DNA of 64,000 nucleotides from Blastococcus haudaquaticus (GTDB taxonomy: Bacteria > Actinomycetota > Actinomycetes > Mycobacteriales > Geodermatophilaceae), in assembly GCF_900230285.1 (NCBI RefSeq), contig NZ_OCNK01000004.1:62001-126000 (forward strand), read 5' to 3'. Shown piece by piece: positions 1-64,000 of this stretch. Position 1 is the first letter of the stretch. The number at the start of each line of letters is the position of its first letter. A program made the translations under genes and the position numbers. Under the pieces are notes generated by a model. It ran no database searches. It had not been told where the DNA came from and saw only the letters and a program-made list of their open reading frames with translations.

Positions 1-896
1 GAGGAGGAGTTCCAGGCGGCGCCGACGACGACACCCTCGGCCGCGTCGCCCGCGTCGGCCATCAGGCGCGGGTTGTTGAATCCGTTGCCACCGATGATCG
101 GCACGTCGATGCCGAGCTCCCGGGCCTGGGTGACCAGGGGGATGGCGGCCTCGATGAGGCCCGAGACCACGAGCGCGTCCGGGTCGCTCTCCTGGGCCTG
201 CGTCAGCAGCGCACGGAAGTCGGTGTCGGACTTGGAGAAGGTGATCTCCTCCGCCACCTCGACGCCCTCGTCCTCCAGTGCACCGGCGAAGGCCTCGTAG
301 CCGGACTCCGTGAACGCGTCGTCGTTGCTGTACATCACCACGACGTTCTTGAGGCCGTACTCCTCGGTGGCCTTCGCGATGGTCTGCGGGATCACCGCCT
401 GCTCGGTCAGCGAATTGCGGAAGATGTAGTCGCCGATGTCGGTGATGCCCGCGGCGGTGTTGGAGATGCCCAGGACCGGCACGCCGGCCTCCTGGGCGAT
501 CGGGTCGGACTGCACCGCCGCGTTCGACAAGGTCGGGCCGATGATCAGGCTCACGTCCTGGGAGACGAACTGGTCGAACAGCGTGATGCCCTGACGCGGG
601 TCGGTCTGGTCGTCCTCGATGGTGAGGTCGTAGGTGACGCCCCCCTTCTCGGCCAGCTGCGCGGCGGCCAGCTCGAGTCCCCGCTGCTGGGACTCTCCGT
701 AGCTGGCGGCGGCACCGGTGAGGCTGAGGACGGCGCCGATGGGCACCTCGCCGTCGATGGTGCAGGAGTCGCCGGTGCCCTCCCCGGAACGGTCCCCCGA
801 GGCGGCCTGGTCCGCGTCCCCGTCGCCGGAGCCGCAGGAGGCGAGGACGAAGACCGCTGCGGTGGCAGCGGCGACGGTGTTCAGCTTGGCGCGCAT
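1..896 (-). CDS. Branched-chain amino-acid-type ABC transporter substrate-binding lipoprotein (partial, 3' end outside window)
   Basis: The minus-strand frame opens with ATG at 896 and is still open at base 1, so the C-terminus is missing. The N-terminus has a short hydrophobic stretch ending in a lipobox-like VLASCGSG, predicting an exported, lipid-anchored protein. The mature part reads PIGAVLSLTGAAASYGESQ, then DDQTDP, LIIGPTLSNAA, GISNTAAGI and FRNSLTEQ, the usual order of the LivJ/LivK type I periplasmic binding fold. It should capture a small ligand outside the cell for an ABC importer whose other subunits would lie left of the window. The ligand cannot be told from sequence; amino acid, urea or amide are all seen in this family. 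Confidence 0.88.
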   Translation of the reverse strand, partial: MRAKLNTVAAATAAVFVLASCGSGDGDADQAASGDRSGEGTGDSCTIDGEVPIGAVLSLTGAAASYGESQQRGLELAAAQLAEKGGVTYDLTIEDDQTDPRQGITLFDQFVSQDVSLIIGPTLSNAAVQSDPIAQEAGVPVLGISNTAAGITDIGDYIFRNSLTEQAVIPQTIAKATEEYGLKNVVVMYSNDDAFTESGYEAFAGALEDEGVEVAEEITFSKSDTDFRALLTQAQESDPDALVVSGLIEAAIPLVTQARELGIDVPIIGGNGFNNPRLMADAGDAAEGVVVGAAWNSS

Positions 897-1209
897 GTCT
901 CTCCAGTTGTCGTGCGTGGGACCGCGTCGGCGCCGCCCGACCCGTGCGCGGGGGCCCACGCGGGGCAGCGGTCCGGCATCCGCCTACGGCGGACGTGGTG
1001 CGGCCGACCGGTCTCGGCCGGCCTGTCGCAGACGTCACAGTAAGCACACGCGGACGACTCCTCACGAGAGGAGGTGGTCACCGTTCCCAGAACGTGACCG
1101 TGCCGCCGCCCGGCAGCGCGACGATCATCGGGCGGGCACGATGGCCCCCTCTGCCCGCTCTCACCCGGAGGTCTCCCGTGCCCGCACCCCGACCCCATCC
1201 GAGGACGTA
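897..1209. other. Intergenic leader between divergent transporter genes
   Basis: About 310 bases with no convincing gene. It holds the promoters of the left-hand binding-protein gene (minus) and the phosphonate-type operon (plus). A hairpin at 1076-1099 pairs GGTCACCGTTC with GAACGTGACC around a three-base loop with one bulged C; it could be an operator or attenuator. A possible 38-codon leader frame starts at a GTG near 1094 and stops with TAG at 1208-1210, overlapping the next start, but its codons look unlike a gene. Confidence 0.4.
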
Positions 1210-2181
1210 GTGAGCCTCGCTCGCGCCGCCCGGTCGGGTGGTCCCGCCGACGCACTCCCCGCCTCTGCAGTCCACGCCTTCTCCCGCCGCACGCTCCTCG
1301 CCGCCTCCGGCCTGGCGCTCGCCACCACCCTCGCCGCCTGCGGCCGCACCTCCCCCGTGTCCGGGCCGTCCGACCCGTCGGGCCCGCTGCGCATCGGCGC
1401 GATCCCCGACCAGGACCCCGAGGTCCTGCAGCGCCTCTACGGCATCGTCGCCGACGCGCTGTCCGGGGCCCTGGACCTCGACGTCTCCTACGCACCGGTC
1501 ACCGACTACGCGGCGGCGGTCTCGCTCTTCCGCACCGGCGACCTCGACCTGGTGTGGTTCGGCGGGCTCACCGGTGTCCAGGCCCGGCTGCAGACCGCCG
1601 GCGCCGTGCCCATCGCCCAGCGGGACATCGACGCCGACTTCCACTCCGTCTTCGTCGTCAACGCCGCCACCGGGCTGACGCCGTCCGACGACCTCGCACT
1701 GCTGGCCGGGCGCCGGTTCACCTACGGCAGCGAGACCTCCACGTCGGGCCGGCTCATGCCTGCCTTCTTCCTGCGCGAGCAGGGCGTCGACCCCGACGGC
1801 TTCCCGGGCGGGCCGGGGTTCTCCGGCTCGCACGACGCGACCCTGGCCCTGGTCGCCTCGGGCACCTACGAGGCGGGCGTGCTCAACGAGCAGGTCTGGA
1901 CGAGCCGGACGGCGGAAGGAGCGGTCGACCCGGCCGTGGTGCGGTACGCCCGCACCCCTGCCTACTCCGACTACCACTGGCTGCTCGGCCCCTCGGCGGT
2001 CGACCGGCTGGGCGAGGACCTGCCGGACCGCCTGACCGACTGGTTCACCGGGCTGTCGGCCGACGACCCGGGCGACGCCGAGGTGCTCGAGCTGTTCGGT
2101 GCGGGGTCGTTCATCCCCACCGAGGCCGCGAACTACGACCAGATCGAGGAGATCGGTCGCGACCTCGGGTTGATCAACTGA
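1210..2181 (+). CDS. phnD: Phosphate/phosphite/phosphonate ABC transporter substrate-binding lipoprotein (PhnD family)
   Basis: A 323-residue protein. I chose GTG 1210 because GAGG lies six bases upstream; the frame is open much further left, but that part overlaps the divergent gene's promoter. ATG 1141 is the alternative. The N-terminus has twin arginines (SRRTLLAASGLALATTLAACG spans residues about 25-45) and a lipobox LAAC, so it is an exported lipoprotein. The mature part, IGAIPDQDPEVLQRLYGIV and later DLVWFGGLTGVQAR, YGSETSTSGRLMP and SGTYEAGVLNEQVW, follows PhnD-type periplasmic binding proteins. It is followed with a one-frame overlap by the ATPase and the permease genes. No C-P lyase genes are nearby, so phosphonate, phosphite or another phosphorus ligand are all possible. 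Confidence 0.88.
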   Translation: MSLARAARSGGPADALPASAVHAFSRRTLLAASGLALATTLAACGRTSPVSGPSDPSGPLRIGAIPDQDPEVLQRLYGIVADALSGALDLDVSYAPVTDYAAAVSLFRTGDLDLVWFGGLTGVQARLQTAGAVPIAQRDIDADFHSVFVVNAATGLTPSDDLALLAGRRFTYGSETSTSGRLMPAFFLREQGVDPDGFPGGPGFSGSHDATLALVASGTYEAGVLNEQVWTSRTAEGAVDPAVVRYARTPAYSDYHWLLGPSAVDRLGEDLPDRLTDWFTGLSADDPGDAEVLELFGAGSFIPTEAANYDQIEEIGRDLGLIN

Positions 2182-2924
2182 CCGAGGTCCTCCGGCTCAC
2201 CGGGATCGAGGTCCGCTTCGGCAGCACCCCCGCGCTCGACGGGGTGGACCTCGCGGTGGCCGCGGGCGAGCGGGTCGCGGTCGTCGGGGCGTCCGGCGCC
2301 GGGAAGTCGACGCTGCTCGGCGTCGTCAACGGCTCCGTGCCACCGACGGCGGGCGGGGTGCGGGTGCACGGCGGCGACCCTGCCGCCCTCCGGGGCCGGG
2401 AGCTGCGCCGGCTGCGCGCACGGACCGGCACGATCCACCAGCACCTGGAGCTGGTCGGACCGCTCCGGGTGGTGCACAACGTCAACGCCGGCCGGCTCGG
2501 CAGCTGGTCGGCGGCCCGGGCGCTCCGGTCGCTCGTGCAGCCGCACGGTCTGGACGACGTCCGGTCGGCGCTTGAGCAGGTGGGGCTGGCCGACCGGATG
2601 TTCGAGCGGACGGACCGGCTCTCGGGTGGCGAGCGGCAGCGGGTGGCGCTGGCCCGGGTGCTCGTGCAGCGCCCGGACCTCGTGCTCGCCGACGAGCCGG
2701 CGTCCGCGCTGGACCCGGCGCTGGCCGACGAGGCGATGCGGCTGCTCGGCGAGCTGGCGGCCGACCGGGGCGGGGCACTCCTGGCCTCCCTGCACGACCC
2801 GGCCCTGGCACTCCGGCACTGCGACCGCGTCGTGGGCCTGGCCGCCGGCCGGGTGGTCCTCGACGCCCCCGCCGCGTCGCTGACCCTCCCGGAGCTCGAG
2901 GCGTTCTACGGGGTGGTGCGGTGA
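2178..2924 (+). CDS. phnC: Phosphonate-type ABC transporter ATP-binding protein (PhnC family)
   Basis: About 248 residues. Walker A is GASGAGKST, the signature is LSGGERQRVALARVL and Walker B is LVLADEPAS, so it is a complete ABC ATPase that powers import with the flanking binding protein and permease. The start is odd: the family's first strand (LTEVLRLTGIEVRFG) requires initiation near 2178, where the only candidate is a CTG overlapping the previous stop (CTGA). No ATG, GTG or TTG is available in frame before the conserved region. The stop overlaps the permease start in GTGA. The product is confident, the start is not. Confidence 0.88.
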   Translation: MTEVLRLTGIEVRFGSTPALDGVDLAVAAGERVAVVGASGAGKSTLLGVVNGSVPPTAGGVRVHGGDPAALRGRELRRLRARTGTIHQHLELVGPLRVVHNVNAGRLGSWSAARALRSLVQPHGLDDVRSALEQVGLADRMFERTDRLSGGERQRVALARVLVQRPDLVLADEPASALDPALADEAMRLLGELAADRGGALLASLHDPALALRHCDRVVGLAAGRVVLDAPAASLTLPELEAFYGVVR

Positions 2925-4525
2925 CCGCCGTGCTGGCGGCCCCGCCCCTGCACCGCGACCGGCGTCGGTGGGCATGGGGGCTCGGCGGGCTCGTCGTCCT
3001 CGGCTGGTCGCTGGCGGGCGCCGGGCTGTTCTCCGGCCCGGTGCTCAACCCCTCGGGCCTGCGGCAGTTCGGCCGCTTCGCCGCCGCCGCGCTCTCCCCC
3101 GCGCACGACGCCGAGTTCCTGCGCGTGCTGGCCGAGGCCACGCTCGTGACCGTCGCCTATGCGGCGCTCGGTGCCGCACTCGCCGTCGTCCTGGGCTCGC
3201 TCGGCGCGGTGGCGGTGTCGCGCACCACCTGGGGACGGCGCCGCGCGGGCTGGACGGCGGTGCGCGGGGTGCTCGCCGTGCCCCGCGGTCTGCACGAGGC
3301 GGTGTGGGGGCTGCTGCTGGTCAACGTGCTGGGCCTCGACCCGTGGGTCGGGGTGCTGGCGATCGGGATCCCCTACGGCGCGGTCACCGCGAAGGTCTTC
3401 GCCGACCTGCTCGACGAGGTGCCCCGCGGCGGGTACGAGGCGCTGCTCGCATCGGGCGCAGGCCGCGGCACCGCGGCGCTCTACGGGCTCCTCCCCCAGG
3501 CGGCCGGCGGGCTCCTCTCCTACTCGTTCTACCGGCTCGAGTGCGCCGTCCGGTCGGCCGTCGTCCTGGGCCTCATCGGTGCCGGTGGGCTCGGCTACCA
3601 GCTGGCGCTGTCGTTCGCGTCGCTGCGCTGGGAGCAGGTGTGGGCCGCGGTCTACGCGCTGGCGGCGCTCTGCGTCCTGGCCGACGTCGGGGGCCGGGCG
3701 GTGCGCCGCCGGGTGGCCGAACCGCGGTCCGCCGATGGCTCCCGGCCCGCACGCGACCGGGTGCTCGTCGTCGCCGGGCTGGGGTCCCTCGCGCTCGTCG
3801 CCTGGTCGTGGTGGTTCCTGGCGCTGTCACCGGCGACCCTCACCTCGGCGCGCACGGTCGACCAGCTGTCCTACGTGCTGGATGCAGCCTGGCCGCCCGC
3901 GACCGAGGGCGACCTCCTGACCGCGATCGGGTCGGCCGCGGTGGACACGGTGCAGATGTCGGTCATCGCGATCGCCGTCGCCACGGCCGGCGCCGTCCTG
4001 CTCTCCGGGGTGGCCGCCCGACGGCCGGGGACCGGGCCCGCGCGGTGGGCCGCCGGCCTCGCCGTCCGCCTGATCCTCCTGCTGCTGCGGGCCGTCCCTC
4101 CCCCGGTCTGGGCTCTGGTGCTGCTCTTCGTCCTGCTGCCCGGTGTCCTGCCCGGCGCGCTGGCGCTGGGCGTCTACGCCTTGGGGGTGCTGGGCCGACT
4201 GGTCGCCGAGGCGTCGGAGGAGGTGGACGGCCGTCCCCGGGCAGCCCTGCGCGCCTCCGGGGCACCACCCCTGGGCGCCTGGCTGTACGGCGTGCTCCCT
4301 GCGCTCGGCGGGCCGGTGCTCGCGCTGGCCCTGTACCGCTGGGAGGTGGCGATCCGGGACACCGTGCTGGTCGGCCTCTTGGGCGCGGGTGGCATCGGGG
4401 TGCTGCTGTCGGGACGGATCGCCGCCTTCGACTGGGCGGCGGTGACGACGGTGCTCGCCGCGATCGTGCTCCTCACCCTCGCCGTCGACCTGGTCAGCGA
4501 GCGGGCCCGCGCCGCGCTGCGCTGA
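2921..4525 (+). CDS. phnE: Phosphonate-type ABC transporter permease, two PhnE units fused
   Basis: A 534-residue membrane protein, about twice the usual PhnE length. Two homologous permease halves are visible. The first (about residues 15-265) carries the cytoplasmic loop GYEALLASGAGRGTAALYGLLP and ends in GLIGAGGLGYQLALSF. The second (about 285-534) carries RAALRASGAPPLGAWLYGVLP and ends in GLLGAGGIGVLLSGR. Each is a BPD_transp_1 domain of about six helices, so one chain could supply both channel halves, where other systems use a homodimer or two genes. GTG 2921 overlaps the ATPase stop (GTGA), which suggests coupled translation. Confidence 0.88.
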   Translation: MTAVLAAPPLHRDRRRWAWGLGGLVVLGWSLAGAGLFSGPVLNPSGLRQFGRFAAAALSPAHDAEFLRVLAEATLVTVAYAALGAALAVVLGSLGAVAVSRTTWGRRRAGWTAVRGVLAVPRGLHEAVWGLLLVNVLGLDPWVGVLAIGIPYGAVTAKVFADLLDEVPRGGYEALLASGAGRGTAALYGLLPQAAGGLLSYSFYRLECAVRSAVVLGLIGAGGLGYQLALSFASLRWEQVWAAVYALAALCVLADVGGRAVRRRVAEPRSADGSRPARDRVLVVAGLGSLALVAWSWWFLALSPATLTSARTVDQLSYVLDAAWPPATEGDLLTAIGSAAVDTVQMSVIAIAVATAGAVLLSGVAARRPGTGPARWAAGLAVRLILLLLRAVPPPVWALVLLFVLLPGVLPGALALGVYALGVLGRLVAEASEEVDGRPRAALRASGAPPLGAWLYGVLPALGGPVLALALYRWEVAIRDTVLVGLLGAGGIGVLLSGRIAAFDWAAVTTVLAAIVLLTLAVDLVSERARAALR

Positions 4526-4661
4526 GCCTCGCCCGCTCCGGTGCGCGCTCCTCCTCGCCGTGCACCGCGTGGTCGGCGACCGCCCCGCCCGGTCGCCGGC
4601 CTCCGCCCCCCCATAACGGTTCGGTTCCCCCGGGGGGCCGGAACGGTGTCGGCTCCCTAAG

Positions 4662-4697
4662 CTGCCAACCGGCAGGCGCCGTCAGGGGCGTTGGCAG
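4662..4697 (+). promoter_or_regulatory. Leader hairpin upstream of cstA
   Basis: CTGCCAAC at 4662-4669 pairs perfectly with GTTGGCAG at 4690-4697 around a 20-base loop, 18 bases before the cstA start. A -10-like TAAGCT lies at 4658-4663. It may be an operator or a 5' leader structure; no known riboswitch is recognised. Confidence 0.35.
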
Positions 4698-4715
4698 GAG
4701 TGCGAGGGGGCGCTC

Positions 4716-6938
4716 ATGTCCGGAACCATCACCACCGCCGACACCGGCGGGAGCTCGCCGGCCGGTCCGGCTGCCGGAGGTGGCCGATCGATGAAGACGG
4801 TCGCCATCTGGACGGTCGTCGCCGTCGTCGGAGCCGTCTGCTGGGGCGTGCTGGCCATCGCCCGAGGGGAGACGATCTCGGCGCTGTGGCTGCTGTTCGC
4901 CGCCCTGTGCTCGTACGCGATCGCCTACCGCTTCTACTCCCGGTTCATCACCTACAAGGTGCTGCGGGCCGACGACAAGCGGGCCACCCCGGCCGAGCGG
5001 CTGGAGAACGGCCGTGACTTCGACGTCACCGACCGCCGGGTGCTCTTCGGCCACCACTTCGCGGCCATCGCCGGCGCCGGACCACTGGTCGGCCCCGTGC
5101 TCGCGGCGCAGATGGGCTACCTGCCGGGCACCATCTGGATCGTCGTCGGCGTCATCTTCGCCGGCGCCGTCCAGGACCTGACGGTCATGTTCTTCTCGAT
5201 GCGCCGCAACGGGAAGAGCCTCGGCCAGATGATCCGCGAGGAGATCGGGCTCGTCGGCGGCATCGCCGCGCTGATCGCCGTCTTCGCCATCATGATCATC
5301 ATCCTCGCGGTGCTGGCGCTGATCGTGGTGAACGCGCTGGCCGAGTCGCCGTGGGGGGTCTGGTCCATCGGGCTGACCATCCCGATCGCGCTGTTCATGG
5401 GCGTGTACCTGCGCCGGCTCCGACCCGGACGGGTGCTCGAGGCGACCGGCATCGGCGTCGCCCTGCTGCTGCTGGCGATCGTCTCCGGCGGCTGGATCGA
5501 GGACAGCGGCCTCGGTGAGACGCTGACCCTCTCCAAGGAGTGGCTCGTCCTCGCGCTGGTCGTCTACGGCTTCGTCGCCTCGGTGCTGCCGGTCTGGCTG
5601 CTGCTCACCCCGCGCGACTACCTGTCGACGTTCATGAAGATCGGCGTCATCGTCCTGCTCGCGGTGAGCCTGATCATCGCCCGCCCGGTGCTCCAGGCGG
5701 AGGCGGTCACGGACTTCGCCCGCGAGGGCACCGGCCCGGTCTTCGCCGGCTCGCTGTTCCCGTTCGTGTTCATCACCATCGCCTGCGGGGCGCTGTCGGG
5801 CTTCCACGCGCTGATCTCGTCCGGGACGACGCCGAAGATGGTGGCCAAGGAGAGCCAGGTCCGGCTCATCGGCTACGGCGGCATGCTGATGGAGTCCTTC
5901 GTCGCCGTCAGCGCACTGATCGCCGCGTGCGTGATCGACCAGGGCCTCTACTTCGCGATGAACAGCCCGGCCGGTGCCACCGGCGGGACGGTCGAGTCCG
6001 CGGCCACCTTCGTGCAGGGTCTCGGCTTCGACACCTCCGCGCAGGACCTGGCCGCGGCGTCCGCGGCGGTCCAGGAGGAGACGCTCATCTCCCGGACCGG
6101 TGGGGCGCCTGCGCTGGCGGTGGGCCTGGCCCAGGTGTTCAGCCAGGCGTTCGGCGGCGGCGGCCAGGCGTTCTGGTACCACTTCGCGATCATGTTCGAG
6201 GCGCTGTTCATCCTCACCGCCGTCGACGCCGGCACCCGCGTGGGCCGGTTCATGCTGCAGGACACGATCGGCAACGTCTGGAAGAAGTTCGGCGACCTGT
6301 CGTGGCGGCCGGGCAACATCATCGCCAGCGCCGTCGTCGTCGGGCTCTGGGGCTCCGTGCTCTACATCGGCGTCACCGACCCGCTGGGCGGGGTCAACCA
6401 GCTCTTCCCGCTGTTCGGCATCGCCAACCAGCTGCTCGCCGCGATCGCGCTGACGCTGTGCACCGTGCTGCTGGTCAAGCACGGGAAGCTGCGCTACGCC
6501 TGGGTGACCGGGATCCCGCTGGTGTGGGACCTGGTCGTCACCATGACCGCCAGCTGGCAGAAGGTCTTCTCCGGTGACCCGCGGGTCGGCTACTTCACGC
6601 AGGCCGGGGTCTACCGCGACGCGCAGAACGCCGGAGAGGTGCTGGCACCGGCCCAGGACCAGGGCCAGATGGACCAGGTCATCTTCAACTCCACGCTCAA
6701 CGGCATCCTGCAGTCGGTCTTCGCGCTGCTGACGCTGGTCGTGGCCGCGCACGCCGCGGTGATCATCGCGAAGGCGATCCGCGCCAACGGTCTGCCGACG
6801 ACCGAGGAGCCGGCGGTGCCGTCGAAGATCGTCGAGCCGGCCGGGCTGTTCCCGACGGCGGAGGAGAAGCGGGCCATCGCCGAGCACGAGCGGCTGGTCG
6901 GCGCCGGGTCCGGGCGCAGCGAGGCGGAGGAGAAGTGA
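4716..6938 (+). CDS. cstA: Carbon starvation protein CstA family transporter
   Basis: A 740-residue polytopic inner-membrane protein of the CstA/BtsT family, which import pyruvate or peptides under carbon limitation. ATG 4716 follows a GAGGGGG ribosome site. The sequence has an N-terminal membrane segment, the motif DRRVLFGHHFAAIAGAGPL (about residues 104-122), GPVLAAQMGYLPG, and GALSGFHALISSGTTPKM (about 353-370), all characteristic of the family, followed by many further hydrophobic segments and a charged C-terminal tail. Length matches the family (about 690-770). The stop overlaps the start of the small YbdD-type gene, the usual partner arrangement. Confidence 0.95.
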   Translation: MSGTITTADTGGSSPAGPAAGGGRSMKTVAIWTVVAVVGAVCWGVLAIARGETISALWLLFAALCSYAIAYRFYSRFITYKVLRADDKRATPAERLENGRDFDVTDRRVLFGHHFAAIAGAGPLVGPVLAAQMGYLPGTIWIVVGVIFAGAVQDLTVMFFSMRRNGKSLGQMIREEIGLVGGIAALIAVFAIMIIILAVLALIVVNALAESPWGVWSIGLTIPIALFMGVYLRRLRPGRVLEATGIGVALLLLAIVSGGWIEDSGLGETLTLSKEWLVLALVVYGFVASVLPVWLLLTPRDYLSTFMKIGVIVLLAVSLIIARPVLQAEAVTDFAREGTGPVFAGSLFPFVFITIACGALSGFHALISSGTTPKMVAKESQVRLIGYGGMLMESFVAVSALIAACVIDQGLYFAMNSPAGATGGTVESAATFVQGLGFDTSAQDLAAASAAVQEETLISRTGGAPALAVGLAQVFSQAFGGGGQAFWYHFAIMFEALFILTAVDAGTRVGRFMLQDTIGNVWKKFGDLSWRPGNIIASAVVVGLWGSVLYIGVTDPLGGVNQLFPLFGIANQLLAAIALTLCTVLLVKHGKLRYAWVTGIPLVWDLVVTMTASWQKVFSGDPRVGYFTQAGVYRDAQNAGEVLAPAQDQGQMDQVIFNSTLNGILQSVFALLTLVVAAHAAVIIAKAIRANGLPTTEEPAVPSKIVEPAGLFPTAEEKRAIAEHERLVGAGSGRSEAEEK

Positions 6939-7123
6939 CCGCCGCGCTGACCCGCGCCTGGGAAGGGGTGCGCTGGTACCTCAAGGAGTTCACCGGCGAG
7001 GCCCGCTGGGACGACTACGTGGCCCACTGCACGGAGCACGGGCACACCCCGATGAGCCGGTACGAGTTCGAGCGGGCCCGTACCGACGCCGCGGAGAAGA
7101 ACCCGATCTCGCGCTGCTGCTAG
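6935..7123 (+). CDS. YbdD/YjiX family small protein (CstA partner)
   Basis: A 62-residue protein starting at GTG 6935, overlapping the cstA stop (GTGA). It shows the family's pattern: W..LKEFTGEARWDDYVAH, then HTPMSRYEFER and a C-terminal RCC. Homologues sit behind cstA/btsT in many bacteria and are thought to assist the transporter; the exact role is not established. The stop is TAG at 7121-7123, directly after the two cysteines. This matters because the window also encodes a tRNA that reads UAG as selenocysteine; the frame stays open beyond this TAG into the next gene. Confidence 0.88.
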   Translation: MTAALTRAWEGVRWYLKEFTGEARWDDYVAHCTEHGHTPMSRYEFERARTDAAEKNPISRCC

Positions 7124-7137
7124 ACGGCCTTCGCGGA

Positions 7138-7156
7138 CGTGGGCGGATCGCCCGCG
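7138..7156 (+). terminator. Short GC hairpin after the ybdD-type stop
   Basis: CGTGGGCG pairs with CGCCCGCG (one G-U pair) around a three-base loop, beginning 14 bases after the TAG stop. It probably helps end the cstA transcript together with the large palindrome that follows. Confidence 0.45.
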
Positions 7157-7172
7157 TGCATCAGCGAATGCA

Positions 7173-7232
7173 CCCCCATGCGTCCGGGGGCGGTCATCCG
7201 GTGCCGGATGACCGCCCCCGGACGCATGGGGG
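7173..7232. repeat. Perfect 28-bp inverted repeat with 4-base loop
   Basis: Bases 7173-7200 are the exact reverse complement of 7205-7232, with GTGC between. The arms begin CCCCCATGCGTCCGGGGG. A smaller inverted repeat (GTGCAT and ATGCAC) sits just upstream at 7156-7173. There is no T-run. It lies between the cstA pair and the hydrolase gene, so it may be a strong terminator, or a dispersed palindromic element; copies elsewhere in the genome would decide. Confidence 0.8.
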
Positions 7233-7291
7233 CGGTTGTGCTCGCGGCAACCGGTGGGGCCAACCGGCGCGCGCAGGTAGGTTCTCCGCCC

Positions 7292-8107
7292 GTGCACAGC
7301 CTCCGCCGGGGTACCGGGATCCCGATCCTGCTGATCCACGGATTCCCGGTCGATCACCGCATCCTGTTGCCCCTCGATCCGACCATCGAGGAGAACGGGG
7401 GCTGGGAGCGCGTCTACGTCGACCTCCCCGGGATGGGACGGACCCCGGCCGACCCGGGAATCGACGGTTCCGACGCCATGCTGGCGCGCCTGGCCGGCTT
7501 CGTGCACGAGGCCATGGCCGGCCGGCCCTTCGCCGTCGTCGGGAACAGCTATGGCGGGTTGCTCGCTCGTGGCCTGGTCGCCGAGCTCGGGACCCAGGTC
7601 CTGGGCCTCTGCCTGCTGTGCCCAGTGATCGTCGCCGACCCGGAGCGCAGGGCGCTCCCGGTCAAGGCGGTGCTGCGGGAGGACCCCGCTCTTCTCGCGG
7701 CACTGCCGGAGGACGACACGGACGACTACGCGAGCATGGCGGTCGTCCAGTCGCCGGAGAACTGGCGGCTGTTCCAGGAACACGTCCTCCCCGGCCTTCG
7801 CGCTGCCGATCCGGTGGCTGCCGCGACGATCTCGCGCCGTTACGCCCTGAGCCGGCAGCCGGAGGACGGCGCCGTCCCGTTCCCCGGGCCGACGCTGGTC
7901 GTCACCGGTCGGCAGGACCACGTCGTGGGCTACGTCGACGCCCTCACGGTCGCTCCGCACTACCCCCGCGCCACCTTCGCGACGTTGGACGGCGCCGGTC
8001 ACAACGCCCATCTGGACCGACCGCGCATAGTAGCGGCGCTGGTGGACGACTGGCTGACGGAGATCAAGGGGACCGTCGACCGGTCGGCGACGCCTTCCGG
8101 GAACTGA
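7292..8107 (+). CDS. Alpha/beta-fold hydrolase
   Basis: A 271-residue single-domain hydrolase. GTG 7292 is the likely start, since the frame further upstream runs through the palindrome. The oxyanion region is LLIHGFPVDHR, the nucleophile elbow is VVGNSYGGLLAR with Ser as nucleophile, the acid is probably the Asp in VTGRQDHVVGY and the histidine lies in LDGAGHNAHLDRP near the C-terminus. The triad is therefore complete. The substrate is unknown; the family includes esterases, lactonases and haloperoxidase-like enzymes. It stands alone, converging on rsmE. Confidence 0.85.
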   Translation: MHSLRRGTGIPILLIHGFPVDHRILLPLDPTIEENGGWERVYVDLPGMGRTPADPGIDGSDAMLARLAGFVHEAMAGRPFAVVGNSYGGLLARGLVAELGTQVLGLCLLCPVIVADPERRALPVKAVLREDPALLAALPEDDTDDYASMAVVQSPENWRLFQEHVLPGLRAADPVAAATISRRYALSRQPEDGAVPFPGPTLVVTGRQDHVVGYVDALTVAPHYPRATFATLDGAGHNAHLDRPRIVAALVDDWLTEIKGTVDRSATPSGN

Positions 8108-8144
8108 CGCGTCGTCGATCCCGCCGGCGCCTGAGCAGGCGCGG

Positions 8145-8906
8145 TCAGGCCCAGCGGGTGCGCATGCTCAGCGCGGCCAGGGTGGCGGCGCCGGCCGTCG
8201 AGGTGCGCAGGACTTCCGGCCCGAGCCGGACGGCCTCGGCGCCGGCGGCGCGGAAGGCCACGACCTCGCCGTCGGTGAGGCCGCCCTCCGGGCCGACGAC
8301 GACAGCGATCGTGCCGCTCTGCGGGATCTGCAGGCCGGACAGCGGACGGCGGGCCTGCTCGTGCAGCACCACTGCCAGGTCGGCGTCGGCGAGCATCCCG
8401 CAGATCTCGCGCGTGGTCATCAGGTCGGTCACCTCGGGGACGTGCGGACGACGCGACTGCTTGGTCGCCGCGTGCGCCGCTGACCGCCACTTCGCCACGC
8501 CCTTGGCCACCCGGTCGTCACGCCACCGCGTCACGCATCGCGAGGCGGCCCAGGGCACGATCCGGTCGACGCCCAGCTCGGTGGCCAGGTCGACGGCGAG
8601 CGGTCCGCGGTCACCCTTGGGCAGCGCCTGGACGAGGACGAACTCCGGGTTGCGGCGAGGAACCTCGAAGCGTGCCCGAACCGCGATCCGCAGCCCGTCG
8701 GCACCGGCGGACACGACCTCGCCCTCGGCGACCGTGCCCTGCCCGTTCCCGACCCGGACGCGCTCCCCCGGCGCCAGCCGCAGCACCTCGACGGCGTGCC
8801 GGCCCTCTGCGCCGTCCAGGAGGAGCTGCTCGCCCTCGGGCAGCTCCTCCAGCAGGAACAGCGGCGCGCCGTCGAGCTCGGGGACGCCGAGGTCGGAGGT
8901 GGTCAC
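8145..8906 (-). CDS. rsmE: 16S rRNA (uracil-1498-N3)-methyltransferase RsmE
   Basis: A 253-residue SPOUT-class methyltransferase. The N-terminal PUA-like part is followed by the AdoMet-binding knot with VVVGPEGGLTDGEVVAF and LGPEVLRTSTAGAATLAAL, the diagnostic RsmE motifs. It methylates N3 of U1498 in helix 44 of 16S rRNA in the assembled small subunit. It lies one base downstream of dnaJ on the same strand, the standard actinobacterial order hrcA-dnaJ-rsmE, so it is probably co-transcribed. GTG 8906 is the start. Confidence 0.95.
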   Translation of the reverse strand: MTTSDLGVPELDGAPLFLLEELPEGEQLLLDGAEGRHAVEVLRLAPGERVRVGNGQGTVAEGEVVSAGADGLRIAVRARFEVPRRNPEFVLVQALPKGDRGPLAVDLATELGVDRIVPWAASRCVTRWRDDRVAKGVAKWRSAAHAATKQSRRPHVPEVTDLMTTREICGMLADADLAVVLHEQARRPLSGLQIPQSGTIAVVVGPEGGLTDGEVVAFRAAGAEAVRLGPEVLRTSTAGAATLAALSMRTRWA

Positions 8907-8907
8907 G

Positions 8908-10041
8908 TCAGCGTCCGTTGAAGGCGTCTCGAACCCGGGAGAACAGGCCGCCCTGCGCCTCGCGGTGCGAGTCGGCCTGGTCCTCCCCGCGCAGCGCGGC
9001 GAGCTCGCGCAGCAGCTTCTCCTGCTCGGCGTCCAGGCGGGTCGGCGTCGCCACCTCGACGTGGACCAGCAGGTTGCCCCGGCCCGTGCCGCGCAGCCGC
9101 GGCGCGCCGTGGGCCCGCAGCGTGAGGATGCTGTCGGACTGGGTGCCGGGCTTGATGTCGAGGTCCTCCTCGCCGTCCAGCGTCTTGAGCGTGAGCGTCG
9201 TGCCGAGGGCGGCGGAGGTCATCGGCAGCGTGACGCGGCAGTGCAGGTCCTCGCCGTCACGGGTGAAGACGTCGTGCGGCCGCTCGTGGATCTCCACGTA
9301 GAGATCGCCGGCCGGTCCGCCGCCGGGGCCGACCTCGCCCTGGCCGGTGAGCCGGATCCGCATGCCGTCCTCGACGCCCGCGGGGACCTTGACCTGCAGC
9401 GTGCGGCGCGAGCGCACCCGACCGTCGCCCCCGCACTCGCGGCAGGGGTCGGGGATGACCTGGCCGGTGCCGGCACAGGTCGGGCAGACCCGGCTGGAGA
9501 CGACCTGGCCCAGGAACCCGCGCTGGACGCTCTGCACCTCGCCCCGGCCGGAGCAGGTGGTGCAGGTCGTGGGGTGCGTGCCCGGTGCGGTGCCCGCGCC
9601 GGTGCAGACGGTGCACAGGACGGCGGTGTCGACGGTGATGTCCTTCGTGATGCCGAACACCGTCTCGTCCAGCTCCAGCTCCACCGGGATCAGCGCGTCC
9701 CGGCCGGCACGGGTGCGGCTGCGCGGCCCGCGCGTCTGGGCGCCCCCGAAGAAGGCGTCCATGATGTCGCCCAGGCCGCCGAAGCCGGCGCCGCCGAAAC
9801 CGCTGGCCCCGCCACCGCCGCTCGGGTCGAACGGGTCGCCGCCGAGATCGACGATGCGGCGCTTCTCCGGGTCGGTCAGGGCCTCGTAGGCGCGGGTGAC
9901 CTCCTGGAAGCGCTCCTTGGCCCCCGGGTCGGGGTTGACGTCGGGGTGCAGGTCGCGCGCCAGCTTCCGGTAGGCGCGCTTGAGGTCGTTGTCACTGGCA
10001 TCGCGGGACACGCCCAGCACGCCGAAGTAGTCGGTCGCCAT
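8908..10041 (-). CDS. dnaJ: Chaperone protein DnaJ (type I, DnaJ2)
   Basis: A 377-residue co-chaperone that stimulates DnaK ATPase. The J domain (residues 1-70) has [10 protein letters not shown] with HPD, followed by a Gly/Phe-rich linker. The zinc-binding domain has four CxxCxGxG repeats: [24 protein letters not shown] and CRECGGDG. The C-terminal substrate-binding domains end with a short basic tail. ATG 10041 sits 17 bases after hrcA. As the second gene behind the CIRCE operator it should be induced when HrcA is released by heat stress. Confidence 0.96.
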
Positions 10042-10058
10042 CGAGAAAGTCTCGCCCC

Positions 10059-11081
10059 TCAGCTCTCGGCCAACAGATGGCCGACGTAGCGGGCCACGGC
10101 GCGAACCGCGGCCATGTTCATCGGATAGTCCATGCGCGTCGGCCCCACGACGCCGAGCCCACCCAGGGCCCGGTCGGCGGAGCCGTAGCCGACGGACACG
10201 AACGATGCCCCGGTGAGCGCCTCGTGGGCGTTCTCCTCACCGATGCGCACCAGCACCGTGCTCGCGTCCACCTGACTCATCAACCGCAGGACCACGACCT
10301 GTTCTTCCAACGCCTCCAGGAGCGGCCGGACGGTGCCCGGGAAGTCGAGGGCGTTGCCCCGCGCGAGGTTCGCCGTCCCGCCGATGACCAGCCGGTCCTC
10401 GCTGGGCTCGACGAGGGTCTCCATCAGCGTGGCGCTGACCGTGGCGACCAGGCCGCGCAGGTGGGGCGGGGCGGTCTCCAGCAGGTCGGGCACCTTGTCG
10501 CCGGCGTCGACCAGCTTGACGCCGACGAAGGCGGAGTTGAGCAGCGTGCGCAGTTCGGCCACGGCGGTGGCGTCGACGTCCACGGGGGTGTCGACGACGC
10601 GCTGCTCGACCCGCCCGGTGTCGGTGATGAGCACCAGCATCAGGCGCGCGGCCGCCAGCTGCACGACCTCGAGGTGGCGGACCGCGCTGCGCGACAGCGT
10701 CGGGTACTGCACGACGGCGACCTGGCGGGTGAGCTGGGCCAGCAGCCGGACGCTGCGGCTCAGGACGTCGTGCAGGTCGACGGCGCCGTCGAGGAAGCGC
10801 TCGATCGCCCGCCGCTCGGCGACCGACAGCGGCTTGACCGCTGACAGCCGGTCGACGAAGAGCCGGTACCCCTTGTCGGTGGGCACGCGGCCGGCGCTGG
10901 TGTGCGGCTGGGTGATGTAGCCCTGCTCCTCCAGCACCGCCATGTCGTTGCGGATGGTGGCCGGGGACACCCCGAGGTCGTGCCGTTCGGACAGGGCCTT
11001 GCTCCCGACCGGGTCGTTCGTCGAGACGTAGTCCTGGACGATGGCCCGGAGCACCTCCAGGCGGCGTTCGTCGTGCGCCAC
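10059..11081 (-). CDS. hrcA: Heat-inducible transcription repressor HrcA
   Basis: A 340-residue repressor. I chose GTG 11081 because GGAGG lies eight bases upstream and the protein then opens with the family's [16 protein letters not shown]. The N-terminal winged helix contains [18 protein letters not shown] and [14 protein letters not shown]; the GAF-like regulatory domain follows. HrcA binds CIRCE and represses chaperone genes until heat stress titrates GroEL. A CIRCE site lies about 60 bases upstream, so the hrcA-dnaJ(-rsmE) operon is autoregulated. Confidence 0.96.
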
Positions 11082-11140
11082 GGTGACACCTCCCCGTACC
11101 GGTCGACGTGCCGTGCGGCGTCCGCGCCCCGTCCTCGGGG

Positions 11141-11167
11141 CTGGCACTCGCACAGCAGGAGTGCCAG
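11141..11167. promoter_or_regulatory. CIRCE operator (HrcA binding site)
   Basis: CTGGCACTC at 11141-11149, nine bases of spacer, then GAGTGCCAG at 11159-11167: a perfect 9-9-9 inverted repeat matching the actinobacterial form of CIRCE. It lies between hrcA (minus) and the small conserved gene (plus), so it controls the hrcA operon and could also affect the divergent gene. Confidence 0.95.
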
Positions 11168-11313
11168 CCCAGCATACGGCTGCGGTGCCACTCCGTCGCG
11201 CATCTCGGAGGGTGGTCTCACCCTCCCCGGTGGCCGGGCCACCCGTCGCACCCCGGCCGCTAGGGTGGGTCGGGTCGGCCCCCTCCCCGGGGCAGAGAGC
11301 GGAGGTCGGTGCC

Positions 11314-11691
11314 CTGATCTTCAAAGCGGTACGTGACGGCCGCCCCTATCCCGACCACGGTCTGTCCACCCGGGACTGGGCGATGATCCCGCCCCGTCAG
11401 GTGCGGATGGACACGCTGACGACGACGAAGAAGGAACTGGCGCTCGACGCCCTCCTGGCCGACGACTCCACCTTCTACGGCGACCTCTTCCCGCACGCGG
11501 TGCAGTGGCACGGCGAGCTGTACCTGGAGGACGGCCTGCACCGCGCCCTCCGCGCGGCGCTGCAGCAGCGCAACGTCATCCACGTGCGCGTGCTCGACCT
11601 GGATGCGCTGACCCCGGTGCAGGCGCCGTCCGGCCCGGAGACCGCGTCGATCCCGGCCCAGCCGCCGGTGCCCAACCCCCGGCGGGTCTAG
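11314..11691 (+). CDS. Conserved small actinobacterial protein (Rv2375-like, often labelled VapB-type antitoxin), CTG start
   Basis: About 125 residues beginning [21 protein letters not shown] and containing [32 protein letters not shown]. This is the small protein found divergent from hrcA across actinobacteria, including mycobacteria. Databases often label it a type II antitoxin, but no toxin gene is adjacent, so I treat the function as unknown. The family begins right at IFK, where the only in-frame start is CTG 11314. A perfect GGAGG sits eight bases upstream, so CTG initiation is likely. The next in-frame ATG (11383) would remove conserved residues. Stop is TAG. Confidence 0.8.
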
Positions 11692-11748
11692 CCGCACGAC
11701 TCCCGGTGGGAGCGATGAGGTCCGGCGGCCGGTCCTGTCTCATCCGGT

Positions 11749-12378
11749 ATGACCAGGATCATCGCGGACATCTCCATCTCCCTCGACGGTCTCGTCACCG
11801 GGCCCGACCCCCGCCCGGACAACGGCCTGGGCACGGGCGGCGAGGCACTGCACACCTGGGCGTTCTCCGACGACCCGGACGACCGCCGGCTCCTGCGGGA
11901 ATCGACCTCCCGCTCGGGCGCCGTCGTCCTCGGCCGGCGGCTCTTCGACATCGTGGACGGTCCGCAGGGGTGGAACGACGACACCGGCTATGGAGCCGGC
12001 GAGGTCGGGACGCCGGCCTTCGTCGTCGTGACCAGCTCCCCGCCGGAGTCGGTGCGCCGCGCCGACCTCGACTGGACCTTCGTCACCACCGGCCTGACCG
12101 ACGCCGTCGGGGCCGCGCGGGAGCGCGCGGAGGCGGCATCGGCGGAGCGCGGCACGGACCTCGACGTCGTCCTGATGGGCGGTGGTGCCACGATCGGGTC
12201 GGCGCTCGACGCGGGGCTGCTCGACGTGCTGCGGGTCCACCTCGCGCCCGTCGTGCTGGGCACCGGCACCCCGCTGTTCACCGGCGGATCGCGGCGCACC
12301 CTGGTGCAGCGGAGCGTGCTCACCACCCCGAACGCGACGCACCTGACCTACGACGTCCTCCCCGCCGGGAGCGGCTAG
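11749..12378 (+). CDS. Dihydrofolate reductase family protein (RibD C-terminal-like)
   Basis: A 209-residue single-domain protein. It starts MTRIIADISISLDGLVTGP, has the NADPH-fold features GAVVLGRRLFDIVDG and VVLMGGGATIGSALDAGLLD, and ends with a strand near VVLGTGTPLFTGGS. This is the RibD-C/YwjB-like branch of the DHFR fold, NADPH-dependent reductases whose substrates are mostly unknown. It stands alone. Its TAG stop shares the tetranucleotide CTAG (12375-12378) with the TAG stop of the convergent response regulator gene. Confidence 0.85.
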   Translation: MTRIIADISISLDGLVTGPDPRPDNGLGTGGEALHTWAFSDDPDDRRLLRESTSRSGAVVLGRRLFDIVDGPQGWNDDTGYGAGEVGTPAFVVVTSSPPESVRRADLDWTFVTTGLTDAVGAARERAEAASAERGTDLDVVLMGGGATIGSALDAGLLDVLRVHLAPVVLGTGTPLFTGGSRRTLVQRSVLTTPNATHLTYDVLPAGSG

Positions 12379-12980
12379 AGCCAGCCCTTGTCGGCGGCCT
12401 CCCGCGCGGCCTCCACGCGGGTGCGGGCCCCGGTCTTGCCGATGGCCGACGACAGGTAGTTGCGCACCGTCCCCTCGGACAGGAACAGCCGTCCGGCGAT
12501 GTCGGCGACGGTCGCCCCGTCCGCGGCGGCGCGCAGCACGTCGGCCTCGCGCGCCGACAGCGGCGTCGCACCGATGGCCAGTGCGGCGGCGGCCAGATCG
12601 CGGTCGATCACCCGCTCCCCCGCCATCACCGCCCGGATGCCGCGGGCCAGCTCGGCCACCGGTGCGTCCTTCACCAGGAAGCCGGCCGCGCCGACCTCCA
12701 TGGCCCGGCGCAGGAAGCCCGGCCGCCCGAACGTCGTCAGGATGACCGCCCGGCACCCCGGGACGGCGGTGGCGAGCTCGCGGGCGGCCTCGATGCCGTC
12801 GCCGCCGGGCATCTCGATGTCGAGCAGGGCCACGTCGGGACGGTGCTCCCGAGCGGCGGCGACGACCGCGTCGCCCCGCCCCACCTCGGCGACCACCTCG
12901 AGGTCCTCCTCGAGCTCCAGCAGCGCGCGCAGGGCGCCGCGGACGAGCGACTGGTCCTCGGCGATCAGCACCCGGATCAC
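12375..12980 (-). CDS. NarL/LuxR-family response regulator
   Basis: A 201-residue response regulator. The receiver domain (1-120) has acidic residues in LIAEDQ, the phosphoacceptor Asp in VALLDIEMPGGDG and the conserved Lys in FLVKDAPVAEL. The C-terminal LuxR helix-turn-helix reads LSAREADVLRAAADG then VADIAGRLFLSEGTVRNYL. It overlaps the kinase gene upstream by four bases, and an ABC-2 exporter precedes that: a four-gene unit of the DesKR type in which the regulator probably controls the exporter. Stop is TAG. Confidence 0.92.
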   Translation of the reverse strand: MIRVLIAEDQSLVRGALRALLELEEDLEVVAEVGRGDAVVAAAREHRPDVALLDIEMPGGDGIEAARELATAVPGCRAVILTTFGRPGFLRRAMEVGAAGFLVKDAPVAELARGIRAVMAGERVIDRDLAAAALAIGATPLSAREADVLRAAADGATVADIAGRLFLSEGTVRNYLSSAIGKTGARTRVEAAREAADKGWL

Positions 12981-14083
12981 CGGACCACCGCCGGATCGGC
13001 GGGCACGTGCGCCGGGACGACGGCGAGGAGGCGGAAGCCCCGACCCGGCGCCGGCCCCGCCTCCAGACGCCCACCGACCGCCTCGACCCGCTCGGCGAGG
13101 CCGGCCAGGCCCGTGCCGCGCGGTGCGTCCCCGCCCCGACCGTCGTCGGTCACCGTCAGGGCCGCGCCGTCGTCGGTCACCGCCAGGTCCACGGTCATGG
13201 ACCGGGCACCACTGTGCCGCAGCACGTTGGTGGTCGCCTCCCGGACCACCCAGCCGAGGACGGCGTCGACGGCCGCCGGCAGCGGCTCGGAGGGCGCCTG
13301 GGCCCGGAGGGTGATGCCGGCCGCCGACAGCGCCGACCGGGCCTCGGCCAGCGCCTGGGCGAGGCTGACCTGCCGGTAGCCGCTCACCGCGTCACGCACC
13401 TCCGCCAGCGCCCGGCGGGCGGCGGCCTCGACGTCGGCCATCTCCTGGCGGGCCCGCGCCGGGTCCCGCTCGGCCAGCCGGCCGGCGAGCTCGCTCTTCA
13501 GCGCGATGAGCGACAGGCTGTGGCCCAAGAGGTCGTGCAGGTCGCGGGCGAACCGCATCCGTTCCTCGGCGACCGCACTGCGGGCCAGCTCCTCCCGGGC
13601 CTGGGTCAGCTCGGAGTTGACGCCGATCAGATAGCGCGTGCCACGCAGCGCGAAGGCGGTCAGCAGGCACAGCAGCGGCAGGAAGAACAGCTCGCCCAGC
13701 ATGCCGCCCGCGGTGAGCACGCCGGCGCAGACGGCGGTGGCGCCCACCACCGCCGGCCAGATCCAGCGCTCCGGCAGGGTGACGGCCACCGCGGCGGACA
13801 GGTAGATCATGAGCCCGGCGAACGGCGTCCCCAGCCAGAGGCCGAGCCCCACCCCGAGCACCGCCACGACGGCCAGCCCCCGGTAGGACGGCGAGCAGCC
13901 CGGCGCGAACGCCTTGCCCAGCACCGTCAGGTACGCGGCCGTGAAGACGACCAGGGCCGCACCCGCGGCGATGCGTACCCCGGTCGGGCCCGGGGCGGTG
14001 AGCAGGTGGGCGATGGGGAAGACCTGGAACAGCAGCCAGGGCAGCGCCCAGCCCAGCTGCTGCAGACGGTTCCGCACGTCCAT
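12977..14083 (-). CDS. Sensor histidine kinase (HisKA_3, DesK type)
   Basis: A 368-residue membrane kinase. Four to six hydrophobic segments fill residues 1-150. The dimerisation box is RFARDLHDLLGHSLSLIAL with the phosphorylated His. The ATPase domain has the N box EATTNVLRHSGA and the G box DDGRGGDAPRGTGLAGLAE. It should phosphorylate the NarL-type regulator whose gene overlaps its stop. The lack of a large extracellular domain suggests it senses the membrane or the neighbouring transporter. Confidence 0.92.
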   Translation of the reverse strand: MDVRNRLQQLGWALPWLLFQVFPIAHLLTAPGPTGVRIAAGAALVVFTAAYLTVLGKAFAPGCSPSYRGLAVVAVLGVGLGLWLGTPFAGLMIYLSAAVAVTLPERWIWPAVVGATAVCAGVLTAGGMLGELFFLPLLCLLTAFALRGTRYLIGVNSELTQAREELARSAVAEERMRFARDLHDLLGHSLSLIALKSELAGRLAERDPARARQEMADVEAAARRALAEVRDAVSGYRQVSLAQALAEARSALSAAGITLRAQAPSEPLPAAVDAVLGWVVREATTNVLRHSGARSMTVDLAVTDDGAALTVTDDGRGGDAPRGTGLAGLAERVEAVGGRLEAGPAPGRGFRLLAVVPAHVPADPAVVR

Positions 14084-14102
14084 GCCCGGACCGTAGCCCG
14101 CG

Positions 14103-14849
14103 TCAGCCGGAGACCGCGTGCAGCGGCCGCCGGCGGGCCACGGTCACCGCGAGCGCGGCGAAGACCGCGGTGAAGGCGGTCAGCGCGACCACGGGAAGGA
14201 GCGCCGGCGCGGTTCCCGCCGCGACGTCGCGGCCCATCTCGGCGTACCAGTACGAGGGCGTGAACCAGGCCAGCACCTGCATGGGCTCCGGGAACATCTC
14301 CACCGGCCACCACAGGCCGCCGAGCGCGGCCAGCATGGTGCCCAGGATCCCGATCGCCCCGCCGGCCGCCTTCTCCTCCAGGCTCAGCCCGATCAGCAGC
14401 CCGAGCGCCACGAACGCGATGGACCCCGCCCAGAGCACCCCCACGAGCACCGCCCACGTCCCCGTGCCCAGCTGCACCCCGTTGACGAACCGGCCGACGA
14501 GGGCCACCACGACGAGACTCGGCAGCGCCAGGATCGCGCCGACCGCCACGTCAACGGCGAACACCTGGGTCTGGGGCACGGGCGTGATCCGCAACTGCCG
14601 GAGCCAGCCCGACGCCCGGTCGAAGGAGATCCGGATGGTCGCACCGAGGGCCGCACCGAGGGCGCCGTAGGCCATCATCGAGACCATCACCGAGGCCGCG
14701 ACCTCGTCGTACCCGGCCGCGTCGCCCATCTGCCCCCCGATGATCTTCGTGATGAAGATGGTGAAGAGGGCCGGCAGCAGCACGGTGAAGAACAGGTACT
14801 GCTTGTTGCGCCCGACACGGCGCAGCTGGAAGGCGAGCAGCGGGTTCAT
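14103..14849 (-). CDS. ABC-2 type transporter permease
   Basis: A 248-residue integral membrane protein with about six hydrophobic segments, beginning MNPLLAFQLRRVGRNKQYLFF. It carries the ABC-2 features IRISFDRASGWLRQLRITPVP and a late GGLWWPVEMFPEPMQVLAWFTP segment typical of drug or lipid exporters. It overlaps the ATPase gene by four bases and precedes the sensor kinase, so it is one half of an exporter co-expressed with its regulators. The cargo is unknown. Confidence 0.9.
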   Translation of the reverse strand: MNPLLAFQLRRVGRNKQYLFFTVLLPALFTIFITKIIGGQMGDAAGYDEVAASVMVSMMAYGALGAALGATIRISFDRASGWLRQLRITPVPQTQVFAVDVAVGAILALPSLVVVALVGRFVNGVQLGTGTWAVLVGVLWAGSIAFVALGLLIGLSLEEKAAGGAIGILGTMLAALGGLWWPVEMFPEPMQVLAWFTPSYWYAEMGRDVAAGTAPALLPVVALTAFTAVFAALAVTVARRRPLHAVSG

Positions 14850-15754
14850 CGGACGGCTCCGATCGGGTGGGTGTGGCCGGTCGAGATGAGCGAGAGGACG
14901 GCGTCCTCCAGGGTGGCGCCGCGGACCTCCAGGTCGGGCAGCCCGCCGTCGGCCAGCAGCGCGCGCAGCGTGGCGTCGGCGTCGGTGGTGGCCACGGTGA
15001 CCGTGCCGCCGTGGCGGGCCACGCCGGTGACGGCAGGGAGGCTCTCGAGCCGGCGGTCGGGCGCCGCGGTGAACGAGATGGTGCGGCCGGTGACGCGGGC
15101 CTTCACCTGGGCGGTGGACCCGTCGGCGACCACCCGGCCGGCCGCGACGACGACCACCCGGTCGGCGACGGCGTCGGCCTCGTCGAGGTGGTGGGTGGCG
15201 AAGACGACGGTGTGGCCGGCGTCGGCCAGCCCCCGCATCGTCGTCCAGAAGGCCCGGCGGCCTTCGACGTCCATGGCCGAGGTGGGCTCGTCGAGCAGCA
15301 GCAGCGGCGGTGCGCCGGCCAGCGCGAGGGCGAGCAGCACGCGCTGCCGCTGCCCGCCGGACAGCGCGTCCACGGATCGCTCGAGCAGGCCGTCGATGCC
15401 GGCGGTGACGACCAGGTCGTCCAGCGGCCAGCGCGTGGGGAAGCTGCGCCGGACGAGGTCGAGGACCTCCCCCACGCGCGCCTCGCTGGGCAGTCCGCCG
15501 TGCTGCAGCATGGCGCCGACGCAGCCGGCCCGCACCGCGTCGGCCGGCGTCCGGCCGAGGATGCCGACCGATCCCGCGGCGGGGTTCAGCAGCCCGAGGA
15601 CGGCGTTGACGACCGAGGACTTGCCGGCGCCGTTGGCCCCGAGCAGGGCCACGGTCTGGCCACTGGGGATGGTGAGGTCGAGGCCGTCGACGGCGAGCGT
15701 GTCGCCGTAGCGGACGGTCAGTCCGGTGATGTCCAGGGCGGGCGGTGAGGTCAC
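14846..15754 (-). CDS. ABC transporter ATP-binding protein (DrrA-like exporter)
   Basis: A 302-residue ATPase. Walker A is LLGANGAGKSSVVNAVLGLL, the signature is LSGGQRQRVLLALALAG, Walker B is LLLLDEPTSAMD and the switch His is in VVFATHHLDEADAVAD. The roughly 80-residue C-terminal extension is typical of DrrA/CcmA-type exporter ATPases. It is the first gene of the exporter-kinase-regulator operon (minus strand), starting GTG 15754. Confidence 0.92.
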   Translation of the reverse strand: MTSPPALDITGLTVRYGDTLAVDGLDLTIPSGQTVALLGANGAGKSSVVNAVLGLLNPAAGSVGILGRTPADAVRAGCVGAMLQHGGLPSEARVGEVLDLVRRSFPTRWPLDDLVVTAGIDGLLERSVDALSGGQRQRVLLALALAGAPPLLLLDEPTSAMDVEGRRAFWTTMRGLADAGHTVVFATHHLDEADAVADRVVVVAAGRVVADGSTAQVKARVTGRTISFTAAPDRRLESLPAVTGVARHGGTVTVATTDADATLRALLADGGLPDLEVRGATLEDAVLSLISTGHTHPIGAVR

Positions 15755-15800
15755 GTGACGAGGGTCGCGAGTGCGGACCTCACGAGGTAGTGCGGAACGT

Positions 15801-15838
15801 CGCTGATGGCGTCTGACGGATGTCAGACGCCATCAGCG
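15801..15838. terminator. Perfect 17-bp hairpin between the traR-like gene and the exporter operon
   Basis: Arms 15801-15817 and 15822-15838 are exact reverse complements around a GGAT loop. It lies just after the stop of the zinc-finger gene and before the ABC ATPase start on the same strand. It is best read as a terminator of the upstream gene, possibly an attenuator of the operon. Confidence 0.65.
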
Positions 15839-15854
15839 GGACGTCAGCGGGCCG

Positions 15855-16175
15855 TCAGCGGGCGGAGGTGCAGGCCACGCAGGTGCCGGCGAAGGGCCGC
15901 AGCTCGAGGCGCTCCTCCGGGATCTCCCGCTGGCAGCCGGTGCAGCGGCCGTAGGTGCCGGCCTCGATGCGGGCGAGGGCGGCGTCGATCTCCCCAAGGG
16001 TGACCAGCAGGTCGGCGCTGCGGCGCTGTGCCACCGGGTCGGGCACGGACTGGGCGCACTCGGCCAGAGCGGCCTCGCGCTGGCGGACGCAGTCGGTCCG
16101 GTGCTCGTCGAGGAGGGCGCGGAAGCGGTCGTGCGCGCCGGCGGGCGTGGTGGCGGTGTCGAGGCTGGAGGACAT
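15855..16175 (-). CDS. DksA/TraR-type C4 zinc-finger protein
   Basis: A 106-residue protein. An N-terminal helical coiled-coil region (about 15-75) precedes a C-terminal zinc finger CTGCQRE...GTCVAC, spaced Cx2C-x17-Cx2C. This is the TraR/DksA architecture: such proteins insert into the RNA polymerase secondary channel and alter promoter choice, with or without ppGpp. Only family membership is clear here. It stands alone, with a hairpin after it. Confidence 0.85.
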   Translation of the reverse strand: MSSSLDTATTPAGAHDRFRALLDEHRTDCVRQREAALAECAQSVPDPVAQRRSADLLVTLGEIDAALARIEAGTYGRCTGCQREIPEERLELRPFAGTCVACTSAR

Positions 16176-16259
16176 GCGGAACTCCTTCGGGCAACGCGGG
16201 AAGACGCGGTCACCGGGTGGTGGCGCGTCAGGACGGGCGGTTGCGACTCCGCGAGGGAG

Positions 16260-16487
16260 TCAGGAGAACTGCGGCGGGGCCCGGTCCTGGCTGCGGCGGA
16301 GGACGTCGAGTCCTCGCAGGCCGCGTGCTCGCCGGTTCATCGCCAGGGCGAGCAGCATCCCGCCGGAGAAGGCGGGGACGGCGGTGGCCTGCGGGCCGCG
16401 CGGGGCGCCGGCATCTCGGAACGCGTACGCGTCCACGCCGATCACCCCCACGCTCTGCCCGGCGCCGTTGCCGGAGCTCCGCACCAT
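16260..16487 (-). CDS. Small hypothetical protein
   Basis: A 75-residue frame with very high third-position GC, like real genes here, filling most of the space between the zinc-finger gene and the oxygenase gene. It contains a mildly hydrophobic middle (VPAFSGGMLLALAM) and a basic stretch after it. I recognise no family. It could be a chance frame; a promoter or ribosome site is not obvious. Confidence 0.35.
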   Translation of the reverse strand: MVRSSGNGAGQSVGVIGVDAYAFRDAGAPRGPQATAVPAFSGGMLLALAMNRRARGLRGLDVLRRSQDRAPPQFS

Positions 16488-16505
16488 AGCCGAGAACGGG
16501 CGCTG

Positions 16506-17420
16506 CTACCCCGCCCTTTCGGGTGAGCGCGCGGTCGTTTCCGCCCGGGGGTGCGGCACGGGGCATCCCGGCGGGAACGTGCCGAGCTCGGCGACGTCGT
16601 ACCCGTGCGGGTGGCTGCGGATCTGCGGCAGTTGCCGGGCGAAGTACGGCTCGCGGCGCGGCGGGAGGAGACGCACCACCCGTCCTCGTGCCGTGAGCCC
16701 ACCTCGGACCAGTCGGCGGACGACCGGGTGCGGGTGCTCGAAGCCGAACGCGTCGAGCAGGGGGCCGTCCATGACGGCCATCGAGATCCTCCGCACGACG
16801 GCCTCCGGCAGCCGGTCGTTCGGCGGGAAGGTGGCGAGCAGGGCGAGGGTGGAGTCGGCGACGTCGCGGGCGCCGGCGTCGAAACCGAAGTGCTCGCGCT
16901 CGTAGGCGTCCAGCAGGTGCGCAAAGGCCTGCCAGGTCGCCGGGATGTCCCGGATGCCCATGCGGCGGCCCAGGTCGCGGTAGTACTCCGCGCTCGCGAT
17001 GCGCTCGATCTCGGTGAGCCGGCGCCAGCCGAAGGCATCGATCCACCGGATGGGCTGGACGACGAAGGTGGCCAGCACGTACCGCAGGTCGCCGTTGCCG
17101 ATGTCGTAGGACCGGTGCATCTGGTTCATCCGGCGGATCGCCGCCCGGCCCTCGTCGGAAGCCGCGCCGTGCTCGAGGACGGCGTCCAGGATCAGCACCG
17201 TGTCGTCGTAGCGCTGCTGCGTCCGCTGGGTGAACTCACCGGTGCGGGCGAGGAGCCCGCCGATGCGCGGGACGGCGTAGGTGCGGAACAGCGCGAAACT
17301 GAGCGCCTGGTTCATGTCCCACGGGAACTCGCGGGTGCCCATGAGCCGGTAGATTTCCGCGAAGTCCGTGCGCGGGTCCAGCGACTGGATTCGCCGGCGG
17401 ATCGCGAACCGTCGTCCCAT
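16506..17420 (-). CDS. MpaB-family oxygenase (DUF2236)
   Basis: A 304-residue protein of the DUF2236/ER-bound oxygenase mpaB type. I chose ATG 17420; the open frame upstream is non-coding. Family features are LMGTREFPWDMNQALSFALF, RRMNQMHRSYDIGNGDLRYVLATFVVQPIRW, and a conserved AFAHLLDAYEREHFGF region; His and Asp/Glu residues in these motifs are the likely haem or metal ligands. Relatives include latex-clearing protein and fungal MpaB. The substrate is unknown. Stop is TAG. Confidence 0.82.
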   Translation of the reverse strand: MGRRFAIRRRIQSLDPRTDFAEIYRLMGTREFPWDMNQALSFALFRTYAVPRIGGLLARTGEFTQRTQQRYDDTVLILDAVLEHGAASDEGRAAIRRMNQMHRSYDIGNGDLRYVLATFVVQPIRWIDAFGWRRLTEIERIASAEYYRDLGRRMGIRDIPATWQAFAHLLDAYEREHFGFDAGARDVADSTLALLATFPPNDRLPEAVVRRISMAVMDGPLLDAFGFEHPHPVVRRLVRGGLTARGRVVRLLPPRREPYFARQLPQIRSHPHGYDVAELGTFPPGCPVPHPRAETTARSPERAG

Positions 17421-17591
17421 GTCGGCGGAGCATGCTCCCCGGACCGGCCGAACGGTAGGCCACGGCCTGGGAGATCTCCTCCAACGGTGGCGGCCGCCTC
17501 TTCGCAGGACGGGGAACCGCGCGGACGATGGAAGCTGATGATCGACAGGTGGAACGAGACCCTGGGAAGCCGTTCGAAGGGGGACACAGCC

Positions 17592-17948
17592 ATGACGACG
17601 ACCGCCGACCACGACGCCTACATCGCCGCGGCGCCCGAGCCCTTCCAGCCCTCGCTGAAACGGTTGCGCGCGATACTGGCTCGCGCCCTGCCGGACGCGG
17701 AGGAAATCGTGGCGTACGACATGCCCGGGTTCAGGATCGGCGGCTCGGTCGTCGCGAGCTATGCGGCGTTCAGCAAGCAGTGCGGGCTGTATCTCCTTCC
17801 GGGCGCCATCTCCGAACACGCCGGAGAGATCGTGGCGGCCGGCCTGAAGGCGACCAAGACCGGCATCACCTTCTCGCCGCGTGCACCGATCCCGGACGAC
17901 CTCGTCGAACGGCTGGCGCGGGCGTCGCGAAGGGCCGGCGGAGCCTGA
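17592..17948 (+). CDS. DUF1801/YdhG-like (iron-chaperone fold) protein
   Basis: A 118-residue protein starting ATG 17592 after AGGGGG. It shows ADHDAYIAAAPEPFQPSLKRLRAIL, EEIVAYDMPGFRIGG and KTGITFSPRAPIPDDLVERL, the DUF1801 pattern related to B. subtilis YdhG (frataxin-like fold). Family members have been linked to iron delivery or stress, but no firm biochemical role can be claimed. It converges on hemW, whose product is also linked to haem. Confidence 0.8.
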   Translation: MTTTADHDAYIAAAPEPFQPSLKRLRAILARALPDAEEIVAYDMPGFRIGGSVVASYAAFSKQCGLYLLPGAISEHAGEIVAAGLKATKTGITFSPRAPIPDDLVERLARASRRAGGA

Positions 17949-17976
17949 CGGCTCAGCCTGCTCCTTTTCGGAGTGC

Positions 17977-19215
17977 TCAGTCCGTGAGGTCGCGGACGAC
18001 GGCGTCGGCCAGCAGTCGCCCGCGGTCGGTGAGGACGGCGCGGCCGGCGGCGTGGGCGGCCGGATCGAGCAGCCCGCGCGCCACCGAGTCCGCGGCCCGG
18101 CGGCGGCCGACGTCGGACAGCAGCTCGAGCGGCAGGCCCTCACGCAGGCGCAGCCCGAGCATGATCGTCTCCAGCGCGCGGTCGGCGTCGTCGAGCAGCT
18201 CGGCGTCCTGGGCGGGGCTCACCCCGGCGGTCAGCCGGTCGGCGTAGGCGGCCGGGTGCTTGACGTTCCACCACCGCAGCCCGCCGACGTGGCTGTGTGC
18301 GCCGGGACCGACGCCCCACCAGTTGGCGTTCGCCCAGTAGAGCTCGTTGTGCCGGCACCGGGCGGCGTCGGAGGTCGCCCAGTTCGACACCTCGTACCAG
18401 TCGAACCCCGCGCCCCGGAGGGTGGCGTCGGCCTGCTCGTAGCGGTCGGCCAGCACGTCGTCGTCGGGCATGGGCAGCTCACCGTTCCTGATCCGGCGGG
18501 CCAGGCGCGTGCCCTCCTCCACGATGAGGGCGTAGGCGCTCACGTGGTCGACGGGTCCGGAGAGGACGGCGTCGAGGGAGGCCGCCCAGTCGGCGTCGGT
18601 CTCCCCCGGCGTGCCGTAGATGAGGTCGAGGTTGACGTGCTCGAAGCCGGCCGCCCGCGCCTCGTGTGCCGCCTCGACGGCCCGGCCGGGGGTGTGCCGG
18701 CGGTCGAGGACGGCGAGCACGTGCTCGGCCGCCGACTGCATGCCGAGGCTGACGCGGGTGAAGCCGGCCTCGCGCAGCACGGAGAGGTACCCGCGGTCGA
18801 CGGTCTCGGGGTTGGCCTCGGTGGTCACCTCGACGTCGTCGGCGACGGGGAAGAGCCGGCGGATCTCGCCCAGCACGGCGGCGAGGTCGGCGGCCGGGAG
18901 CAGCGTCGGGGTGCCGCCCCCGACGAAGACCGTGGAGACCGTGGGCAGGTCGGGGCCGAGCGTCCGCGCCGCCCGGCGCAGTTCGGCGATCGCCGTCCCG
19001 GCGTACTCCGCCCGGTTGGCGCCCGGACCGAGCTCGTCGGAGGTGTAGGTGTTGAAGTCGCAGTAGCCGCATCGGGTCGCGCAGAACGGGACGTGCACGT
19101 AGAGCCCGAACGGCGTGGTGGCCAGGTGCTCGCGGGCGCTGTCGGGCAGCGCGTCGGGGCCGGGTGCACCGGCCGGCAGTCCGGGGGCCGGCAGCAGCGG
19201 CAGGACGGTGTTCAT
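17977..19215 (-). CDS. hemW: Radical SAM heme chaperone HemW
   Basis: A 412-residue radical SAM protein, formerly annotated as oxygen-independent coproporphyrinogen oxidase. ATG 19215 is chosen; the longer frame is non-coding. Close to the N-terminus lies LYVHVPFCATRCGYCDFNTY with the CxxxCxxC motif for the 4Fe-4S cluster; VFVGGGTPTLL, EANPETVD and SLGMQSA follow, and the HemN_C domain is at the C-terminus. HemW binds haem and passes it to respiratory enzymes. It is part of the backbone order hrcA-hemW-lepA. Confidence 0.93.
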   Translation of the reverse strand: MNTVLPLLPAPGLPAGAPGPDALPDSAREHLATTPFGLYVHVPFCATRCGYCDFNTYTSDELGPGANRAEYAGTAIAELRRAARTLGPDLPTVSTVFVGGGTPTLLPAADLAAVLGEIRRLFPVADDVEVTTEANPETVDRGYLSVLREAGFTRVSLGMQSAAEHVLAVLDRRHTPGRAVEAAHEARAAGFEHVNLDLIYGTPGETDADWAASLDAVLSGPVDHVSAYALIVEEGTRLARRIRNGELPMPDDDVLADRYEQADATLRGAGFDWYEVSNWATSDAARCRHNELYWANANWWGVGPGAHSHVGGLRWWNVKHPAAYADRLTAGVSPAQDAELLDDADRALETIMLGLRLREGLPLELLSDVGRRRAADSVARGLLDPAAHAAGRAVLTDRGRLLADAVVRDLTD

Positions 19216-19263
19216 CTGCTCCCAGTGTGCCGCGCGGGCGCCGGAGACCGGCAGGATGCCGCT

Positions 19264-20034
19264 GTGATCTCCGATCGAGTGGTGCAGGTGGAGGTGGCGC
19301 GCGGGGTCGCGACGCTGACCCTCGACTCCCCCGCCAACCGCAACGCCCTGTCCCGCGCGATGCGGGCGCAGCTGCGGACGGCGCTGGCCGACGTCCTGGC
19401 CGACGACGCCGTCCGGGTGGTCGTGCTCGACCACACCGGCCGGGTCTTCTGCTCCGGCATGGACCTGTCGGAGGCGGCCGGCGGCAGCGCGGACGACCAG
19501 GGGGTCCGCGAGTTCCCCGAGCTCCTCGAGCTGGTCTGGTCCGCGCCGAAGCCGGTAGTGGCCGTGGTGCGCGGTCCGGCGCGGGCCGGCGGGGTCGGCC
19601 TCGCCGCGGCGTGCGACGTCGTCATCGCCGGCGGATCCGCGACGTTCGCCTTCTCCGAGGTCCGGCTCGGGCTGGTGCCGGCCGTCATCTCCGCCGTCGT
19701 GCTGCCGCGCATGGTGCCGCACGTGGCCCACCGCCTCATGCTCTCGGGCCAGGTGTTCGACGCGTCGGTCGCGGCCTCCGGCGGGCTGGTCGACGTGACG
19801 GTCGCCGACGCGGACGTCGCCGGCGAGTTGCGGGCGCAGCTGGCACATCTGACGGCGGGATCGCCGACGGCGCTGGCGGAGACCAAGCGCCTGCTCCGGG
19901 AACGGCAGGGCGCGCTGGCCTTCGACGACCTGCTCGACCTCTCCGCCCGGTTCTTCGCGGGCGAGGAGGGCCAGGAGGGCATCGCCGCCTTCCGCGAGAA
20001 GCGCTCCGCCCGCTGGGTGCGCGCGGCAGACTGA
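19264..20034 (+). CDS. Enoyl-CoA hydratase/isomerase family protein
   Basis: A 256-residue crotonase-fold protein. It contains NRNALSRAMRAQL, the oxyanion region FCSGMDLSEAAGG, the second oxyanion helix RAGGVGLAAACDVVIA and the active-site region FAFSEVRLGLVPAVISAVVLP. It probably hydrates or isomerises an acyl-CoA. It is divergent from hemW, starts with GTG 19264 and converges on a TetR regulator that ends three bases after its stop. Confidence 0.88.
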   Translation: MISDRVVQVEVARGVATLTLDSPANRNALSRAMRAQLRTALADVLADDAVRVVVLDHTGRVFCSGMDLSEAAGGSADDQGVREFPELLELVWSAPKPVVAVVRGPARAGGVGLAAACDVVIAGGSATFAFSEVRLGLVPAVISAVVLPRMVPHVAHRLMLSGQVFDASVAASGGLVDVTVADADVAGELRAQLAHLTAGSPTALAETKRLLRERQGALAFDDLLDLSARFFAGEEGQEGIAAFREKRSARWVRAAD

Positions 20035-20036
20035 TC

Positions 20037-20693
20037 TCAGGCCAGGAGCAGCCGCACCCAGGCGTCGGCCAGCCAGCTGCCGAACCGCTCGGCGGTCCAC
20101 CCGCGCTCCCCGACCAGCAGGGCGCGGTACTCGGCGGAGTTCATGCTCCACACGATGTCGGCCACCTCGTCGTCGGTCAGGTCGGCCCGCAGCTCGCCGG
20201 TGTCGCGCAGGTCGGCGGCGAACAGGCGCATGTTGGCCGCCCGCCGGGCGCTGATCTCCGAACGGAGCGCGGCGCAGTCGGCATCGCTCACCGCGGCCTC
20301 CGCGAGCGCGCGGTGCACGGGCGCCATGCGGACGCCGATCTCGGCGACCGCCGTAGCGTAGATGCGGAGCTTCTCCCGAACCGTGGCCGCCTCCCGAGCA
20401 CGGCGCACGTAGTCGCGCTGCTCGGCCGGGACCGCGTGGTCGGTGCCGGAAACGCTGGTCTCGACGAGCTCGCGCAGGAGGGCCGGCTTGCGGCCGGCAG
20501 CGGCATAGACGGTGTCGACGGCGACGCCGGCACGGAGGGCGATTGCGGAGATCGAGGTCGCCGCGTAGCCGCGCTCGGCGAACAGGTCGCGAGCCGCCTG
20601 CAGGACCGCCCGGCGGGTGCCTGCGGCCTGCTCCGCGCGGACGGTCGAGGTGTAGCGCCGGGTGCTCTTGACGTCCCCAGTCACGAGGGCCAC
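20037..20693 (-). CDS. TetR-family transcriptional regulator
   Basis: A 218-residue regulator. The helix-turn-helix (about residues 25-70) reads RRAVLQAARDLFAERGYAATSISAIALRAGVAVDTVYAAAG; the rest is a helical ligand-binding domain with no recognisable ligand. It starts GTG 20693, about 50 bases from the divergent small-barrel gene, the likely target besides itself. Confidence 0.88.
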   Translation of the reverse strand: MALVTGDVKSTRRYTSTVRAEQAAGTRRAVLQAARDLFAERGYAATSISAIALRAGVAVDTVYAAAGRKPALLRELVETSVSGTDHAVPAEQRDYVRRAREAATVREKLRIYATAVAEIGVRMAPVHRALAEAAVSDADCAALRSEISARRAANMRLFAADLRDTGELRADLTDDEVADIVWSMNSAEYRALLVGERGWTAERFGSWLADAWVRLLLA

Positions 20694-20743
20694 GCTACCA
20701 GAATCCGTCCGAAGGCAGTTCGGACCGATTGAGGAAACCGATC

Positions 20744-21046
20744 ATGGTCTACGCCTACACGCAGGACGTCCCTATCGACGAAGCCATGTACACCCGGATC
20801 ACCGACCTGCTCGGCGACGAGCCGATGGACGGCGCGTTGCTGCACCTCTGCATCCGCAGGCCCGACGGCGGCCTCCGGTACATCGACGTCTGGGAGAGCG
20901 AGGAGCAGTGCGCCCGCGCCTTCGAGGAGCGCGTGCACCCGGCGGTGGACGCGGCGTTCGGCGGCCGGCGTCCGTCGGTCGAGCCGACGGTGCGCCACCT
21001 CGACGTCATCGACGTGCGCGGGTCCGCCATCGGCATCCGCAGCTGA
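20744..21046 (+). CDS. Small dimeric alpha-beta-barrel-like protein
   Basis: A 100-residue protein; ATG 20744 follows GAGGAAACCGATC. The pattern DVPIDEAMYTRITDLLGDEP, GALLHLCIRRPDGGLRYIDVWESEEQCARAFEE resembles small antibiotic-biosynthesis-monooxygenase or stress-barrel proteins. It is a homologue of the protein at 30813-31121, sharing DVP...Y, LLH, VWES.E.C.R and the C-terminal part. Function unknown. It is divergent from the TetR gene and may be controlled by it. Confidence 0.7.
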   Translation: MVYAYTQDVPIDEAMYTRITDLLGDEPMDGALLHLCIRRPDGGLRYIDVWESEEQCARAFEERVHPAVDAAFGGRRPSVEPTVRHLDVIDVRGSAIGIRS

Positions 21047-21049
21047 CCG

Positions 21050-22819
21050 TCAGCGGAGGCGGCGGGTGTCGTCGGGGAGCCGCTCCGTGACGCCCCGCGC
21101 GTCCAGCCACTCCGCGAGCGGGACGGCGACCCGGCGGCTCGTCCCCCACGCCTGTCGGGCCTGGCTGAGCGTGAACGGCTGCTCGGCCGACGTCAGCCGT
21201 CGCCGTGCCTCCTCCTCGATGCCCGGGGCGAGGTAGACGCCCTCGGCGATGCGCACGAGCTGTCCGCTGCGGACGGCGGCCGCCAGCTCCCGCGCGCCCA
21301 GCCCGACCGCGGCGAGGTCGGGGGCCTCGGGAGCGGCGAACGGGTCCGCGGCCAGCCGGGCCCTGATCGCGTCGACCGCTCGCTGGACCTCCGGCGGCAG
21401 GGCCGCCTCCCCGTCGACCACCCGTCCCTCGCGCAGCTCCAGCGGCGGCCGGACGACCGCGGCCACCAGCTCGGCGTCCGGCAGCTCCAGGGCCCGGCGC
21501 ACCACCTCGACCGGCGGGCCCGGCTCCAGCGGCCGCAGGCGGCGGTAGCGGACGACGACGTCGGGGACGCGGGCGGCGAGGTCGTCGGCCAGCCCGGCCG
21601 CGAGCAGCCACGTACCGTGCCCGGTCGCGCCGTCGGGGACGGGCCAGCCCATGGCGGCGAAGTCGTCGGCCCGGACGATCCTGCGGCGTGCCAGGTCGGC
21701 CGCCGCGCCGGCCGCCCCACTCGGCTGGGCGGCCAGGTCCGCTGCCCGCCGGCGCGCCGAGCCCCGGCGGCGCAGCTCCGGCGGATCCACGTCCCGCACG
21801 TCGGCGCCCATGACCAGCCGGCTGCCCGGGTCCCGGAGGAGCAGCCGGTCCCCCACCCGGAGCGGGAGTGCCGACGCGAGCCGCAGCCGGACCGCGGAGC
21901 CCTCGAGCGGGCGCAGCCGGGCACCGACGGAGGCGGAGCCGATGTGGACGACCGGCTCCGCCGGGAGGCGGTCCGCGTGCTCGGCGGTGAGCGTCACGTC
22001 GACCACCTGGGTCCGTCGGAACGCCGCCGGGGTCAGCAGGACGTCGCCGCGGGACAGGTCCTCGACCGCGACGTCCCGGAGGTTGAGCGCCACCCGGGCG
22101 GTGGCCGCGGCCCGCTCCACCGGTGCGCCCAGCGACTGCACCCGGCGGACGACGACCTCCCGGTCGCCCAGCAGGAACCGGTCGCCCGCAGCCACGCTGC
22201 CGGCGGCCAGTGTCCCGGTCACCACCGTGCCGGCGCCCTTGATGGTGAAGGCGCGGTCGATCCACAGCCGGACCGGCGCGGACGGATCCGCCGGCGGCAG
22301 CGCCGCCAGCAGCGTCTCCAGCGCGACCGAGAGGTCGCCGACGCCGTCCCCCGTCACGGCACTGACGGCGACGGCGGGGACGTCGCCCATCGAGGTCCCC
22401 GCCAGGCGCTCCCGGACGTCGGCCAGCACCGGCGCCGGGTCGGCGAGGTCGGACTTCGTCACCGCCAGCACGGCGTGCCGCACGCCGAGCGCGTCCAGGA
22501 CGGCCACGTGCTCGGCGGTCTGGGCGGACCAGCCGTCGTCGGCGGCCACGACCAGCAGCGCGGCCGGGACCGACCCCACGCCGGCCAGCATGTTGCCGAC
22601 GAACTTCTCGTGCCCGGGCACGTCGACGACCGCGATCCGGCGGCCCGAGCGCAGCGTCGTCCAGGCGAAGCCCAGGTCGATGGTCAGCCCGCGCCGGCGT
22701 TCCTCGGCCCACCGGTCCGGCTCCATGCCGGTGAGCGCCCGCACCAGCGCCGACTTGCCGTGGTCCACGTGCCCGGCGGTCGCGATCACGTCCATGTGGT
22801 TCACGTCGGGGCCGGTCAT
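21050..22819 (-). CDS. selB: Selenocysteine-specific elongation factor SelB
   Basis: A 589-residue translation factor that binds Sec-tRNA and the SECIS hairpin. Start ATG 22819 overlaps the selA stop (ATGA). The GTPase domain has TAGHVDHGKSALVRALTG, a switch region RRRGLTIDLGFAW, DVPGHEKFVGNMLAGVGS and VTKSDLAD. The EF-Tu-like beta barrels follow, and the C-terminal winged helices end with LTSAEQPFTLSQARQAWGTS, the part that contacts the mRNA hairpin. The partner tRNA upstream has a CUA anticodon, so this SelB should work at UAG codons. Confidence 0.95.
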   Translation of the reverse strand: MTGPDVNHMDVIATAGHVDHGKSALVRALTGMEPDRWAEERRRGLTIDLGFAWTTLRSGRRIAVVDVPGHEKFVGNMLAGVGSVPAALLVVAADDGWSAQTAEHVAVLDALGVRHAVLAVTKSDLADPAPVLADVRERLAGTSMGDVPAVAVSAVTGDGVGDLSVALETLLAALPPADPSAPVRLWIDRAFTIKGAGTVVTGTLAAGSVAAGDRFLLGDREVVVRRVQSLGAPVERAAATARVALNLRDVAVEDLSRGDVLLTPAAFRRTQVVDVTLTAEHADRLPAEPVVHIGSASVGARLRPLEGSAVRLRLASALPLRVGDRLLLRDPGSRLVMGADVRDVDPPELRRRGSARRRAADLAAQPSGAAGAAADLARRRIVRADDFAAMGWPVPDGATGHGTWLLAAGLADDLAARVPDVVVRYRRLRPLEPGPPVEVVRRALELPDAELVAAVVRPPLELREGRVVDGEAALPPEVQRAVDAIRARLAADPFAAPEAPDLAAVGLGARELAAAVRSGQLVRIAEGVYLAPGIEEEARRRLTSAEQPFTLSQARQAWGTSRRVAVPLAEWLDARGVTERLPDDTRRLR

Positions 22820-24120
22820 CCGTCGACCACCGCCAGCACCGCGGTCCCGAGTTCGTCGTCGCCGGACGGCGGCACGCTGCGCAGGTTCAGCAGCGTCCGG
22901 CCGTCCTCGACGTAGCCCACGACCGGGGGGCTGCCCCGTCGCAGCCGCTCGGCGAAGGACGACGGCAGCGACACCGCAGCGCTGGGCAGCGGGTGCTCCG
23001 GCGCCCCTCCCCCGCCGACGCGCGCCTCCGCGTCGACGGCGACGGCGTCGACACCCGCCTCCGCCAGTCGCCCGGCGAGCGCCCGGGCGCGCGCCCGGAG
23101 CCCGTCGACGTCGGCCGCCAGCATTTCCTGCACCGGCGGCAGCGGCCCCCGCAGCGTGGCCTCCAGCGCGGCGAGCGTCGTCTTGTCCACCCGCAGCGCC
23201 CGGTAGAGCGGATGCCGGCGCAGCCGCTGCACCAGGTCGGCGCGGCCCAGGACGAGCCCCGCCTGGGGACCGCCGAGCAGCTTGTCGCCGCTGGCCAGCA
23301 CGAGGTCGGCACCGGCGGCGAGCGTGCTCTGCAGATCCGGCTCGTCGGGCAGCAGCGGGTGCGGGCGGAGCAGCCCGGACCCGACGTCGGCGACGAGGGG
23401 CACGTCCTCGAGTGCGGAGGCGAGCTCGGCCACCTCGACGGCCCGCGTGAACCCGCGGACGACGAAGTTCGACGGATGGACCTTGAGCACGGCCCCGGTG
23501 TCCGTGGCGAGGGCGCCCCGGTAGTCCGCCAGGGTCACCCGGTTGGTCGTGCCGACCTCGCGCAGCCGCGCGCCGGTGGACACCAGCAGGTCCGGGATGC
23601 GGAAGCCGTCGCCGATCTCGACCAGCTCGCCGCGCGCGATGACCAGCTCGCGGCCCTGGCCCAGGGCGGTGGCCACCAGTGCGAGGGCGGCCGCGCAGTT
23701 GTTGACGACGATCGCCGCCTCCGCTGCGGGCACCGCGTCGAGCAGCGCCGTGATGGCCGCCTCGCCGCGCGGGCCGCGACGCCCGGTCGCCAGGTCCAGT
23801 TCCACGTCGGTGGTCCCGGCAGCCGCGGTGATCGCCGCGACGGCGGCCGGGGACAGCGGCGAGCGGCCCAGGTTCGTGTGCACCAGGACGCCGGTGGCGT
23901 TGAGGACCGGGCGCAGGCTGCTCGCCGTCCCGGGAAGCGAGGCGAGCACGGCGTCCACGGCCTGGGGAGATGCGAGCTCGCCGTCCCGGATCTGCTGCTG
24001 GACGCGCTGCACGGCCCCCTTGACGAGTCCGCGGCCGAGCCGCTCGCCGACCGCTCGGAGACGCGGGTCGGCGAGGAGGGTGTCGGTGCGCGGCACCTGC
24101 CGGCGCGGATCGGCGCTCAT
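22816..24120 (-). CDS. selA: L-seryl-tRNA(Sec) selenium transferase SelA
   Basis: A 434-residue PLP enzyme converting Ser-tRNA-Sec to Sec-tRNA-Sec with selenophosphate. The N-terminal helical domain begins RRQVPRTDTLLADPRL. The core has NATGVLVHTNLGRSPLSPAA, VNNCAAALALV, ADVGSGLL and the cofactor lysine in LASGDKLLGGPQAG. Length matches bacterial SelA (about 430-470). It lies directly after tRNA-Sec and overlaps selB by four bases, so tRNA-selA-selB form a tight unit on the minus strand. Confidence 0.95.
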   Translation of the reverse strand: MSADPRRQVPRTDTLLADPRLRAVGERLGRGLVKGAVQRVQQQIRDGELASPQAVDAVLASLPGTASSLRPVLNATGVLVHTNLGRSPLSPAAVAAITAAAGTTDVELDLATGRRGPRGEAAITALLDAVPAAEAAIVVNNCAAALALVATALGQGRELVIARGELVEIGDGFRIPDLLVSTGARLREVGTTNRVTLADYRGALATDTGAVLKVHPSNFVVRGFTRAVEVAELASALEDVPLVADVGSGLLRPHPLLPDEPDLQSTLAAGADLVLASGDKLLGGPQAGLVLGRADLVQRLRRHPLYRALRVDKTTLAALEATLRGPLPPVQEMLAADVDGLRARARALAGRLAEAGVDAVAVDAEARVGGGGAPEHPLPSAAVSLPSSFAERLRRGSPPVVGYVEDGRTLLNLRSVPPSGDDELGTAVLAVVDG

Positions 24121-24149
24121 CGCCCCGCAGCGTAGGTGGGCGGGGCGGT

Positions 24150-24245
24150 TGGCGGAGGCGGACGGGAATCGAACCCGCCTGACCGAGGTACTCGGCCACG
24201 TCGGCTTTAGAGGCCGCGGGGGTCACCAGACACCCTGACGCCTCC
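24150..24245 (-). tRNA. selC: tRNA-Sec with CUA anticodon (UAG-decoding), CCA encoded
   Basis: A 96-base tRNA. The acceptor stem GGAGGCG pairs with CGCCTCC, followed by G and encoded CCA. The T arm is GGCGGG-TTCGATT-CCCGTC (one G-U), so acceptor plus T stem stack 7+6 = 13 pairs, the total typical of bacterial tRNA-Sec. The variable arm is long (TGGCCGAG-TAC-CTCGGTCA, 8 pairs) and the D stem extended, with one T-C mismatch. The anticodon stem CGGC/GCCG encloses the loop CTCTAAA, so bases 34-36 are CUA (24208-24210), not UCA. It therefore reads UAG. The position directly upstream of selA-selB confirms its identity. Confidence 0.95.
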
Positions 24246-24252
24246 GTCGTCG

Positions 24253-24258
24253 ACCATA
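24253..24258 (-). promoter_or_regulatory. -10 element of tRNA-Sec
   Basis: TATGGT on the minus strand lies seven bases before the first tRNA nucleotide, the usual distance if transcription begins at or near the mature 5' end. No good -35 is seen at 17 bases. Confidence 0.5.
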
Positions 24259-24259
24259 C

Positions 24260-24892
24260 GTGTCCGGCCGCGAGCGCGAATTGTCAGAGGCCCCTGCCAG
24301 CATCCGCCTCGTGAATCGCACCGAGCCTCGCCGCCCGACCGCGTCGCTGCCGCCCGTCACCCTCACCCCGGAGCAGGCCGCGGCCGTCGCCGTCGCGCTG
24401 GCCGCCCAGCCTCCCGGTCCGTACGCCGCCGACGGCCACGCGGCGCTGCAGAAGGTCCTCGACGTGCTCGAGCCCGACGCGAACCGGCGAGGGCAACTGC
24501 TCGCCACCAGCATGGGCGTGAGCGCGGAAGCCGGGCGGACCGCCGGTGTGCGCGCGGCCGTCGAGGAGGCGGTCACGCGTTCGCGCGTGCTGCTCCTGGA
24601 GTACCGCGACGGCCGGGGCAGCACCACGCGTCGCGAGGTGGAGCCCCAGCTGCTCGCGCGCAGCGGCCGGCACTGGTTCCTGGTGGCGTGGTGCCGAGAG
24701 CGAGAGGCGGTGCGCTGGTTCCGGGAGGACCGCATCGAGTCCGTCGACCCGACCGGTGAGACGGCGCCGCGGCGCGACCTCGCCGATCTCGGCGTCCCCC
24801 CGGTCGACAGGCACCCCGCCGGGCGGGCACTGGACCGGAAACCCGCGCCGGCGCCGCCCCGGCTCGTCGTCCTCCCCGGCGGCCTCTCCTGA
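24260..24892 (+). CDS. WYL-domain protein lacking the usual N-terminal HTH
   Basis: About 210 residues from GTG 24260 (GTG 24311 is an alternative that would clear the tRNA promoter). It contains LPPVTLTPEQAAAVAVALAA, GPYAADGHAALQKVLDVLE and, in the WYL domain, VLLLEYRDGRGSTTRREVEP, RHWFLVAWCREREAVRWFREDRI. In full-length regulators this follows a DeoR-type helix-turn-helix, which is absent here: only about 30 unrelated residues precede the conserved part, and tRNA-Sec occupies the upstream space. It may be a stand-alone WYL sensor or a 5'-truncated remnant. Confidence 0.72.
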   Translation: MSGRERELSEAPASIRLVNRTEPRRPTASLPPVTLTPEQAAAVAVALAAQPPGPYAADGHAALQKVLDVLEPDANRRGQLLATSMGVSAEAGRTAGVRAAVEEAVTRSRVLLLEYRDGRGSTTRREVEPQLLARSGRHWFLVAWCREREAVRWFREDRIESVDPTGETAPRRDLADLGVPPVDRHPAGRALDRKPAPAPPRLVVLPGGLS

Positions 24893-24929
24893 TGGAGCCC
24901 CGCTGCGAGCGACCGTTCGTCGGCCCCTT

Positions 24930-25550
24930 TCAGTCCGCAGCGCAGATCTCGGCCATCTCCGCGAGGTAGTCGGCCAGCGGCTCGAGCCCGGCGGCGGTCC
25001 GGAGCCCGTCGACGGCGGCCGGGTCGGCCAGCGGGGTCGCGGGCTCGGGACCCTGCGGGCCGCAGCCGACCTGGGTGCCGTAGGTCTGCGGCTGTCCTGC
25101 CGCGACGGCGACGCGGTCCTCGAGGTAGGCCAGGTTCCCGGGCGACGCCTGCCCGGCGGCGACCGCCGTCCGCAGCAGCTCCAGGGCCTCCCGGCGGAAC
25201 GCCGGATCCTGGTCGGAGTGCTGGGCGATGGCCCACGCCGCGTCCTCGCCGTCCTGCCCCACCAGGTCGTAGGTGGGCCATCCGTGCTCGGCGAGGATCT
25301 CCTTCAGCCGTTCGGTCCGGGCGGCGTCGCCCTCGGCGTCGGGTCCGCCCGTGCGGCCGCTCTGGTCCCGCTCCAGCATGGCGACCAGCTCGTCGTGCAG
25401 CTCCTGGTCGAACCCCGTCGCCCGGGACTCCGTGGCGGTGGCGGTCGTCGTCGCGGTACCGGAGGTGGACGGCGCCGCGGATGTCCCGGCACCGTCGTCC
25501 GAGCAGCCGCTCACCAGCACGACGACGACGCCGAGCAGCAGCATGCGCAT
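24930..25550 (-). CDS. DUF6624-like secreted lipoprotein
   Basis: A 206-residue protein. ATG 25550 is preceded by GGAGG six bases upstream. The signal peptide MRMLLLGVVVVLVSGCSDD ends in a lipobox (VSGC), followed by a Thr/Ser/Ala-rich linker. The body has LKEILAEHGWPTYDLVG, DAAWAIAQHSDQDPAFRREAL, NLAYLEDRVAVAAGQPQTYGTQ, a pattern I associate with the DUF6624 family, of unknown function. It is divergent from selD by 65 bases. Confidence 0.75.
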   Translation of the reverse strand: MRMLLLGVVVVLVSGCSDDGAGTSAAPSTSGTATTTATATESRATGFDQELHDELVAMLERDQSGRTGGPDAEGDAARTERLKEILAEHGWPTYDLVGQDGEDAAWAIAQHSDQDPAFRREALELLRTAVAAGQASPGNLAYLEDRVAVAAGQPQTYGTQVGCGPQGPEPATPLADPAAVDGLRTAAGLEPLADYLAEMAEICAAD

Positions 25551-25615
25551 GACGACCTCCACGGGCACCGGGCTCATGATCACGCCCCACCCCTGATGCG
25601 GCTACCGTCGGACGC

Positions 25616-26623
25616 GTGACCAGCGCACCCGCGACGATCCGGCTCACCCAGTTCGCGCACGGTGGCGGCTGCGCCTGCAAGATCCCGCCCGGCGAGCTGG
25701 AGGCCGTCGTCGCGGGCCTCACCGCGACCGGTCCCGCCTCGCCCAACGCCGAGCTGGTCGTCGGCCTGGACGACGGCGACGACGCCGCGGTCGTGCGGAT
25801 CGCGGGGGGTCAGGGTCTTGTGCTGACCACCGACTTCTTCACCCCCGTGGTCGACGACGCGTACACGTTCGGCCGGATCGCCGCGGCCAATGCGCTGTCC
25901 GACGTCTACGCGATGGGCGGCACCCCGGTCGTCGCCGTCAACCTGCTCGGCTGGCCGCGCGACGTCCTGCCCGCCGACCTCGCCGCCGAGGTGCTGCGCG
26001 GCGGCCTCGAGGTGGCCCAGGAGGCCGGCTGCCACGTGGGCGGCGGGCACTCCATCGACGACCCCGAGCCGAAGTACGGCATGGCCGTCACCGGCCTGGT
26101 GGACGTCGACCGGCTGATCCGCAACGACGCCGCGGTCGCCGGATCGGCCCTGTCGCTGACCAAGCCGCTCGGCGTCGGGGTGCTCAACAGCCGGATGAAG
26201 GCGACCGGCGAGGTGTCGGAGGCGGCGGTCGCGTCGATGACGGCGCTGAACCGGGAGGCGGGCCGGGCCGCCGTCGCCGCCGGGATCCGGGCCGGCACGG
26301 ACGTCACCGGCTTCGGTCTGCTCGGACACCTCTACAAGATGGCCCGGGCCAGTGGCGTGACGGCCGTGGTCGACGCGGCCGCCGTCCCGTACCTGACCGG
26401 TGCGCGCGAGGCGCTGTCCGACGGGTACGTCTCCGGCGGGACGCGCCGCAACCTGGACTGGGTGCGCCCGCACACCGACCTGTCCGCGGTCCCCGAGGAC
26501 GAGGCGCTGCTCCTGGCCGACGCGCAGACCTCGGGGGGCCTGCTGCTCGGCGGCGAGGTACCCGGAGCCCCGGTGATCGGCGAGTTCGTGCCGCGCGGGG
26601 AGTTCGTCGTCGTCATCCGCTGA
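25616..26623 (+). CDS. selD: Selenide, water dikinase SelD
   Basis: A 335-residue selenophosphate synthetase, making the selenium donor for SelA from selenide and ATP. The N-terminus has FAHGGGCACKIPPGEL with the catalytic Cys and Lys; the first position is Cys, so SelD itself is not a selenoprotein. Then come DDAAVVRI, LVLTTDFFTPVVDD, AANALSDVYAMGG and GGGHSIDDPEPKYG. Length is typical. It is on the opposite strand from selB-selA-tRNA but only two genes away. It overlaps the convergent MerR gene by 11 bases. Confidence 0.96.
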   Translation: MTSAPATIRLTQFAHGGGCACKIPPGELEAVVAGLTATGPASPNAELVVGLDDGDDAAVVRIAGGQGLVLTTDFFTPVVDDAYTFGRIAAANALSDVYAMGGTPVVAVNLLGWPRDVLPADLAAEVLRGGLEVAQEAGCHVGGGHSIDDPEPKYGMAVTGLVDVDRLIRNDAAVAGSALSLTKPLGVGVLNSRMKATGEVSEAAVASMTALNREAGRAAVAAGIRAGTDVTGFGLLGHLYKMARASGVTAVVDAAAVPYLTGAREALSDGYVSGGTRRNLDWVRPHTDLSAVPEDEALLLADAQTSGGLLLGGEVPGAPVIGEFVPRGEFVVVIR

Positions 26624-27632
26624 CGGCCCGCTCCTCGAGGAGCCCGACGAACGCCGAGGCGACCAGTGCGACGGACCGGTCGTCGTCGTGGGCCAGTCGG
26701 CGCAGCAGCGGGAGCGCGCCGGCCCCCGGGAGCTCGACCAGCGCCTGGATCAGACGGATCCGTACCGCGGAGTCGGCGGTGTGCTCCCCGAGAGCATCCT
26801 CCAGCGCGGTCATGACCCGGGCCGCGCACCCGGGATCCTGGGACAGCGCGGCCAACACCTCCGCCGCGTCCACGTCGCTGGCGCCCTCCACCACCATGGC
26901 GACCAACGTCGGCACGGCCGCGGTTCCGCCTCGCCTACCCAGCGCCAGGGCCGCGTGCCGGCGCACCGTCGCGTCCGGGTCTCCGACCGCGTCCGTGAGC
27001 GCCGCGGTCGCCGCGGGGCTCTCGGACGCCTCGGCGATCGCCAGCACCGCGCGCCGCCGGATGGCGACGTCGTCCGAGCGCATCCCCGCGACCAGCGTCG
27101 CCCCGCCGTCTCCGTCCGATCGGGCCAGGGCCCAGCGCAGGGCGCCGGCGACGTTCGGGTCGGACTCGGCGAGGAGCGCCCCCGCCAGCACCTCGGCGGG
27201 GACCGTCACGTCGTCGGGCCGGGCCAGGACGGCCTGCTGCCTGCGCGCCGCGCTGGTCGAGTCGAGTCCTTGCAGGAGCTCGACGATGCGCAGGACCTCC
27301 TGCCAGCCGGGCGGCGCCGACGCGTCGATCGTGCGGAGCCGCTCGAGCAGCTCCTGCTCCCGCGCCACGCGGTCCTCGGTCCACCGGATGAGGTCGCTGA
27401 CCAGGGCGGACGGCGTGAAGGCGGGGTCCTCCAGCGCGCGCCCGACCTGCTTCAGCGACAGCCCGAGGGACCGCAGGCTCTCCACGTGGAAGATCCTGCG
27501 GACGTCCTCGGCCGAGTACTCGCGGTATCCGCCGACGGTGCGACCGGTCGGTCGCACCAACCCGAGGGCGTCGTAGTGCCTGAGCATCCGGGTGCTCACG
27601 CCCGCCTGGCGGGCCACCTCACCGATCAGCAC
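26613..27632 (-). CDS. MerR-family regulator with C-terminal HEAT repeats
   Basis: A 339-residue protein. The N-terminal MerR domain (1-70) reads LIGEVARQAGVSTRMLRHYD, then GYREYSAEDVRRI; a coiled-coil follows (WTEDRVAREQELLERLRTID). Residues about 145-335 form HEAT-type helical repeats, e.g. DVAIRRRAVLAIAEA, DATVRRHAALALGRRG. Such a repeat domain in place of a small-ligand pocket suggests protein-protein sensing. It overlaps by seven bases a second HEAT-repeat gene upstream, an obvious partner. It starts with GTG 27632. Confidence 0.85.
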   Translation of the reverse strand: MLIGEVARQAGVSTRMLRHYDALGLVRPTGRTVGGYREYSAEDVRRIFHVESLRSLGLSLKQVGRALEDPAFTPSALVSDLIRWTEDRVAREQELLERLRTIDASAPPGWQEVLRIVELLQGLDSTSAARRQQAVLARPDDVTVPAEVLAGALLAESDPNVAGALRWALARSDGDGGATLVAGMRSDDVAIRRRAVLAIAEASESPAATAALTDAVGDPDATVRRHAALALGRRGGTAAVPTLVAMVVEGASDVDAAEVLAALSQDPGCAARVMTALEDALGEHTADSAVRIRLIQALVELPGAGALPLLRRLAHDDDRSVALVASAFVGLLEERAVSG

Positions 27633-28315
27633 TCCGCGGTCCTCGCAGCCGCGGCGGCGGCCCGTTCGGGTCCTAGGCGGACGACTCGCGCTGCCTCCTC
27701 GATGGCGGCGTCGAAGCCGGTCTCCGGATCCTGGAGGAGCAGCTCGGTCGCACGGGCGTGCGCGGCCACCGCCGGCCTCGGGCTGGCTGCGGCGACCTCC
27801 AGGGCGGGAGCGATCACGTTCCCGAGGTCGACCAGGGCCCGGCTCAGGCTCAGCTGCACGTCACGGTTCCCGCGGCCGAGGTGCGTCACCAGCTCGTCGG
27901 CCAGGTCCCGCTTCTCGTCCTCGGGCACGAGGGCGGCCGCGACGCGCCAAGCGGTCCGCGCGACCTGGTCGTCGGCGTCGCGCAGCAGGTCGCGCGTGAT
28001 CCAGGGCCACGCCCTCTCGTCGCCGATCTTGGAGAGGGTGTGCAACGCCTGGCTGCGGGCCCGCGGGCGCTCGGAGGCGAGTTCGCGACGGATCCGGGGC
28101 AGGGTGGTCTCCCTCGGGAGACGGGTCAGCGACCAGGACAGCATGTCCCGCACGAAGAAGTCCGGCTCGACCGCGCACCGCTCGACCAGCGTCTCCAGAA
28201 GGCCCGGGTCGGGGTGCGACCCCACGGCCAGGGCCGCTCGGAGCCGCACCGACGGGTCCTCGGCGGCCAGCGCGTGGGCCAGGCGGGTGTGCTGCGTGGT
28301 TCCGTTCGTGGTCAT
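27626..28315 (-). CDS. HEAT-repeat protein (partner of the MerR regulator)
   Basis: A 229-residue soluble protein built of helical repeats: DPSVRLRAALAVGSHPD, DFFVRDMLSWSLTRLP, RARSQALHTLSKIG, DDQVARTAWRVAAAL and NRDVQLSLSRALVDLG. ATG 28315 follows GGAGGTGGCCCC. It is the first gene of the pair, and its stop overlaps the MerR start. Function unknown; it may bind the MerR HEAT domain or sense the same partner. Confidence 0.82.
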   Translation of the reverse strand: MTTNGTTQHTRLAHALAAEDPSVRLRAALAVGSHPDPGLLETLVERCAVEPDFFVRDMLSWSLTRLPRETTLPRIRRELASERPRARSQALHTLSKIGDERAWPWITRDLLRDADDQVARTAWRVAAALVPEDEKRDLADELVTHLGRGNRDVQLSLSRALVDLGNVIAPALEVAAASPRPAVAAHARATELLLQDPETGFDAAIEEAARVVRLGPERAAAAAARTAEC

Positions 28316-28336
28316 GGGGCCACCTCCTCGCCCCTC

Positions 28337-28367
28337 AGTAGGCACGTTGTCACCGTGTCAAGGTCAA
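28337..28367 (-). promoter_or_regulatory. MerR-type promoter with 19-bp spacer and operator dyad
   Basis: On the minus strand TTGACC (28367-28362) and a weak -10 CCTACT are 19 bp apart, the long spacer typical of MerR-activated promoters. Between them lies the imperfect dyad ACCTTGACAC/GTGACAACGT (28344-28364). It sits just upstream of the HEAT/MerR operon, pointing to autoregulation. Confidence 0.6.
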
Positions 28368-28408
28368 GCACCCGACCGCCTACCCGACGTCTCCCAGATT
28401 CGAGGTCC

Positions 28409-29296
28409 TCATCGGGCGCCGAGGTCGCCCCGCCGGGCGGTGACCAGCCAGGCGGCGGCGCCGAGCAGCACGCCGTCGGGTCCCGCGCGGTCGGCCAGTC
28501 GGTTCCTCAGCAGGTCCAGCGCCGCCGTCCGGGCGCGCTCGTCGAGGCCGCCCAGGAGTCCCTTCGTCGGGCCGAGGGAGGTCATGAACGCGTAGGCGTC
28601 GTCGACGTCGGCGCCCACGCGCTCCGGTTCCCGCACGTCCGCGAGGTCGACGTCGACGAACCCGGCGTCGGTCAGGACCCGCTGGACGGTGTCCGGGTCG
28701 GCGAGACCGAAAGGCCCCGGCGCACCTGCCGCCGGGGCGGGGAGCGGTCGGCCCGCGGCCAGCGTCTCGAACAGGACGCCCAGCCACTCGTTGCGGTCCA
28801 TCCCCTGCCAGACCAGCATGGCCAGCCGTCCCCCGGGCCGGACCGCGGTCGCGATGTTCGCGAAGGCGGCGGACGGGTCGCCGAAGAACATGACGCCGAA
28901 GCGGCTGAGGACGACGTCGAAGGCCGCGGGCTGGAACGGGTGCACCTGGGCGTCGCCCTGCACGAAGGTCGCGTTGGTCAGGCCGGCCGCCTCGGCGCGA
29001 CGGCGGGCCAGGGCGAGCAGGGGCGCGGAGAGGTCGAGCCCGACGACGTGCCCGTCCACCGCCGCACGCGCCGCAGCGTTGCTGGAGCGGCCGGCGCCGC
29101 AGCCGACGTCGAGCACGCGGTCGGTCGCGGTGAGGCCGGCGGCGGTGAGCAGCCACGGGTCGAACCGGGCGCTGGCCGCCTCGTAGCGGTCGATGTGCGT
29201 GACCCAGTGCTGCACCTCGTCGCCGTTCCAGGCGCGGAACTGCTCGGCGTTCGCCTCGTCGACCAGCGGCCCCGGCTGCGGTGCAGGGACAGTCAT
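28409..29296 (-). CDS. Class I SAM-dependent methyltransferase
   Basis: A 295-residue methyltransferase; ATG 29296 is chosen after GGAGGACACC. Motif I is VLDVGCGAGRSSNAAA, the acidic residue after strand 2 lies in VVGLDLSAPLLALARRRAE, and FDVVLSRFGVMFFGDP is motif IV. The order follows the UbiE/COQ5 type. The N-terminus NAEQFRAWNGDEVQHWVTH is common in uncharacterised actinobacterial members. Substrate unknown; it stands alone. Confidence 0.88.
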   Translation of the reverse strand: MTVPAPQPGPLVDEANAEQFRAWNGDEVQHWVTHIDRYEAASARFDPWLLTAAGLTATDRVLDVGCGAGRSSNAAARAAVDGHVVGLDLSAPLLALARRRAEAAGLTNATFVQGDAQVHPFQPAAFDVVLSRFGVMFFGDPSAAFANIATAVRPGGRLAMLVWQGMDRNEWLGVLFETLAAGRPLPAPAAGAPGPFGLADPDTVQRVLTDAGFVDVDLADVREPERVGADVDDAYAFMTSLGPTKGLLGGLDERARTAALDLLRNRLADRAGPDGVLLGAAAWLVTARRGDLGAR

Positions 29297-29522
29297 CGTC
29301 GGTGTCCTCCCGGCAGCGGGCCGCGGGCGGCGGCCCCGACCTCCGGGATCGTCCCGGACGGCTCCCCCGCCGCCTACCCCATCGCGCACGGGCTCGCGTC
29401 GCCGCCGCCGACCCGTACCTGGCCGGACGGCGCCCCGCCTGCGGACCTCCGCCCGGGATGTCCCCCGGCAGCAGCACGGCACCCGCGTCGCAGGTCGGGA
29501 TCGGCTCGGTTAGCGTCCGATC

Positions 29523-30488
29523 ATGCTTGCTGCCTTCGTCTCCACGCCCGCCCCGAAGGACCCGCTGTCCGTGCTGGAGGTCGGCGACCGTCCGGAGCCC
29601 GAGGCGTCCGAGGGCTGGACGACGATCCAGGTGAAGGCCGCGTCGCTCAACCACCACGACCTGTTCAGCCTGCGGGGGGTCGGGCTGCCGGCCGAGAAGA
29701 TGCCGATGATCCTGGGCTGCGACGCGGCCGGCATCGACGAGGACGGCAACGAGGTCGTCGTGCACGCGGTGATCTCCAGCGCCGACTGGCGCGGCGACGA
29801 GACCCTGGACCCCAAGCGATCGCTGCTCTCCGAGGTCCACCAGGGGACGCTGGCGGAACGGGTCGCCGTCCCGCGGCGGAACCTGCTGCCGAAGCCGGCC
29901 GACCTGTCCTTCGCCGAGGCCGCGTGCCTCCCCACCGCCTGGCTCACCGCCTACCGCATGCTCTTCGTCCGATCCGGGCTGCGGCCGGGCCAGACCGTGC
30001 TGGTGCAGGGCGCGAGCGGTGGGGTGGCCACGGCCCTGATCGTGCTGGGCCGGGCCGCCGGCTACCGGATGTGGGTCACCGGCCGGAGCGAGGAGAAGCG
30101 GGCTGCCGCCCTCGTCCTCGGGGCCGACCAGGCCTTCGAGAGCGGTGCCCGGTTGCCGGAGCGGGTGGACGGCGTCATGGAGACGGTCGGCGACGCGACC
30201 TGGTCGCACAGCGTCAAGTCGCTCAAGCCCGGCGGCGTCATCGTCACCTCGGGTGCCACCACGGGCTTCAACCCCGGCGCCGAGCTGAACCGGATCTTCT
30301 TCACGCAGCTGTCCGTCGTCGGCTCCACGATGGGCACCCGGTCCGAGCTCGAGTCGCTGATCCAGCTGTGCAGCGTCACCGGCGTCCGCCCGCTGATCGA
30401 CGTCGAGCTGCCGCTGAGCCAGGCCCACGAGGGCTTCGCGCGGATGCTCGAGGGCCGCACGGCCGGGAAGATCGTCTTCACGCTCTGA
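29523..30488 (+). CDS. Zinc-binding-dehydrogenase-type quinone/enone oxidoreductase (MDR superfamily)
   Basis: A 321-residue medium-chain dehydrogenase/reductase. The N-terminal GroES-like part has VKAASLNHHDLFSLRGVGLP and MILGCDAAGID. The nucleotide-binding fold has TVLVQGASGGVATALIVLGRAAG and VTGRSEEKRAAALVLGAD, favouring NADPH. No structural-zinc cysteine cluster is present, so it belongs with the quinone oxidoreductases/enoyl reductases. A small ABM-type gene follows 11 bases later, probably co-transcribed. Confidence 0.87.
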   Translation: MLAAFVSTPAPKDPLSVLEVGDRPEPEASEGWTTIQVKAASLNHHDLFSLRGVGLPAEKMPMILGCDAAGIDEDGNEVVVHAVISSADWRGDETLDPKRSLLSEVHQGTLAERVAVPRRNLLPKPADLSFAEAACLPTAWLTAYRMLFVRSGLRPGQTVLVQGASGGVATALIVLGRAAGYRMWVTGRSEEKRAAALVLGADQAFESGARLPERVDGVMETVGDATWSHSVKSLKPGGVIVTSGATTGFNPGAELNRIFFTQLSVVGSTMGTRSELESLIQLCSVTGVRPLIDVELPLSQAHEGFARMLEGRTAGKIVFTL

Positions 30489-30499
30489 GGGGTGGCGTC

Positions 30500-30808
30500 G
30501 TGATCGCACGGATGTGGCGCGGCTGGGTCCGCACCGCGGACCGGGAGGCCTACGTCGACTACGTCGAGGGAACCGGCATGTCGGAGTACCGCCGGACGCC
30601 GGGCAACCGCGGGGCTCACCTGCTCACCCGCGACCTCGACGACGGCCGCACCGAGATCGTGACGCTCAGCTTCTGGAACTCCCGGGACGTCATCTCCGGG
30701 TTCGCCGGCGAGGACATCTCCCGGGCCGTCTTCTACCCCGAGGACGACCGCTACCTCGTCGACCGGGAGACCACCGTGACGCACTTCGACGTGGCCGAGG
30801 CCGGCTGA
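30500..30808 (+). CDS. Small antibiotic-biosynthesis-monooxygenase-like barrel protein
   Basis: A 102-residue protein starting GTG 30500, 11 bases after the oxidoreductase. RMWRGWVRTADREAYVDYV, TPGNRGAHLLTRDLDDG and EIVTLSFWNSRDVISGFAGED match the dimeric alpha-beta barrel group that includes ABM-type monooxygenases and haem-degrading enzymes. No catalytic residue can be assigned. It converges on the next gene with a four-base gap. Confidence 0.75.
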   Translation: MIARMWRGWVRTADREAYVDYVEGTGMSEYRRTPGNRGAHLLTRDLDDGRTEIVTLSFWNSRDVISGFAGEDISRAVFYPEDDRYLVDRETTVTHFDVAEAG

Positions 30809-30812
30809 CCGG

Positions 30813-31121
30813 TCAGACGTAGACGTGCGCCGCCGGGAGCACCAGCCCGCGCGGCTCGAACTCCTCGACCGCCGGAGCCATCGGCGGGGGCTTCCCACCC
30901 GTCAGCTCGGCGATCGTCGGGTCGACCAGCTCGGCGGTGTAGCGGTCGCAGAGCTCCTTGGACTCCCACACCTCGATGATCTGGAAGCCGGCCGACGTCT
31001 GCCGCGCCACGTGCAGGAGCAGGCCGTCGACGCCGCCGCTCGTGCGGCGCGCGAGCGCGGCGTGCATCGCGTCGTAGAACTGGACCGGGGCGGGGACGTC
31101 CATGACGAATCCGTAGGCCAT
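30813..31121 (-). CDS. Small dimeric alpha-beta-barrel-like protein (paralogue of 20744-21046)
   Basis: A 102-residue protein; ATG 31121 is chosen. MAYGFVMDVPAPVQFYDAMH, GLLLHVARQTSAGFQIIEVW and ESKELCDRYTAELVDP align with the protein at 20744-21046 over most of their length (DVP, Y, LLH, VWES.E.C.R, E.V.P). Both probably form small barrels. Function unknown. Its start faces the HTH/Clp-N operator region. Confidence 0.7.
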   Translation of the reverse strand: MAYGFVMDVPAPVQFYDAMHAALARRTSGGVDGLLLHVARQTSAGFQIIEVWESKELCDRYTAELVDPTIAELTGGKPPPMAPAVEEFEPRGLVLPAAHVYV

Positions 31122-31220
31122 GACCGGCCTCCGTTCGGGCTGGAGCTCGGCCCGGTCGTCTCCCGGACCGGGGACCCACGCTTGTCCGCGCCCGAACTCC
31201 GGGGGAGGACGACGATCACG

Positions 31221-31266
31221 CCGTGTGTCAATCGCGGTTGACACACGGCCGTATGCAACTTAGGTT
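31221..31266 (+). promoter_or_regulatory. Palindromic operator and leaderless promoter of the HTH/Clp-N pair
   Basis: CCGTGTGTCAA at 31221-31231 and TTGACACACGG at 31238-31248 are perfect 11-bp inverted repeats around TCGCGG. The right arm contains a -35 TTGACA (31238-31243), followed after 17 bases by a -10 TAGGTT (31261-31266), which ends seven bases before the ATG. The transcript should start at or next to the ATG, i.e. leaderless. A third TTGACA lies at 31265-31270. Confidence 0.7.
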
Positions 31267-31273
31267 GACAGAC

Positions 31274-31507
31274 ATGACGGACACAGCGCAGGTGGCATCG
31301 GCCGCCGGCAGCCGGGACCCCGCGATCGGGCTCAAGGCCGTGCGCTCCCTCCGGACGCTCGTCGAGCGGCTGGAGGCGCTCCAGGTGAGCAATGCGCGCG
31401 ACCAGGGCTGGACGTGGGAGCAGATCGCCCAGCTCCTGGGCGTGACCCGGCAGGCGGTGCACAAGAAGTACGCGAGCGGTCGCGGGCCGCTCCGGCGGAA
31501 GGACTGA
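31274..31507 (+). CDS. Small helix-turn-helix protein
   Basis: A 77-residue protein from ATG 31274, with no ribosome site and a promoter ideally placed for a leaderless transcript. The helix-turn-helix near the C-terminus is GWTWEQIAQLLGVTRQAVHKKYA, similar to sigma region 4. It is followed three bases later by the Clp-N protein gene, a pairing seen in other actinobacteria. It probably binds the palindrome at its own promoter. Confidence 0.83.
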   Translation: MTDTAQVASAAGSRDPAIGLKAVRSLRTLVERLEALQVSNARDQGWTWEQIAQLLGVTRQAVHKKYASGRGPLRRKD

Positions 31508-31510
31508 CCG

Positions 31511-32047
31511 ATGTTCGAACGGTTCACCCTCGAGGCGCGGCAGACGGTGGTCGGCGCCCAGTACGAGGCCCGGCTGCTCCACTCCGGCCGCATCGGCACC
31601 GAGCACCTGCTGCTCGCGCTGCTCAGACAGCCCACCCCCAGCGGCGCGGTCCTGGCGCGGCACGGGCTCACCAGCGCCGACGTCGCCGAGACCGTCGCGG
31701 CCTACGTCGGCTCGGGCGACCTGGACGCCGAAGCGCTGGCCGCGCTCGGCATCGACCTCGACGCCGTGCGCAGCTCCGTCGAGGCCGGCTTCGGTCCCGG
31801 CGCCCTGGACCGGCCGGCCGGCTCGCGGGGCCCCAAGGGGCACATCCCGTTCACGCCGCGGGCCAAGAAGGTGATCGAGCTGTCCCTCCGCGAGGCGCTC
31901 GCGATGAAGTCGAAGAGCATCACCGACGGGCACATCGCCCTCGGGCTGCTCCGCGAGGGCGAGGGGCTGGCCATGAAGGTGCTCGCCGACCGCGGGGTCG
32001 ACACCGTGGAACTGCGCCGTGACCTCACGGCGGCACTCCGCTCCTGA
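31511..32047 (+). CDS. Clp N-terminal-domain protein (two Clp_N repeats, no ATPase)
   Basis: A 178-residue protein with two Clp_N repeats and no AAA+ module. The first is MFERFTLEARQTVVGAQYEA then GTEHLLLALLRQP; the second is FTPRAKKVIELSLREALAMK then GHIALGLLREGEGLAMKVL, very close to ClpC N-domains. It could compete for ClpC adaptors or phosphoarginine-type substrates; that is inference. Its gene follows the small HTH gene by three bases, so the two are one operon. Confidence 0.87.
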   Translation: MFERFTLEARQTVVGAQYEARLLHSGRIGTEHLLLALLRQPTPSGAVLARHGLTSADVAETVAAYVGSGDLDAEALAALGIDLDAVRSSVEAGFGPGALDRPAGSRGPKGHIPFTPRAKKVIELSLREALAMKSKSITDGHIALGLLREGEGLAMKVLADRGVDTVELRRDLTAALRS

Positions 32048-32101
32048 GCGCACGACGGTGCCCGGACGTGGGTTCCACGTCCGGGCACCGCGCGCCGCCG
32101 C

Positions 32102-33496
32102 TCACGCCCGGGTGTAGGCCCCCGCCTGCAGGACGCCCCGCGGGTCGTAGGTGTCGACGACCTCGCGCAGCCGGGCCAGCGTCTGCTCGTCGTAGCTGCG
32201 CCGGGCCGAGACGGCGTCGTGCGGGATGCCGAAGTTCGGCCACACGCCCCCGGTGTCCCAGTCGGCCAGCGCGGTGAACACCTGGTCGGCGTGCGCGAGG
32301 GCAGCGGCGGCCATGGCGTCGTCCATCGCCATCGCGACGGTCAGCACGCTGAACTTCGCCGCCCGGTGGCTGAAGGCACTGGGGTGCGCCCCCTCCCGCG
32401 CGTAGGCACCGCCGAGGTGGCGGACCTCCACGATCACCTGCGGGGACCCCGACCCGGAGCCGGCGACGGCGAGCAGTCGCTCGACGGCCTCGGCCGGGAA
32501 CGCGTCCAGCAGGATCGCCGGGTCGACGACCGGCATCGGGTCGACCGGGTCGGCGTGCACCGAATCGATCTCGGTGTAGGGCCGCAGCCGGGCGTCGTCC
32601 AGGATCACCGGCGCCACCTCCCGGAGCTGGTTCAGCAGCCGAGCGCCCTCCGACGGTTCCCCGGTCCACAGGAACCGGATGGCCAGGGACATCCGGCCGG
32701 CGAGCGGCGGCGGGATCTCCGGCAGCGGCGGCAGCTGGAAGATCGCGAAGGACGTCGTCCCCAGTTCGGGCAGTTCGTCCGCCCAGCCACGCCACCGCTC
32801 GATGACCTCGGCGGCGTCCTCGGCGTCGAAGTAGATCGCCCCGCCGTAGAACTCCGGCATGCGGACGAGGTCGAACTCCATGGCGGTCACGATGCCGGCG
32901 GCGCCCTTGCCGCCGCGGAGCGCGAAGAACAGGTCCGGGTACTCGGTCGCGGTCACCCGGCGGAAGACGCCGTCGCCGGTGACGACCTCGAAGGCGCGCA
33001 CCCGGTCGGCGTTGATGCCGTAGGTGCGGGCCAGCGGACCGACGCCGCCACCGGTCGTGTAGCCGACGATGCTGACGTCGGTCGTCGAGCCGTTGACCCC
33101 GGCCAGGCCGTGGCGAGCCGCCTCGGGGACCAGCGAGGACCACTTCACGCCGGACCCGATGCGAGCCCAGCCCTCGGGGTGCGCGGTGACCTCGTCCAGA
33201 CCGCGGGTGAGGACGAGCACATGCCCGGCGAGCGACCGTTCCGCGCCGTGCCCGGTCGCCTGCACGCCGGCGGTGAAGCCGTGGGCGCCGGCGAACCGGA
33301 CGGCAGCGACGACGTCCTCGGCCGTCCGGACGGCGACGACGGCGGCCGGCCGCATCGGGACGGCGAGGTTCCAGGGACTGACGAGCGCGTCGTACTCCGG
33401 CTCGTCCGGGGTGTGCAGGTCGCCGGTCAGCTCGGCGCGCAGGGCGTCGAACGAGATGTCCGAGTCGACGTAGGGGGCGTCGAGGGTGACGGTCAC
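32102..33496 (-). CDS. FAD-dependent oxidase (BBE-like/6-hydroxynicotine-oxidase type) A
   Basis: A 464-residue flavin oxidase; GTG 33496 follows AGGAGGACCCC. The PCMH-type FAD domain has SPWNLAVPMRPAAVVAVRTA, VQATGHGAERSLAGHVLV (His is the likely covalent FAD ligand), and VSIVGYTTGGGVGPLARTYG. The Cys used for a second FAD bond in some relatives is Trp here (SGVKWSSL), so a single bond is likely. It probably oxidises a small organic substrate with oxygen. It lies downstream of a paralogous oxidase and a large regulator on the same strand. Confidence 0.86.
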   Translation of the reverse strand: MTVTLDAPYVDSDISFDALRAELTGDLHTPDEPEYDALVSPWNLAVPMRPAAVVAVRTAEDVVAAVRFAGAHGFTAGVQATGHGAERSLAGHVLVLTRGLDEVTAHPEGWARIGSGVKWSSLVPEAARHGLAGVNGSTTDVSIVGYTTGGGVGPLARTYGINADRVRAFEVVTGDGVFRRVTATEYPDLFFALRGGKGAAGIVTAMEFDLVRMPEFYGGAIYFDAEDAAEVIERWRGWADELPELGTTSFAIFQLPPLPEIPPPLAGRMSLAIRFLWTGEPSEGARLLNQLREVAPVILDDARLRPYTEIDSVHADPVDPMPVVDPAILLDAFPAEAVERLLAVAGSGSGSPQVIVEVRHLGGAYAREGAHPSAFSHRAAKFSVLTVAMAMDDAMAAAALAHADQVFTALADWDTGGVWPNFGIPHDAVSARRSYDEQTLARLREVVDTYDPRGVLQAGAYTRA

Positions 33497-33593
33497 GGGG
33501 TCCTCCTGGTCGGATCTGGTTGGCGGAGCAACCGTGGATCCGAGCCCTTGACGGGAGGCTGCGGCGGGCTTGAGGCCCCCCTTGAGACCGGTC

Positions 33594-34985
33594 TCAGGTC
33601 TGGTCGTGCGCGGCGAGGAAGAGGTCGCCCGGGTCGACCGCATGCCGGATGGCGGAGAGCCGGGCGTGCACGCCGGGCGCGAAGACCTTCCGGGTCTCCG
33701 TGCGGGCGTCCAGCATCGGGAGGTACTGCCGTCCCGTCGCCCAGGGCTCCACCGCCGACAGGAACCGCGCCGCGTCCGCGCGCTGGCGCGCCCACTGGTC
33801 GTCGTCCCCGCCACCGAGGCCGAGACCGAGCGCGAGGAACTGGCCGTCGAGCGCGGCCAGCGCGCCGCCGTCGGGATCCGGGCGGGCCAGCGCCCCGCCG
33901 AGCTGACGGAGCTCGGCCGCGGCCAGCCGGGTGCCCGATCCGGGGCCGACCGCCTCGACGATGCCCGTGATGGCGGCGTCGGGCAGGCCGGACACCAGCG
34001 TGCTGCTCGCGTAGGCCGGCGTCGGCCCCTCCGGGTCGAGGTGCAGCCGGACCAGCGACGCGGCGGGCACGCGGGCGACGGTGTCGAACTCCGGCTCCAG
34101 CGCCCGCAGGGGCGCGAGGACCTCCGCGGCGGAGGCGTCGTCCCCGAGCACCGCGCCGTCGACCATCGCGATGCGCCGGCCCCGCAGCTCGGCGGGGACC
34201 TGCTCGTCGGGCGGGACGTCGAGGAGCCGGAACGCCGTCGTGGCCTCCTCGGGCGCGTCCGCGCACCAGGCCACCCAGGCCGGCAGGACGCGCTCGACCG
34301 CCGTCCAGTCCCAGGAGAGGTGCCCGGCCACGACGGTCTCCAGCGGGAACAGCTCGAACTCCACGGCCGTGACGACGCCCAACGGGGCAGCCCCGCCACG
34401 GAGTGCCCAGAACAGCTCGGCGTCCTGGTCGGCCGTCGCCCGCACCAGCGTGCCGTCGGCGAGCACCAGTTCCACCGCGGTGACCGCGTTGCACTGCAGA
34501 CCCAGTTTCCGCGCGTACCAGCCGATGCCGCCGCCGAGCGTGTAACCGACGACGCCGACGTCGGGCGACGACGGGTGACGGGCGGCCAGTCCCTGCCTGC
34601 CCGCAGCGTCGGCGAGGTCGCCCCAGAGGACGCCGGCGCCGGCGCGGACGCGGCGGCGGTCGGCGTCGATCTCCAGCTCCGTCATCGCCGAGGTGCGCAG
34701 CAGGACGGCCTCCCCCAGCCGGCCCTCGAGCGGAGGAGCGCCGTGGCCGGTGCCCTGCGCGGCGACCTGGAGACCCGCCTCCGCCGCGGCCACCAGCACC
34801 TCGGCCACCTCGTCGGGGAAGGCCGGGTACGCCACCGCCGCCGGGTAGTCGCGCATCTGCAGGTTCCACGGCGAGCGGGCCATGTCGTAGGCCGGGTCGC
34901 CGGGCAGCTGGACCGAGCCCCCGCACAACCCGCGCAGGCCCTCGGCGCGGGCCGGCGGCGCCGTCGAGACCTGCTGCTGCGTCAC
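33594..34985 (-). CDS. FAD-dependent oxidase (BBE-like) B
   Basis: A 463-residue paralogue of oxidase A with the same layout: RSPWNLQMRDYPAAVAYPAF, AQGTGHGAPPLEGRLGEA with the FAD-linking His, AGVLWGDLADAA with Trp in place of the second Cys, and VGVVGYTLGGGIGWYARKLG. GTG 34985 follows GGGAGGATCCC and overlaps the regulator's stop (GTGA). The two oxidase leaders also look alike, consistent with duplication. Confidence 0.86.
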   Translation of the reverse strand: MTQQQVSTAPPARAEGLRGLCGGSVQLPGDPAYDMARSPWNLQMRDYPAAVAYPAFPDEVAEVLVAAAEAGLQVAAQGTGHGAPPLEGRLGEAVLLRTSAMTELEIDADRRRVRAGAGVLWGDLADAAGRQGLAARHPSSPDVGVVGYTLGGGIGWYARKLGLQCNAVTAVELVLADGTLVRATADQDAELFWALRGGAAPLGVVTAVEFELFPLETVVAGHLSWDWTAVERVLPAWVAWCADAPEEATTAFRLLDVPPDEQVPAELRGRRIAMVDGAVLGDDASAAEVLAPLRALEPEFDTVARVPAASLVRLHLDPEGPTPAYASSTLVSGLPDAAITGIVEAVGPGSGTRLAAAELRQLGGALARPDPDGGALAALDGQFLALGLGLGGGDDDQWARQRADAARFLSAVEPWATGRQYLPMLDARTETRKVFAPGVHARLSAIRHAVDPGDLFLAAHDQT

Positions 34986-37900
34986 GGGATCCTCCCGGTT
35001 GCCGGGTACCGAGCATCCGCCGGCCCACTTGAGGGGAACTTGAGGCCGTTCCCGGACACCGACTCCAGCACCGCCTGCACGGTGCCGGGCGTGAGGAACA
35101 GCCGCTGGGCGACGTCCCGGACGCCGTGCCCTGCCGCGGCGAGTTCGACGATGCGGCGCTCGGTCGAGGTGGGGCACCGCTGCGCGTCCCGACCGCTCTC
35201 GTCCGGACGGCCGCGACGGGCCAGGCCGGCACGGGCGCGGCGCTGGATGCCGAGGGCGCCGCGGTCGAGCGCCGTGTCCAGGGCGGCGCGGAGCAGCTCG
35301 ACCGCCTCCTCGTCGGGAACCTGCACGCGGAGACCCAGCATGCAGCGCGCCCGCGCCAGCTCGACCGCGGCGTGGGTCGGCGCCAGCACCGCCACGGCCT
35401 CCCGCACGTCGTCCAGGCCGTCGTCGCCCCGTAGCTCGCCGAGGCGGCACAGCGCCGTCCCGAGGTAGGTGGGCGCGCCCCATCGCCGCAGCCGGTCCAC
35501 CTCCTCCTCCATGAGGGACACCGCCTCCCCCCGGCGGCCGAGCCGGTCGAGGGCGATCGCCGCCGTGGTCAACCACGGGTTCCACACCGGGTTGCGCACC
35601 GGGACGGGCATCGGGATCGCGTCGAGCCGGGCCAGCGCGTCGGCCGGCCGGCCCTCGACGGCGAGCAGGCGCGCCACCGCGTGCTCGAGCAGCCGGCCGC
35701 CATCCCCGGCGGCGGGCCCCTCGACCGCTGCGTCGGCTGCCCGACGGGCGGCTGCGACGTCGCCGCGGTCGAGGTGGCAGCCGATCTGGAAGGAGCGCGT
35801 GTACGGCAGCCCGATGCCGGACCCGCCCCACATCCGGTCCTGGTCCAGTGCCGCGGTGAGGCACGCCAGGGCCTCGTCGAGCTCACCGCGACGCCAGCGC
35901 CAGTAGCCCTCCCAGACGCTGACCGACATGGCCGTGAACAGCGACCCGCGGGCGTGCGCCAGGGCCCGCGCCCGTGTCCAGAAGTCGCCGAGGTCGTCGT
36001 CGGCCAGCATCCGCACGTTGGCCGCGACCACCCAGAGGAGCCCGTCGTCGACTGCCCAGAGACGGTCCCCGTCGAGCGCGGAGCGGGCCAGCCGGACGGC
36101 GCGATCCCGGTCGACGCCGTCCACCGTCGCCTCGAAGGCGAGCGTGGCGGCCAGCATCCGCGCGCCCAGGCCGTCGCCGACGGGCCGTCCGGGATCCGTG
36201 GTCGCCCAGACCTGCGGCTCCAGCCCGTGCATGTAGCCGCCGGTCCGCTCGATCGCCAGGAGCGCCTGCCGGTGGTCGTCGAGGTCCGGCGGCAGGGCAC
36301 GGGCGGCCTCCCGGGCGAAGGCCGTGGCCACCCCGGGAGGGCTGGCGAAGACCTCGGTCCGGGCGATGGCGACGGCGAGCGTGGCGCGCTCCCGCGGGTC
36401 CTCCCCCAGCTGGTATGCCTGGAGCAGGTGCTCGGTGCTGGCGGCGCCGTCGATCCGCGACTCGAGCATGCCCAGCTCGGTCAGGACGTCGCAGCGCAGC
36501 TCCCCCACCGGTAGCTCGGCCAGCGCTCGCCGCAGCAGGGTGACGCCGCTGTCGGAGGCGCCGCGCTCCGCCGCCGTCCGTGCTGCCCGGCGCAGCACCT
36601 CGACGGTGGCCGGGTCACCTCGTGCGGGGGCCAGCAGCAGGTGGGCCGCGACCTGCTCGTCGTTCGCGCCGGCGTCCCGCAGGAGCGCGGCCGCCCGCTC
36701 GTGCCGCAGGGCGCGCTCGGCGGAGGGCAGGTCGCGGTAGACCGCGTCGCGCACGAGCGCGTGCACGAACGCCATGGGTTGCTCGTCCCGGACGATCTCG
36801 CAGCGGGCGAGCGCGGCCAGTCCGGCAGCGGTCTCCGCCTCCGTCAGGCCGGCGAGCGCTGCCACGGCCGGCAGCGATGCGCCGTCCCCGAGCACGGCGG
36901 CCGCCCGCGCCACGTCTGCGGCCGGGCCGGGCAGCCGGCGCAGCCGCATGAGCACCATGCTCGACACCGCCCGCGAACCGACCGCGACGACGACGTCGGC
37001 GTGCGCGGCGTCGGGGCGCACGGCATCGGCCTCGAGCCCGCGCAGCAGCTGCCGCAGCAGCAGCGGATTGCCGGAGGTGGTGCGCGAGCAGGCCAGTGCG
37101 AACAACGGCGAGACCGGCCCGCCGAGCCGGCGCTCCACCAGGTCGGCGATCGCCCCGGGCGAGAGCGGAGCGGGCCGGACCACGACGGCCGCGGGCTCGA
37201 GCGAGAGCTCCGTGAGCAGCTGTTCGTCCGGGTGCTGCTCGCCGGTGCGCACGGTGCCGACGACGAGGACGGGGACGGCATCCAGCCTGCGCACCAGGTA
37301 GGCCAGCCAGCGCAGCGAGGCGCTGTCGCACCACTGCAGGTCGTCGACCGCGAGGACGAGCGGGCCGTCGGCGCTGAGGTTGACCGCCAACCAGTACAGC
37401 CCGTGAAGGACGGCGAACGATCCCTCCGGCGACTCCCCGGGCGCCAGGTCGAAGACGGTCCGGGCACTGGCGGCCGCCCCGGCGAGCAGCGCGTCCCGCC
37501 GCTCGGGTGCGACCAGCTCCGGCTCGAACAGCTGGCGCACGGCGCCGAAGCCGAACGCCTTCTCCAGCTGGCTGCCCCGGGCGGTGAGGACGCGGACCGA
37601 CCGCTGAGCCGCGAGCCGCCGCGCCTCGGTGAGCAGCCGCGTCTTGCCGATGCCGGCCGGCCCTTCGACGAGCAGCAACCGGGGCTCGCCGGCCACCAGG
37701 TCGTCCAGCGCCGCCCGAACCGCAACCAGCTCGCGCTCGCGGTCGAGCAGGTCGTCCGGTGGACCGGCCGCGGGCGGCGGCTCGGGCTCTCCCGACCGCT
37801 GCACGGGGACGGCGAGCGCGGGCGACTGGGCCAGCACCTGCTGCTCCAGCTCCCGCAGGGCCGGCCCCGGGTCGACGCCCAGCTCCTCGGCGAGGGTGGT

Positions 37901-38575
37901 GCGGGCACGGCGGAGGGCGCCGAGGGCATCGGCCTGCCGGCTCGCCCGGTAGAGAGCGAGCGCGAGGAGCCGCCACCGTTCCTCCCGCAGCGGCTCCTCC
38001 GCGGCCATCGACTCCAGGTCGGGGACGAGCAGGGCCGCCTCCCCGAGCGCCAGCCGGGCGGCCATCAGGCGTTCCCGGGCCACCGCCCGCAGTTCGGCCA
38101 GGCGGGCGATCTCCGCCTCGGCCCACGGCTCGTCGGCCCACTCCGCGAGCGGCGGGCCGCGCCAGAGAGCGAGCGCCTCGCCGACGAGCTGTGCGGTTTC
38201 CCTGGCCGACGCCGTCCCTGACCGGTCGAGCAGCCGCTCGAAGCGCCAGACGTCGACGGCGTCCGGCGACAGCCGCGCGGCGTATCCGCGTCCCTCGCTG
38301 ACGATGATCGACGAGCGGGTCCGGGCCGCACTGCCCGGCTGCAGCCGGCGACGGAGGTGGGACACGTAGGCCTGCAGCGCACCGGCGGCGTCGGCCGGCG
38401 GGTGGTCACCCCACACCGCCTCGGTGAGCCGCTCGACGGGCACGACCTCGCCGCGGGCCAGCAGCAGGACGACGAGGACGGCGCGCTGCCGCCGTCCGCC
38501 GAGGTCGAGGGGCGTGTCCCCGGACGAGGCCGTGCAGGCGCCCAGCAGGCTGATCCGCAGCTGTCCGGCGTCCAC
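34982..38575 (-). CDS. Very large AfsR/SARP-type regulator (BTAD, ATPase, helical repeats, degenerate LuxR HTH)
   Basis: A 1197-residue regulator. Residues 1-95 form an OmpR-type winged helix (LRISLLGACTASSG, LTEAVWGDHPPADAAGALQA); 100-245 the BTAD domain (VDVWRFERLLDR, ALGALRRARTTLAEELGVDP). An AAA-type NTPase follows with Walker A VEGPAGIGKTRLL and Walker B LVLAVDDLQW. The long C-terminal half is helical repeats, ending in a LuxR-like HTH (STERRIVELAAAGHGVRDV then TPGTVQAVL) that lacks the usual last helix. Regulators of this type often control specialised metabolism. Its stop overlaps oxidase B's start, so it probably governs the two oxidases. Confidence 0.9.
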   Translation of the reverse strand: MDAGQLRISLLGACTASSGDTPLDLGGRRQRAVLVVLLLARGEVVPVERLTEAVWGDHPPADAAGALQAYVSHLRRRLQPGSAARTRSSIIVSEGRGYAARLSPDAVDVWRFERLLDRSGTASARETAQLVGEALALWRGPPLAEWADEPWAEAEIARLAELRAVARERLMAARLALGEAALLVPDLESMAAEEPLREERWRLLALALYRASRQADALGALRRARTTLAEELGVDPGPALRELEQQVLAQSPALAVPVQRSGEPEPPPAAGPPDDLLDRERELVAVRAALDDLVAGEPRLLLVEGPAGIGKTRLLTEARRLAAQRSVRVLTARGSQLEKAFGFGAVRQLFEPELVAPERRDALLAGAAASARTVFDLAPGESPEGSFAVLHGLYWLAVNLSADGPLVLAVDDLQWCDSASLRWLAYLVRRLDAVPVLVVGTVRTGEQHPDEQLLTELSLEPAAVVVRPAPLSPGAIADLVERRLGGPVSPLFALACSRTTSGNPLLLRQLLRGLEADAVRPDAAHADVVVAVGSRAVSSMVLMRLRRLPGPAADVARAAAVLGDGASLPAVAALAGLTEAETAAGLAALARCEIVRDEQPMAFVHALVRDAVYRDLPSAERALRHERAAALLRDAGANDEQVAAHLLLAPARGDPATVEVLRRAARTAAERGASDSGVTLLRRALAELPVGELRCDVLTELGMLESRIDGAASTEHLLQAYQLGEDPRERATLAVAIARTEVFASPPGVATAFAREAARALPPDLDDHRQALLAIERTGGYMHGLEPQVWATTDPGRPVGDGLGARMLAATLAFEATVDGVDRDRAVRLARSALDGDRLWAVDDGLLWVVAANVRMLADDDLGDFWTRARALAHARGSLFTAMSVSVWEGYWRWRRGELDEALACLTAALDQDRMWGGSGIGLPYTRSFQIGCHLDRGDVAAARRAADAAVEGPAAGDGGRLLEHAVARLLAVEGRPADALARLDAIPMPVPVRNPVWNPWLTTAAIALDRLGRRGEAVSLMEEEVDRLRRWGAPTYLGTALCRLGELRGDDGLDDVREAVAVLAPTHAAVELARARCMLGLRVQVPDEEAVELLRAALDTALDRGALGIQRRARAGLARRGRPDESGRDAQRCPTSTERRIVELAAAGHGVRDVAQRLFLTPGTVQAVLESVSGNGLKFPSSGPADARYPATGRIP

Positions 38576-38627
38576 GCGGCCTCCCCTCGCGGGGACGGTA
38601 GACGAGGAACCGGGCCCCGTGGAGCGG

Positions 38628-38942
38628 TCAGTGCACGAGCTTGAGCCCCACCACGCAGCCGACGATCCCGCCGAGCAGCAGCAGCTTGACGAGGGACGCC
38701 GACTCTGCGCCGGTGATCATCGCGTAGACGACGGTGAGCACCGCACCGATGCCCACCCAGACGGCGTACGACGTGCCCACGGGGAGCTCGCGCATCGCGT
38801 AGGCGAGCCCGGCCATGCTGAGCACGAGGGCACCGCCGAACAGGAGCGAGGGGCCCAGCCGGGTGAACCCCTGGGAGCGGTCGAGGGCCGTGGCCCACAC
38901 CGCCTCGAGGACACCGGACAGGACGAGGACGAGCCAGGACAT
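38628..38942 (-). CDS. sugE: SMR-family guanidinium exporter (Gdx/SugE)
   Basis: A 104-residue protein with four hydrophobic helices: MSWLVLVLSGVLEAVWATAL with the essential membrane Glu, GALVLSMAGLAYAMRELPVG, YAVWVGIGAVLTVVYA and LLLLGGIVGCVVGLKL. The Gdx subtype is suggested by this SugE-like pattern and by the guanidine-III riboswitch directly upstream. It should export guanidinium in exchange for protons, working as a dual-topology dimer. ATG 38942 follows GGAGGTCCGCG, which lies at the 3' edge of the riboswitch. Confidence 0.92.
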   Translation of the reverse strand: MSWLVLVLSGVLEAVWATALDRSQGFTRLGPSLLFGGALVLSMAGLAYAMRELPVGTSYAVWVGIGAVLTVVYAMITGAESASLVKLLLLGGIVGCVVGLKLVH

Positions 38943-38956
38943 CGCGGACCTCCAGC

Positions 38957-38998
38957 GGGCCGTCTTGTCGCAGTCCGGGTACGGCACCCCTCGTCCGG
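38957..38998 (-). promoter_or_regulatory. Guanidine-III riboswitch
   Basis: On the minus strand the 42 bases run CCGGACGAGG, then GCCGTACCCGG, then ACAAGACGGC, the conserved blocks of the guanidine-III (formerly mini-ykkC-related class III) pseudoknot. It ends six bases before the GGAGG site of sugE, so guanidinium binding would unmask translation of the exporter. The match of all three blocks in order and the gene identity make this a strong call. Confidence 0.92.
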
Positions 38999-39019
38999 GA
39001 GCCGGTTCGCGGCTCCTGC

Positions 39020-40768
39020 TCAGGGTCTCACGAGGCGGGACCTGCCCTCCCGCAGCAGGACCAGCGCGGCGACCGCCGCCAGCCCGGCCGCGACGGCCGC
39101 GCCCGCGAAGACGGTGTGCAGCTGGGTGAGGACCGCCGCGTCGGTGGCGGCGTCGTAGACCGCGCAGTCGGCGGGGGTGTCCGGGCAGAGCTCGAACGGT
39201 GTTCCGATCGCGTCGACCTCGGCGGTGAACCGGCGCAGGGCGACGGCGGTCAGCAGCGACAGTCCGGCGAGCATGCCGACGGTCCGGGCGACGACCGCCA
39301 GCGCGCTGGCGCTGCCGTGCACCGCGGCCTCGGTGACGGCGAGCAGCACCGCGTTGACCGGAGCGATCGCCAGCCCGAACCCCAGGCCGGCGGCGGCCAG
39401 CACCACGGTCGACAGGGCGCCGTCCAGCGATCCGGCGTCCCACCGGGTCATCGCGACGAAGGCCACCGCGGTGAGGGCCATGCCGCCCGCGGCGACGAGC
39501 CGGGCCGGCACCGTGCGGCACAGCCAGCCGCCGACGACGGCGCCGACCGGCACGGCGACGAGCAGGCGCAGCAGGACGAGGGCGGCGCCGAGCTGGTCGC
39601 CGGGCGTCGTGGTGTTGCGGGCGAACAGCGGGATGTCGACCAGGGCCGCGACCAGCGCCGCACCGACCAGCAGGTTCACCAGCAGCGCCCCCCAGGCGCC
39701 CACCGGCCGGAGCGCCGACAGGGGCAGCACCGGCTCCGGGGTGCGGCGTTCGTGCAGGACGAAGGCGACGCCGGCCACGACGGCGAGGGGCAGCAGCACC
39801 GCTCCGTGCGCGACGACCTGGGTGGCCGGGTCGGCCGCGGCGAAGGCCCAGACGAGGCTGCCGAGGGCGACCACGGCCAGGGTGGAGCCGACCACGTCGA
39901 CCTCCCCGGCGAGCTGCCGCAGCCCGCGCAGGGGCAGGACCGCGCCGTGGGGGCGGGCGATGCTGCGCCAGACCAGCGCGGCGCCGGCGACCAGAGCGCC
40001 GAGGAGCAGCGGCGTGGTCCACTCCAGGGACTCGACCACCGGGACGTAGGCCAGCCCCAGCGTGACGTCCTCCGCCAGCGCCGCCGGCGAGGCGAGGTGC
40101 AGGCCGACCGCACCTGCGGTCAGCACCGCGAGGACGAGGCCGATCGGATCCGGTCGCCGGACCTGCCCGGCGACGACGGCCCCCACCGCCAGGGCCAGGC
40201 CGAGCAGCAGGTTGAGCCAGAAGATGGCCCGCCAGTCGGCGAACGCCAGGACCGCGGCACCGGCGAGCGGACCGAGCACCGCGCCGGCCTCCTGCACCGC
40301 CCCGACGACGCCGAGGGGCAGGGCCCGCCTCTCGGGCGGCCAGCGGTCGGCGACCAGGGCGAGGGTCGCCGGCACCAGTCCCCCGGCACCGACGCCCTGC
40401 AGCCCCCGGCCGAGGACGGCGGGACCGAGGGTGTCCGCGGTCGCCGTGAGCAGCGAGCCGAGGGCGAACAGCAGCAGGCAGCCCACCAGCACCGGCACCC
40501 GTCCGCGCAGGTCGGCCAGGCGGCCCAGCAGCGGCAGCGTCGCCGTGTACCCGAGCAGGAAGCCACCGACGATGGGCGTGGCCCGCTGCAGCTCGTCGAG
40601 GCCGACGCCGACCCCGGTGAGGATGTCGGGGAGCGCCAGGACGACGACGTAGGTATCGGCCGCCGTGACGAGCACGGCCAGGGTGGCGAGGACGACGAGC
40701 GGCAGCCCGGGCGCCGGCCGCGCGCCCGGCGGGTGCTCAGCCGGTGGCCGGTGCGGTGATCTCGACAT
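39020..40768 (-). CDS. MFS transporter, DHA2/14-TM type (P55-like)
   Basis: A 582-residue polytopic protein with about 14 hydrophobic segments. Motif A-like GRLADLRGRVPVLVGCLLL follows helix 2; RGLQGVGAGGLVPATLALVA and GVVGAVQEAGAVLGPLAGAA are the MFS C-motif region. Its gene overlaps by 32 bases the end of an LppX/LprG-type lipoprotein gene. In mycobacteria the same pair (LprG with Rv1410c/P55) exports triacylglycerides or glycolipids and affects drug tolerance, so a lipid-export role is likely, a drug pump the alternative. Confidence 0.88.
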   Translation of the reverse strand: MSRSPHRPPAEHPPGARPAPGLPLVVLATLAVLVTAADTYVVVLALPDILTGVGVGLDELQRATPIVGGFLLGYTATLPLLGRLADLRGRVPVLVGCLLLFALGSLLTATADTLGPAVLGRGLQGVGAGGLVPATLALVADRWPPERRALPLGVVGAVQEAGAVLGPLAGAAVLAFADWRAIFWLNLLLGLALAVGAVVAGQVRRPDPIGLVLAVLTAGAVGLHLASPAALAEDVTLGLAYVPVVESLEWTTPLLLGALVAGAALVWRSIARPHGAVLPLRGLRQLAGEVDVVGSTLAVVALGSLVWAFAAADPATQVVAHGAVLLPLAVVAGVAFVLHERRTPEPVLPLSALRPVGAWGALLVNLLVGAALVAALVDIPLFARNTTTPGDQLGAALVLLRLLVAVPVGAVVGGWLCRTVPARLVAAGGMALTAVAFVAMTRWDAGSLDGALSTVVLAAAGLGFGLAIAPVNAVLLAVTEAAVHGSASALAVVARTVGMLAGLSLLTAVALRRFTAEVDAIGTPFELCPDTPADCAVYDAATDAAVLTQLHTVFAGAAVAAGLAAVAALVLLREGRSRLVRP

Positions 40769-41441
40769 CGGCCCCGAAGTCGCTCAGCTCGAGGATGTAC
40801 GACGCGTCGTCCGTGGCGGCGAAGAACGGGCCGGTGAGCTCGGCGCGCAGCAGCTCCCCGCTCTCCACGGCGACGGAGAAGCGGGCCTGCACGGCACGGC
40901 TCGGGTCCTCGCTGGTGAGGAGCTGCTCCACCAGCGCGCCCGGCAGCTCGGCGGTCACCTCGCGGACGACTTCGCCGTCGACCCGGCGCTCCTCCCCCAG
41001 CTCGGCGTTCTCGGCCTCGGACAGGAGCTGGGAGATGCCGGTCCCGGGGTCGATCAGTGCGCCCGGATCGCCGAAGCCGAACTGGGCCGGGTCGACGACG
41101 CTGTAGCCGGACGTGAAGGGCAGCTGGGCGTAGACGGTGCCGTCGACCGAGATCACCGCGAGGTCGAGCGTCGACCCCATGGCGAGCACCTGCAGGGTTC
41201 CCTGGAAGGACGCCGGCCGCGCGATGTCACCCTCGCCGCCGACGAGCTCCGACCCGGTCTCCGGGGCGTTCTCGCTGCTGAGGACGAAGTGCAGGCTGTC
41301 GGTCCCGTCGAGGGTGCGCTTGGCGTCCGCGAGCAGCTCGGTCGCCGACTCCCCGTCGCTCCCCCCGTCGCTGGTGCAGGCGGTCAGCGCCGGGACGGCG
41401 AGCAGCGCGAGGGCGAGCACCGGGGCGAGCGTGCGGCGCAT
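40737..41441 (-). CDS. lprG: LppX/LprAFG-family lipoprotein (LprG-like)
   Basis: A 234-residue lipoprotein. The signal MRRTLAPVLALALLAVPALT ends in a lipobox (LTAC), followed by an acidic Ser/Gly linker. The mature part (LLADAKRTLDGTDSLHFVLS, ARPASFQGTLQVLAMGSTLD, VISVDGTVYAQLPFTSGYSVVD) matches the LppX/LprG beta-barrel half that carries acylated lipids. Overlap with the MFS gene supports joint function in lipid transport across the envelope. The assignment as LprG rests on family plus context. Confidence 0.87.
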   Translation of the reverse strand: MRRTLAPVLALALLAVPALTACTSDGGSDGESATELLADAKRTLDGTDSLHFVLSSENAPETGSELVGGEGDIARPASFQGTLQVLAMGSTLDLAVISVDGTVYAQLPFTSGYSVVDPAQFGFGDPGALIDPGTGISQLLSEAENAELGEERRVDGEVVREVTAELPGALVEQLLTSEDPSRAVQARFSVAVESGELLRAELTGPFFAATDDASYILELSDFGADVEITAPATG

Positions 41442-41509
41442 GTGGACCTCCCGTGGGCCGGGGCGGGAGCGACCGGCGTACCGCGGCGGACAGTAGCGCG
41501 CCGCCGTCG

Positions 41510-42166
41510 TCAGGCCGGGGTGCCGGCCCGTTCGGCGACGGCGGCATCGACCTTGGGTCGGTTCCGCAGCGGCAGGGCGGCGCGCGCCGGGGCCAGGTCG
41601 GCCAGCCGGTGCTGCTCGGTCGTGAAGGCGCGGAACGCCATGCCGATCGTCACGTCGTGGTCGGGGCGCTCGACGACCTCGATGACGTCTCCGGCGCCGA
41701 GGTCGCCGGTCTCCAGGACCCGGAGGTAGGCGCCGCTCGCACCGCGCTCGGTGAACCGCTTGATCAGCCGCGGGACGCCCCAGTGGGCCTGGAGCTTCGC
41801 ACAGGGCGTGCGCGGCGCGGTGACCTCGACGAGCACGTCTCCGATGCGCCAGCGCTCACCCAGCACGGCGTGCGTCAGGTCGAGGCCGCTGGTGCGCAGG
41901 TTCTCGCCGAACCGGCCGGCCGGCAGGTCGCGGTCGAGCTCGGCGGCCCACCAGTCGGCGTCCTCCTGCGCATAGGCGTAGACCGCCTGCCCCTCGCCGC
42001 CGTGCCACTTGCGGTTGACCTGCACGTCGCCGTCCAGGCCGAGCGGCTGGACGGCGACCCGGCCGTCGACCGGCCGCTTGTCGATGGCGCTCTGGGTGTC
42101 CCCGGCCCGCGGGAGGCGGATCGGCCGCGGCCCGGAGACGCAGACCGCGTCGATCCGGCCGTTCAC
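41510..42166 (-). CDS. MOSC-domain protein (YiiM-like)
   Basis: A 218-residue MOSC protein. It has [61 protein letters not shown] and [20 protein letters not shown], where the Cys is the conserved one proposed to bind sulfur or molybdenum cofactor. YiiM relatives reduce N-hydroxylated compounds. GTG 42166 overlaps the lepA stop, so it is translated after lepA. Confidence 0.88.
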
Positions 42167-44007
42167 TTCTTGCTGGCGGTCGACTCGTTGGTGGAGAGCG
42201 CGGCGACGAACGCCTCCTGGGGGACCTCGACGCGGCCGACCATCTTCATCCGCTTCTTGCCCTCCTTCTGCTTCTCCAGCAGCTTCCGCTTGCGGGTGAT
42301 GTCACCGCCGTAGCACTTGGCGAGGACGTCCTTGCGGATGGCGCGCACCGTCTCGCGGGCGATGACCCGGGAGCCGACGGCGGCCTGGATCGGCACCTCG
42401 AACTGCTGGCGCGGGATGAGCTCGCGGAGCTTGCCGGCCATCATCACGCCGTAGCTGTATGCCTTGTCCTTGTGCACGATCGCGCTGAAGGCGTCGACGG
42501 CCTCGCCCTGCAGGAGGATGTCCACCTTCACCAGCTTCGACTCCTGCTCGCCGCCCTCGGAGTAGTCGAGGGATGCGTAGCCGCGGGTGCGCGACTTCAG
42601 GGCGTCGAAGAAGTCGAAGATGATCTCGCCGAGCGGCAGCACGTAGCGGAGCTCCACCCGCGACTCGCTCAGGTAGTCCATGCCGCCCAGCTGGCCGCGA
42701 CGGCCCTGGCAGAGCTCCATGATCGCGCCGGTGTAGTCACTGGGCGCGATGATCGTGGCGTTGACGATCGGCTCGTAGATCGCGGAGATCTTGCCCTCGG
42801 GCCAGTCGCTCGGGTTGGTCACGGTGATCTCGGTGCCGTCCTCCATGACCACGCGGTAGACGACGTTCGGTGCGGTGGAGATGAGGCTGATGCCCGCCTC
42901 GCGCTCCAGCCGCTCGCGGACGATCTCCAGGTGCAGCAGGCCGAGGAAGCCGACGCGGAAGCCGAAGCCGAGCGCCGCCGACGTCTCGGGCTCGTAGGTC
43001 AGCGCGGCGTCGTTGAGCAGCAGCTTGTCCAGGGCCTCGCGCAGCAGCGGGTACTCGCTGCCGTCGATGGGATACAGGCCGGAGTAGACCATCGGCTTGG
43101 GGTCGCGGTAGCCGCCGATCGACTCGGCGGCCGGCTTGTGCTGCAGCGTGACCGTGTCGCCGACGCGGGACTGGCGGACGTCCTTCACGCCGGTGATGAA
43201 GTAGCCGACCTCGCCGACGCCGAGGCTCTCGACCGGCTTGGGCTCGGGCGAGATGACGCCGATCTCGAGCAGCTCGTGCGTGGCGCCGGTCGACATCATC
43301 TTGATCTTGTCGCGGGCGGAGATCCGTCCGTCGACGACGCGGACGTAGGTGATGACGCCGCGGTAGATGTCGTAGACCGAGTCGAAGATCATCGCCCGGG
43401 CGGGACCCGCGGCCTCTCCGGTGGGTGCCGGGATGCGGTCGACGATCAGGTCGAGCAGCTCCGGGACGCCCACGCCGGTCTTGCCGCTGACCCGCAGCAC
43501 GTCGCCGGGCTCGCAGCCGATGATGTGTGCGATCTCCTCCGCGTACCGCTCGGGCTGCGCGGCCGGCAGGTCGATCTTGTTGAGGACGGGGATGATCGTG
43601 AGGTCGTTCTCCAGCGCCAGGTACAGGTTGGCCAGCGTCTGCGCCTCGATGCCCTGGGCGGCGTCGACCAGCAGGACCGCGCCCTCGCAGGCGGCGAGCG
43701 ACCTCGACACCTCGTAGGTGAAGTCGACGTGCCCGGGGGTGTCGATCATGTCGAGGACGTACTCGGTGCCGGTGTGCGCGCCGGACCGCGGGGTCCAGGG
43801 CAGCCGCACGTTCTGCGCCTTGATGGTGATGCCGCGCTCGCGCTCGATGTCCATGCGGTCGAGGTACTGGGCGCGCATGTGCCGGCCCTCGACGAGTCCG
43901 GTGACCTCGAGCATCCGGTCGGCCAGCGTCGACTTGCCGTGGTCGATGTGGGCGATGATGCAGAAGTTCCGGATGAGGGCCGGATCGGTGGTGGCAGGAG
44001 TCGTCAC
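42163..44007 (-). CDS. lepA: Elongation factor 4 (LepA)
   Basis: A 614-residue ribosomal GTPase. GTG 44007 ([20 protein letters not shown]) is chosen; the longer frame crosses the rpsT promoter. Motifs are [44 protein letters not shown] and [12 protein letters not shown]; the unique C-terminal domain ends [18 protein letters not shown]. LepA acts on back-translocated or assembling ribosomes. Length matches the family (about 600). It is divergent from rpsT, the standard actinobacterial arrangement. Confidence 0.96.
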
Positions 44008-44089
44008 AGTGCCGCCATCGTCCCACGCCTCCCGCCCGGTCCGGGCACGTGCCGGGAATCCGGTGTGCCGAGGGTCGCCGGACGCCGGG

Positions 44090-44119
44090 TTGGGGTCGGG
44101 GCTCCGACGCTGGTAATCT
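44090..44119 (+). promoter_or_regulatory. Promoter of rpsT
   Basis: TTGGGG at 44090-44095 and TAATCT at 44114-44119 are 18 bases apart, giving a transcript start about 80 bases before rpsT. It is one of the best sigma-70-like promoters visible in this window. Confidence 0.55.
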
Positions 44120-44206
44120 CGCAGGCCGGTCCTGTGGCGCTCGCCGCCCGGACGCACGAACGACTGTCAGAAGAACTCCCTCCTGTCGAGACACCGAGGC
44201 TCACGC

Positions 44207-44467
44207 GTGGCGAACATCAAGTCCCAGCTCAAGCGGATCAAGACCAACGAGAAGGCGCGTCAGCGCAACGTCGCCGTCCGGTCCGCCCTGAAGACCGCCG
44301 TCCGGCGCGTCCGCACCGCCGCGGAGTCCGGCGACGCCGCGGCCGCCGCGACCGCCTTCCAGGTGGCCGCCAAGGAGCTGGACAAGGCCGCCAGCAAGGG
44401 CGTCATCCACAAGAACCAGGCGGCCAACCGCAAGTCGGGTCTGGCCAAGCAGGTCGCCGGCCTCTGA
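44207..44467 (+). CDS. rpsT: 30S ribosomal protein S20
   Basis: An 86-residue basic helical protein, [20 protein letters not shown] at the start and [20 protein letters not shown] near the end, diagnostic of S20, which binds 16S rRNA in the small subunit. GTG 44207 gives the family's exact N-terminus. It is transcribed alone, divergent from lepA and convergent with holA, with a strong hairpin between. Confidence 0.97.
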
Positions 44468-47400
44468 GCCGGTGCGCGCGCTCCGGCGCGCGGCGAACGA
44501 GCCCCCTTCCCCCCGCGGGACGGGGGCTCGTCGCGTTCTCCGGCCCTGGGGCGGTCAGCGACCGGTGTACGCGGCGCGTCCGCCCCGGCCGGTCTCGGCC
44601 CGGATCGTGACGATCCGCCGGACGGCACGTTCGAGCGCGTAGTCGGCGCTGGCCGCTGCGCCCTTGACGTCGGCGTTGAGGTCGGCGGCGACGCCGATCG
44701 CCTGCTGCAGCCCGTCGATGCTCCAGCCGCGGGACTGCGCCTGCGCCTTCTTGATCTTCCACGGCGGCATCTTCAGCGTCCGGGCCAGCTCCCCCGGGTT
44801 CGTCGTGCTCAGCGAGGCGACGCGGGCCGCCGTCCGAACGCCGTCGGCGATCGCATCGGCGATGAGCACGTGGGGCACGCCCCGTTCGAGCGCCCAGCGG
44901 AGCATCTCGATCGAGCCGGCGCGGTCGCCCACCAGCACGCGCTCGGCCACGGTGAAGCCGGTGACCTCGGCCTGCCCGCGGTGGAAGCGCGCCACGGCGT
45001 CGCCGTCGATCGTGCCGCCGAAGTCCGACACCAGCTGGCTCGCCGCGGCCGACAACTGCCGCAGGTCGTTCCCGATGGCGTCGACGAGCGCGGTGACGGC
45101 GTCCGCGGTGATGCGTCCGCCGAACTGCCGGACCTCGTTGCGGGCGAAGCCTGCCAGGTCGCCGGGTGACTTGAGCTTCGGGCACTCGTCGAGCGCCGCC
45201 CCGGCCCCGGTGAACGCCTTCACCAGCGCCTCGTTGCGCTTGCCACCGAAGTGGACGATCACCAGCGTGAGGTCGGGGTCGGGCTCCTTGGCGTATCCGA
45301 CCAGGGCGTCGGACAGCGCGCCGGCCGCCTCCTGCACCCCCAGGACCACCACGAGCCGGTGCTCGCCGAACAAGGACGGCGCCAGGACGTCGGCGAGCTG
45401 GCCGGTCGGCAGGCCCGCCGCGGTCAGCTCGTGGACCTCGGCGTCCGGGTGGCGGGCGAGCACGGCGGTGCGGACGGCGCCGACAGCCCGTGAGCGCAGC
45501 AGCTCCTCCTCGCCCATGACGACGCGGAGCCGGGAGGTGGGTTCCACGGGTTCGGCCGGCACCGGTGCATCGTGTCACGGAGGGCGGACTCCCCCGGCCT
45601 GGCGACCTGCCCCGCGCCGTCCCCGCCGGCCATTCGAACCGGTCCGCCGCGGCCGGGGCCTCTCCGCTCCCCCGGGCGGCGACGCCCCACTCGTCCGCGG
45701 TACCGACGACGGCCAGGTCGCCCTCCCGGTCGGTGCGGTGCACCCGCATGCCCGCCTTGGCCAGCCAGCCGAGCAACCGCCCGGTCGGATGTCCGTGGGT
45801 GTTGTCGGCACCCACGGAGATCAGCGCCACGCGCGCACCACTGGCCGACAGGAACGCCGGATCGGCGTCCCCGCTGCCGTGGTGCGGCACCTTGAACACG
45901 TCGGCGCGCAGGTCGACCTGGTCCCGCACCAGCCGGGCCTCCGCCTCCGCCCCGAGGTCGCCGGTGAAGAGGATCCGCAGGCCGGCCACCGTCACGCGGA
46001 CGACCAGGGACAGGTCGTTGGGCTCCGCCGCGGCCGTCGCCCGCTCCGGGGCGGGCGCCAGGACCTCGACGGAGACCCCGGCCTCGGTGCGTCGGTCCCC
46101 CGGCACCACGACGACGTGCCGGCCGCCGGCCGCCCGGACGTCGTGCGCGAAGGCCGCCTGGCGGTCGTCGGCCGGCGACAGGGTGCCGGTCGCCACGATG
46201 CCGACGTCCCGGCCACCGAGCGCGCCGGCGAGCCCGCCGACGTGGTCGGCGTCGAGGTGGGAGATGAGGACCAGCGGCAGCGCGTCGATGCCGAGCCGGT
46301 CGAGGCAGCGGTCGATCGCCGCGACGTCCGGGCCGGCGTCGAGCAGCACTCCGGCTCCGGGACCCGTCGGCAGCACGAAGGCGTCACCCTGACCCACGTC
46401 GCAGCCGACGGCGACGGTCCCGGCCGGCGGCCAGCCCCGGACCGCCTGGCGCACGGGCCACCCGACGACGACGAGCCCGACGAGCACTGCCAGCGCCAGC
46501 GCGCGCAGCCGCCCGAAGCGCCACAGCGCCCAGCCGAGGGCGATCAGGAGGACGGTCAGCAGCACCGCGCCTGGAGTCCCCGCCGGCCAGCTGGTGGTGC
46601 CGTCCGGTACGCCCGCCGCGCGCTCGGCCACGAGGACGAGCCACCGGGTGGGCCACCCCGCACCCCAGACCAGGGCGTCCGCGACGACCGGCAGGGGGAC
46701 GCCCACGAGAGCCGCCAGCAGTCCGAGGACCGTCGCGGCCGGGACGGCCGGCGCGGCCAGCAGGTTGGCCGGCAGCGAGATCAGGCTGACCGTTCCGGAG
46801 AGGCCCGCGACGATCGGCGCCGTCACCACTCCGGCCGCCGCGCTCACGGCCACCGCGTCCGCGAGCACCGCCCAGCAGCCGCGCCCGCGCAGGCGACGCG
46901 ACCAGCCGGGAGCGAGCAGCACGATGCCGGCCGTGGCGGCGACGGACAGCGCGAAGCCGGGATCCGTGGCCAGTGCCGGATCGACGAGCAGCAGCACCCA
47001 GATCGCAGCGCACAGCGCCGGAACGGCGGCCCGGGGCCGCCCCGAGGCGAGCGCGACCAGCGTCACCGCACCCATGGCCGCAGCGCGGACGACGCTGGGG
47101 CTGGGGCGGGCCAGTACCACGAACCCGACGAGGACGACGGCCGCGACCAGCGCCTGCACACGTCGGTCGACAGCCCGGCGGCGGAGGGGCCGGAGGACGC
47201 CGGCGAGGACGATCGCGACGTTCGCGCCGGACACCGCGGTGAGGTGCGCCAGTCCGGCCGACCGGAAGTCCTCCTCCAGCACCGGGTCCATGGTCGTGGT
47301 GTCGCCGACGACGAGTCCTGGCAGCAGCCCGGCCGCCGCGGGTTCGAGCACCCGGTGCGCCGAGTCGCGCAGCGCGCCGCGAAGGCTCCCTGCGGTCTGC

Positions 47401-47981
47401 TGGAGGGGTCCGGCGCCACCGACGGGCGTGGGTGATCCACGGGCGCTGAGCACCGCGACCGTCTGCTCGCCGGGCCGGGGTTCCGAGACTCCGACCCGGA
47501 CGCGGACCTGCTGCCCGGGGAGCAGCTGCCGCCAGTCCTCCACCATCCCGAACAGCACGACGGCGTCCCGGATGCGGTACGTGGTGTCGCCGTCGACGAG
47601 GCGCTGCACCGTGGCGTCCAGGACGACGCGCTGCGCCCCCGCGCCACCGAGGACGTGGGGGTCGCCGTCGAGCTCCAGGACCACCGACACCGTCCGCTGG
47701 TCCGCGGCGACCGCTCGCAGCGGCGAGTCCTCGCGTGCCGCGCTCCTGACCGCCGCCGTGGCCGACGCGACCGCCACCCCGGCCAGCAGGGTCAGGACCA
47801 GGGCTGTCGACCGGCTCCGCCGCCGGGCGAGGACCGCGGCCAGGAGCGACGCGGCCACGCAGACCCAGCCGAGCGCCGACGGCGCGGCCACGGGGCCGAG
47901 CAGGGTCGTCGCCCACACACCGGCGGCGGCCGGCGCGAGACGGACGTCCACCCAGGTCCAGCGCCCCTCCGGGCGGCTCAC
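44403..47981 (-). CDS. comEC: ComEC/Rec2 DNA-uptake channel protein, frame running on through holA
   Basis: The conserved protein spans about 47981-45640 (roughly 780 residues). It has N-terminal hydrophobic helices and OB-like region, the competence domain ([38 protein letters not shown]) with about ten helices, then a metallo-beta-lactamase domain with [32 protein letters not shown] and [15 protein letters not shown]. It translocates single-stranded DNA inward. No stop follows the domain: the frame continues about 400 codons to 44403, across all of holA. The extension is unlike any domain, so a lost stop or a frameshift is more likely than a real tail. Confidence 0.85.
44497..44531. terminator. 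Bidirectional terminator between rpsT and holA
   Basis: ACGAGCCCCC at 44497-44506 pairs perfectly with GGGGGCTCGT at 44522-44531. It lies 30 bases after the rpsT stop and 24 bases after the convergent holA stop, so it can serve both genes. A smaller CGCGC/GCGCG hairpin precedes it. Confidence 0.75.
44555..45562 (-). CDS. holA: DNA polymerase III subunit delta
   Basis: A 335-residue clamp-loader subunit. It has [73 protein letters not shown] and [20 protein letters not shown], the HolA landmarks. Delta opens the beta clamp during loading. Start GTG 45562. The comEC frame upstream contains no stop before passing through this whole gene in another frame, which is unusual; the holA codons and family match make this gene certain. 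Confidence 0.94.
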   Translation of the reverse strand: MPAEPVEPTSRLRVVMGEEELLRSRAVGAVRTAVLARHPDAEVHELTAAGLPTGQLADVLAPSLFGEHRLVVVLGVQEAAGALSDALVGYAKEPDPDLTLVIVHFGGKRNEALVKAFTGAGAALDECPKLKSPGDLAGFARNEVRQFGGRITADAVTALVDAIGNDLRQLSAAASQLVSDFGGTIDGDAVARFHRGQAEVTGFTVAERVLVGDRAGSIEMLRWALERGVPHVLIADAIADGVRTAARVASLSTTNPGELARTLKMPPWKIKKAQAQSRGWSIDGLQQAIGVAADLNADVKGAAASADYALERAVRRIVTIRAETGRGGRAAYTGR

Positions 47982-48844
47982 ACCGTCACCAGGTCAGCCA
48001 GTTCCGCCGCGATCGCCGGACCGATCCCCGGCACGTCGTCGAGCTCCTCCACGCTCCGGAACGGGCCCTGCCGGTCGCGGTGCTCCACGATCCGCTGCGC
48101 CAGGACGGGCCCGATGCCCGGCAACGCGTCGAGTTCGGTCACCCCCGCGCGGTTGAGGTCGACCCGGCCGGAGGGCTCAGGGGCACCGCCGGCACCTGCC
48201 GGATCCGCCTCCGCGGCGGCCGCGGGCAGGCCGACCGTCAACTGCTCGCCGTCGGTCACCGGCGCTGCGAGGTTCACCGAGGCGGGGTCGGCTCCGGGAA
48301 GGAGACCGCCGGCCGCGGCGATCGCATCGGCGACCCGGGAGCCGGGAGGGAGCGAGACCAGCCCCGGGGCGGCGACCTGGCCGACGACCGAGACGACGAC
48401 GGTCGCCGACGCCTCCGCGACCGTGCCCACCGGCGGGGTCGACGGAGCGCTGGAGGCAGCCGGCGCACCGTCGACCCGCTCCACCTGCGGACGTTGCAGC
48501 CAGGTCCAGCCGACCAGCAGCAGCGCGGCGAGGACACCCGCGATCCAGAGGGACCGCGCTCCGGGGCGCCCGGGATCCCAGCGCTGCTCGCTCCCGGGAG
48601 CACGATGGCGCCCTACCCCGCCCGGCAGCTCGGCGCGTGCGTCGACGGCGGGGATCGGGCCGGTGGCCGAGTCCTCTCCGGCCCAGTCGCGGTCCGCGCC
48701 GACGTCGTGCCGGCCCGCCGGGTCCTCGTCGTCGATCTCGTCCGGCACCCAGCCGCCGGAGCCGGCCCGTTCGTCCAGCAGCCGGCGCAGGCGCGCACGG
48801 ATCACGTCGGCGTCGTCGTCGATGCGGCGAGAGGGGAAGCGCAC
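47978..48844 (-). CDS. comEA: ComEA DNA-receptor protein
   Basis: A 288-residue protein. A long charged cytoplasmic N-terminus is followed by one membrane helix (SLWIAGVLAALLLVGWTWL, about residues 97-115), an SLBB domain (VVVSVVGQVAAPGLVSLPPG) and a C-terminal helix-hairpin-helix pair (VDLNRAGVTELDALPGIGPV, VEELDDVPGIGPAIAAELA) that binds double-stranded DNA. It passes DNA to ComEC, whose start overlaps its stop (GTGA). It has the standard comEA-comEC-holA order. Confidence 0.94.
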   Translation of the reverse strand: MRFPSRRIDDDADVIRARLRRLLDERAGSGGWVPDEIDDEDPAGRHDVGADRDWAGEDSATGPIPAVDARAELPGGVGRHRAPGSEQRWDPGRPGARSLWIAGVLAALLLVGWTWLQRPQVERVDGAPAASSAPSTPPVGTVAEASATVVVSVVGQVAAPGLVSLPPGSRVADAIAAAGGLLPGADPASVNLAAPVTDGEQLTVGLPAAAAEADPAGAGGAPEPSGRVDLNRAGVTELDALPGIGPVLAQRIVEHRDRQGPFRSVEELDDVPGIGPAIAAELADLVTV

Positions 48845-48984
48845 CGACGGGACGCTAGGGACGGACGCTCACCGCAAAGGGCCCGTCAGGGGAACTGTGG
48901 ACGGACCTGCCCGCTGTGGACGGTCGACGGCACGCAGGAGCGGACGGCCGTCACGATCCGCCCGCGCCTTCCCGGTCCTGGCGT

Positions 48985-49875
48985 TCAGCCCTCCGCGCGG
49001 TCTGCGCCCGTCTCGTCGTCGTGCTCCTGCCAGAACGGCGCGACGACGATGCCCACGGCTCCGGGCCCGACGTGCGCGCCGATCGCTGCCCCCAGCTCGC
49101 TGACGTGCAGCTCCCGCAGCTGCGGCAGCCGGTCCCGGATCTCGGCGGCGAGACGCTCGGCCTTCTCCGGCGCGGCCAGGTGGTGGACCGCGATGGAGAC
49201 CGGCCCCTGTCCGGCCGCCTCCACGGCCCGCTGGACGAGCCGGTTGAGCGCCCGGCCGGACGTCCGCACCTTCTCGAGGGGAACCACCCGCCCGTCCTGG
49301 ACGTGCAGCACCGGCTTGACCGCCAGGGCCGACCCGAGGACGGCGGCGGCCGATCCGATGCGACCGCCCCGGCGCAGGTGCTCGAGGGTGTCGACCACGA
49401 ACAGCGTCCTGGTCGCCGCCGCGGTCTCCAGGGCCGACCGCGCCACCCCGGCCGCGTCGGCCCCGGACGACGCCGACCGGGCCGCGGCGAGGACGGCGAA
49501 CCCGGCTCCCATGGCCGCCGAGCGGGTGTCCACGACGGTCACGATGTGCTCCCCGACCTGGGAGGCGGCCAGTCGAGCGGCATCCCAGGTGCCCGACAGC
49601 TCCGAGGAGAGGTGGATCGAGACGAGCCGGTCGGCGCCCTCGTCCAGCGCCCGGCGGTAGGCGGCCACGAAGTCGCCGGGCGTCGGGCGGGACGTCGAGA
49701 CCCGCTGACCCCGCACCGCGAGGGTCCGGGCCACCTCCTCCGGTCCGACGTCGGCACCCTCGCGGCCCGATCGGCCGGCGAGCACGACGTACAGCGGCAC
49801 GACGTGGATGCCGTAGCCCTCGACCAGCTCGTCGGGGAGGTAGGCCGTCGAATCGGTGACTACGGCGACGGACAC
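48985..49875 (-). CDS. DegV family fatty-acid-binding protein (FakB-like)
   Basis: A 296-residue protein with SVAVVTDSTAYLPDELVEGY, VSTSRPTPGDFVAAYRRALD, VSIHLSSELSGTWDAARLAA and VDTRSAAMGAGFAVLAAAR, the DegV landmarks. Members bind a fatty acid and, with FakA, allow its phosphorylation for phospholipid synthesis. No fakA gene is adjacent. It is in the same position relative to comEA as in mycobacteria. Confidence 0.93.
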   Translation of the reverse strand: MSVAVVTDSTAYLPDELVEGYGIHVVPLYVVLAGRSGREGADVGPEEVARTLAVRGQRVSTSRPTPGDFVAAYRRALDEGADRLVSIHLSSELSGTWDAARLAASQVGEHIVTVVDTRSAAMGAGFAVLAAARSASSGADAAGVARSALETAAATRTLFVVDTLEHLRRGGRIGSAAAVLGSALAVKPVLHVQDGRVVPLEKVRTSGRALNRLVQRAVEAAGQGPVSIAVHHLAAPEKAERLAAEIRDRLPQLRELHVSELGAAIGAHVGPGAVGIVVAPFWQEHDDETGADRAEG

Positions 49876-49938
49876 CCGGCGAGGCTAGCCCGCCGCTGTC
49901 GGGCGCCGACGCAGCGCGGCTGTGCGGGTCCCCCGGTG

Positions 49939-50667
49939 CTAGACCGCGTCGGCGTCCGCGGCCGGGGCGCCGTCCTGGGTCGCGACGTCGTCCTCGGGCA
50001 GTGCCGGGCCGGCGCCCTCCAGGCGACGGTCCGGCTGCCGGAGCACGGAGCTGTTGTGGCGCAGCAACCGCCACCGGCCTCCCTGCACCGCCAGTTCGCT
50101 CCAGGCGCAGTTCCCCAGCGGACCGAGGACGCGACGGTGATCCGGGGTGAGACCGAGCAGCCGCTCGATCAACCGGCCCGAGGTCCCCCCGTGGGTCACG
50201 ACGACCGCCACGGCGGCCGGCGGGAGGTCGGCGAGGGCCGCCACGGCCCTGTCGGCCACCGCACCCGGTTCCTCACCGCCCCGTCCGATCACCGGGCGAC
50301 CGGCCATCCAGGCGGCGTACTGATCGGGGAACCGGTCGGCCACCTCGTCGCGGGTGAGTCCTTCCCACGACCCCATGCCGTGTTCGCGCAGGCGCTCGTC
50401 CAGCCGCAGCCGCACTCCGAGGAGCCCGGTCAGCGCCTGGGCGGTCTGCTCGGCCCGGTCGAGATCGCTGGAGACGACCACGGTGTCCTCCGGGGACAGA
50501 TCCGCGGCGACGTGGGGGGCGGCCGCTGCGGCCTGTCTCCGCCCGGTCGCGTCCAGCGGAGGGTCCAGCTGGCCCTGGAAGCGGCCCGCGGCGTTCCAGG
50601 CGGTACGCCCGTGCCGCCAGAGGATCAGTCGGGAGACGGGCAGCTCCGCCAGCGGTCCGACTGTCAC
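49939..50667 (-). CDS. Histidine phosphatase family protein (GpgP-like position)
   Basis: A 242-residue phosphatase. The catalytic motif is LILWRHGRTAWNAAGRFQGQ, with VVSSDLDRAEQTAQAL, LREHGMGSWEGLTRDEV and the second His in VVVTHGGTSGRLIERLL. In mycobacteria the gene at this place encodes glucosyl-3-phosphoglycerate phosphatase; that substrate is plausible but unproven here. GTG 50667 overlaps the rsfS stop. A hydrophilic C-terminal tail of about 40 residues follows the domain. Stop is TAG. Confidence 0.9.
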   Translation of the reverse strand: MTVGPLAELPVSRLILWRHGRTAWNAAGRFQGQLDPPLDATGRRQAAAAAPHVAADLSPEDTVVVSSDLDRAEQTAQALTGLLGVRLRLDERLREHGMGSWEGLTRDEVADRFPDQYAAWMAGRPVIGRGGEEPGAVADRAVAALADLPPAAVAVVVTHGGTSGRLIERLLGLTPDHRRVLGPLGNCAWSELAVQGGRWRLLRHNSSVLRQPDRRLEGAGPALPEDDVATQDGAPAADADAV

Positions 50668-51134
50668 CGGCCGGCCGACTCCTCGTCCGGTGACGAGTCC
50701 TCGTCGCCCCCGCCGTCCGCGGCACCGGCGTCCGGGGCACCGGCGTCCGGGGCACCCGCGGTCGCGGTCGGCTGGGCTCCGTCGGTGAAGGGGATCACCG
50801 GGCAGTCCTTCCACAGGCGCTCGAGGGCGTAGTAGGCGCGCTCCTCGGCGTGCTGGACGTGCACCACGACGTCGACGAAGTCGAGCAGGACCCAGCGCGA
50901 CTCGGCGACCCCCTCGCGTCGGACGGGCTTGATGCCGTGCTCGCGGAGTCGCTCCTCCACCTCGTCCACGATCGACTGCACCTGGCGCTCGTTGGGCGCG
51001 GAGGCGAGCACGAAGGCGTCGGTGATGGCGAGCCGGTCGCTCACGTCGACGATGGAGACGTCGGTGGCGAGCTTGTCCGCAGCCGCCTGAGCGGCGAGCA
51101 GCGCGGTGTCCCGCGCCTCGGCCGAGGCGGTCAT
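50664..51134 (-). CDS. rsfS: Ribosomal silencing factor RsfS
   Basis: A 156-residue protein. The core (1-115) has [40 protein letters not shown] and [20 protein letters not shown], the RsfS (DUF143) signature. It binds L14 and keeps the subunits apart in poor nutrient conditions. The C-terminal 40 residues are a low-complexity Ala/Gly/Pro/Asp tail with short repeats. ATG 51134 overlaps the nadD stop, giving the usual nadD-rsfS-phosphatase unit. Confidence 0.95.
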
Positions 51135-51799
51135 CGGGGTACCTCCTGGAGGTGGTCGTGAGGGGGCTGGGCGGAAAGGGTGCGGGCGCCGTCTGCGCCG
51201 ACCCGACGCGGAACCTCGCGGTAGAGGCCCCGCTTCTCGATGTACTGGACCACGCCGTCGGGCACCAGGTACCAGACCGGCATCCCGCGGTCGACCCGAT
51301 CGCGGCAGTCGGTCGAGCTGATCGCCAGGGCGGGCACCTCGACCAGGCTGACCACGCCCTCGGGCAGGTGGGCATCGGCGAGGTGGAAGCCCGGGCGGGT
51401 CACGCCGACGAAGTGGGCCAGGTCGAACAGCTGCTGGTTGTCCCGCCAGCTGACGATCTGGGCCAGGGCGTCGGCACCGGTGATGAAGAACAGCTCGGCC
51501 TCCGGCCGTTGCTGGCGCAGGTCGGTGAGGGTGTCGATGGTGTAGGTCGGGCCGCCCCGGTCGATGTCCACCCGGCTCACCGAGAACCGTGGATTGGAGG
51601 CCGTCGCGATGACCGTCATGAGGTAGCGGTCCTCGGGTGGGCTGACCTCGCGGTCGCTCTTCTGCCACGGCTGACCGGTCGGCACGAAGATCACCTCGTC
51701 GAGACCGAACAGACCGGCGACCTCGCTGGCGGCCACGAGGTGCCCGTGGTGGATGGGATCGAAGGTCCCACCCATGATCCCGACCCGGCCGCCTGCCAC
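51131..51799 (-). CDS. nadD: Nicotinate-nucleotide adenylyltransferase
   Basis: A 222-residue enzyme making nicotinate adenine dinucleotide from NaMN and ATP. It has [20 protein letters not shown] at the N-terminus, [35 protein letters not shown], and [20 protein letters not shown] near the end: the complete nucleotidyltransferase motif set. A short C-terminal tail follows. It is the first gene of the nadD-rsfS-phosphatase unit. Confidence 0.95.
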
Positions 51800-52163
51800 C
51801 GCACGAGCCTATCCGGGCCCACCGGAGCCGGCCCCGTCAGGACCGGCCCCGGCCGGCGCCTCCGCGGTCCCGCCAGGGGAGAGGGGACCGCGAAGGCGCC
51901 ACGACCGGCTCCCCCGTGCAGCCGGTCGCAGTCCGGACCGTGCGTCGAGGCACGGACGGTGTGGCGCCGCTGCGTTCCCGGCACCGCGCTGACCAACGGC
52001 TCAGCCGGCCATGGGTTACGGGCCGTCGGCGTGTCCTTTTGTGGTCGTCGGCACAGTGACCGCGACCGGCCCGTGCCGACATGCGGACCGAGCGACGAAG
52101 GGACGGATCGACAGGCGGGGAATGACCGGGACGCCGCGCCGCCCAGGCGGACCGGGAGTCTCC
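51800..52163. other. Intergenic region with a large hairpin
   Basis: About 360 bases without a convincing gene. Arms 51855-51871 and 51884-51900 pair over 17 positions with a single mismatch, a strong terminator-like hairpin. It lies upstream of nadD and after the vWA gene on the same strand, so it probably ends the MoxR-vWA transcript. The nadD promoter should also be here. Confidence 0.5.
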
Positions 52164-53618
52164 TCAGAGGGTGGTGACGAACTCCGCCAGCTGCGCCGCG
52201 TTCCGGCACTCCACCATGTCGATGACCTCGCCGTACCGGTGGGCGGCGGAGTCACCGCTCCCCCAGAGCCGTCGGGGCTCGGGGTTCAGCCAGTGGGCCG
52301 ACCGGGAGCGACGCACGAGGTCGGCGAGCACCGGCAGACCGGGCTGCCGGTAGTTCGTCCGTCCGTCGCCGAGCACCAGCAGCGACGTCTTCGGTCCGAC
52401 GGCCGACGCCCAGCGGTCGGCGAACACCTCGAAGGCCGTGCCGTAGTCGCTGTGCCCGTCGAAGCCGACGACGTCGGCCTCCCGCCCGATCCGCTGGACG
52501 GCGTCGACGACGTCGGCACCCGGGCGGAAGAAGCGGGTCACCTCGTCGGTCGAGTCGACGAACGCGAAGGCCCGCACACCCGTGAAGTGCTCGCGCAGGG
52601 CCTGGGTCAGCATCAGGGTGAAGTGGCTGAACCCGGCCACCGACCCGCTGACGTCACACAGCACCACCAGCTCGGGCTTGTGCACCGTGCGCGGACGGTG
52701 GTGGGTCACCACCGGCACGCCGCCGGTGCCCAGCGATGCCCGCACGGTCTTGCGGAAGTCGAGCCGGCCCTCGCGGCCGAGCCGGCGCCGCGCCGAGAGC
52801 CGCACCGCCAGCCGGCGGGCCAGCGGCGCCACCGCCCGGCGGAGCTCGGCCAGGTCGCCGGACTGGGCCCGTAGGAAGTCGACCTGGTCGGCGAGCGGCC
52901 GGACGGCGTTCTTCGCGACCTTGTCCCGTCCCTTCTCCGCCGCCGTCCGCCGGCGCACCTCGGACTCGATCGCGGACCGCAGCGCGGTCAGCCGCTCCCG
53001 GATCGTCTGGCGGGCGACCTGCTCGGCGAGACCGCCGCGGTCGCCCTCGGCGAGCAGCCCGGCCAGCAGCTGGGCGACCAGCGTGTCCGGGGAGAGCGCC
53101 CGCAGCACCCGGTAGCTGAAGAACGACTGGCCCGACGGCGAGGGCTGCCCGCGCCCGAGCATCTCGACCGCCTCGCGGGCGAACCGCCGCAGTGCCTCCT
53201 CGTCGCCCTCCAGCAGCAGCTGCGCCAGGCGCTCCCGCATGAGGGCGGCCAGGTCGACGTCGTCGCCTCCCGGGACGTCCAGCGTGGACTCCCCCGGCTC
53301 CCCGTCGGCGTCGCCGTCCGCGGTGTCTCCGTCCGCACCGTCCCCGTCCACGGCCGGTCGCGGCCGGTCCGTCAGCGGCCACCACAGGTCGAAGAGCACG
53401 TCGTACGTGGGGCGCTGGGCCGCCCGCTGCAGCAGCACGGCCGCCAGCCCGTGCCGCAGCTGCTCCCGCTCCAGCAGGTCGACGACGGTGAGGATCTCCG
53501 CGGCGTCCACGGCCTGGCTGATCCCGACCGGGATCCCCGCCTCCCGGACCGCCCGGACGAAGCCGTCCAGGTGGCCGGCGAGGCCCCCGGGCTCGGCCGT
53601 GGTCGGGACGTCCGTCAT
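52164..53618 (-). CDS. vWA-domain protein (CoxE-like)
   Basis: A 484-residue protein. The N-terminal helical part begins HLDGFVRAVREAGIPVGISQ and is followed by an acidic low-complexity stretch (about 90-115). The C-terminal von Willebrand A domain has the metal site DVSGS in ELVVLCDVSGSVAGFSHFTL, plus FAFVDSTDEVTRFFRPG. It overlaps by one base the MoxR ATPase gene, and such MoxR/vWA pairs act as metal-insertion or protein-remodelling chaperones. The client is not visible in the window. Confidence 0.9.
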   Translation of the reverse strand: MTDVPTTAEPGGLAGHLDGFVRAVREAGIPVGISQAVDAAEILTVVDLLEREQLRHGLAAVLLQRAAQRPTYDVLFDLWWPLTDRPRPAVDGDGADGDTADGDADGEPGESTLDVPGGDDVDLAALMRERLAQLLLEGDEEALRRFAREAVEMLGRGQPSPSGQSFFSYRVLRALSPDTLVAQLLAGLLAEGDRGGLAEQVARQTIRERLTALRSAIESEVRRRTAAEKGRDKVAKNAVRPLADQVDFLRAQSGDLAELRRAVAPLARRLAVRLSARRRLGREGRLDFRKTVRASLGTGGVPVVTHHRPRTVHKPELVVLCDVSGSVAGFSHFTLMLTQALREHFTGVRAFAFVDSTDEVTRFFRPGADVVDAVQRIGREADVVGFDGHSDYGTAFEVFADRWASAVGPKTSLLVLGDGRTNYRQPGLPVLADLVRRSRSAHWLNPEPRRLWGSGDSAAHRYGEVIDMVECRNAAQLAEFVTTL

Positions 53619-54511
53619 CAGTTCAGCCGGAGCTCGGCGGCGGCCCGGTCCTGGTCGCTCGCGTGCTTGAGCACCACGCCCAGCGTCGAGCGCACCGCCG
53701 GCTCGTCGAGCGTGTCCAGCCCGAGCTCCAGCAGCGTCTGCGCCCAGTCCAGCGTCTCCGAGATCGACGGCGACTTCTTCAGCTCCAGCGCCCGCATCGC
53801 CCGCACGGTGCGCACGAGTTGCTCGGCCAGCCCTGGGGCCAGGTCGGGCACGCGGGACAGCACGATCTCCCGCTCCCGCTCGGCGCTCGGGTAGTCCAGT
53901 GCCAGGTAGAGGCAGCGCCGCTTGAGCGCCTCGGACAGCTCACGGGTGGCGTTGGAGGTGAGCACGACCATCGGCCGGCGGGTGGCGGTGATCGTGCCGA
54001 GCTCGGGGATGGTCACCTGGAAGTCCGACAGGACCTCCAGCAGCAGACCCTCGACCTCGACGTCGGCCTTGTCCGTCTCGTCGATGAGCAGGACCGTCGG
54101 CTCGCTGCGCCGGATGGCAGTCAGGAGTGGGCGGGAGAGCAGGAACTCCTCGCCGAAGATGTCGTCGTGGACGGTGTTCCAGTCCGCAGCGTCACCGGAG
54201 GCCCCCTGCGACGCCTGGATCCGCAGCAGCTGCTTCTTGTAGTTCCACTCGTACAGCGCCCGCGCCTCGTCGAGGCCCTCGTAGCACTGCAGCCGGATCA
54301 GCTCCGAGCCCGTCGCCGTCGCCAGTGCCTTGGCCAGCTCCGTCTTGCCGGTGCCCGCCGGGCCCTCCACCAGCAGCGGCTTGCCGAGCCGGTCGGCCAG
54401 GAAGACCGTCGTCGCGATCTGGGCGTCGGGCAGGTACCCGGCCGTCGAGAGGCGCTTGCTGACGTCCGCGACCGAGGAGAACTGCGGGGACTGGGACGGC
54501 GGGCGGGGCAT
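53618..54511 (-). CDS. MoxR-family AAA+ ATPase
   Basis: A 297-residue ATPase. Walker A is LLVEGPAGTGKTELAKALA, Walker B is TVLLIDETDKADVEVEGLLL, sensor 1 is MVVLTSNATRELSEALKRRC and the arginine-finger region follows. It works with the adjacent vWA protein. ATG 54511 is the start; the stop overlaps the vWA start (TGATG). Confidence 0.93.
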   Translation of the reverse strand: MPRPPSQSPQFSSVADVSKRLSTAGYLPDAQIATTVFLADRLGKPLLVEGPAGTGKTELAKALATATGSELIRLQCYEGLDEARALYEWNYKKQLLRIQASQGASGDAADWNTVHDDIFGEEFLLSRPLLTAIRRSEPTVLLIDETDKADVEVEGLLLEVLSDFQVTIPELGTITATRRPMVVLTSNATRELSEALKRRCLYLALDYPSAEREREIVLSRVPDLAPGLAEQLVRTVRAMRALELKKSPSISETLDWAQTLLELGLDTLDEPAVRSTLGVVLKHASDQDRAAAELRLN

Positions 54512-54536
54512 CGGGCTCCTCGTGGGGACGACGACG

Positions 54537-55790
54537 TCAGCGGGTGTGGCCGCTGCCCGTCACGACGTAGGTGGTGGAGGTCAGCTCGGGCAGACCGAGC
54601 GGGCCCCGGGCGTGCAGCTTCTGGGTGGAGATGCCGATCTCGGCGCCGAACCCGAACTCGCCGCCGTCGGTGAACCGGGTCGAGGCGTTGACCAGCACGG
54701 CGGCGGCGTCCACCCCTGCGGTGAAGTCGGCGATGGCGGAGGCGGAGTCGGCCACGATGGCCTCGCTGTGGCCGCTCCCCCACTGCGCGATGTGCTCGAC
54801 GGCGGCGGGCAGGTCGTCGACGACCCGCACGGCCATGTCCATCGACAGGTACTCGGTGGCCCAGTCCTCGTCGGTCGCCGGCACCACCGCGGAGTGCGCC
54901 GCGCGCGCCGCGTCGTCACCGTGCAGCGTCACCCCGGCGTCCGCGAGGGCCGAGAGCAGCCGGGGCAGGAAGGGGACGTCGCGGTGGACGAGCAGCGTCT
55001 CCGCGGAGTTGCAGACGCTCACCCGGTGGGTCTTCGAGTTGAGCACGATCGCCTCGGCCATGGCGGCGTCGGCCGAGGCGTCGACGTACACGTGGCAGTT
55101 GCCGACGCCGGTCTCGATCACCGGAACCGTGGATTCGCGGACGACGCGCTCGATCAGCGAGGCGCCACCCCGCGGGATCACCACGTCGACCAGGCCGCGG
55201 GCGTTCAGCAGCTCACCGACCGAGGCGCGGTCGGCGGGCAGCAGCTCGATCGAGCCCGCGGGCAGGCCCGACTTCTCCGCCGTCTCGGTGAGGACGGCGA
55301 CCAGCGCCGTGTTCGTGCGGAAGGCCGAGGCCGAGCCGCGCAGCAGCGCCGCGTTGCCGCTCTTGAGGCACAGGCCCGCGGCGTCCACCGTGACGTTCGG
55401 CCGGGCCTCGTAGACGATGCCGACGACGCCGAGCGGCACCCGGACCTGGCGCAGCTGCAGCCCGTTGGGCAGTCGCGAGCCGCGGACGACGTCACCGACG
55501 GGGTCGGGCAGGGCGACGAGCTCGCGCAGCGCGGCGGCGACGCCGGCCACCCGGTCTGCGTCCAGACGCAGCCGGTCCAGCACCGACTCCGGGGTCCCGT
55601 CGGCGGCGGCGGCCTCGACGTCGGCGGCGTTGGCGGCCAGCACCTCGTCGGTGCGCTCGACCAGCGCGTCGGCCATCGCGGCCAGGGCGGCGTCCTTCAC
55701 GTCGGTCGGCAGGGTGCGCAGGACCCGGGCGGCCGCTCGCGCGCGCAGCGCGGCGGCACCGATCAGCGGCAGGGAGGAGACGTCGGACAC
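54537..55790 (-). CDS. proA: Gamma-glutamyl phosphate reductase
   Basis: A 417-residue enzyme of proline synthesis, reducing gamma-glutamyl phosphate to the semialdehyde with NADPH. GTG 55790 is chosen ([20 protein letters not shown]). Motifs are [56 protein letters not shown] and the catalytic Cys in [18 protein letters not shown]. The length is typical. It lies divergent from znuA and upstream of the MoxR gene on the same strand. Confidence 0.96.
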
Positions 55791-55861
55791 GCCCGCGAGC
55801 GTACGCGGGGGCGGGGTCCGGCCCACGGATCCCGGCTGCGCGGCCGGGCAACCACGAAGCG

Positions 55862-55878
55862 TGAGATAATGGTTCTCA
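55862..55878. promoter_or_regulatory. Zur box at the znuA start
   Basis: TGAGATAATGGTTCTCA, with TGAGA and TCTCA as perfect ends, resembles the actinobacterial Zur box. It contains a -10-like GATAAT (55865-55870) that ends seven bases before ATG 55878, so repressor binding would cover the promoter and start site. Confidence 0.82.
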
Positions 55879-56891
55879 TGAACATCTCGGTCCCGCGCCG
55901 GTCCGCACTCGCGGCTGCCACTGCATCCCTGCTCCTCCTGGCCGGCTGCGGCGGCTCCGACGAGGCGGGCGAGGCTTCCACGGGGGGCGATCGCCTGACC
56001 GTGGTCGCCGGGTTCTATCCGCTGGAGTGGGCCGCCTCCCGGGTCGGTGGCGACCAGGTCGAGGTCTCGTCGCTCACCGCCCCGGGCGCCGAGCCGCACG
56101 ACCTCGAACTGACCCCCCAGGACGTCGCCGGGGTCTCCGACGCCGATCTGCTGGTCTACCTCAGCGGCTTCCAGTCCGCTGTGGACGAGGCCGCCGAGTC
56201 CCAGGCCGGCGACCACTCGTGGGACGCCGCCGAGGCCGCGAACCTCTCGCTCACCTCGGGGGACCACGACCACGAGCACGGCGAGGAGGAGCACTCCGAG
56301 GACGAGCACGCAGAGGAGGAGCACGCCGAGGAGGAGCACGCCGAGGAGGAGCACGCCGAGGGCGAGGAGTCCCCGGACCCTCACTTCTGGCTGGACCCGA
56401 CCCGACTGGCCGACGTCGGTGACGCCCTGGCCGAGCAGCTGACGGATCTCGACCCCGACGGGGCGGAGACCTACGCGCAGAACGCCGCCTCGCTGCGGGA
56501 GGACCTGGAGTCGCTCGACCAGGAGATGTCCGAGGGCCTCGGCGCATGCACGGTCGACACCCTCGTCACCAGTCACGACGCCTTCGGCTACCTGGCCGAC
56601 CGGTACGGTCTCGAGGTGGTCGGCATCAGCGGGCTGAGCCCCAGCACCGAACCGTCGGCCGATCAGCTGGCCGAGATCTCCACCCTCGTCCGAGAGCGCG
56701 GTGTCACCACCGTCTACACCGAGACGTTGGTCGACCCGTCGATCGCCGAGACGGTCGCCTCCGAGGCCGGGGTGCAGACCGCCGTCCTCGATCCCCTCGA
56801 AGGCCTGACCGATGAGTCCGCCGGCGACGACTACCTCGCCGTCATGCGCGCCAACCTCGCGACGCTGCAGGAGGGCCAGTCCTGCTCATGA
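55878..56891 (+). CDS. znuA: Zinc ABC transporter substrate-binding lipoprotein ZnuA
   Basis: A 337-residue protein from ATG 55878, probably leaderless; ATG 55869 is an in-frame alternative. The signal ends in a lipobox ([10 protein letters not shown]). Metal-site landmarks are [45 protein letters not shown] and [17 protein letters not shown] His/Glu-rich loop of tandem repeats lies at about residues 130-165, as in other ZnuA proteins, and can bind zinc. The stop overlaps the znuC start (ATGA). Confidence 0.95.
56283..56357 (+). repeat. 15-bp tandem repeats encoding the His/Glu loop of ZnuA
   Basis: Five units of GAGGAGGAGCACGCC-type sequence in frame give EEEHA-like repeats; the last three units are identical. 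The repeat length is a multiple of three, so unit gain or loss would keep the frame and change the number of zinc-binding residues. Confidence 0.85.
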
Positions 56892-57706
56892 GTGACACCC
56901 CGCCGGCGGGGGCCCCCGCCATCAGGCTCCGGCGCGCCACGATCGGCTACGGCGACGTGCCCATCGTGCGCGACGTCGACCTGGTGGTCGGTGCCGGCGA
57001 GGCGGTCGCCGTCCTCGGTTCCAACGGCTCCGGGAAGACGACGCTGGCCCGGGGATTGCTCGGCCTGGCCGCGGTTCTCGGCGGCGAGGTCGAGGTGCTC
57101 GGCGCGCCGGTCGGCGGGCTGCGCGAGCGGGGCAGGGTGGGCTACGTGCCGCAGCGGCACTCGATCAGCGGTGCCGTTCCGGCCACGGTGCGCGAAATCG
57201 TCGGCGTCGGCCGGCTGGCCCGGCTCGGTCTGCTCCGCCGCCTCCGGCCGGTCGACCGCACCGCCGTCACCGACGCAGTGGCGGCGGTCGGCCTGGCCGA
57301 TCGGCTGGACCACGCCGTCGCCGCCCTGTCGGGCGGGCAGCAGCGGCGGGTGCTGGTCGCCCGGGCACTGGCCGCCGAGCCCGAACTGCTGATCATGGAT
57401 GAGCCCACCGCCGGCGTGGACGCTGCGAACCAGGAGGCGCTGGCCGCGGTCCTCACGCGGATCTCGGCGGCGGGGACGACCGTGGTCGTGGTGACCCACG
57501 AGGCCGCGCCGCTGGCCGGTGTCCTCTCGCGGGCCGTCGTGGTCGATCACGGTCGGGTGGCCTACGACGGTCCGCTCGCCCAGGCGTCCGCGCACGAGGA
57601 GCCCGGTGTCCACCACCACCCGCCGGACCGGGAGCCGTCCGGCTACCGCCTGGACCAGCCCACGGTGACGACTCGGCCGCGCCGCACGTCCGACGGAGAG
57701 CGCTGA
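56888..57706 (+). CDS. znuC: Zinc ABC transporter ATP-binding protein ZnuC
   Basis: A 272-residue ATPase. Walker A is [19 protein letters not shown], the Q-loop VGYVPQRH, the signature [16 protein letters not shown], Walker [13 protein letters not shown] and the switch His [11 protein letters not shown]. It energises zinc import with ZnuB. It has a His-containing C-terminal tail ([14 protein letters not shown]). It overlaps znuA by four bases, and znuB starts one base after its stop. Confidence 0.94.
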
Positions 57707-57707
57707 C

Positions 57708-58730
57708 GTGGACATCCTCAGCTACGACTTCATGCAGCGGGCACTGCTCGCGTCGCTCATGGTGGGCCTCGTCGCGCCTTCCGTCGGCGTGTTCCTCGTC
57801 CAGCGCCGGCTGTCGCTGCTGGGCGACGGCCTCGGGCACGTCGCACTGACCGGCGTGGCGGTCGGCGTCCTCACGGCGACGAGCCCGGTGTGGACCGCGC
57901 TGGTGGCCGCGGTCCTCGGCGCCGTGCTCATCGAACTGGTCCGCGCTCGTGGCCGCACCAGCGGCGACGTCGCTCTCGCCGTCCTCTTCTACGGCGGCAT
58001 CGCCGGCGGCGTGGTGCTGCTCAGCCTGGCGCCGCGCGGGCAGGCCACCAATCTCGACTCCTACCTCTTCGGCGCGATCACGACCACGAGCCCCCAGGAC
58101 GTCGCCGTCTTCGCCTGCATCTCCGTGGTCGTGCTCGCCGCGGTGGCCCTGCTGGGGCAGCGGTTGTACGCGGTCAGCGACGACGAGGAGTACGCGCGGG
58201 CGGTCGGCCTCCCGGTCCTGGGCCTCAACATCGTGCTGGCCGCGCTCGTCGCGTCGACCGTCGTCCTGTCCATGCGGGTCGTCGGGCTCCTGCTCATCAG
58301 CGCGTTGATGATCGTCCCCAGCGCCATCGCCCAGTTGCTCGCCCGCAGCTTCCGTCAGACGGTGCTCCTGGCCTGCGTGATCGGCCTGCTCGTCAGCGTC
58401 TCGGGCACGACCGCGTCCTTCTACTCAGGAACACCGTCCGGCGGCACCATCGTGCTGCTGGCCATCGCGCTGTTCCTGCTCGTCTCCGCGGGCGTCGCGG
58501 TGCGGGACTCGACGGCTCGTCGACGACACCGGCGTAAGGTCGATGTCCACGACGCACACCCGCACGAGCACGGCGTCGAGTGCGGGCACCGTCCGGTGCC
58601 CCACGACGACCACGTCGACTACGACCACGACGGACACCGCCACGCCCCGCACCAGACGGGCGAGGGGGTGCACTACGACGAGCACGGGGAGCACCCGGTG
58701 GGCGCTCCCCAGAACAGAAGGGCGCGGTGA
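57708..58730 (+). CDS. znuB: Zinc ABC transporter permease ZnuB with His-rich tail
   Basis: A 340-residue membrane protein of the ABC-3 family with about eight helices: SYDFMQRALLASLMVGLVAP, RRLSLLGDGLGHVALTGVAV, VLFYGGIAGGVVLLSLAP and MRVVGLLLISALMIVPSAIA are diagnostic. The C-terminal 60 residues are a cytoplasmic-type extension with many His and Asp (e.g. HPHEHGVECGHRPVPHDDH), a probable zinc buffer not found in most ZnuB proteins. GTG 57708 is the start; the stop overlaps the zur start. Confidence 0.94.
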   Translation: MDILSYDFMQRALLASLMVGLVAPSVGVFLVQRRLSLLGDGLGHVALTGVAVGVLTATSPVWTALVAAVLGAVLIELVRARGRTSGDVALAVLFYGGIAGGVVLLSLAPRGQATNLDSYLFGAITTTSPQDVAVFACISVVVLAAVALLGQRLYAVSDDEEYARAVGLPVLGLNIVLAALVASTVVLSMRVVGLLLISALMIVPSAIAQLLARSFRQTVLLACVIGLLVSVSGTTASFYSGTPSGGTIVLLAIALFLLVSAGVAVRDSTARRRHRRKVDVHDAHPHEHGVECGHRPVPHDDHVDYDHDGHRHAPHQTGEGVHYDEHGEHPVGAPQNRRAR

Positions 58731-59149
58731 CCATGACCGAGCCGGCGTCCACCGAAGTCTCCGGCCGTCGCACCACGCGGCAGCGCAGTGCCCTCGTCGC
58801 GCTGCTCGACGAGCTCGACGGGTTCCGGAGCGCTCAGGACCTGCACGCCCTGCTCCGGGAGCGGGGCGACTCGGTGGGTCTGGCGACGGTCTACCGCGCA
58901 CTGCAGGCCCTCGTCGACGACGGGCAGCTCGACATGCTGCGCGGCACGGACGGCGAAGCGGCGTACCGCCGCTGCTCACCCAGCCACCACCACCACCTCG
59001 TGTGCCGCTCCTGCGGCAGGACCGTGGAGGTGGCCGACCCGCCGGTCGAGCGGTGGGCGGCGCGCATGGCCACCGAGCACGGCTTCTCCGACGTCCAGCA
59101 CCAGGTCGAGGTCTTCGGCACCTGCGCGGAGTGCACCGCCCGAACCTGA
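58727..59149 (+). CDS. zur: Zinc uptake regulator Zur (Fur family)
   Basis: About 140 residues; GTG 58727 overlaps the znuB stop (GTGA) with AAGGG upstream, and ATG 58733 is an alternative. The winged helix has RRTTRQRSALVALLDELDGF, DSVGLATVYRALQALVDDGQ. Metal sites include SHHHHLVCRSCGRTVEV and GTCAECTA, giving the CxxC pairs for structural zinc. With zinc bound it should repress the znuA promoter and the divergent ribosomal-protein promoters nearby. Confidence 0.93.
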   Translation: MTMTEPASTEVSGRRTTRQRSALVALLDELDGFRSAQDLHALLRERGDSVGLATVYRALQALVDDGQLDMLRGTDGEAAYRRCSPSHHHHLVCRSCGRTVEVADPPVERWAARMATEHGFSDVQHQVEVFGTCAECTART

Positions 59150-59155
59150 GGCCCC

Positions 59156-59551
59156 TCATCCCCCCGGGGCGAACCGCATCGGGGCACCCAGCGCGGCGGC
59201 CGCCGGGACGAGCGTGGCCGGGAGCCCGTCGTCGGGCTCGGCGGCCGCGCCCGGTCCGCCGGCGCGGATCCACTCGGAGAGCGCGTCCTGCCGTTCGGCG
59301 TGGTGCACTCCGGACAACCACAGCGTGGGCCCGGAACACTCCCCCACGCCGCTCCGGTGAGCCACTGCGGCGACCGTGGCCAGCGTGCACCGACGCAGGC
59401 AGCCGGTGGTGACCAGGACCGCTCCCCGGGTGTCGCGCACCGCTGCGGCCAGGGACGCGGCGGCGGCCGCCGCACCCGCGGACGACGCGCACGTCTCTCC
59501 CCGGCAGAGCGCCACCACCGGCCCCGGAGCAGTCGGGTGTCCGTCGGTCAC
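59156..59551 (-). CDS. Thioredoxin-like [2Fe-2S] ferredoxin-type protein in the zinc-starvation operon
   Basis: A 131-residue protein starting GTG 59551, overlapping the L32 stop. It carries VALCRGETCASS and VLVTTGCLRRCTLATVAAVA: Cys spaced Cx4C and Cx3C, as in the NuoE/thioredoxin-like [2Fe-2S] ferredoxins. It is the last gene of the CobW-L31-L32 operon, so it is probably expressed under zinc limitation. Role unknown; it could handle electrons or metals for a zinc-sparing process. Confidence 0.72.
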   Translation of the reverse strand: MTDGHPTAPGPVVALCRGETCASSAGAAAAAASLAAAVRDTRGAVLVTTGCLRRCTLATVAAVAHRSGVGECSGPTLWLSGVHHAERQDALSEWIRAGGPGAAAEPDDGLPATLVPAAAALGAPMRFAPGG

Positions 59552-59709
59552 CGGAGGAGTCCCCGCTCGTAGGCCTTGCGCAGGCGGGCCGGAACCAGCC
59601 GTTCCTCCCCGTCGACACGGATCCGCACCATGGGGACGGGCGTCGCCTTCCACTGCGCCTTCCGGGACCGGGTCCGCGACCGGGAGGTCCTGCGCTTCGG
59701 TACCGCCAC
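59548..59709 (-). CDS. rpmF: 50S ribosomal protein L32, cysteine-free paralogue
   Basis: A 53-residue basic protein that short-ORF cut-offs miss. It starts with GTG 59709 and reads AVPKRRTSRSRTRSRKAQWK, the L32 signature, then PVPMVRIRVDGEERLVPARL. There is no Cys at all, so it is the zinc-independent form. It lies three bases after the L31 stop and overlaps the next start (GTGA). It should replace the zinc-ribbon L32 when zinc is scarce. Confidence 0.92.
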   Translation of the reverse strand: MAVPKRRTSRSRTRSRKAQWKATPVPMVRIRVDGEERLVPARLRKAYERGLLR

Positions 59710-59712
59710 GAC

Positions 59713-59979
59713 TCAGCCCTCCGTCGCCCGAGCGCCGCGGTACCGGGCGTAGCGCTGGTTGAAGCGCTCGACGCGGCCCGCCGTGTCGAGCACCCGCTGG
59801 TTCCCCGTCCAGAAGGGGTGCGAGGCCGCGGAGATGTCGACGCTGACGAGCGGCAGCGTCTCTCCGTCGACGTCGATGGTCCCGGTCGCGGCGACCGTGG
59901 AGCGGGTGCGGTAGAGCGCGCCGCTCGCCGCATCGCGGAAGACCACGGTGCGGTACTCGGGGTGGATGCCCGTGCGCAT
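59713..59979 (-). CDS. rpmE2: 50S ribosomal protein L31 type B, cysteine-free
   Basis: An 88-residue protein: [40 protein letters not shown] and [12 protein letters not shown] are the type B L31 landmarks. It lacks the four cysteines of zinc-binding L31, so it serves during zinc starvation. ATG 59979 overlaps the stop of the MRF GTPase gene. Confidence 0.95.
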
Positions 59980-61250
59980 CAGGCTCGGTCCTCTCGGTCG
60001 GTGGTGGCTGCCCGGTCGTCCGGGGCAGGGGTGGCCTCGCACGGGTCCTCGTGCCAGGAGCCGAAGGGGTCGGTGAGGGCGCGCCACGCATCGGGTCCCG
60101 CGGCCAGTTCCTCGTCGGTGAGCAGCGCGGCGTCGAGGGCGGTGATGACCGCGACACCGGGCTGCCGGTGGGACAGCACGGCCAGTTCGGTGTGCCGGTC
60201 ACCGTGCAACGGGTGCCACCGCAGCGCGGCGGCCACCTGGCGCTCCGGATCGACGTCGTCCCACGCGCCGCTGTCGTCCGTCAGGGTGGCCAGCCACGGC
60301 CCGGCGTCGCCCATGCGCATGCCCTGCCCCGCGGACTCCAGCCACAGTGCACGGTCATGCTGGCTGGCCAGCCAGATCCGCCCTCTGCTGAGCACCACGC
60401 CTTCGAGCAGGACGTCCAGCGCGTCGTGCAGCCGCTCCGGGTGGAAGGGGCGAGCCGCCTCGAACCGGATCACGCTCACGCCGACGTCCTCCCCGAGCGG
60501 GGGCTGCCCGGGCAGCAGTGAGTCGTGCGCGGACGAGAGCCGGCCCCGGCGGGCCCCCGGCCCCACGGCCGCGAGCAGGTGATCGGCGCCGGCGGCGATG
60601 TCGGCCCGTGGCACTCCGGAGATCATCCGGTCCAGCACGGCGTCGAGCCGGGCCGCCGACCACGCGTCCACCGGCCCGCCCGCGAGGAGCACCGCGTCGG
60701 CGAACGCGACCTGCCCCAGCCCGACCTGGGCGAGGGTGCGCTCGTCGTCCGGCGTCGCGGCGAGCCCACGGTCGGCGAGATCCTCGCCGCCCGTGACGTC
60801 GTCGAGCCAGCTGCGGCCGTCGACGACGGCGAGCACTCCGGCGACGTCCACCCGGTCGGCCACCGTGCCGGTGGGCTCGACCGGCACGTCGTCGAGGATC
60901 AGGTGGGCGATCGACCAGCAGAGGTGCTCCGGCTCCAGGGCCGGATCCAGCTGCAGCACGATCCGGCCGACCTCGGGCCGGCCGCCGAGTTCGTGCAGCA
61001 GGGGCAGCAGGTCCAGCCGGAGCGTGCAGGAGAGGCAGCCGTGGGCCAGCTCGACGGCGGTCCGATCCTCGACGAGGCCGTCGCGGGTGCGCCGGGTGAC
61101 CGTTCGGAGGACCACCCCCTCACCGAGCCGGCCGACGTCGTGGTGCACGACCACGGTCCCCGACCTGGCGAGCAGATCACGACTCACCCGACCGCAGTGG
61201 CGGCCCTCGAGGCCCGTGACGATCACCAGTGGGGTGCGGGAGGACGTCAT
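59979..61250 (-). CDS. mrf: MRF-type CobW-family GTPase (ribosome hibernation factor recruiting)
   Basis: A 423-residue CobW/COG0523-like protein; ATG 61250 is chosen because a -10 TAGGGT lies seven bases upstream. The N-terminus is [20 protein letters not shown], a degenerate P-loop, and the metal motif is [20 protein letters not shown] (CxxC rather than CxCC), both like mycobacterial Mrf. [20 protein letters not shown] also matches. Mrf recruits the hibernation factor to ribosomes carrying cysteine-free proteins under zinc starvation. The gene starts the operon Mrf-L31-L32-[2Fe-2S]. Confidence 0.88.
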
Positions 61251-61257
61251 GCACCCC

Positions 61258-61294
61258 ACCCTAGTCGCTAACGAGAACCGTTTTCATCTAGGGT
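61258..61294. promoter_or_regulatory. Divergent Zur-controlled promoter region
   Basis: The Zur-box-like ACGAGAACCGTTTTCAT (61271-61287) shares the core GAGAACC-TT-TC with the znuA site. On the minus strand a -10 TAGGGT (61263-61258) sits 17 bases from TGAAAA, inside the box, and seven bases from the Mrf ATG (leaderless). On the plus strand TAGGGT (61289-61294) serves the L28 operon. Confidence 0.82.
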
Positions 61295-61342
61295 GGTCGG
61301 CACGGCCCCGGACAGCCCGGGGCGACGACTTCTGGAGGTGCC

Positions 61343-61609
61343 GTGGCCACCTACTGCGAGGTGACCGGACGCCGGCCCGGCTTCGGAAAGACCGTGAGCC
61401 ACTCCCACCGGCGCACGTCCCGCCGCTTCGAGCCCAACCTGCAGCGCAAGCGCTTCTTCCTGCCGGGCGAGAACCGCTGGATCCGGCTCACCGTCTCGGC
61501 CAAGGGGATCAAGACCATCGACGCCCAGGGCATCGAGGCCGTGGTGGCGAGGATCCGCGCGACCGATCCCGACGTCCGCCGCCGGCTCGGTGCGGGACGG
61601 CGGGACTGA
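61343..61609 (+). CDS. rpmB2: 50S ribosomal protein L28, zinc-independent paralogue
   Basis: An 88-residue protein starting GTG 61343 after [49 protein letters not shown] and [19 protein letters not shown] match L28. Only one Cys remains of the CxxC ribbon, so it cannot bind zinc the usual way. First gene of the operon L28-L33-S14-S18; the stop overlaps L33 (TGATG). Confidence 0.95.
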
Positions 61610-61776
61610 TGGCCCGCGCCACCGACATCCGGCCCATCGTCCGGCTGAAGTCCACCGCGGGCACGGGCTACACGTACGTGACGCGCAAGAACCGGCGCAA
61701 CGACCCCGACCGACTCGTGCTGCGCAAGTACGACCCGATCATCCGCAAGCACGTCCAGTTCCGGGAGGAACGCTGA
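61609..61776 (+). CDS. rpmG2: 50S ribosomal protein L33, cysteine-free
   Basis: A 55-residue protein: [20 protein letters not shown] then [20 protein letters not shown], the L33 signature, without any Cys. ATG 61609 overlaps the L28 stop. It is followed one base later by S14. Confidence 0.94.
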
Positions 61777-61777
61777 C

Positions 61778-62080
61778 ATGGCCAAGACATCCAAGATCGT
61801 CCGCGACCAGCAGCGTCGCGAGACCGTGGCGCGGTACGCCGAGCGCCGCGCCCAGCTGAAGGAAGCGGCCCGTACCGCCGCCACGTGGGAGGAGCGGGAG
61901 GCCGCCCAGCAGGCCCTGCACCGGCTGCCGAGGAACGCCAGTCCCACCCGGCTGCGCAACCGGGACGTCGCCGACGGGCGTCCGCGCGGGCACCTGCGGA
62001 AGTTCGGACTGTCCCGGGTGCGGTTCCGCCAGATGGCGCACGCCGGCGAGCTGCCCGGCGTCCGGAAGAGCAGCTGGTGA
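61778..62080 (+). CDS. rpsN2: 30S ribosomal protein S14, long cysteine-free type
   Basis: A 100-residue S14: [40 protein letters not shown] and [20 protein letters not shown]. It is the long, zinc-free type. Its stop overlaps the S18 start (GTGA). Confidence 0.95.
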
Positions 62081-62295
62081 CGCCGGCGGGCGTCCGTCCC
62101 CGGAAGAAGCGCCGGCTGGACGGACCCGTGAGCTGGTACGACGTCCCCACCCTCCGTTCGTTCATCTCCGACCGCGGGAAGATCCGCAGCCGCCGGGTGA
62201 CCGGTCTGGATCCGAAGCAGCACCGCCAGGTGGCGCGGGCGATCAAGAACGCCCGCGAGATGGCTCTCCTCCCCTATCCGAGCAAGGGCCGCTGA
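62077..62295 (+). CDS. rpsR2: 30S ribosomal protein S18, cysteine-free
   Basis: A 72-residue protein starting GTG 62077: [40 protein letters not shown] and [16 protein letters not shown], characteristic of S18. It lacks cysteines. Last ribosomal gene of the operon; a methyltransferase gene starts 13 bases later, so the transcript probably continues. Confidence 0.95.
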
Positions 62296-62308
62296 GGGCG
62301 GCCGGCGG

Positions 62309-63028
62309 ATGAGCGAGCACTACGAGCAGATGGGCGAGTTCCACGACCTCTTCATGGACGACGCCTGGGAAAGGCTGCGACCCACGCTGACGGAGGCCTT
62401 CGCACAGCTCGACGCCGACGCGACGGTGCTCGACCTGGGCGCGGGATCCGGGGTGGGCACGCGGGTGCTGGCCGCGTGCACCCCGGCGCGGATCATCGCC
62501 GTGGAGCCGTCCCGCACGATGCGCGCGGTGCTCACCGCGCGCGTCGTCGACGACCCGGATCTCTCCGCGCGGGTCAGCATCGTCGCGGATCCGCTCCCTC
62601 AGGCGCTGGCTGACTGCCCCTCCCCCGTCGCCGGCTTCGTCTGCGCCCACGTCCTCGGGCACCTCGGCGCGGCCGACCGGCGGTCGACCTTCGGCCGCAT
62701 CGCCGGCCTCCTCCGGCCGTCCGCGACCGGGGTCGTCACGACCGCCCCGGTAGCCGGCAACCCTGCGGCCGCCGTCGTGGAGGAGGCACGGCGCATCGGT
62801 GACCTGACCTACGTCGCCCGGCACCTGCCGCCGCACGCCGGCCTCGCCGTGAGCGAGTACGAGGTGCACCGGGACGGACGCCTGATCCGCCGGGAGCGGT
62901 TCACCTCGACGTGGTCACCACCGACGGACGACCAGCTCCGCACCGAGCTGGCCGCGGCCGGCCTCGCCCTGGAGCTGGCCGGCCCGGGACAGGGACTCGT
63001 GCGGCCCGCTGCCGGTCGCGCCAGGTGA
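62309..63028 (+). CDS. Class I SAM-dependent methyltransferase in the zinc-starvation operon
   Basis: A 239-residue methyltransferase. Motif I is TVLDLGAGSGVGTRVLAA, then IIAVEPSRTMRAVLTAR and a methyltransf_11/25-type arrangement. Substrate unknown. It starts ATG 62309, 13 bases after S18, and overlaps the FAD-protein start (GTGA), so it is likely read from the same Zur-controlled promoter. Confidence 0.85.
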   Translation: MSEHYEQMGEFHDLFMDDAWERLRPTLTEAFAQLDADATVLDLGAGSGVGTRVLAACTPARIIAVEPSRTMRAVLTARVVDDPDLSARVSIVADPLPQALADCPSPVAGFVCAHVLGHLGAADRRSTFGRIAGLLRPSATGVVTTAPVAGNPAAAVVEEARRIGDLTYVARHLPPHAGLAVSEYEVHRDGRLIRRERFTSTWSPPTDDQLRTELAAAGLALELAGPGQGLVRPAAGRAR

Positions 63029-64000
63029 GCGAACCGGAGGTCCTGGTCGTCGGTGCCGGACCGCACGGTCTCACCGCCGCCTGCTACCTGCTCGCGGCCG
63101 ATCCTGCCCTCGCCGGTCGGATCGTCGTCGCCGACCCGCAGCCGTGGCTGTCCACCTGGACGGCTCGCTTCACCGCGCTGGAACTGGGCAGCCTGCGCTC
63201 GGCGTGCGTCCACCACCCGCACCCAGAGCCGTACGCGCTGCTGCGGTGGGCGGAGGCGGCCGGTCGCTCCGCACAGTTCCGCGGACCCGTCGCGGCCCCC
63301 GGAGCCGGCCTGTTCGCCGACTTCTGCCGGTCGCTCGTCGCCGCGTCCGAGCTCGACACCGCCCACGTCCGGCAGGCCGTGGCCGCGCTGCACCCGAGGA
63401 GTGACGGGCGGGTGGACGTGCACCTGACGGATGACCGGCTGCGGGTGCGCGCCGTCGTGCTCGCCACCGGCGGTTCCCGCCCGCACGCACCGGTGGCCGG
63501 CGCCCTGCACAGCGACGCCCTCGACCTGTCGACCGTCCGCGCCGGGGACGACGTGGTGGTCGTGGGCGGCGGGCTCACCGCCGCCCACCTGGCCCTGCGC
63601 GCCGCAGCCCGCGGCGCAGCGGCCGTACTGCTGGTGCGCGCACCGCTGCGGACTCGGCTGATGGACGTAGAGGCCGGCTGGCTCGGCGCCGACCTGCCGG
63701 ACTTCTTCCGGCTGGCCCACGAGGATCGCGCGCGGGTCGTCCGGCATGCCCGGCCGGGGACGGTTCCCGCTCCGGTGTGCGAGGCCCTGCGCGACCATTC
63801 GCGGGTGCGGGTGCAGGTCGGCCGGGTCGCCGGCATCGGGCCTGACCGCCTCCGCCTGACCGACGGCGGGGAACTCGCCGCCGACCACGTGTGGCTCGGA
63901 ACGGGGTACGCCCAGGACGTCCGCGCCGACCCGGTGACAGCCCGCCTGCTGGACGAGGTGCCGGTGGACGTCGTCGCGGGCCTGCCGGTGCTCGGGCCCG
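63025..64000 (+). CDS. FAD/NAD(P)-binding oxidoreductase (partial, 5' part)
   Basis: About 325 residues are visible; the gene runs off the right edge. It opens with the dinucleotide fold SEPEVLVVGAGPHGLTAACY, has WLSTWTARFTALELGSLRSA and HHPHPEPYALLRWAE, a second nucleotide fold GDDVVVVGGGLTAAHLALRA and the ATG-like motif VWLGTGYAQDV. The pattern is that of FAD-dependent SidA/PvdA-like or related monooxygenases. GTG 63025 overlaps the methyltransferase stop, so both probably belong to the zinc-starvation operon. Confidence 0.85.
   Translation, partial: MSEPEVLVVGAGPHGLTAACYLLAADPALAGRIVVADPQPWLSTWTARFTALELGSLRSACVHHPHPEPYALLRWAEAAGRSAQFRGPVAAPGAGLFADFCRSLVAASELDTAHVRQAVAALHPRSDGRVDVHLTDDRLRVRAVVLATGGSRPHAPVAGALHSDALDLSTVRAGDDVVVVGGGLTAAHLALRAAARGAAAVLLVRAPLRTRLMDVEAGWLGADLPDFFRLAHEDRARVVRHARPGTVPAPVCEALRDHSRVRVQVGRVAGIGPDRLRLTDGGELAADHVWLGTGYAQDVRADPVTARLLDEVPVDVVAGLPVLGP

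Follow-up and report, generated by a model that had tools for sequence, protein, structure and literature searches.

The selenocysteine tRNA (tRNA-Sec) encoded in the window—the whole stretch of 64,000 nucleotides of Blastococcus haudaquaticus DNA analysed here—has the anticodon CUA and is the only tRNA-Sec detected in the organism. Judging from the sequences compared below, it almost certainly reads UAG, and the switch from UGA to UAG would have taken place within the family Geodermatophilaceae. The use of UAG for selenocysteine (Sec) in this family is already known, having appeared in print in 2016 and 2017. It is one of few natural cases of a recoded stop codon that moved and, as the move lies in a family whose other genera keep UCA, its steps are testable. 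These steps appear to comprise changes of two bases in the anticodon and of a single pair in its stem; the hairpin behind the Sec codon was kept.

The tRNA-Sec gene, its neighbours and its client

The tRNA gene lies among the other genes of the Sec pathway:

24150..24245 (-): selC, tRNA-Sec with anticodon CUA and an encoded 3' CCA (ARAGORN, RF01852 and fold)
22816..24120 (-): selA, 434 amino acids, directly downstream of the tRNA (TIGR00474, 421.6 bits; cut-off, 267.9)
21050..22819 (-): selB, start at 22819 inferred from an ATGA overlap with the selA stop (TIGR00475, 287.8 bits, computed on 21095-22816; cut-off, 242.25)
25616..26623 (+): selD, 335 amino acids (TIGR00476, 388.7 bits; cut-off, 125)

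The first-pass annotation, made from the letters alone, had placed selA, selB and selD beside the tRNA, and each of the three scores above its curated cut-off. ARAGORN finds one tRNA in the window, at 24150-24245 on the minus strand, with the anticodon CTA (bases 24208-24210 when the minus strand is read directly), and prints it as ‘tRNA-Pyl’, which is the program's label for a CTA anticodon. The covariance-model check proposed at first pass gave a full-length match to the Rfam tRNA-Sec model (RF01852) at 24154-24245 on the minus strand, with 65.6 bits (E = 4e-11) against a gathering score of 47. The gene folds with an energy of -50.9 kcal/mol (z = -3.02 relative to 200 shuffles) into a structure with 7 acceptor and 6 T-stem pairs; its variable arm is long, and its anticodon loop reads CUCUAAA. 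These results agree with the earlier description of a tRNA-Sec with a CUA anticodon, a long variable arm and a 7+6 acceptor/T stack.

A search of the whole genome (an assembly of 4.5 Mb in 11 contigs, 99.97% complete) with RF01852 returned seven matches: the window tRNA and six others, identified by ARAGORN as tRNA-Ser (three), tRNA-Tyr, tRNA-Leu and tRNA-Met. Thus, no second tRNA-Sec and no tRNA-Sec with UCA was found by RF01852 and ARAGORN in the 11-contig assembly. The pattern named at first pass as speaking against UAG decoding, a second tRNA-Sec with UCA together with UGA-type genes only, did not emerge from this genome-wide search.

The gene that such a tRNA would serve lies elsewhere in the genome, where a search with the formate dehydrogenase (FDH) model TIGR01591 identified a frame of 1,154 residues with one TAG. 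This TAG, of the kind that the first-pass annotation proposed to search for, coincides precisely with the Sec position (IENQARI[TAG]HSATVPGL); with TAG read as Sec, the sequence becomes IENQARI-U-HSATVPGLGASFGRGG. The fetched part of the protein (798 residues) scores 1443.7 bits with NF041513, an NCBIfam formate dehydrogenase model (cut-off, 1400), and both the open frame and the homology to FDH continue past TAG. The canonical features of UGA-encoded Sec (a UCA anticodon, and UGA as the Sec codon) are absent from the window's tRNA, from the tRNA-Sec set of the genome and from its FDH.

Among the 46 window genes called by the GC3 rule, 44 end in TGA and 2 in TAG, so Sec is now placed on the stop codon that is rare in the window; by the same rule, the window holds no in-frame TAG candidates. 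By the known bacterial pathway, SerRS would charge tRNA-Sec with serine, SelA would convert the product to Sec-tRNA using selenophosphate from SelD, and SelB would bring Sec-tRNA solely to UAG codons with a hairpin behind them. With delivery limited in this way, other UAG codons would still stop translation. Elsewhere in the window, at 38954-39019 (-), lies an ordinary guanidine-III riboswitch (Rfam, 67.5 bits), and the end of the frame behind it resembles what we take to be an SMR-type (small multidrug-resistance) guanidinium exporter.

Distribution and history of the two codons

Matches to tRNA-Sec (RF01852, E up to 1e-9) are present in 108 of 112 Geodermatophilaceae genomes; the 4 genomes with none are 72-82% complete. 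The anticodon is CUA in 101 genomes, the window's included, and only UCA in 7 (G066, G068, G069, G070, G072, G073 and G074, of genera g5-g7). Without the window's genome, the counts are 107 genomes matched, 100 with CUA and 7 with UCA only. One genome (G058) has both types.

FDH with TAG occurs in 98 of the 112 genomes. The remaining 14 comprise G033, in which the FDH match lies only downstream of the codon, G079, and 12 genomes with no match at E 1e-40, namely G034, G094 and G096 (67-81% complete) and the 9 genomes of g5-g7. This FDH has no match at E 1e-40 in any of the 7 UCA-only genomes, and only G033 and G079 among the 101 CUA genomes are without FDH-TAG for a reason other than the lack of a match. 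G097 and G098 (72% and 80% complete) have FDH-TAG and no tRNA-Sec match. In a different FDH encoded by genus g7, the Sec site has TGA (in G071 and G072, the sequence reads SCNRT-U-HAPSVVG), and one TGA is listed for the FDH match of each of G073 and G074. The two FDH copies of G079 (L300 and L301, on contigs C12 and C4) are 71 and 95 bases short relative to the FDH gene of the window organism, codon and hairpin included; the two gaps share their right-hand break point, and the CUA tRNA-Sec is still present. The loss may reflect decay of the gene or a fault of the assembly at a strong hairpin.

Outside the family, 46 of the 47 tRNA-Sec examined, from a larger number found, have UCA. The exception is a metagenome-assembled genome (MAG) of another family (G230; 82% complete, 3% contamination), which has a CUA tRNA in a selA-tRNA-selD block (L279, contig C194) that is around 77% identical to the Geodermatophilaceae loci; its other tRNA-Sec has UCA and both of its listed FDH rows have TGA. 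We did not accept this block as a case of CUA outside the family, as a Geodermatophilaceae-type block in a genome that otherwise has a UCA tRNA and TGA-type FDH is probably contamination. Also set aside were a ‘tRNA-Pyl’ printed by ARAGORN in L278, which is an 84-base stretch unlike tRNA-Sec, and weak RF01852 matches in L276, L277 and L280-L282, which are tRNA-Ser. In G330, a genome from another family, L278 (G330:C1:2700439-2700530) contains a second tRNA-Sec with UCA. FDH was sampled in 397 genomes of the order, which yielded at least 65 rows from outside the family. Of the 65 listed, from 62 genomes, 64 have one TGA; in the other (G209:C295:6242-6817), the part that matched includes one TAG in addition to one TGA. 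In all 16 outside sequences that were read, TGA stands at the same residue as the family TAG.

A hairpin follows the Sec codon at the same distance in 39 TAG-type and 16 TGA-type FDH sequences. Its loop is GGUCU in all 39 sequences with TAG, and GGUCU (9), AGUCU (6) or AGUUU (1) in those with TGA. Pair 15-27 is always standard (G-U, G-C, U-A or C-G with TAG; U-G, C-G or U-A with TGA), and the outermost pair is standard in all 39 TAG sequences and in 5 of the 16 TGA sequences. When folded by itself, the hairpin of the window organism's FDH does not exceed shuffled sequences in stability (z = 0.25); we counted this result against the UAG reading and did not use the fold as support. The alignment indicates that this SECIS-type recognition hairpin stayed while codon and anticodon changed, conserved with compensatory changes that, as the sequences are related, are not independent events.

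The tRNAs of the family differ between the two types in the anticodon arm, at bases 34 and 35 and at the loop-closing pair: the arm is CGGT-CTTCAAA-ACCG in the 7 UCA-only tRNAs and CGGC-CTCTAAA-GCCG in 101 of 101 CUA loci. Outside this arm the two types are alike; the genes of G031 (CUA) and G074 (UCA) are 90.6% identical over their whole length, and the 7+6 stack is found in both types. The stack and the odd stem pairs singled out at first pass are present, but the UCA tRNAs of the family share both, so neither is specific to CUA. A SelA tree with 112 rows (75 CUA, 4 family UCA and 33 outside UCA; quick search method, midpoint root) places the CUA sequences on one side of one branch with a support of 100, so a single switch suffices. 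The 75 CUA rows represent part of the 101 CUA genomes, with L015-L044 (1.5 kb flanks) left out; 9 of 87 input loci gave no SelA. Among the 37 outside loci with a match, L275 (<250 residues) and L248, L255 and L279 (<60% of columns) were dropped. We propose that the change from UGA to UAG occurred within the Geodermatophilaceae, most simply once, by way of tRNA bases 34 and 35, the loop-closing pair and the Sec codon, and that the hairpin was retained.

Two other readings of the window's tRNA can be weighed against these data. The CUA anticodon is what a pyrrolysine tRNA, as printed by ARAGORN, would have; however, the gene matches the tRNA-Sec model end to end, adjoins selA, selB and selD, and carries a long variable arm in place of the three bases of tRNA-Pyl (PMC7609411), and the chance that it is tRNA-Pyl is negligible. 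Nothing specific favours a second account, in which the tRNA has decayed or acts as an amber suppressor that inserts serine, and the FDH gene has a normal stop codon or an error of sequencing at TAG. This is also very improbable, given that the same TAG recurs at the FDH Sec site in 98 of 112 family genomes, that the open frame and FDH homology run past it, and that all 101 CUA loci examined have an identical anticodon arm. Decoding of UAG as Sec by this tRNA is the reading that we retain.

Two types of tRNA-Sec in Geodermatophilus marinus LHW52908

The family genome with both anticodons (G058) is listed as Geodermatophilus sp. LHW52908, which by strain number is Geodermatophilus marinus; the source of this species is a marine sponge, going by its description, cited in the reference list of PMC12453565. 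On its contig C17 (NZ_QVQH01000024.1), a UCA tRNA-Sec and a UGA-type AhpD-like gene lie together (L154:1169-2154):

G058:C17, 1169-1263 (-): tRNA-Sec with anticodon UCA (RF01852, 81.8 bits)

This tRNA (fold z = -3.53) is 76% identical to the CUA tRNA of the same genome, 76-80% identical to the family UCA tRNAs and up to 86.3% identical to tRNAs of other families, and thus looks foreign. After a gap of 315 bases, the AhpD-like gene (192 residues) follows on the other strand. Its TGA occupies the second Cys position of a CxxC motif (NRCFY-U-MESH), and the frame is open on both sides. The protein scores above the cut-offs of TIGR01926 (112.6 bits; cut-off, 81.8) and Pfam CMD (28.2; cut-off, 23), and below that of NF041238 (51.7 bits; cut-off, 175). 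A scan of the genome collection, which finds close relatives only and has Cys versions outside its sample, identified relatives in a SAR324 MAG (37%) and a Chloroflexi MAG (34%), both with TGA at the same place. The SAR324 gene can form a hairpin with an AGUUU loop at the same distance, and its stem (CGGAG/CUCCG, compared with CGCAG/CUGCG in LHW52908) shows a compensatory change; this pairing is our own reading, and in the default fold the loop has three bases. No AGUUU hairpin is seen in the Chloroflexi gene, and that of LHW52908, when folded by itself, does not exceed shuffled sequences in stability (z = -0.42) and was not used as support. No close plasmid copy of the protein was found: in the 333 plasmid records with relatives, every best place was below 60% identity.

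In this genome, selA and selB have a single match each above cut-off; the two lie on contig C11 next to the CUA tRNA, and the FDH of the genome has TAG. We lean slightly towards the reading that LHW52908 inserts Sec both at UAG, with its own tRNA and FDH, and at UGA, with an acquired tRNA-Sec(UCA) brought in on a mobile stretch with its AhpD-like client, and that one SelA and one SelB would serve both. If this is true, transferring no more than a tRNA and its client gene can add a Sec codon, and LHW52908 would be a natural cell in which to ask if a single SelB can work with two tRNAs and two codons.

An assembly mis-join or contamination would fit the position of the stretch, which is 1-2.2 kb from the end of its contig and has transposase genes on both sides, and the GC content of the first 6 kb of C17, which is 62-66%, against 71-79% over most of the sequence beyond 18 kb; the surveyed MAG G230 shows such mixing. 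Against this, the genome is listed as 100% complete with 1% contamination, and a 2.6-kb stretch at 51-53 kb of the same 69-kb contig matches, in whole or in part, all 26 genus genomes searched, itself included, so C17 belongs to the genus; we regard an artefact of this kind as unlikely, with an appreciable residual chance. The stretch might instead be real but dead, a recent import that receives no service from the resident SelA and SelB. The 76% identity between the two tRNAs and the low stability of the AhpD-like hairpin alone favour such an import, but the UCA tRNA is intact (81.8 bits) and folds well, the gene is open on both sides of TGA, and its AGUUU loop also occurs in 1 of the 16 UGA-type FDH hairpins read; this account seems to us doubtful. 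The LHW52908 genome bears on the window organism as well: because it has a UCA tRNA-Sec and a UGA-type gene beside CUA, the presence of both in one genome would not alone refute UAG decoding. In open-licence PMC papers, we found no report of an organism with both Sec codons.

Comparison with known systems

Sec programmed by UAG in Geodermatophilus and Blastococcus was reportedly described by Mukai et al. in 2016. PMC5330540 (Santesmasses et al. 2017), citing Mukai 2016, reports tRNA-Sec(CUA) in three Geodermatophilaceae genomes, together with FDH, UGSC-motif and AhpC proteins; the precedent named in the first-pass annotation was thus correct. PMC10778597 likewise states that some species use UAG for Sec. 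The cases described here resemble the published ones in the family concerned, in the CUA tRNA-Sec and in the TAG at the Sec site of FDH; they add another genome, a family-wide survey, sister genera with UCA and a comparison of the hairpin across the two codons.

The AhpD-like TIGR01926 protein with CxxU is listed as a selenoprotein in PMC13188914. The LHW52908 gene conforms to TIGR01926 and has CFYU, but it has a UCA tRNA-Sec of its own next to it, and the resident Sec codon of the genome is UAG. Compared with canonical bacterial Sec insertion at UGA, the system in the window shares selA, selB, selD, the structure of tRNA-Sec and a hairpin behind the codon, and differs in having the anticodon CUA rather than UCA and the codon TAG rather than TGA.
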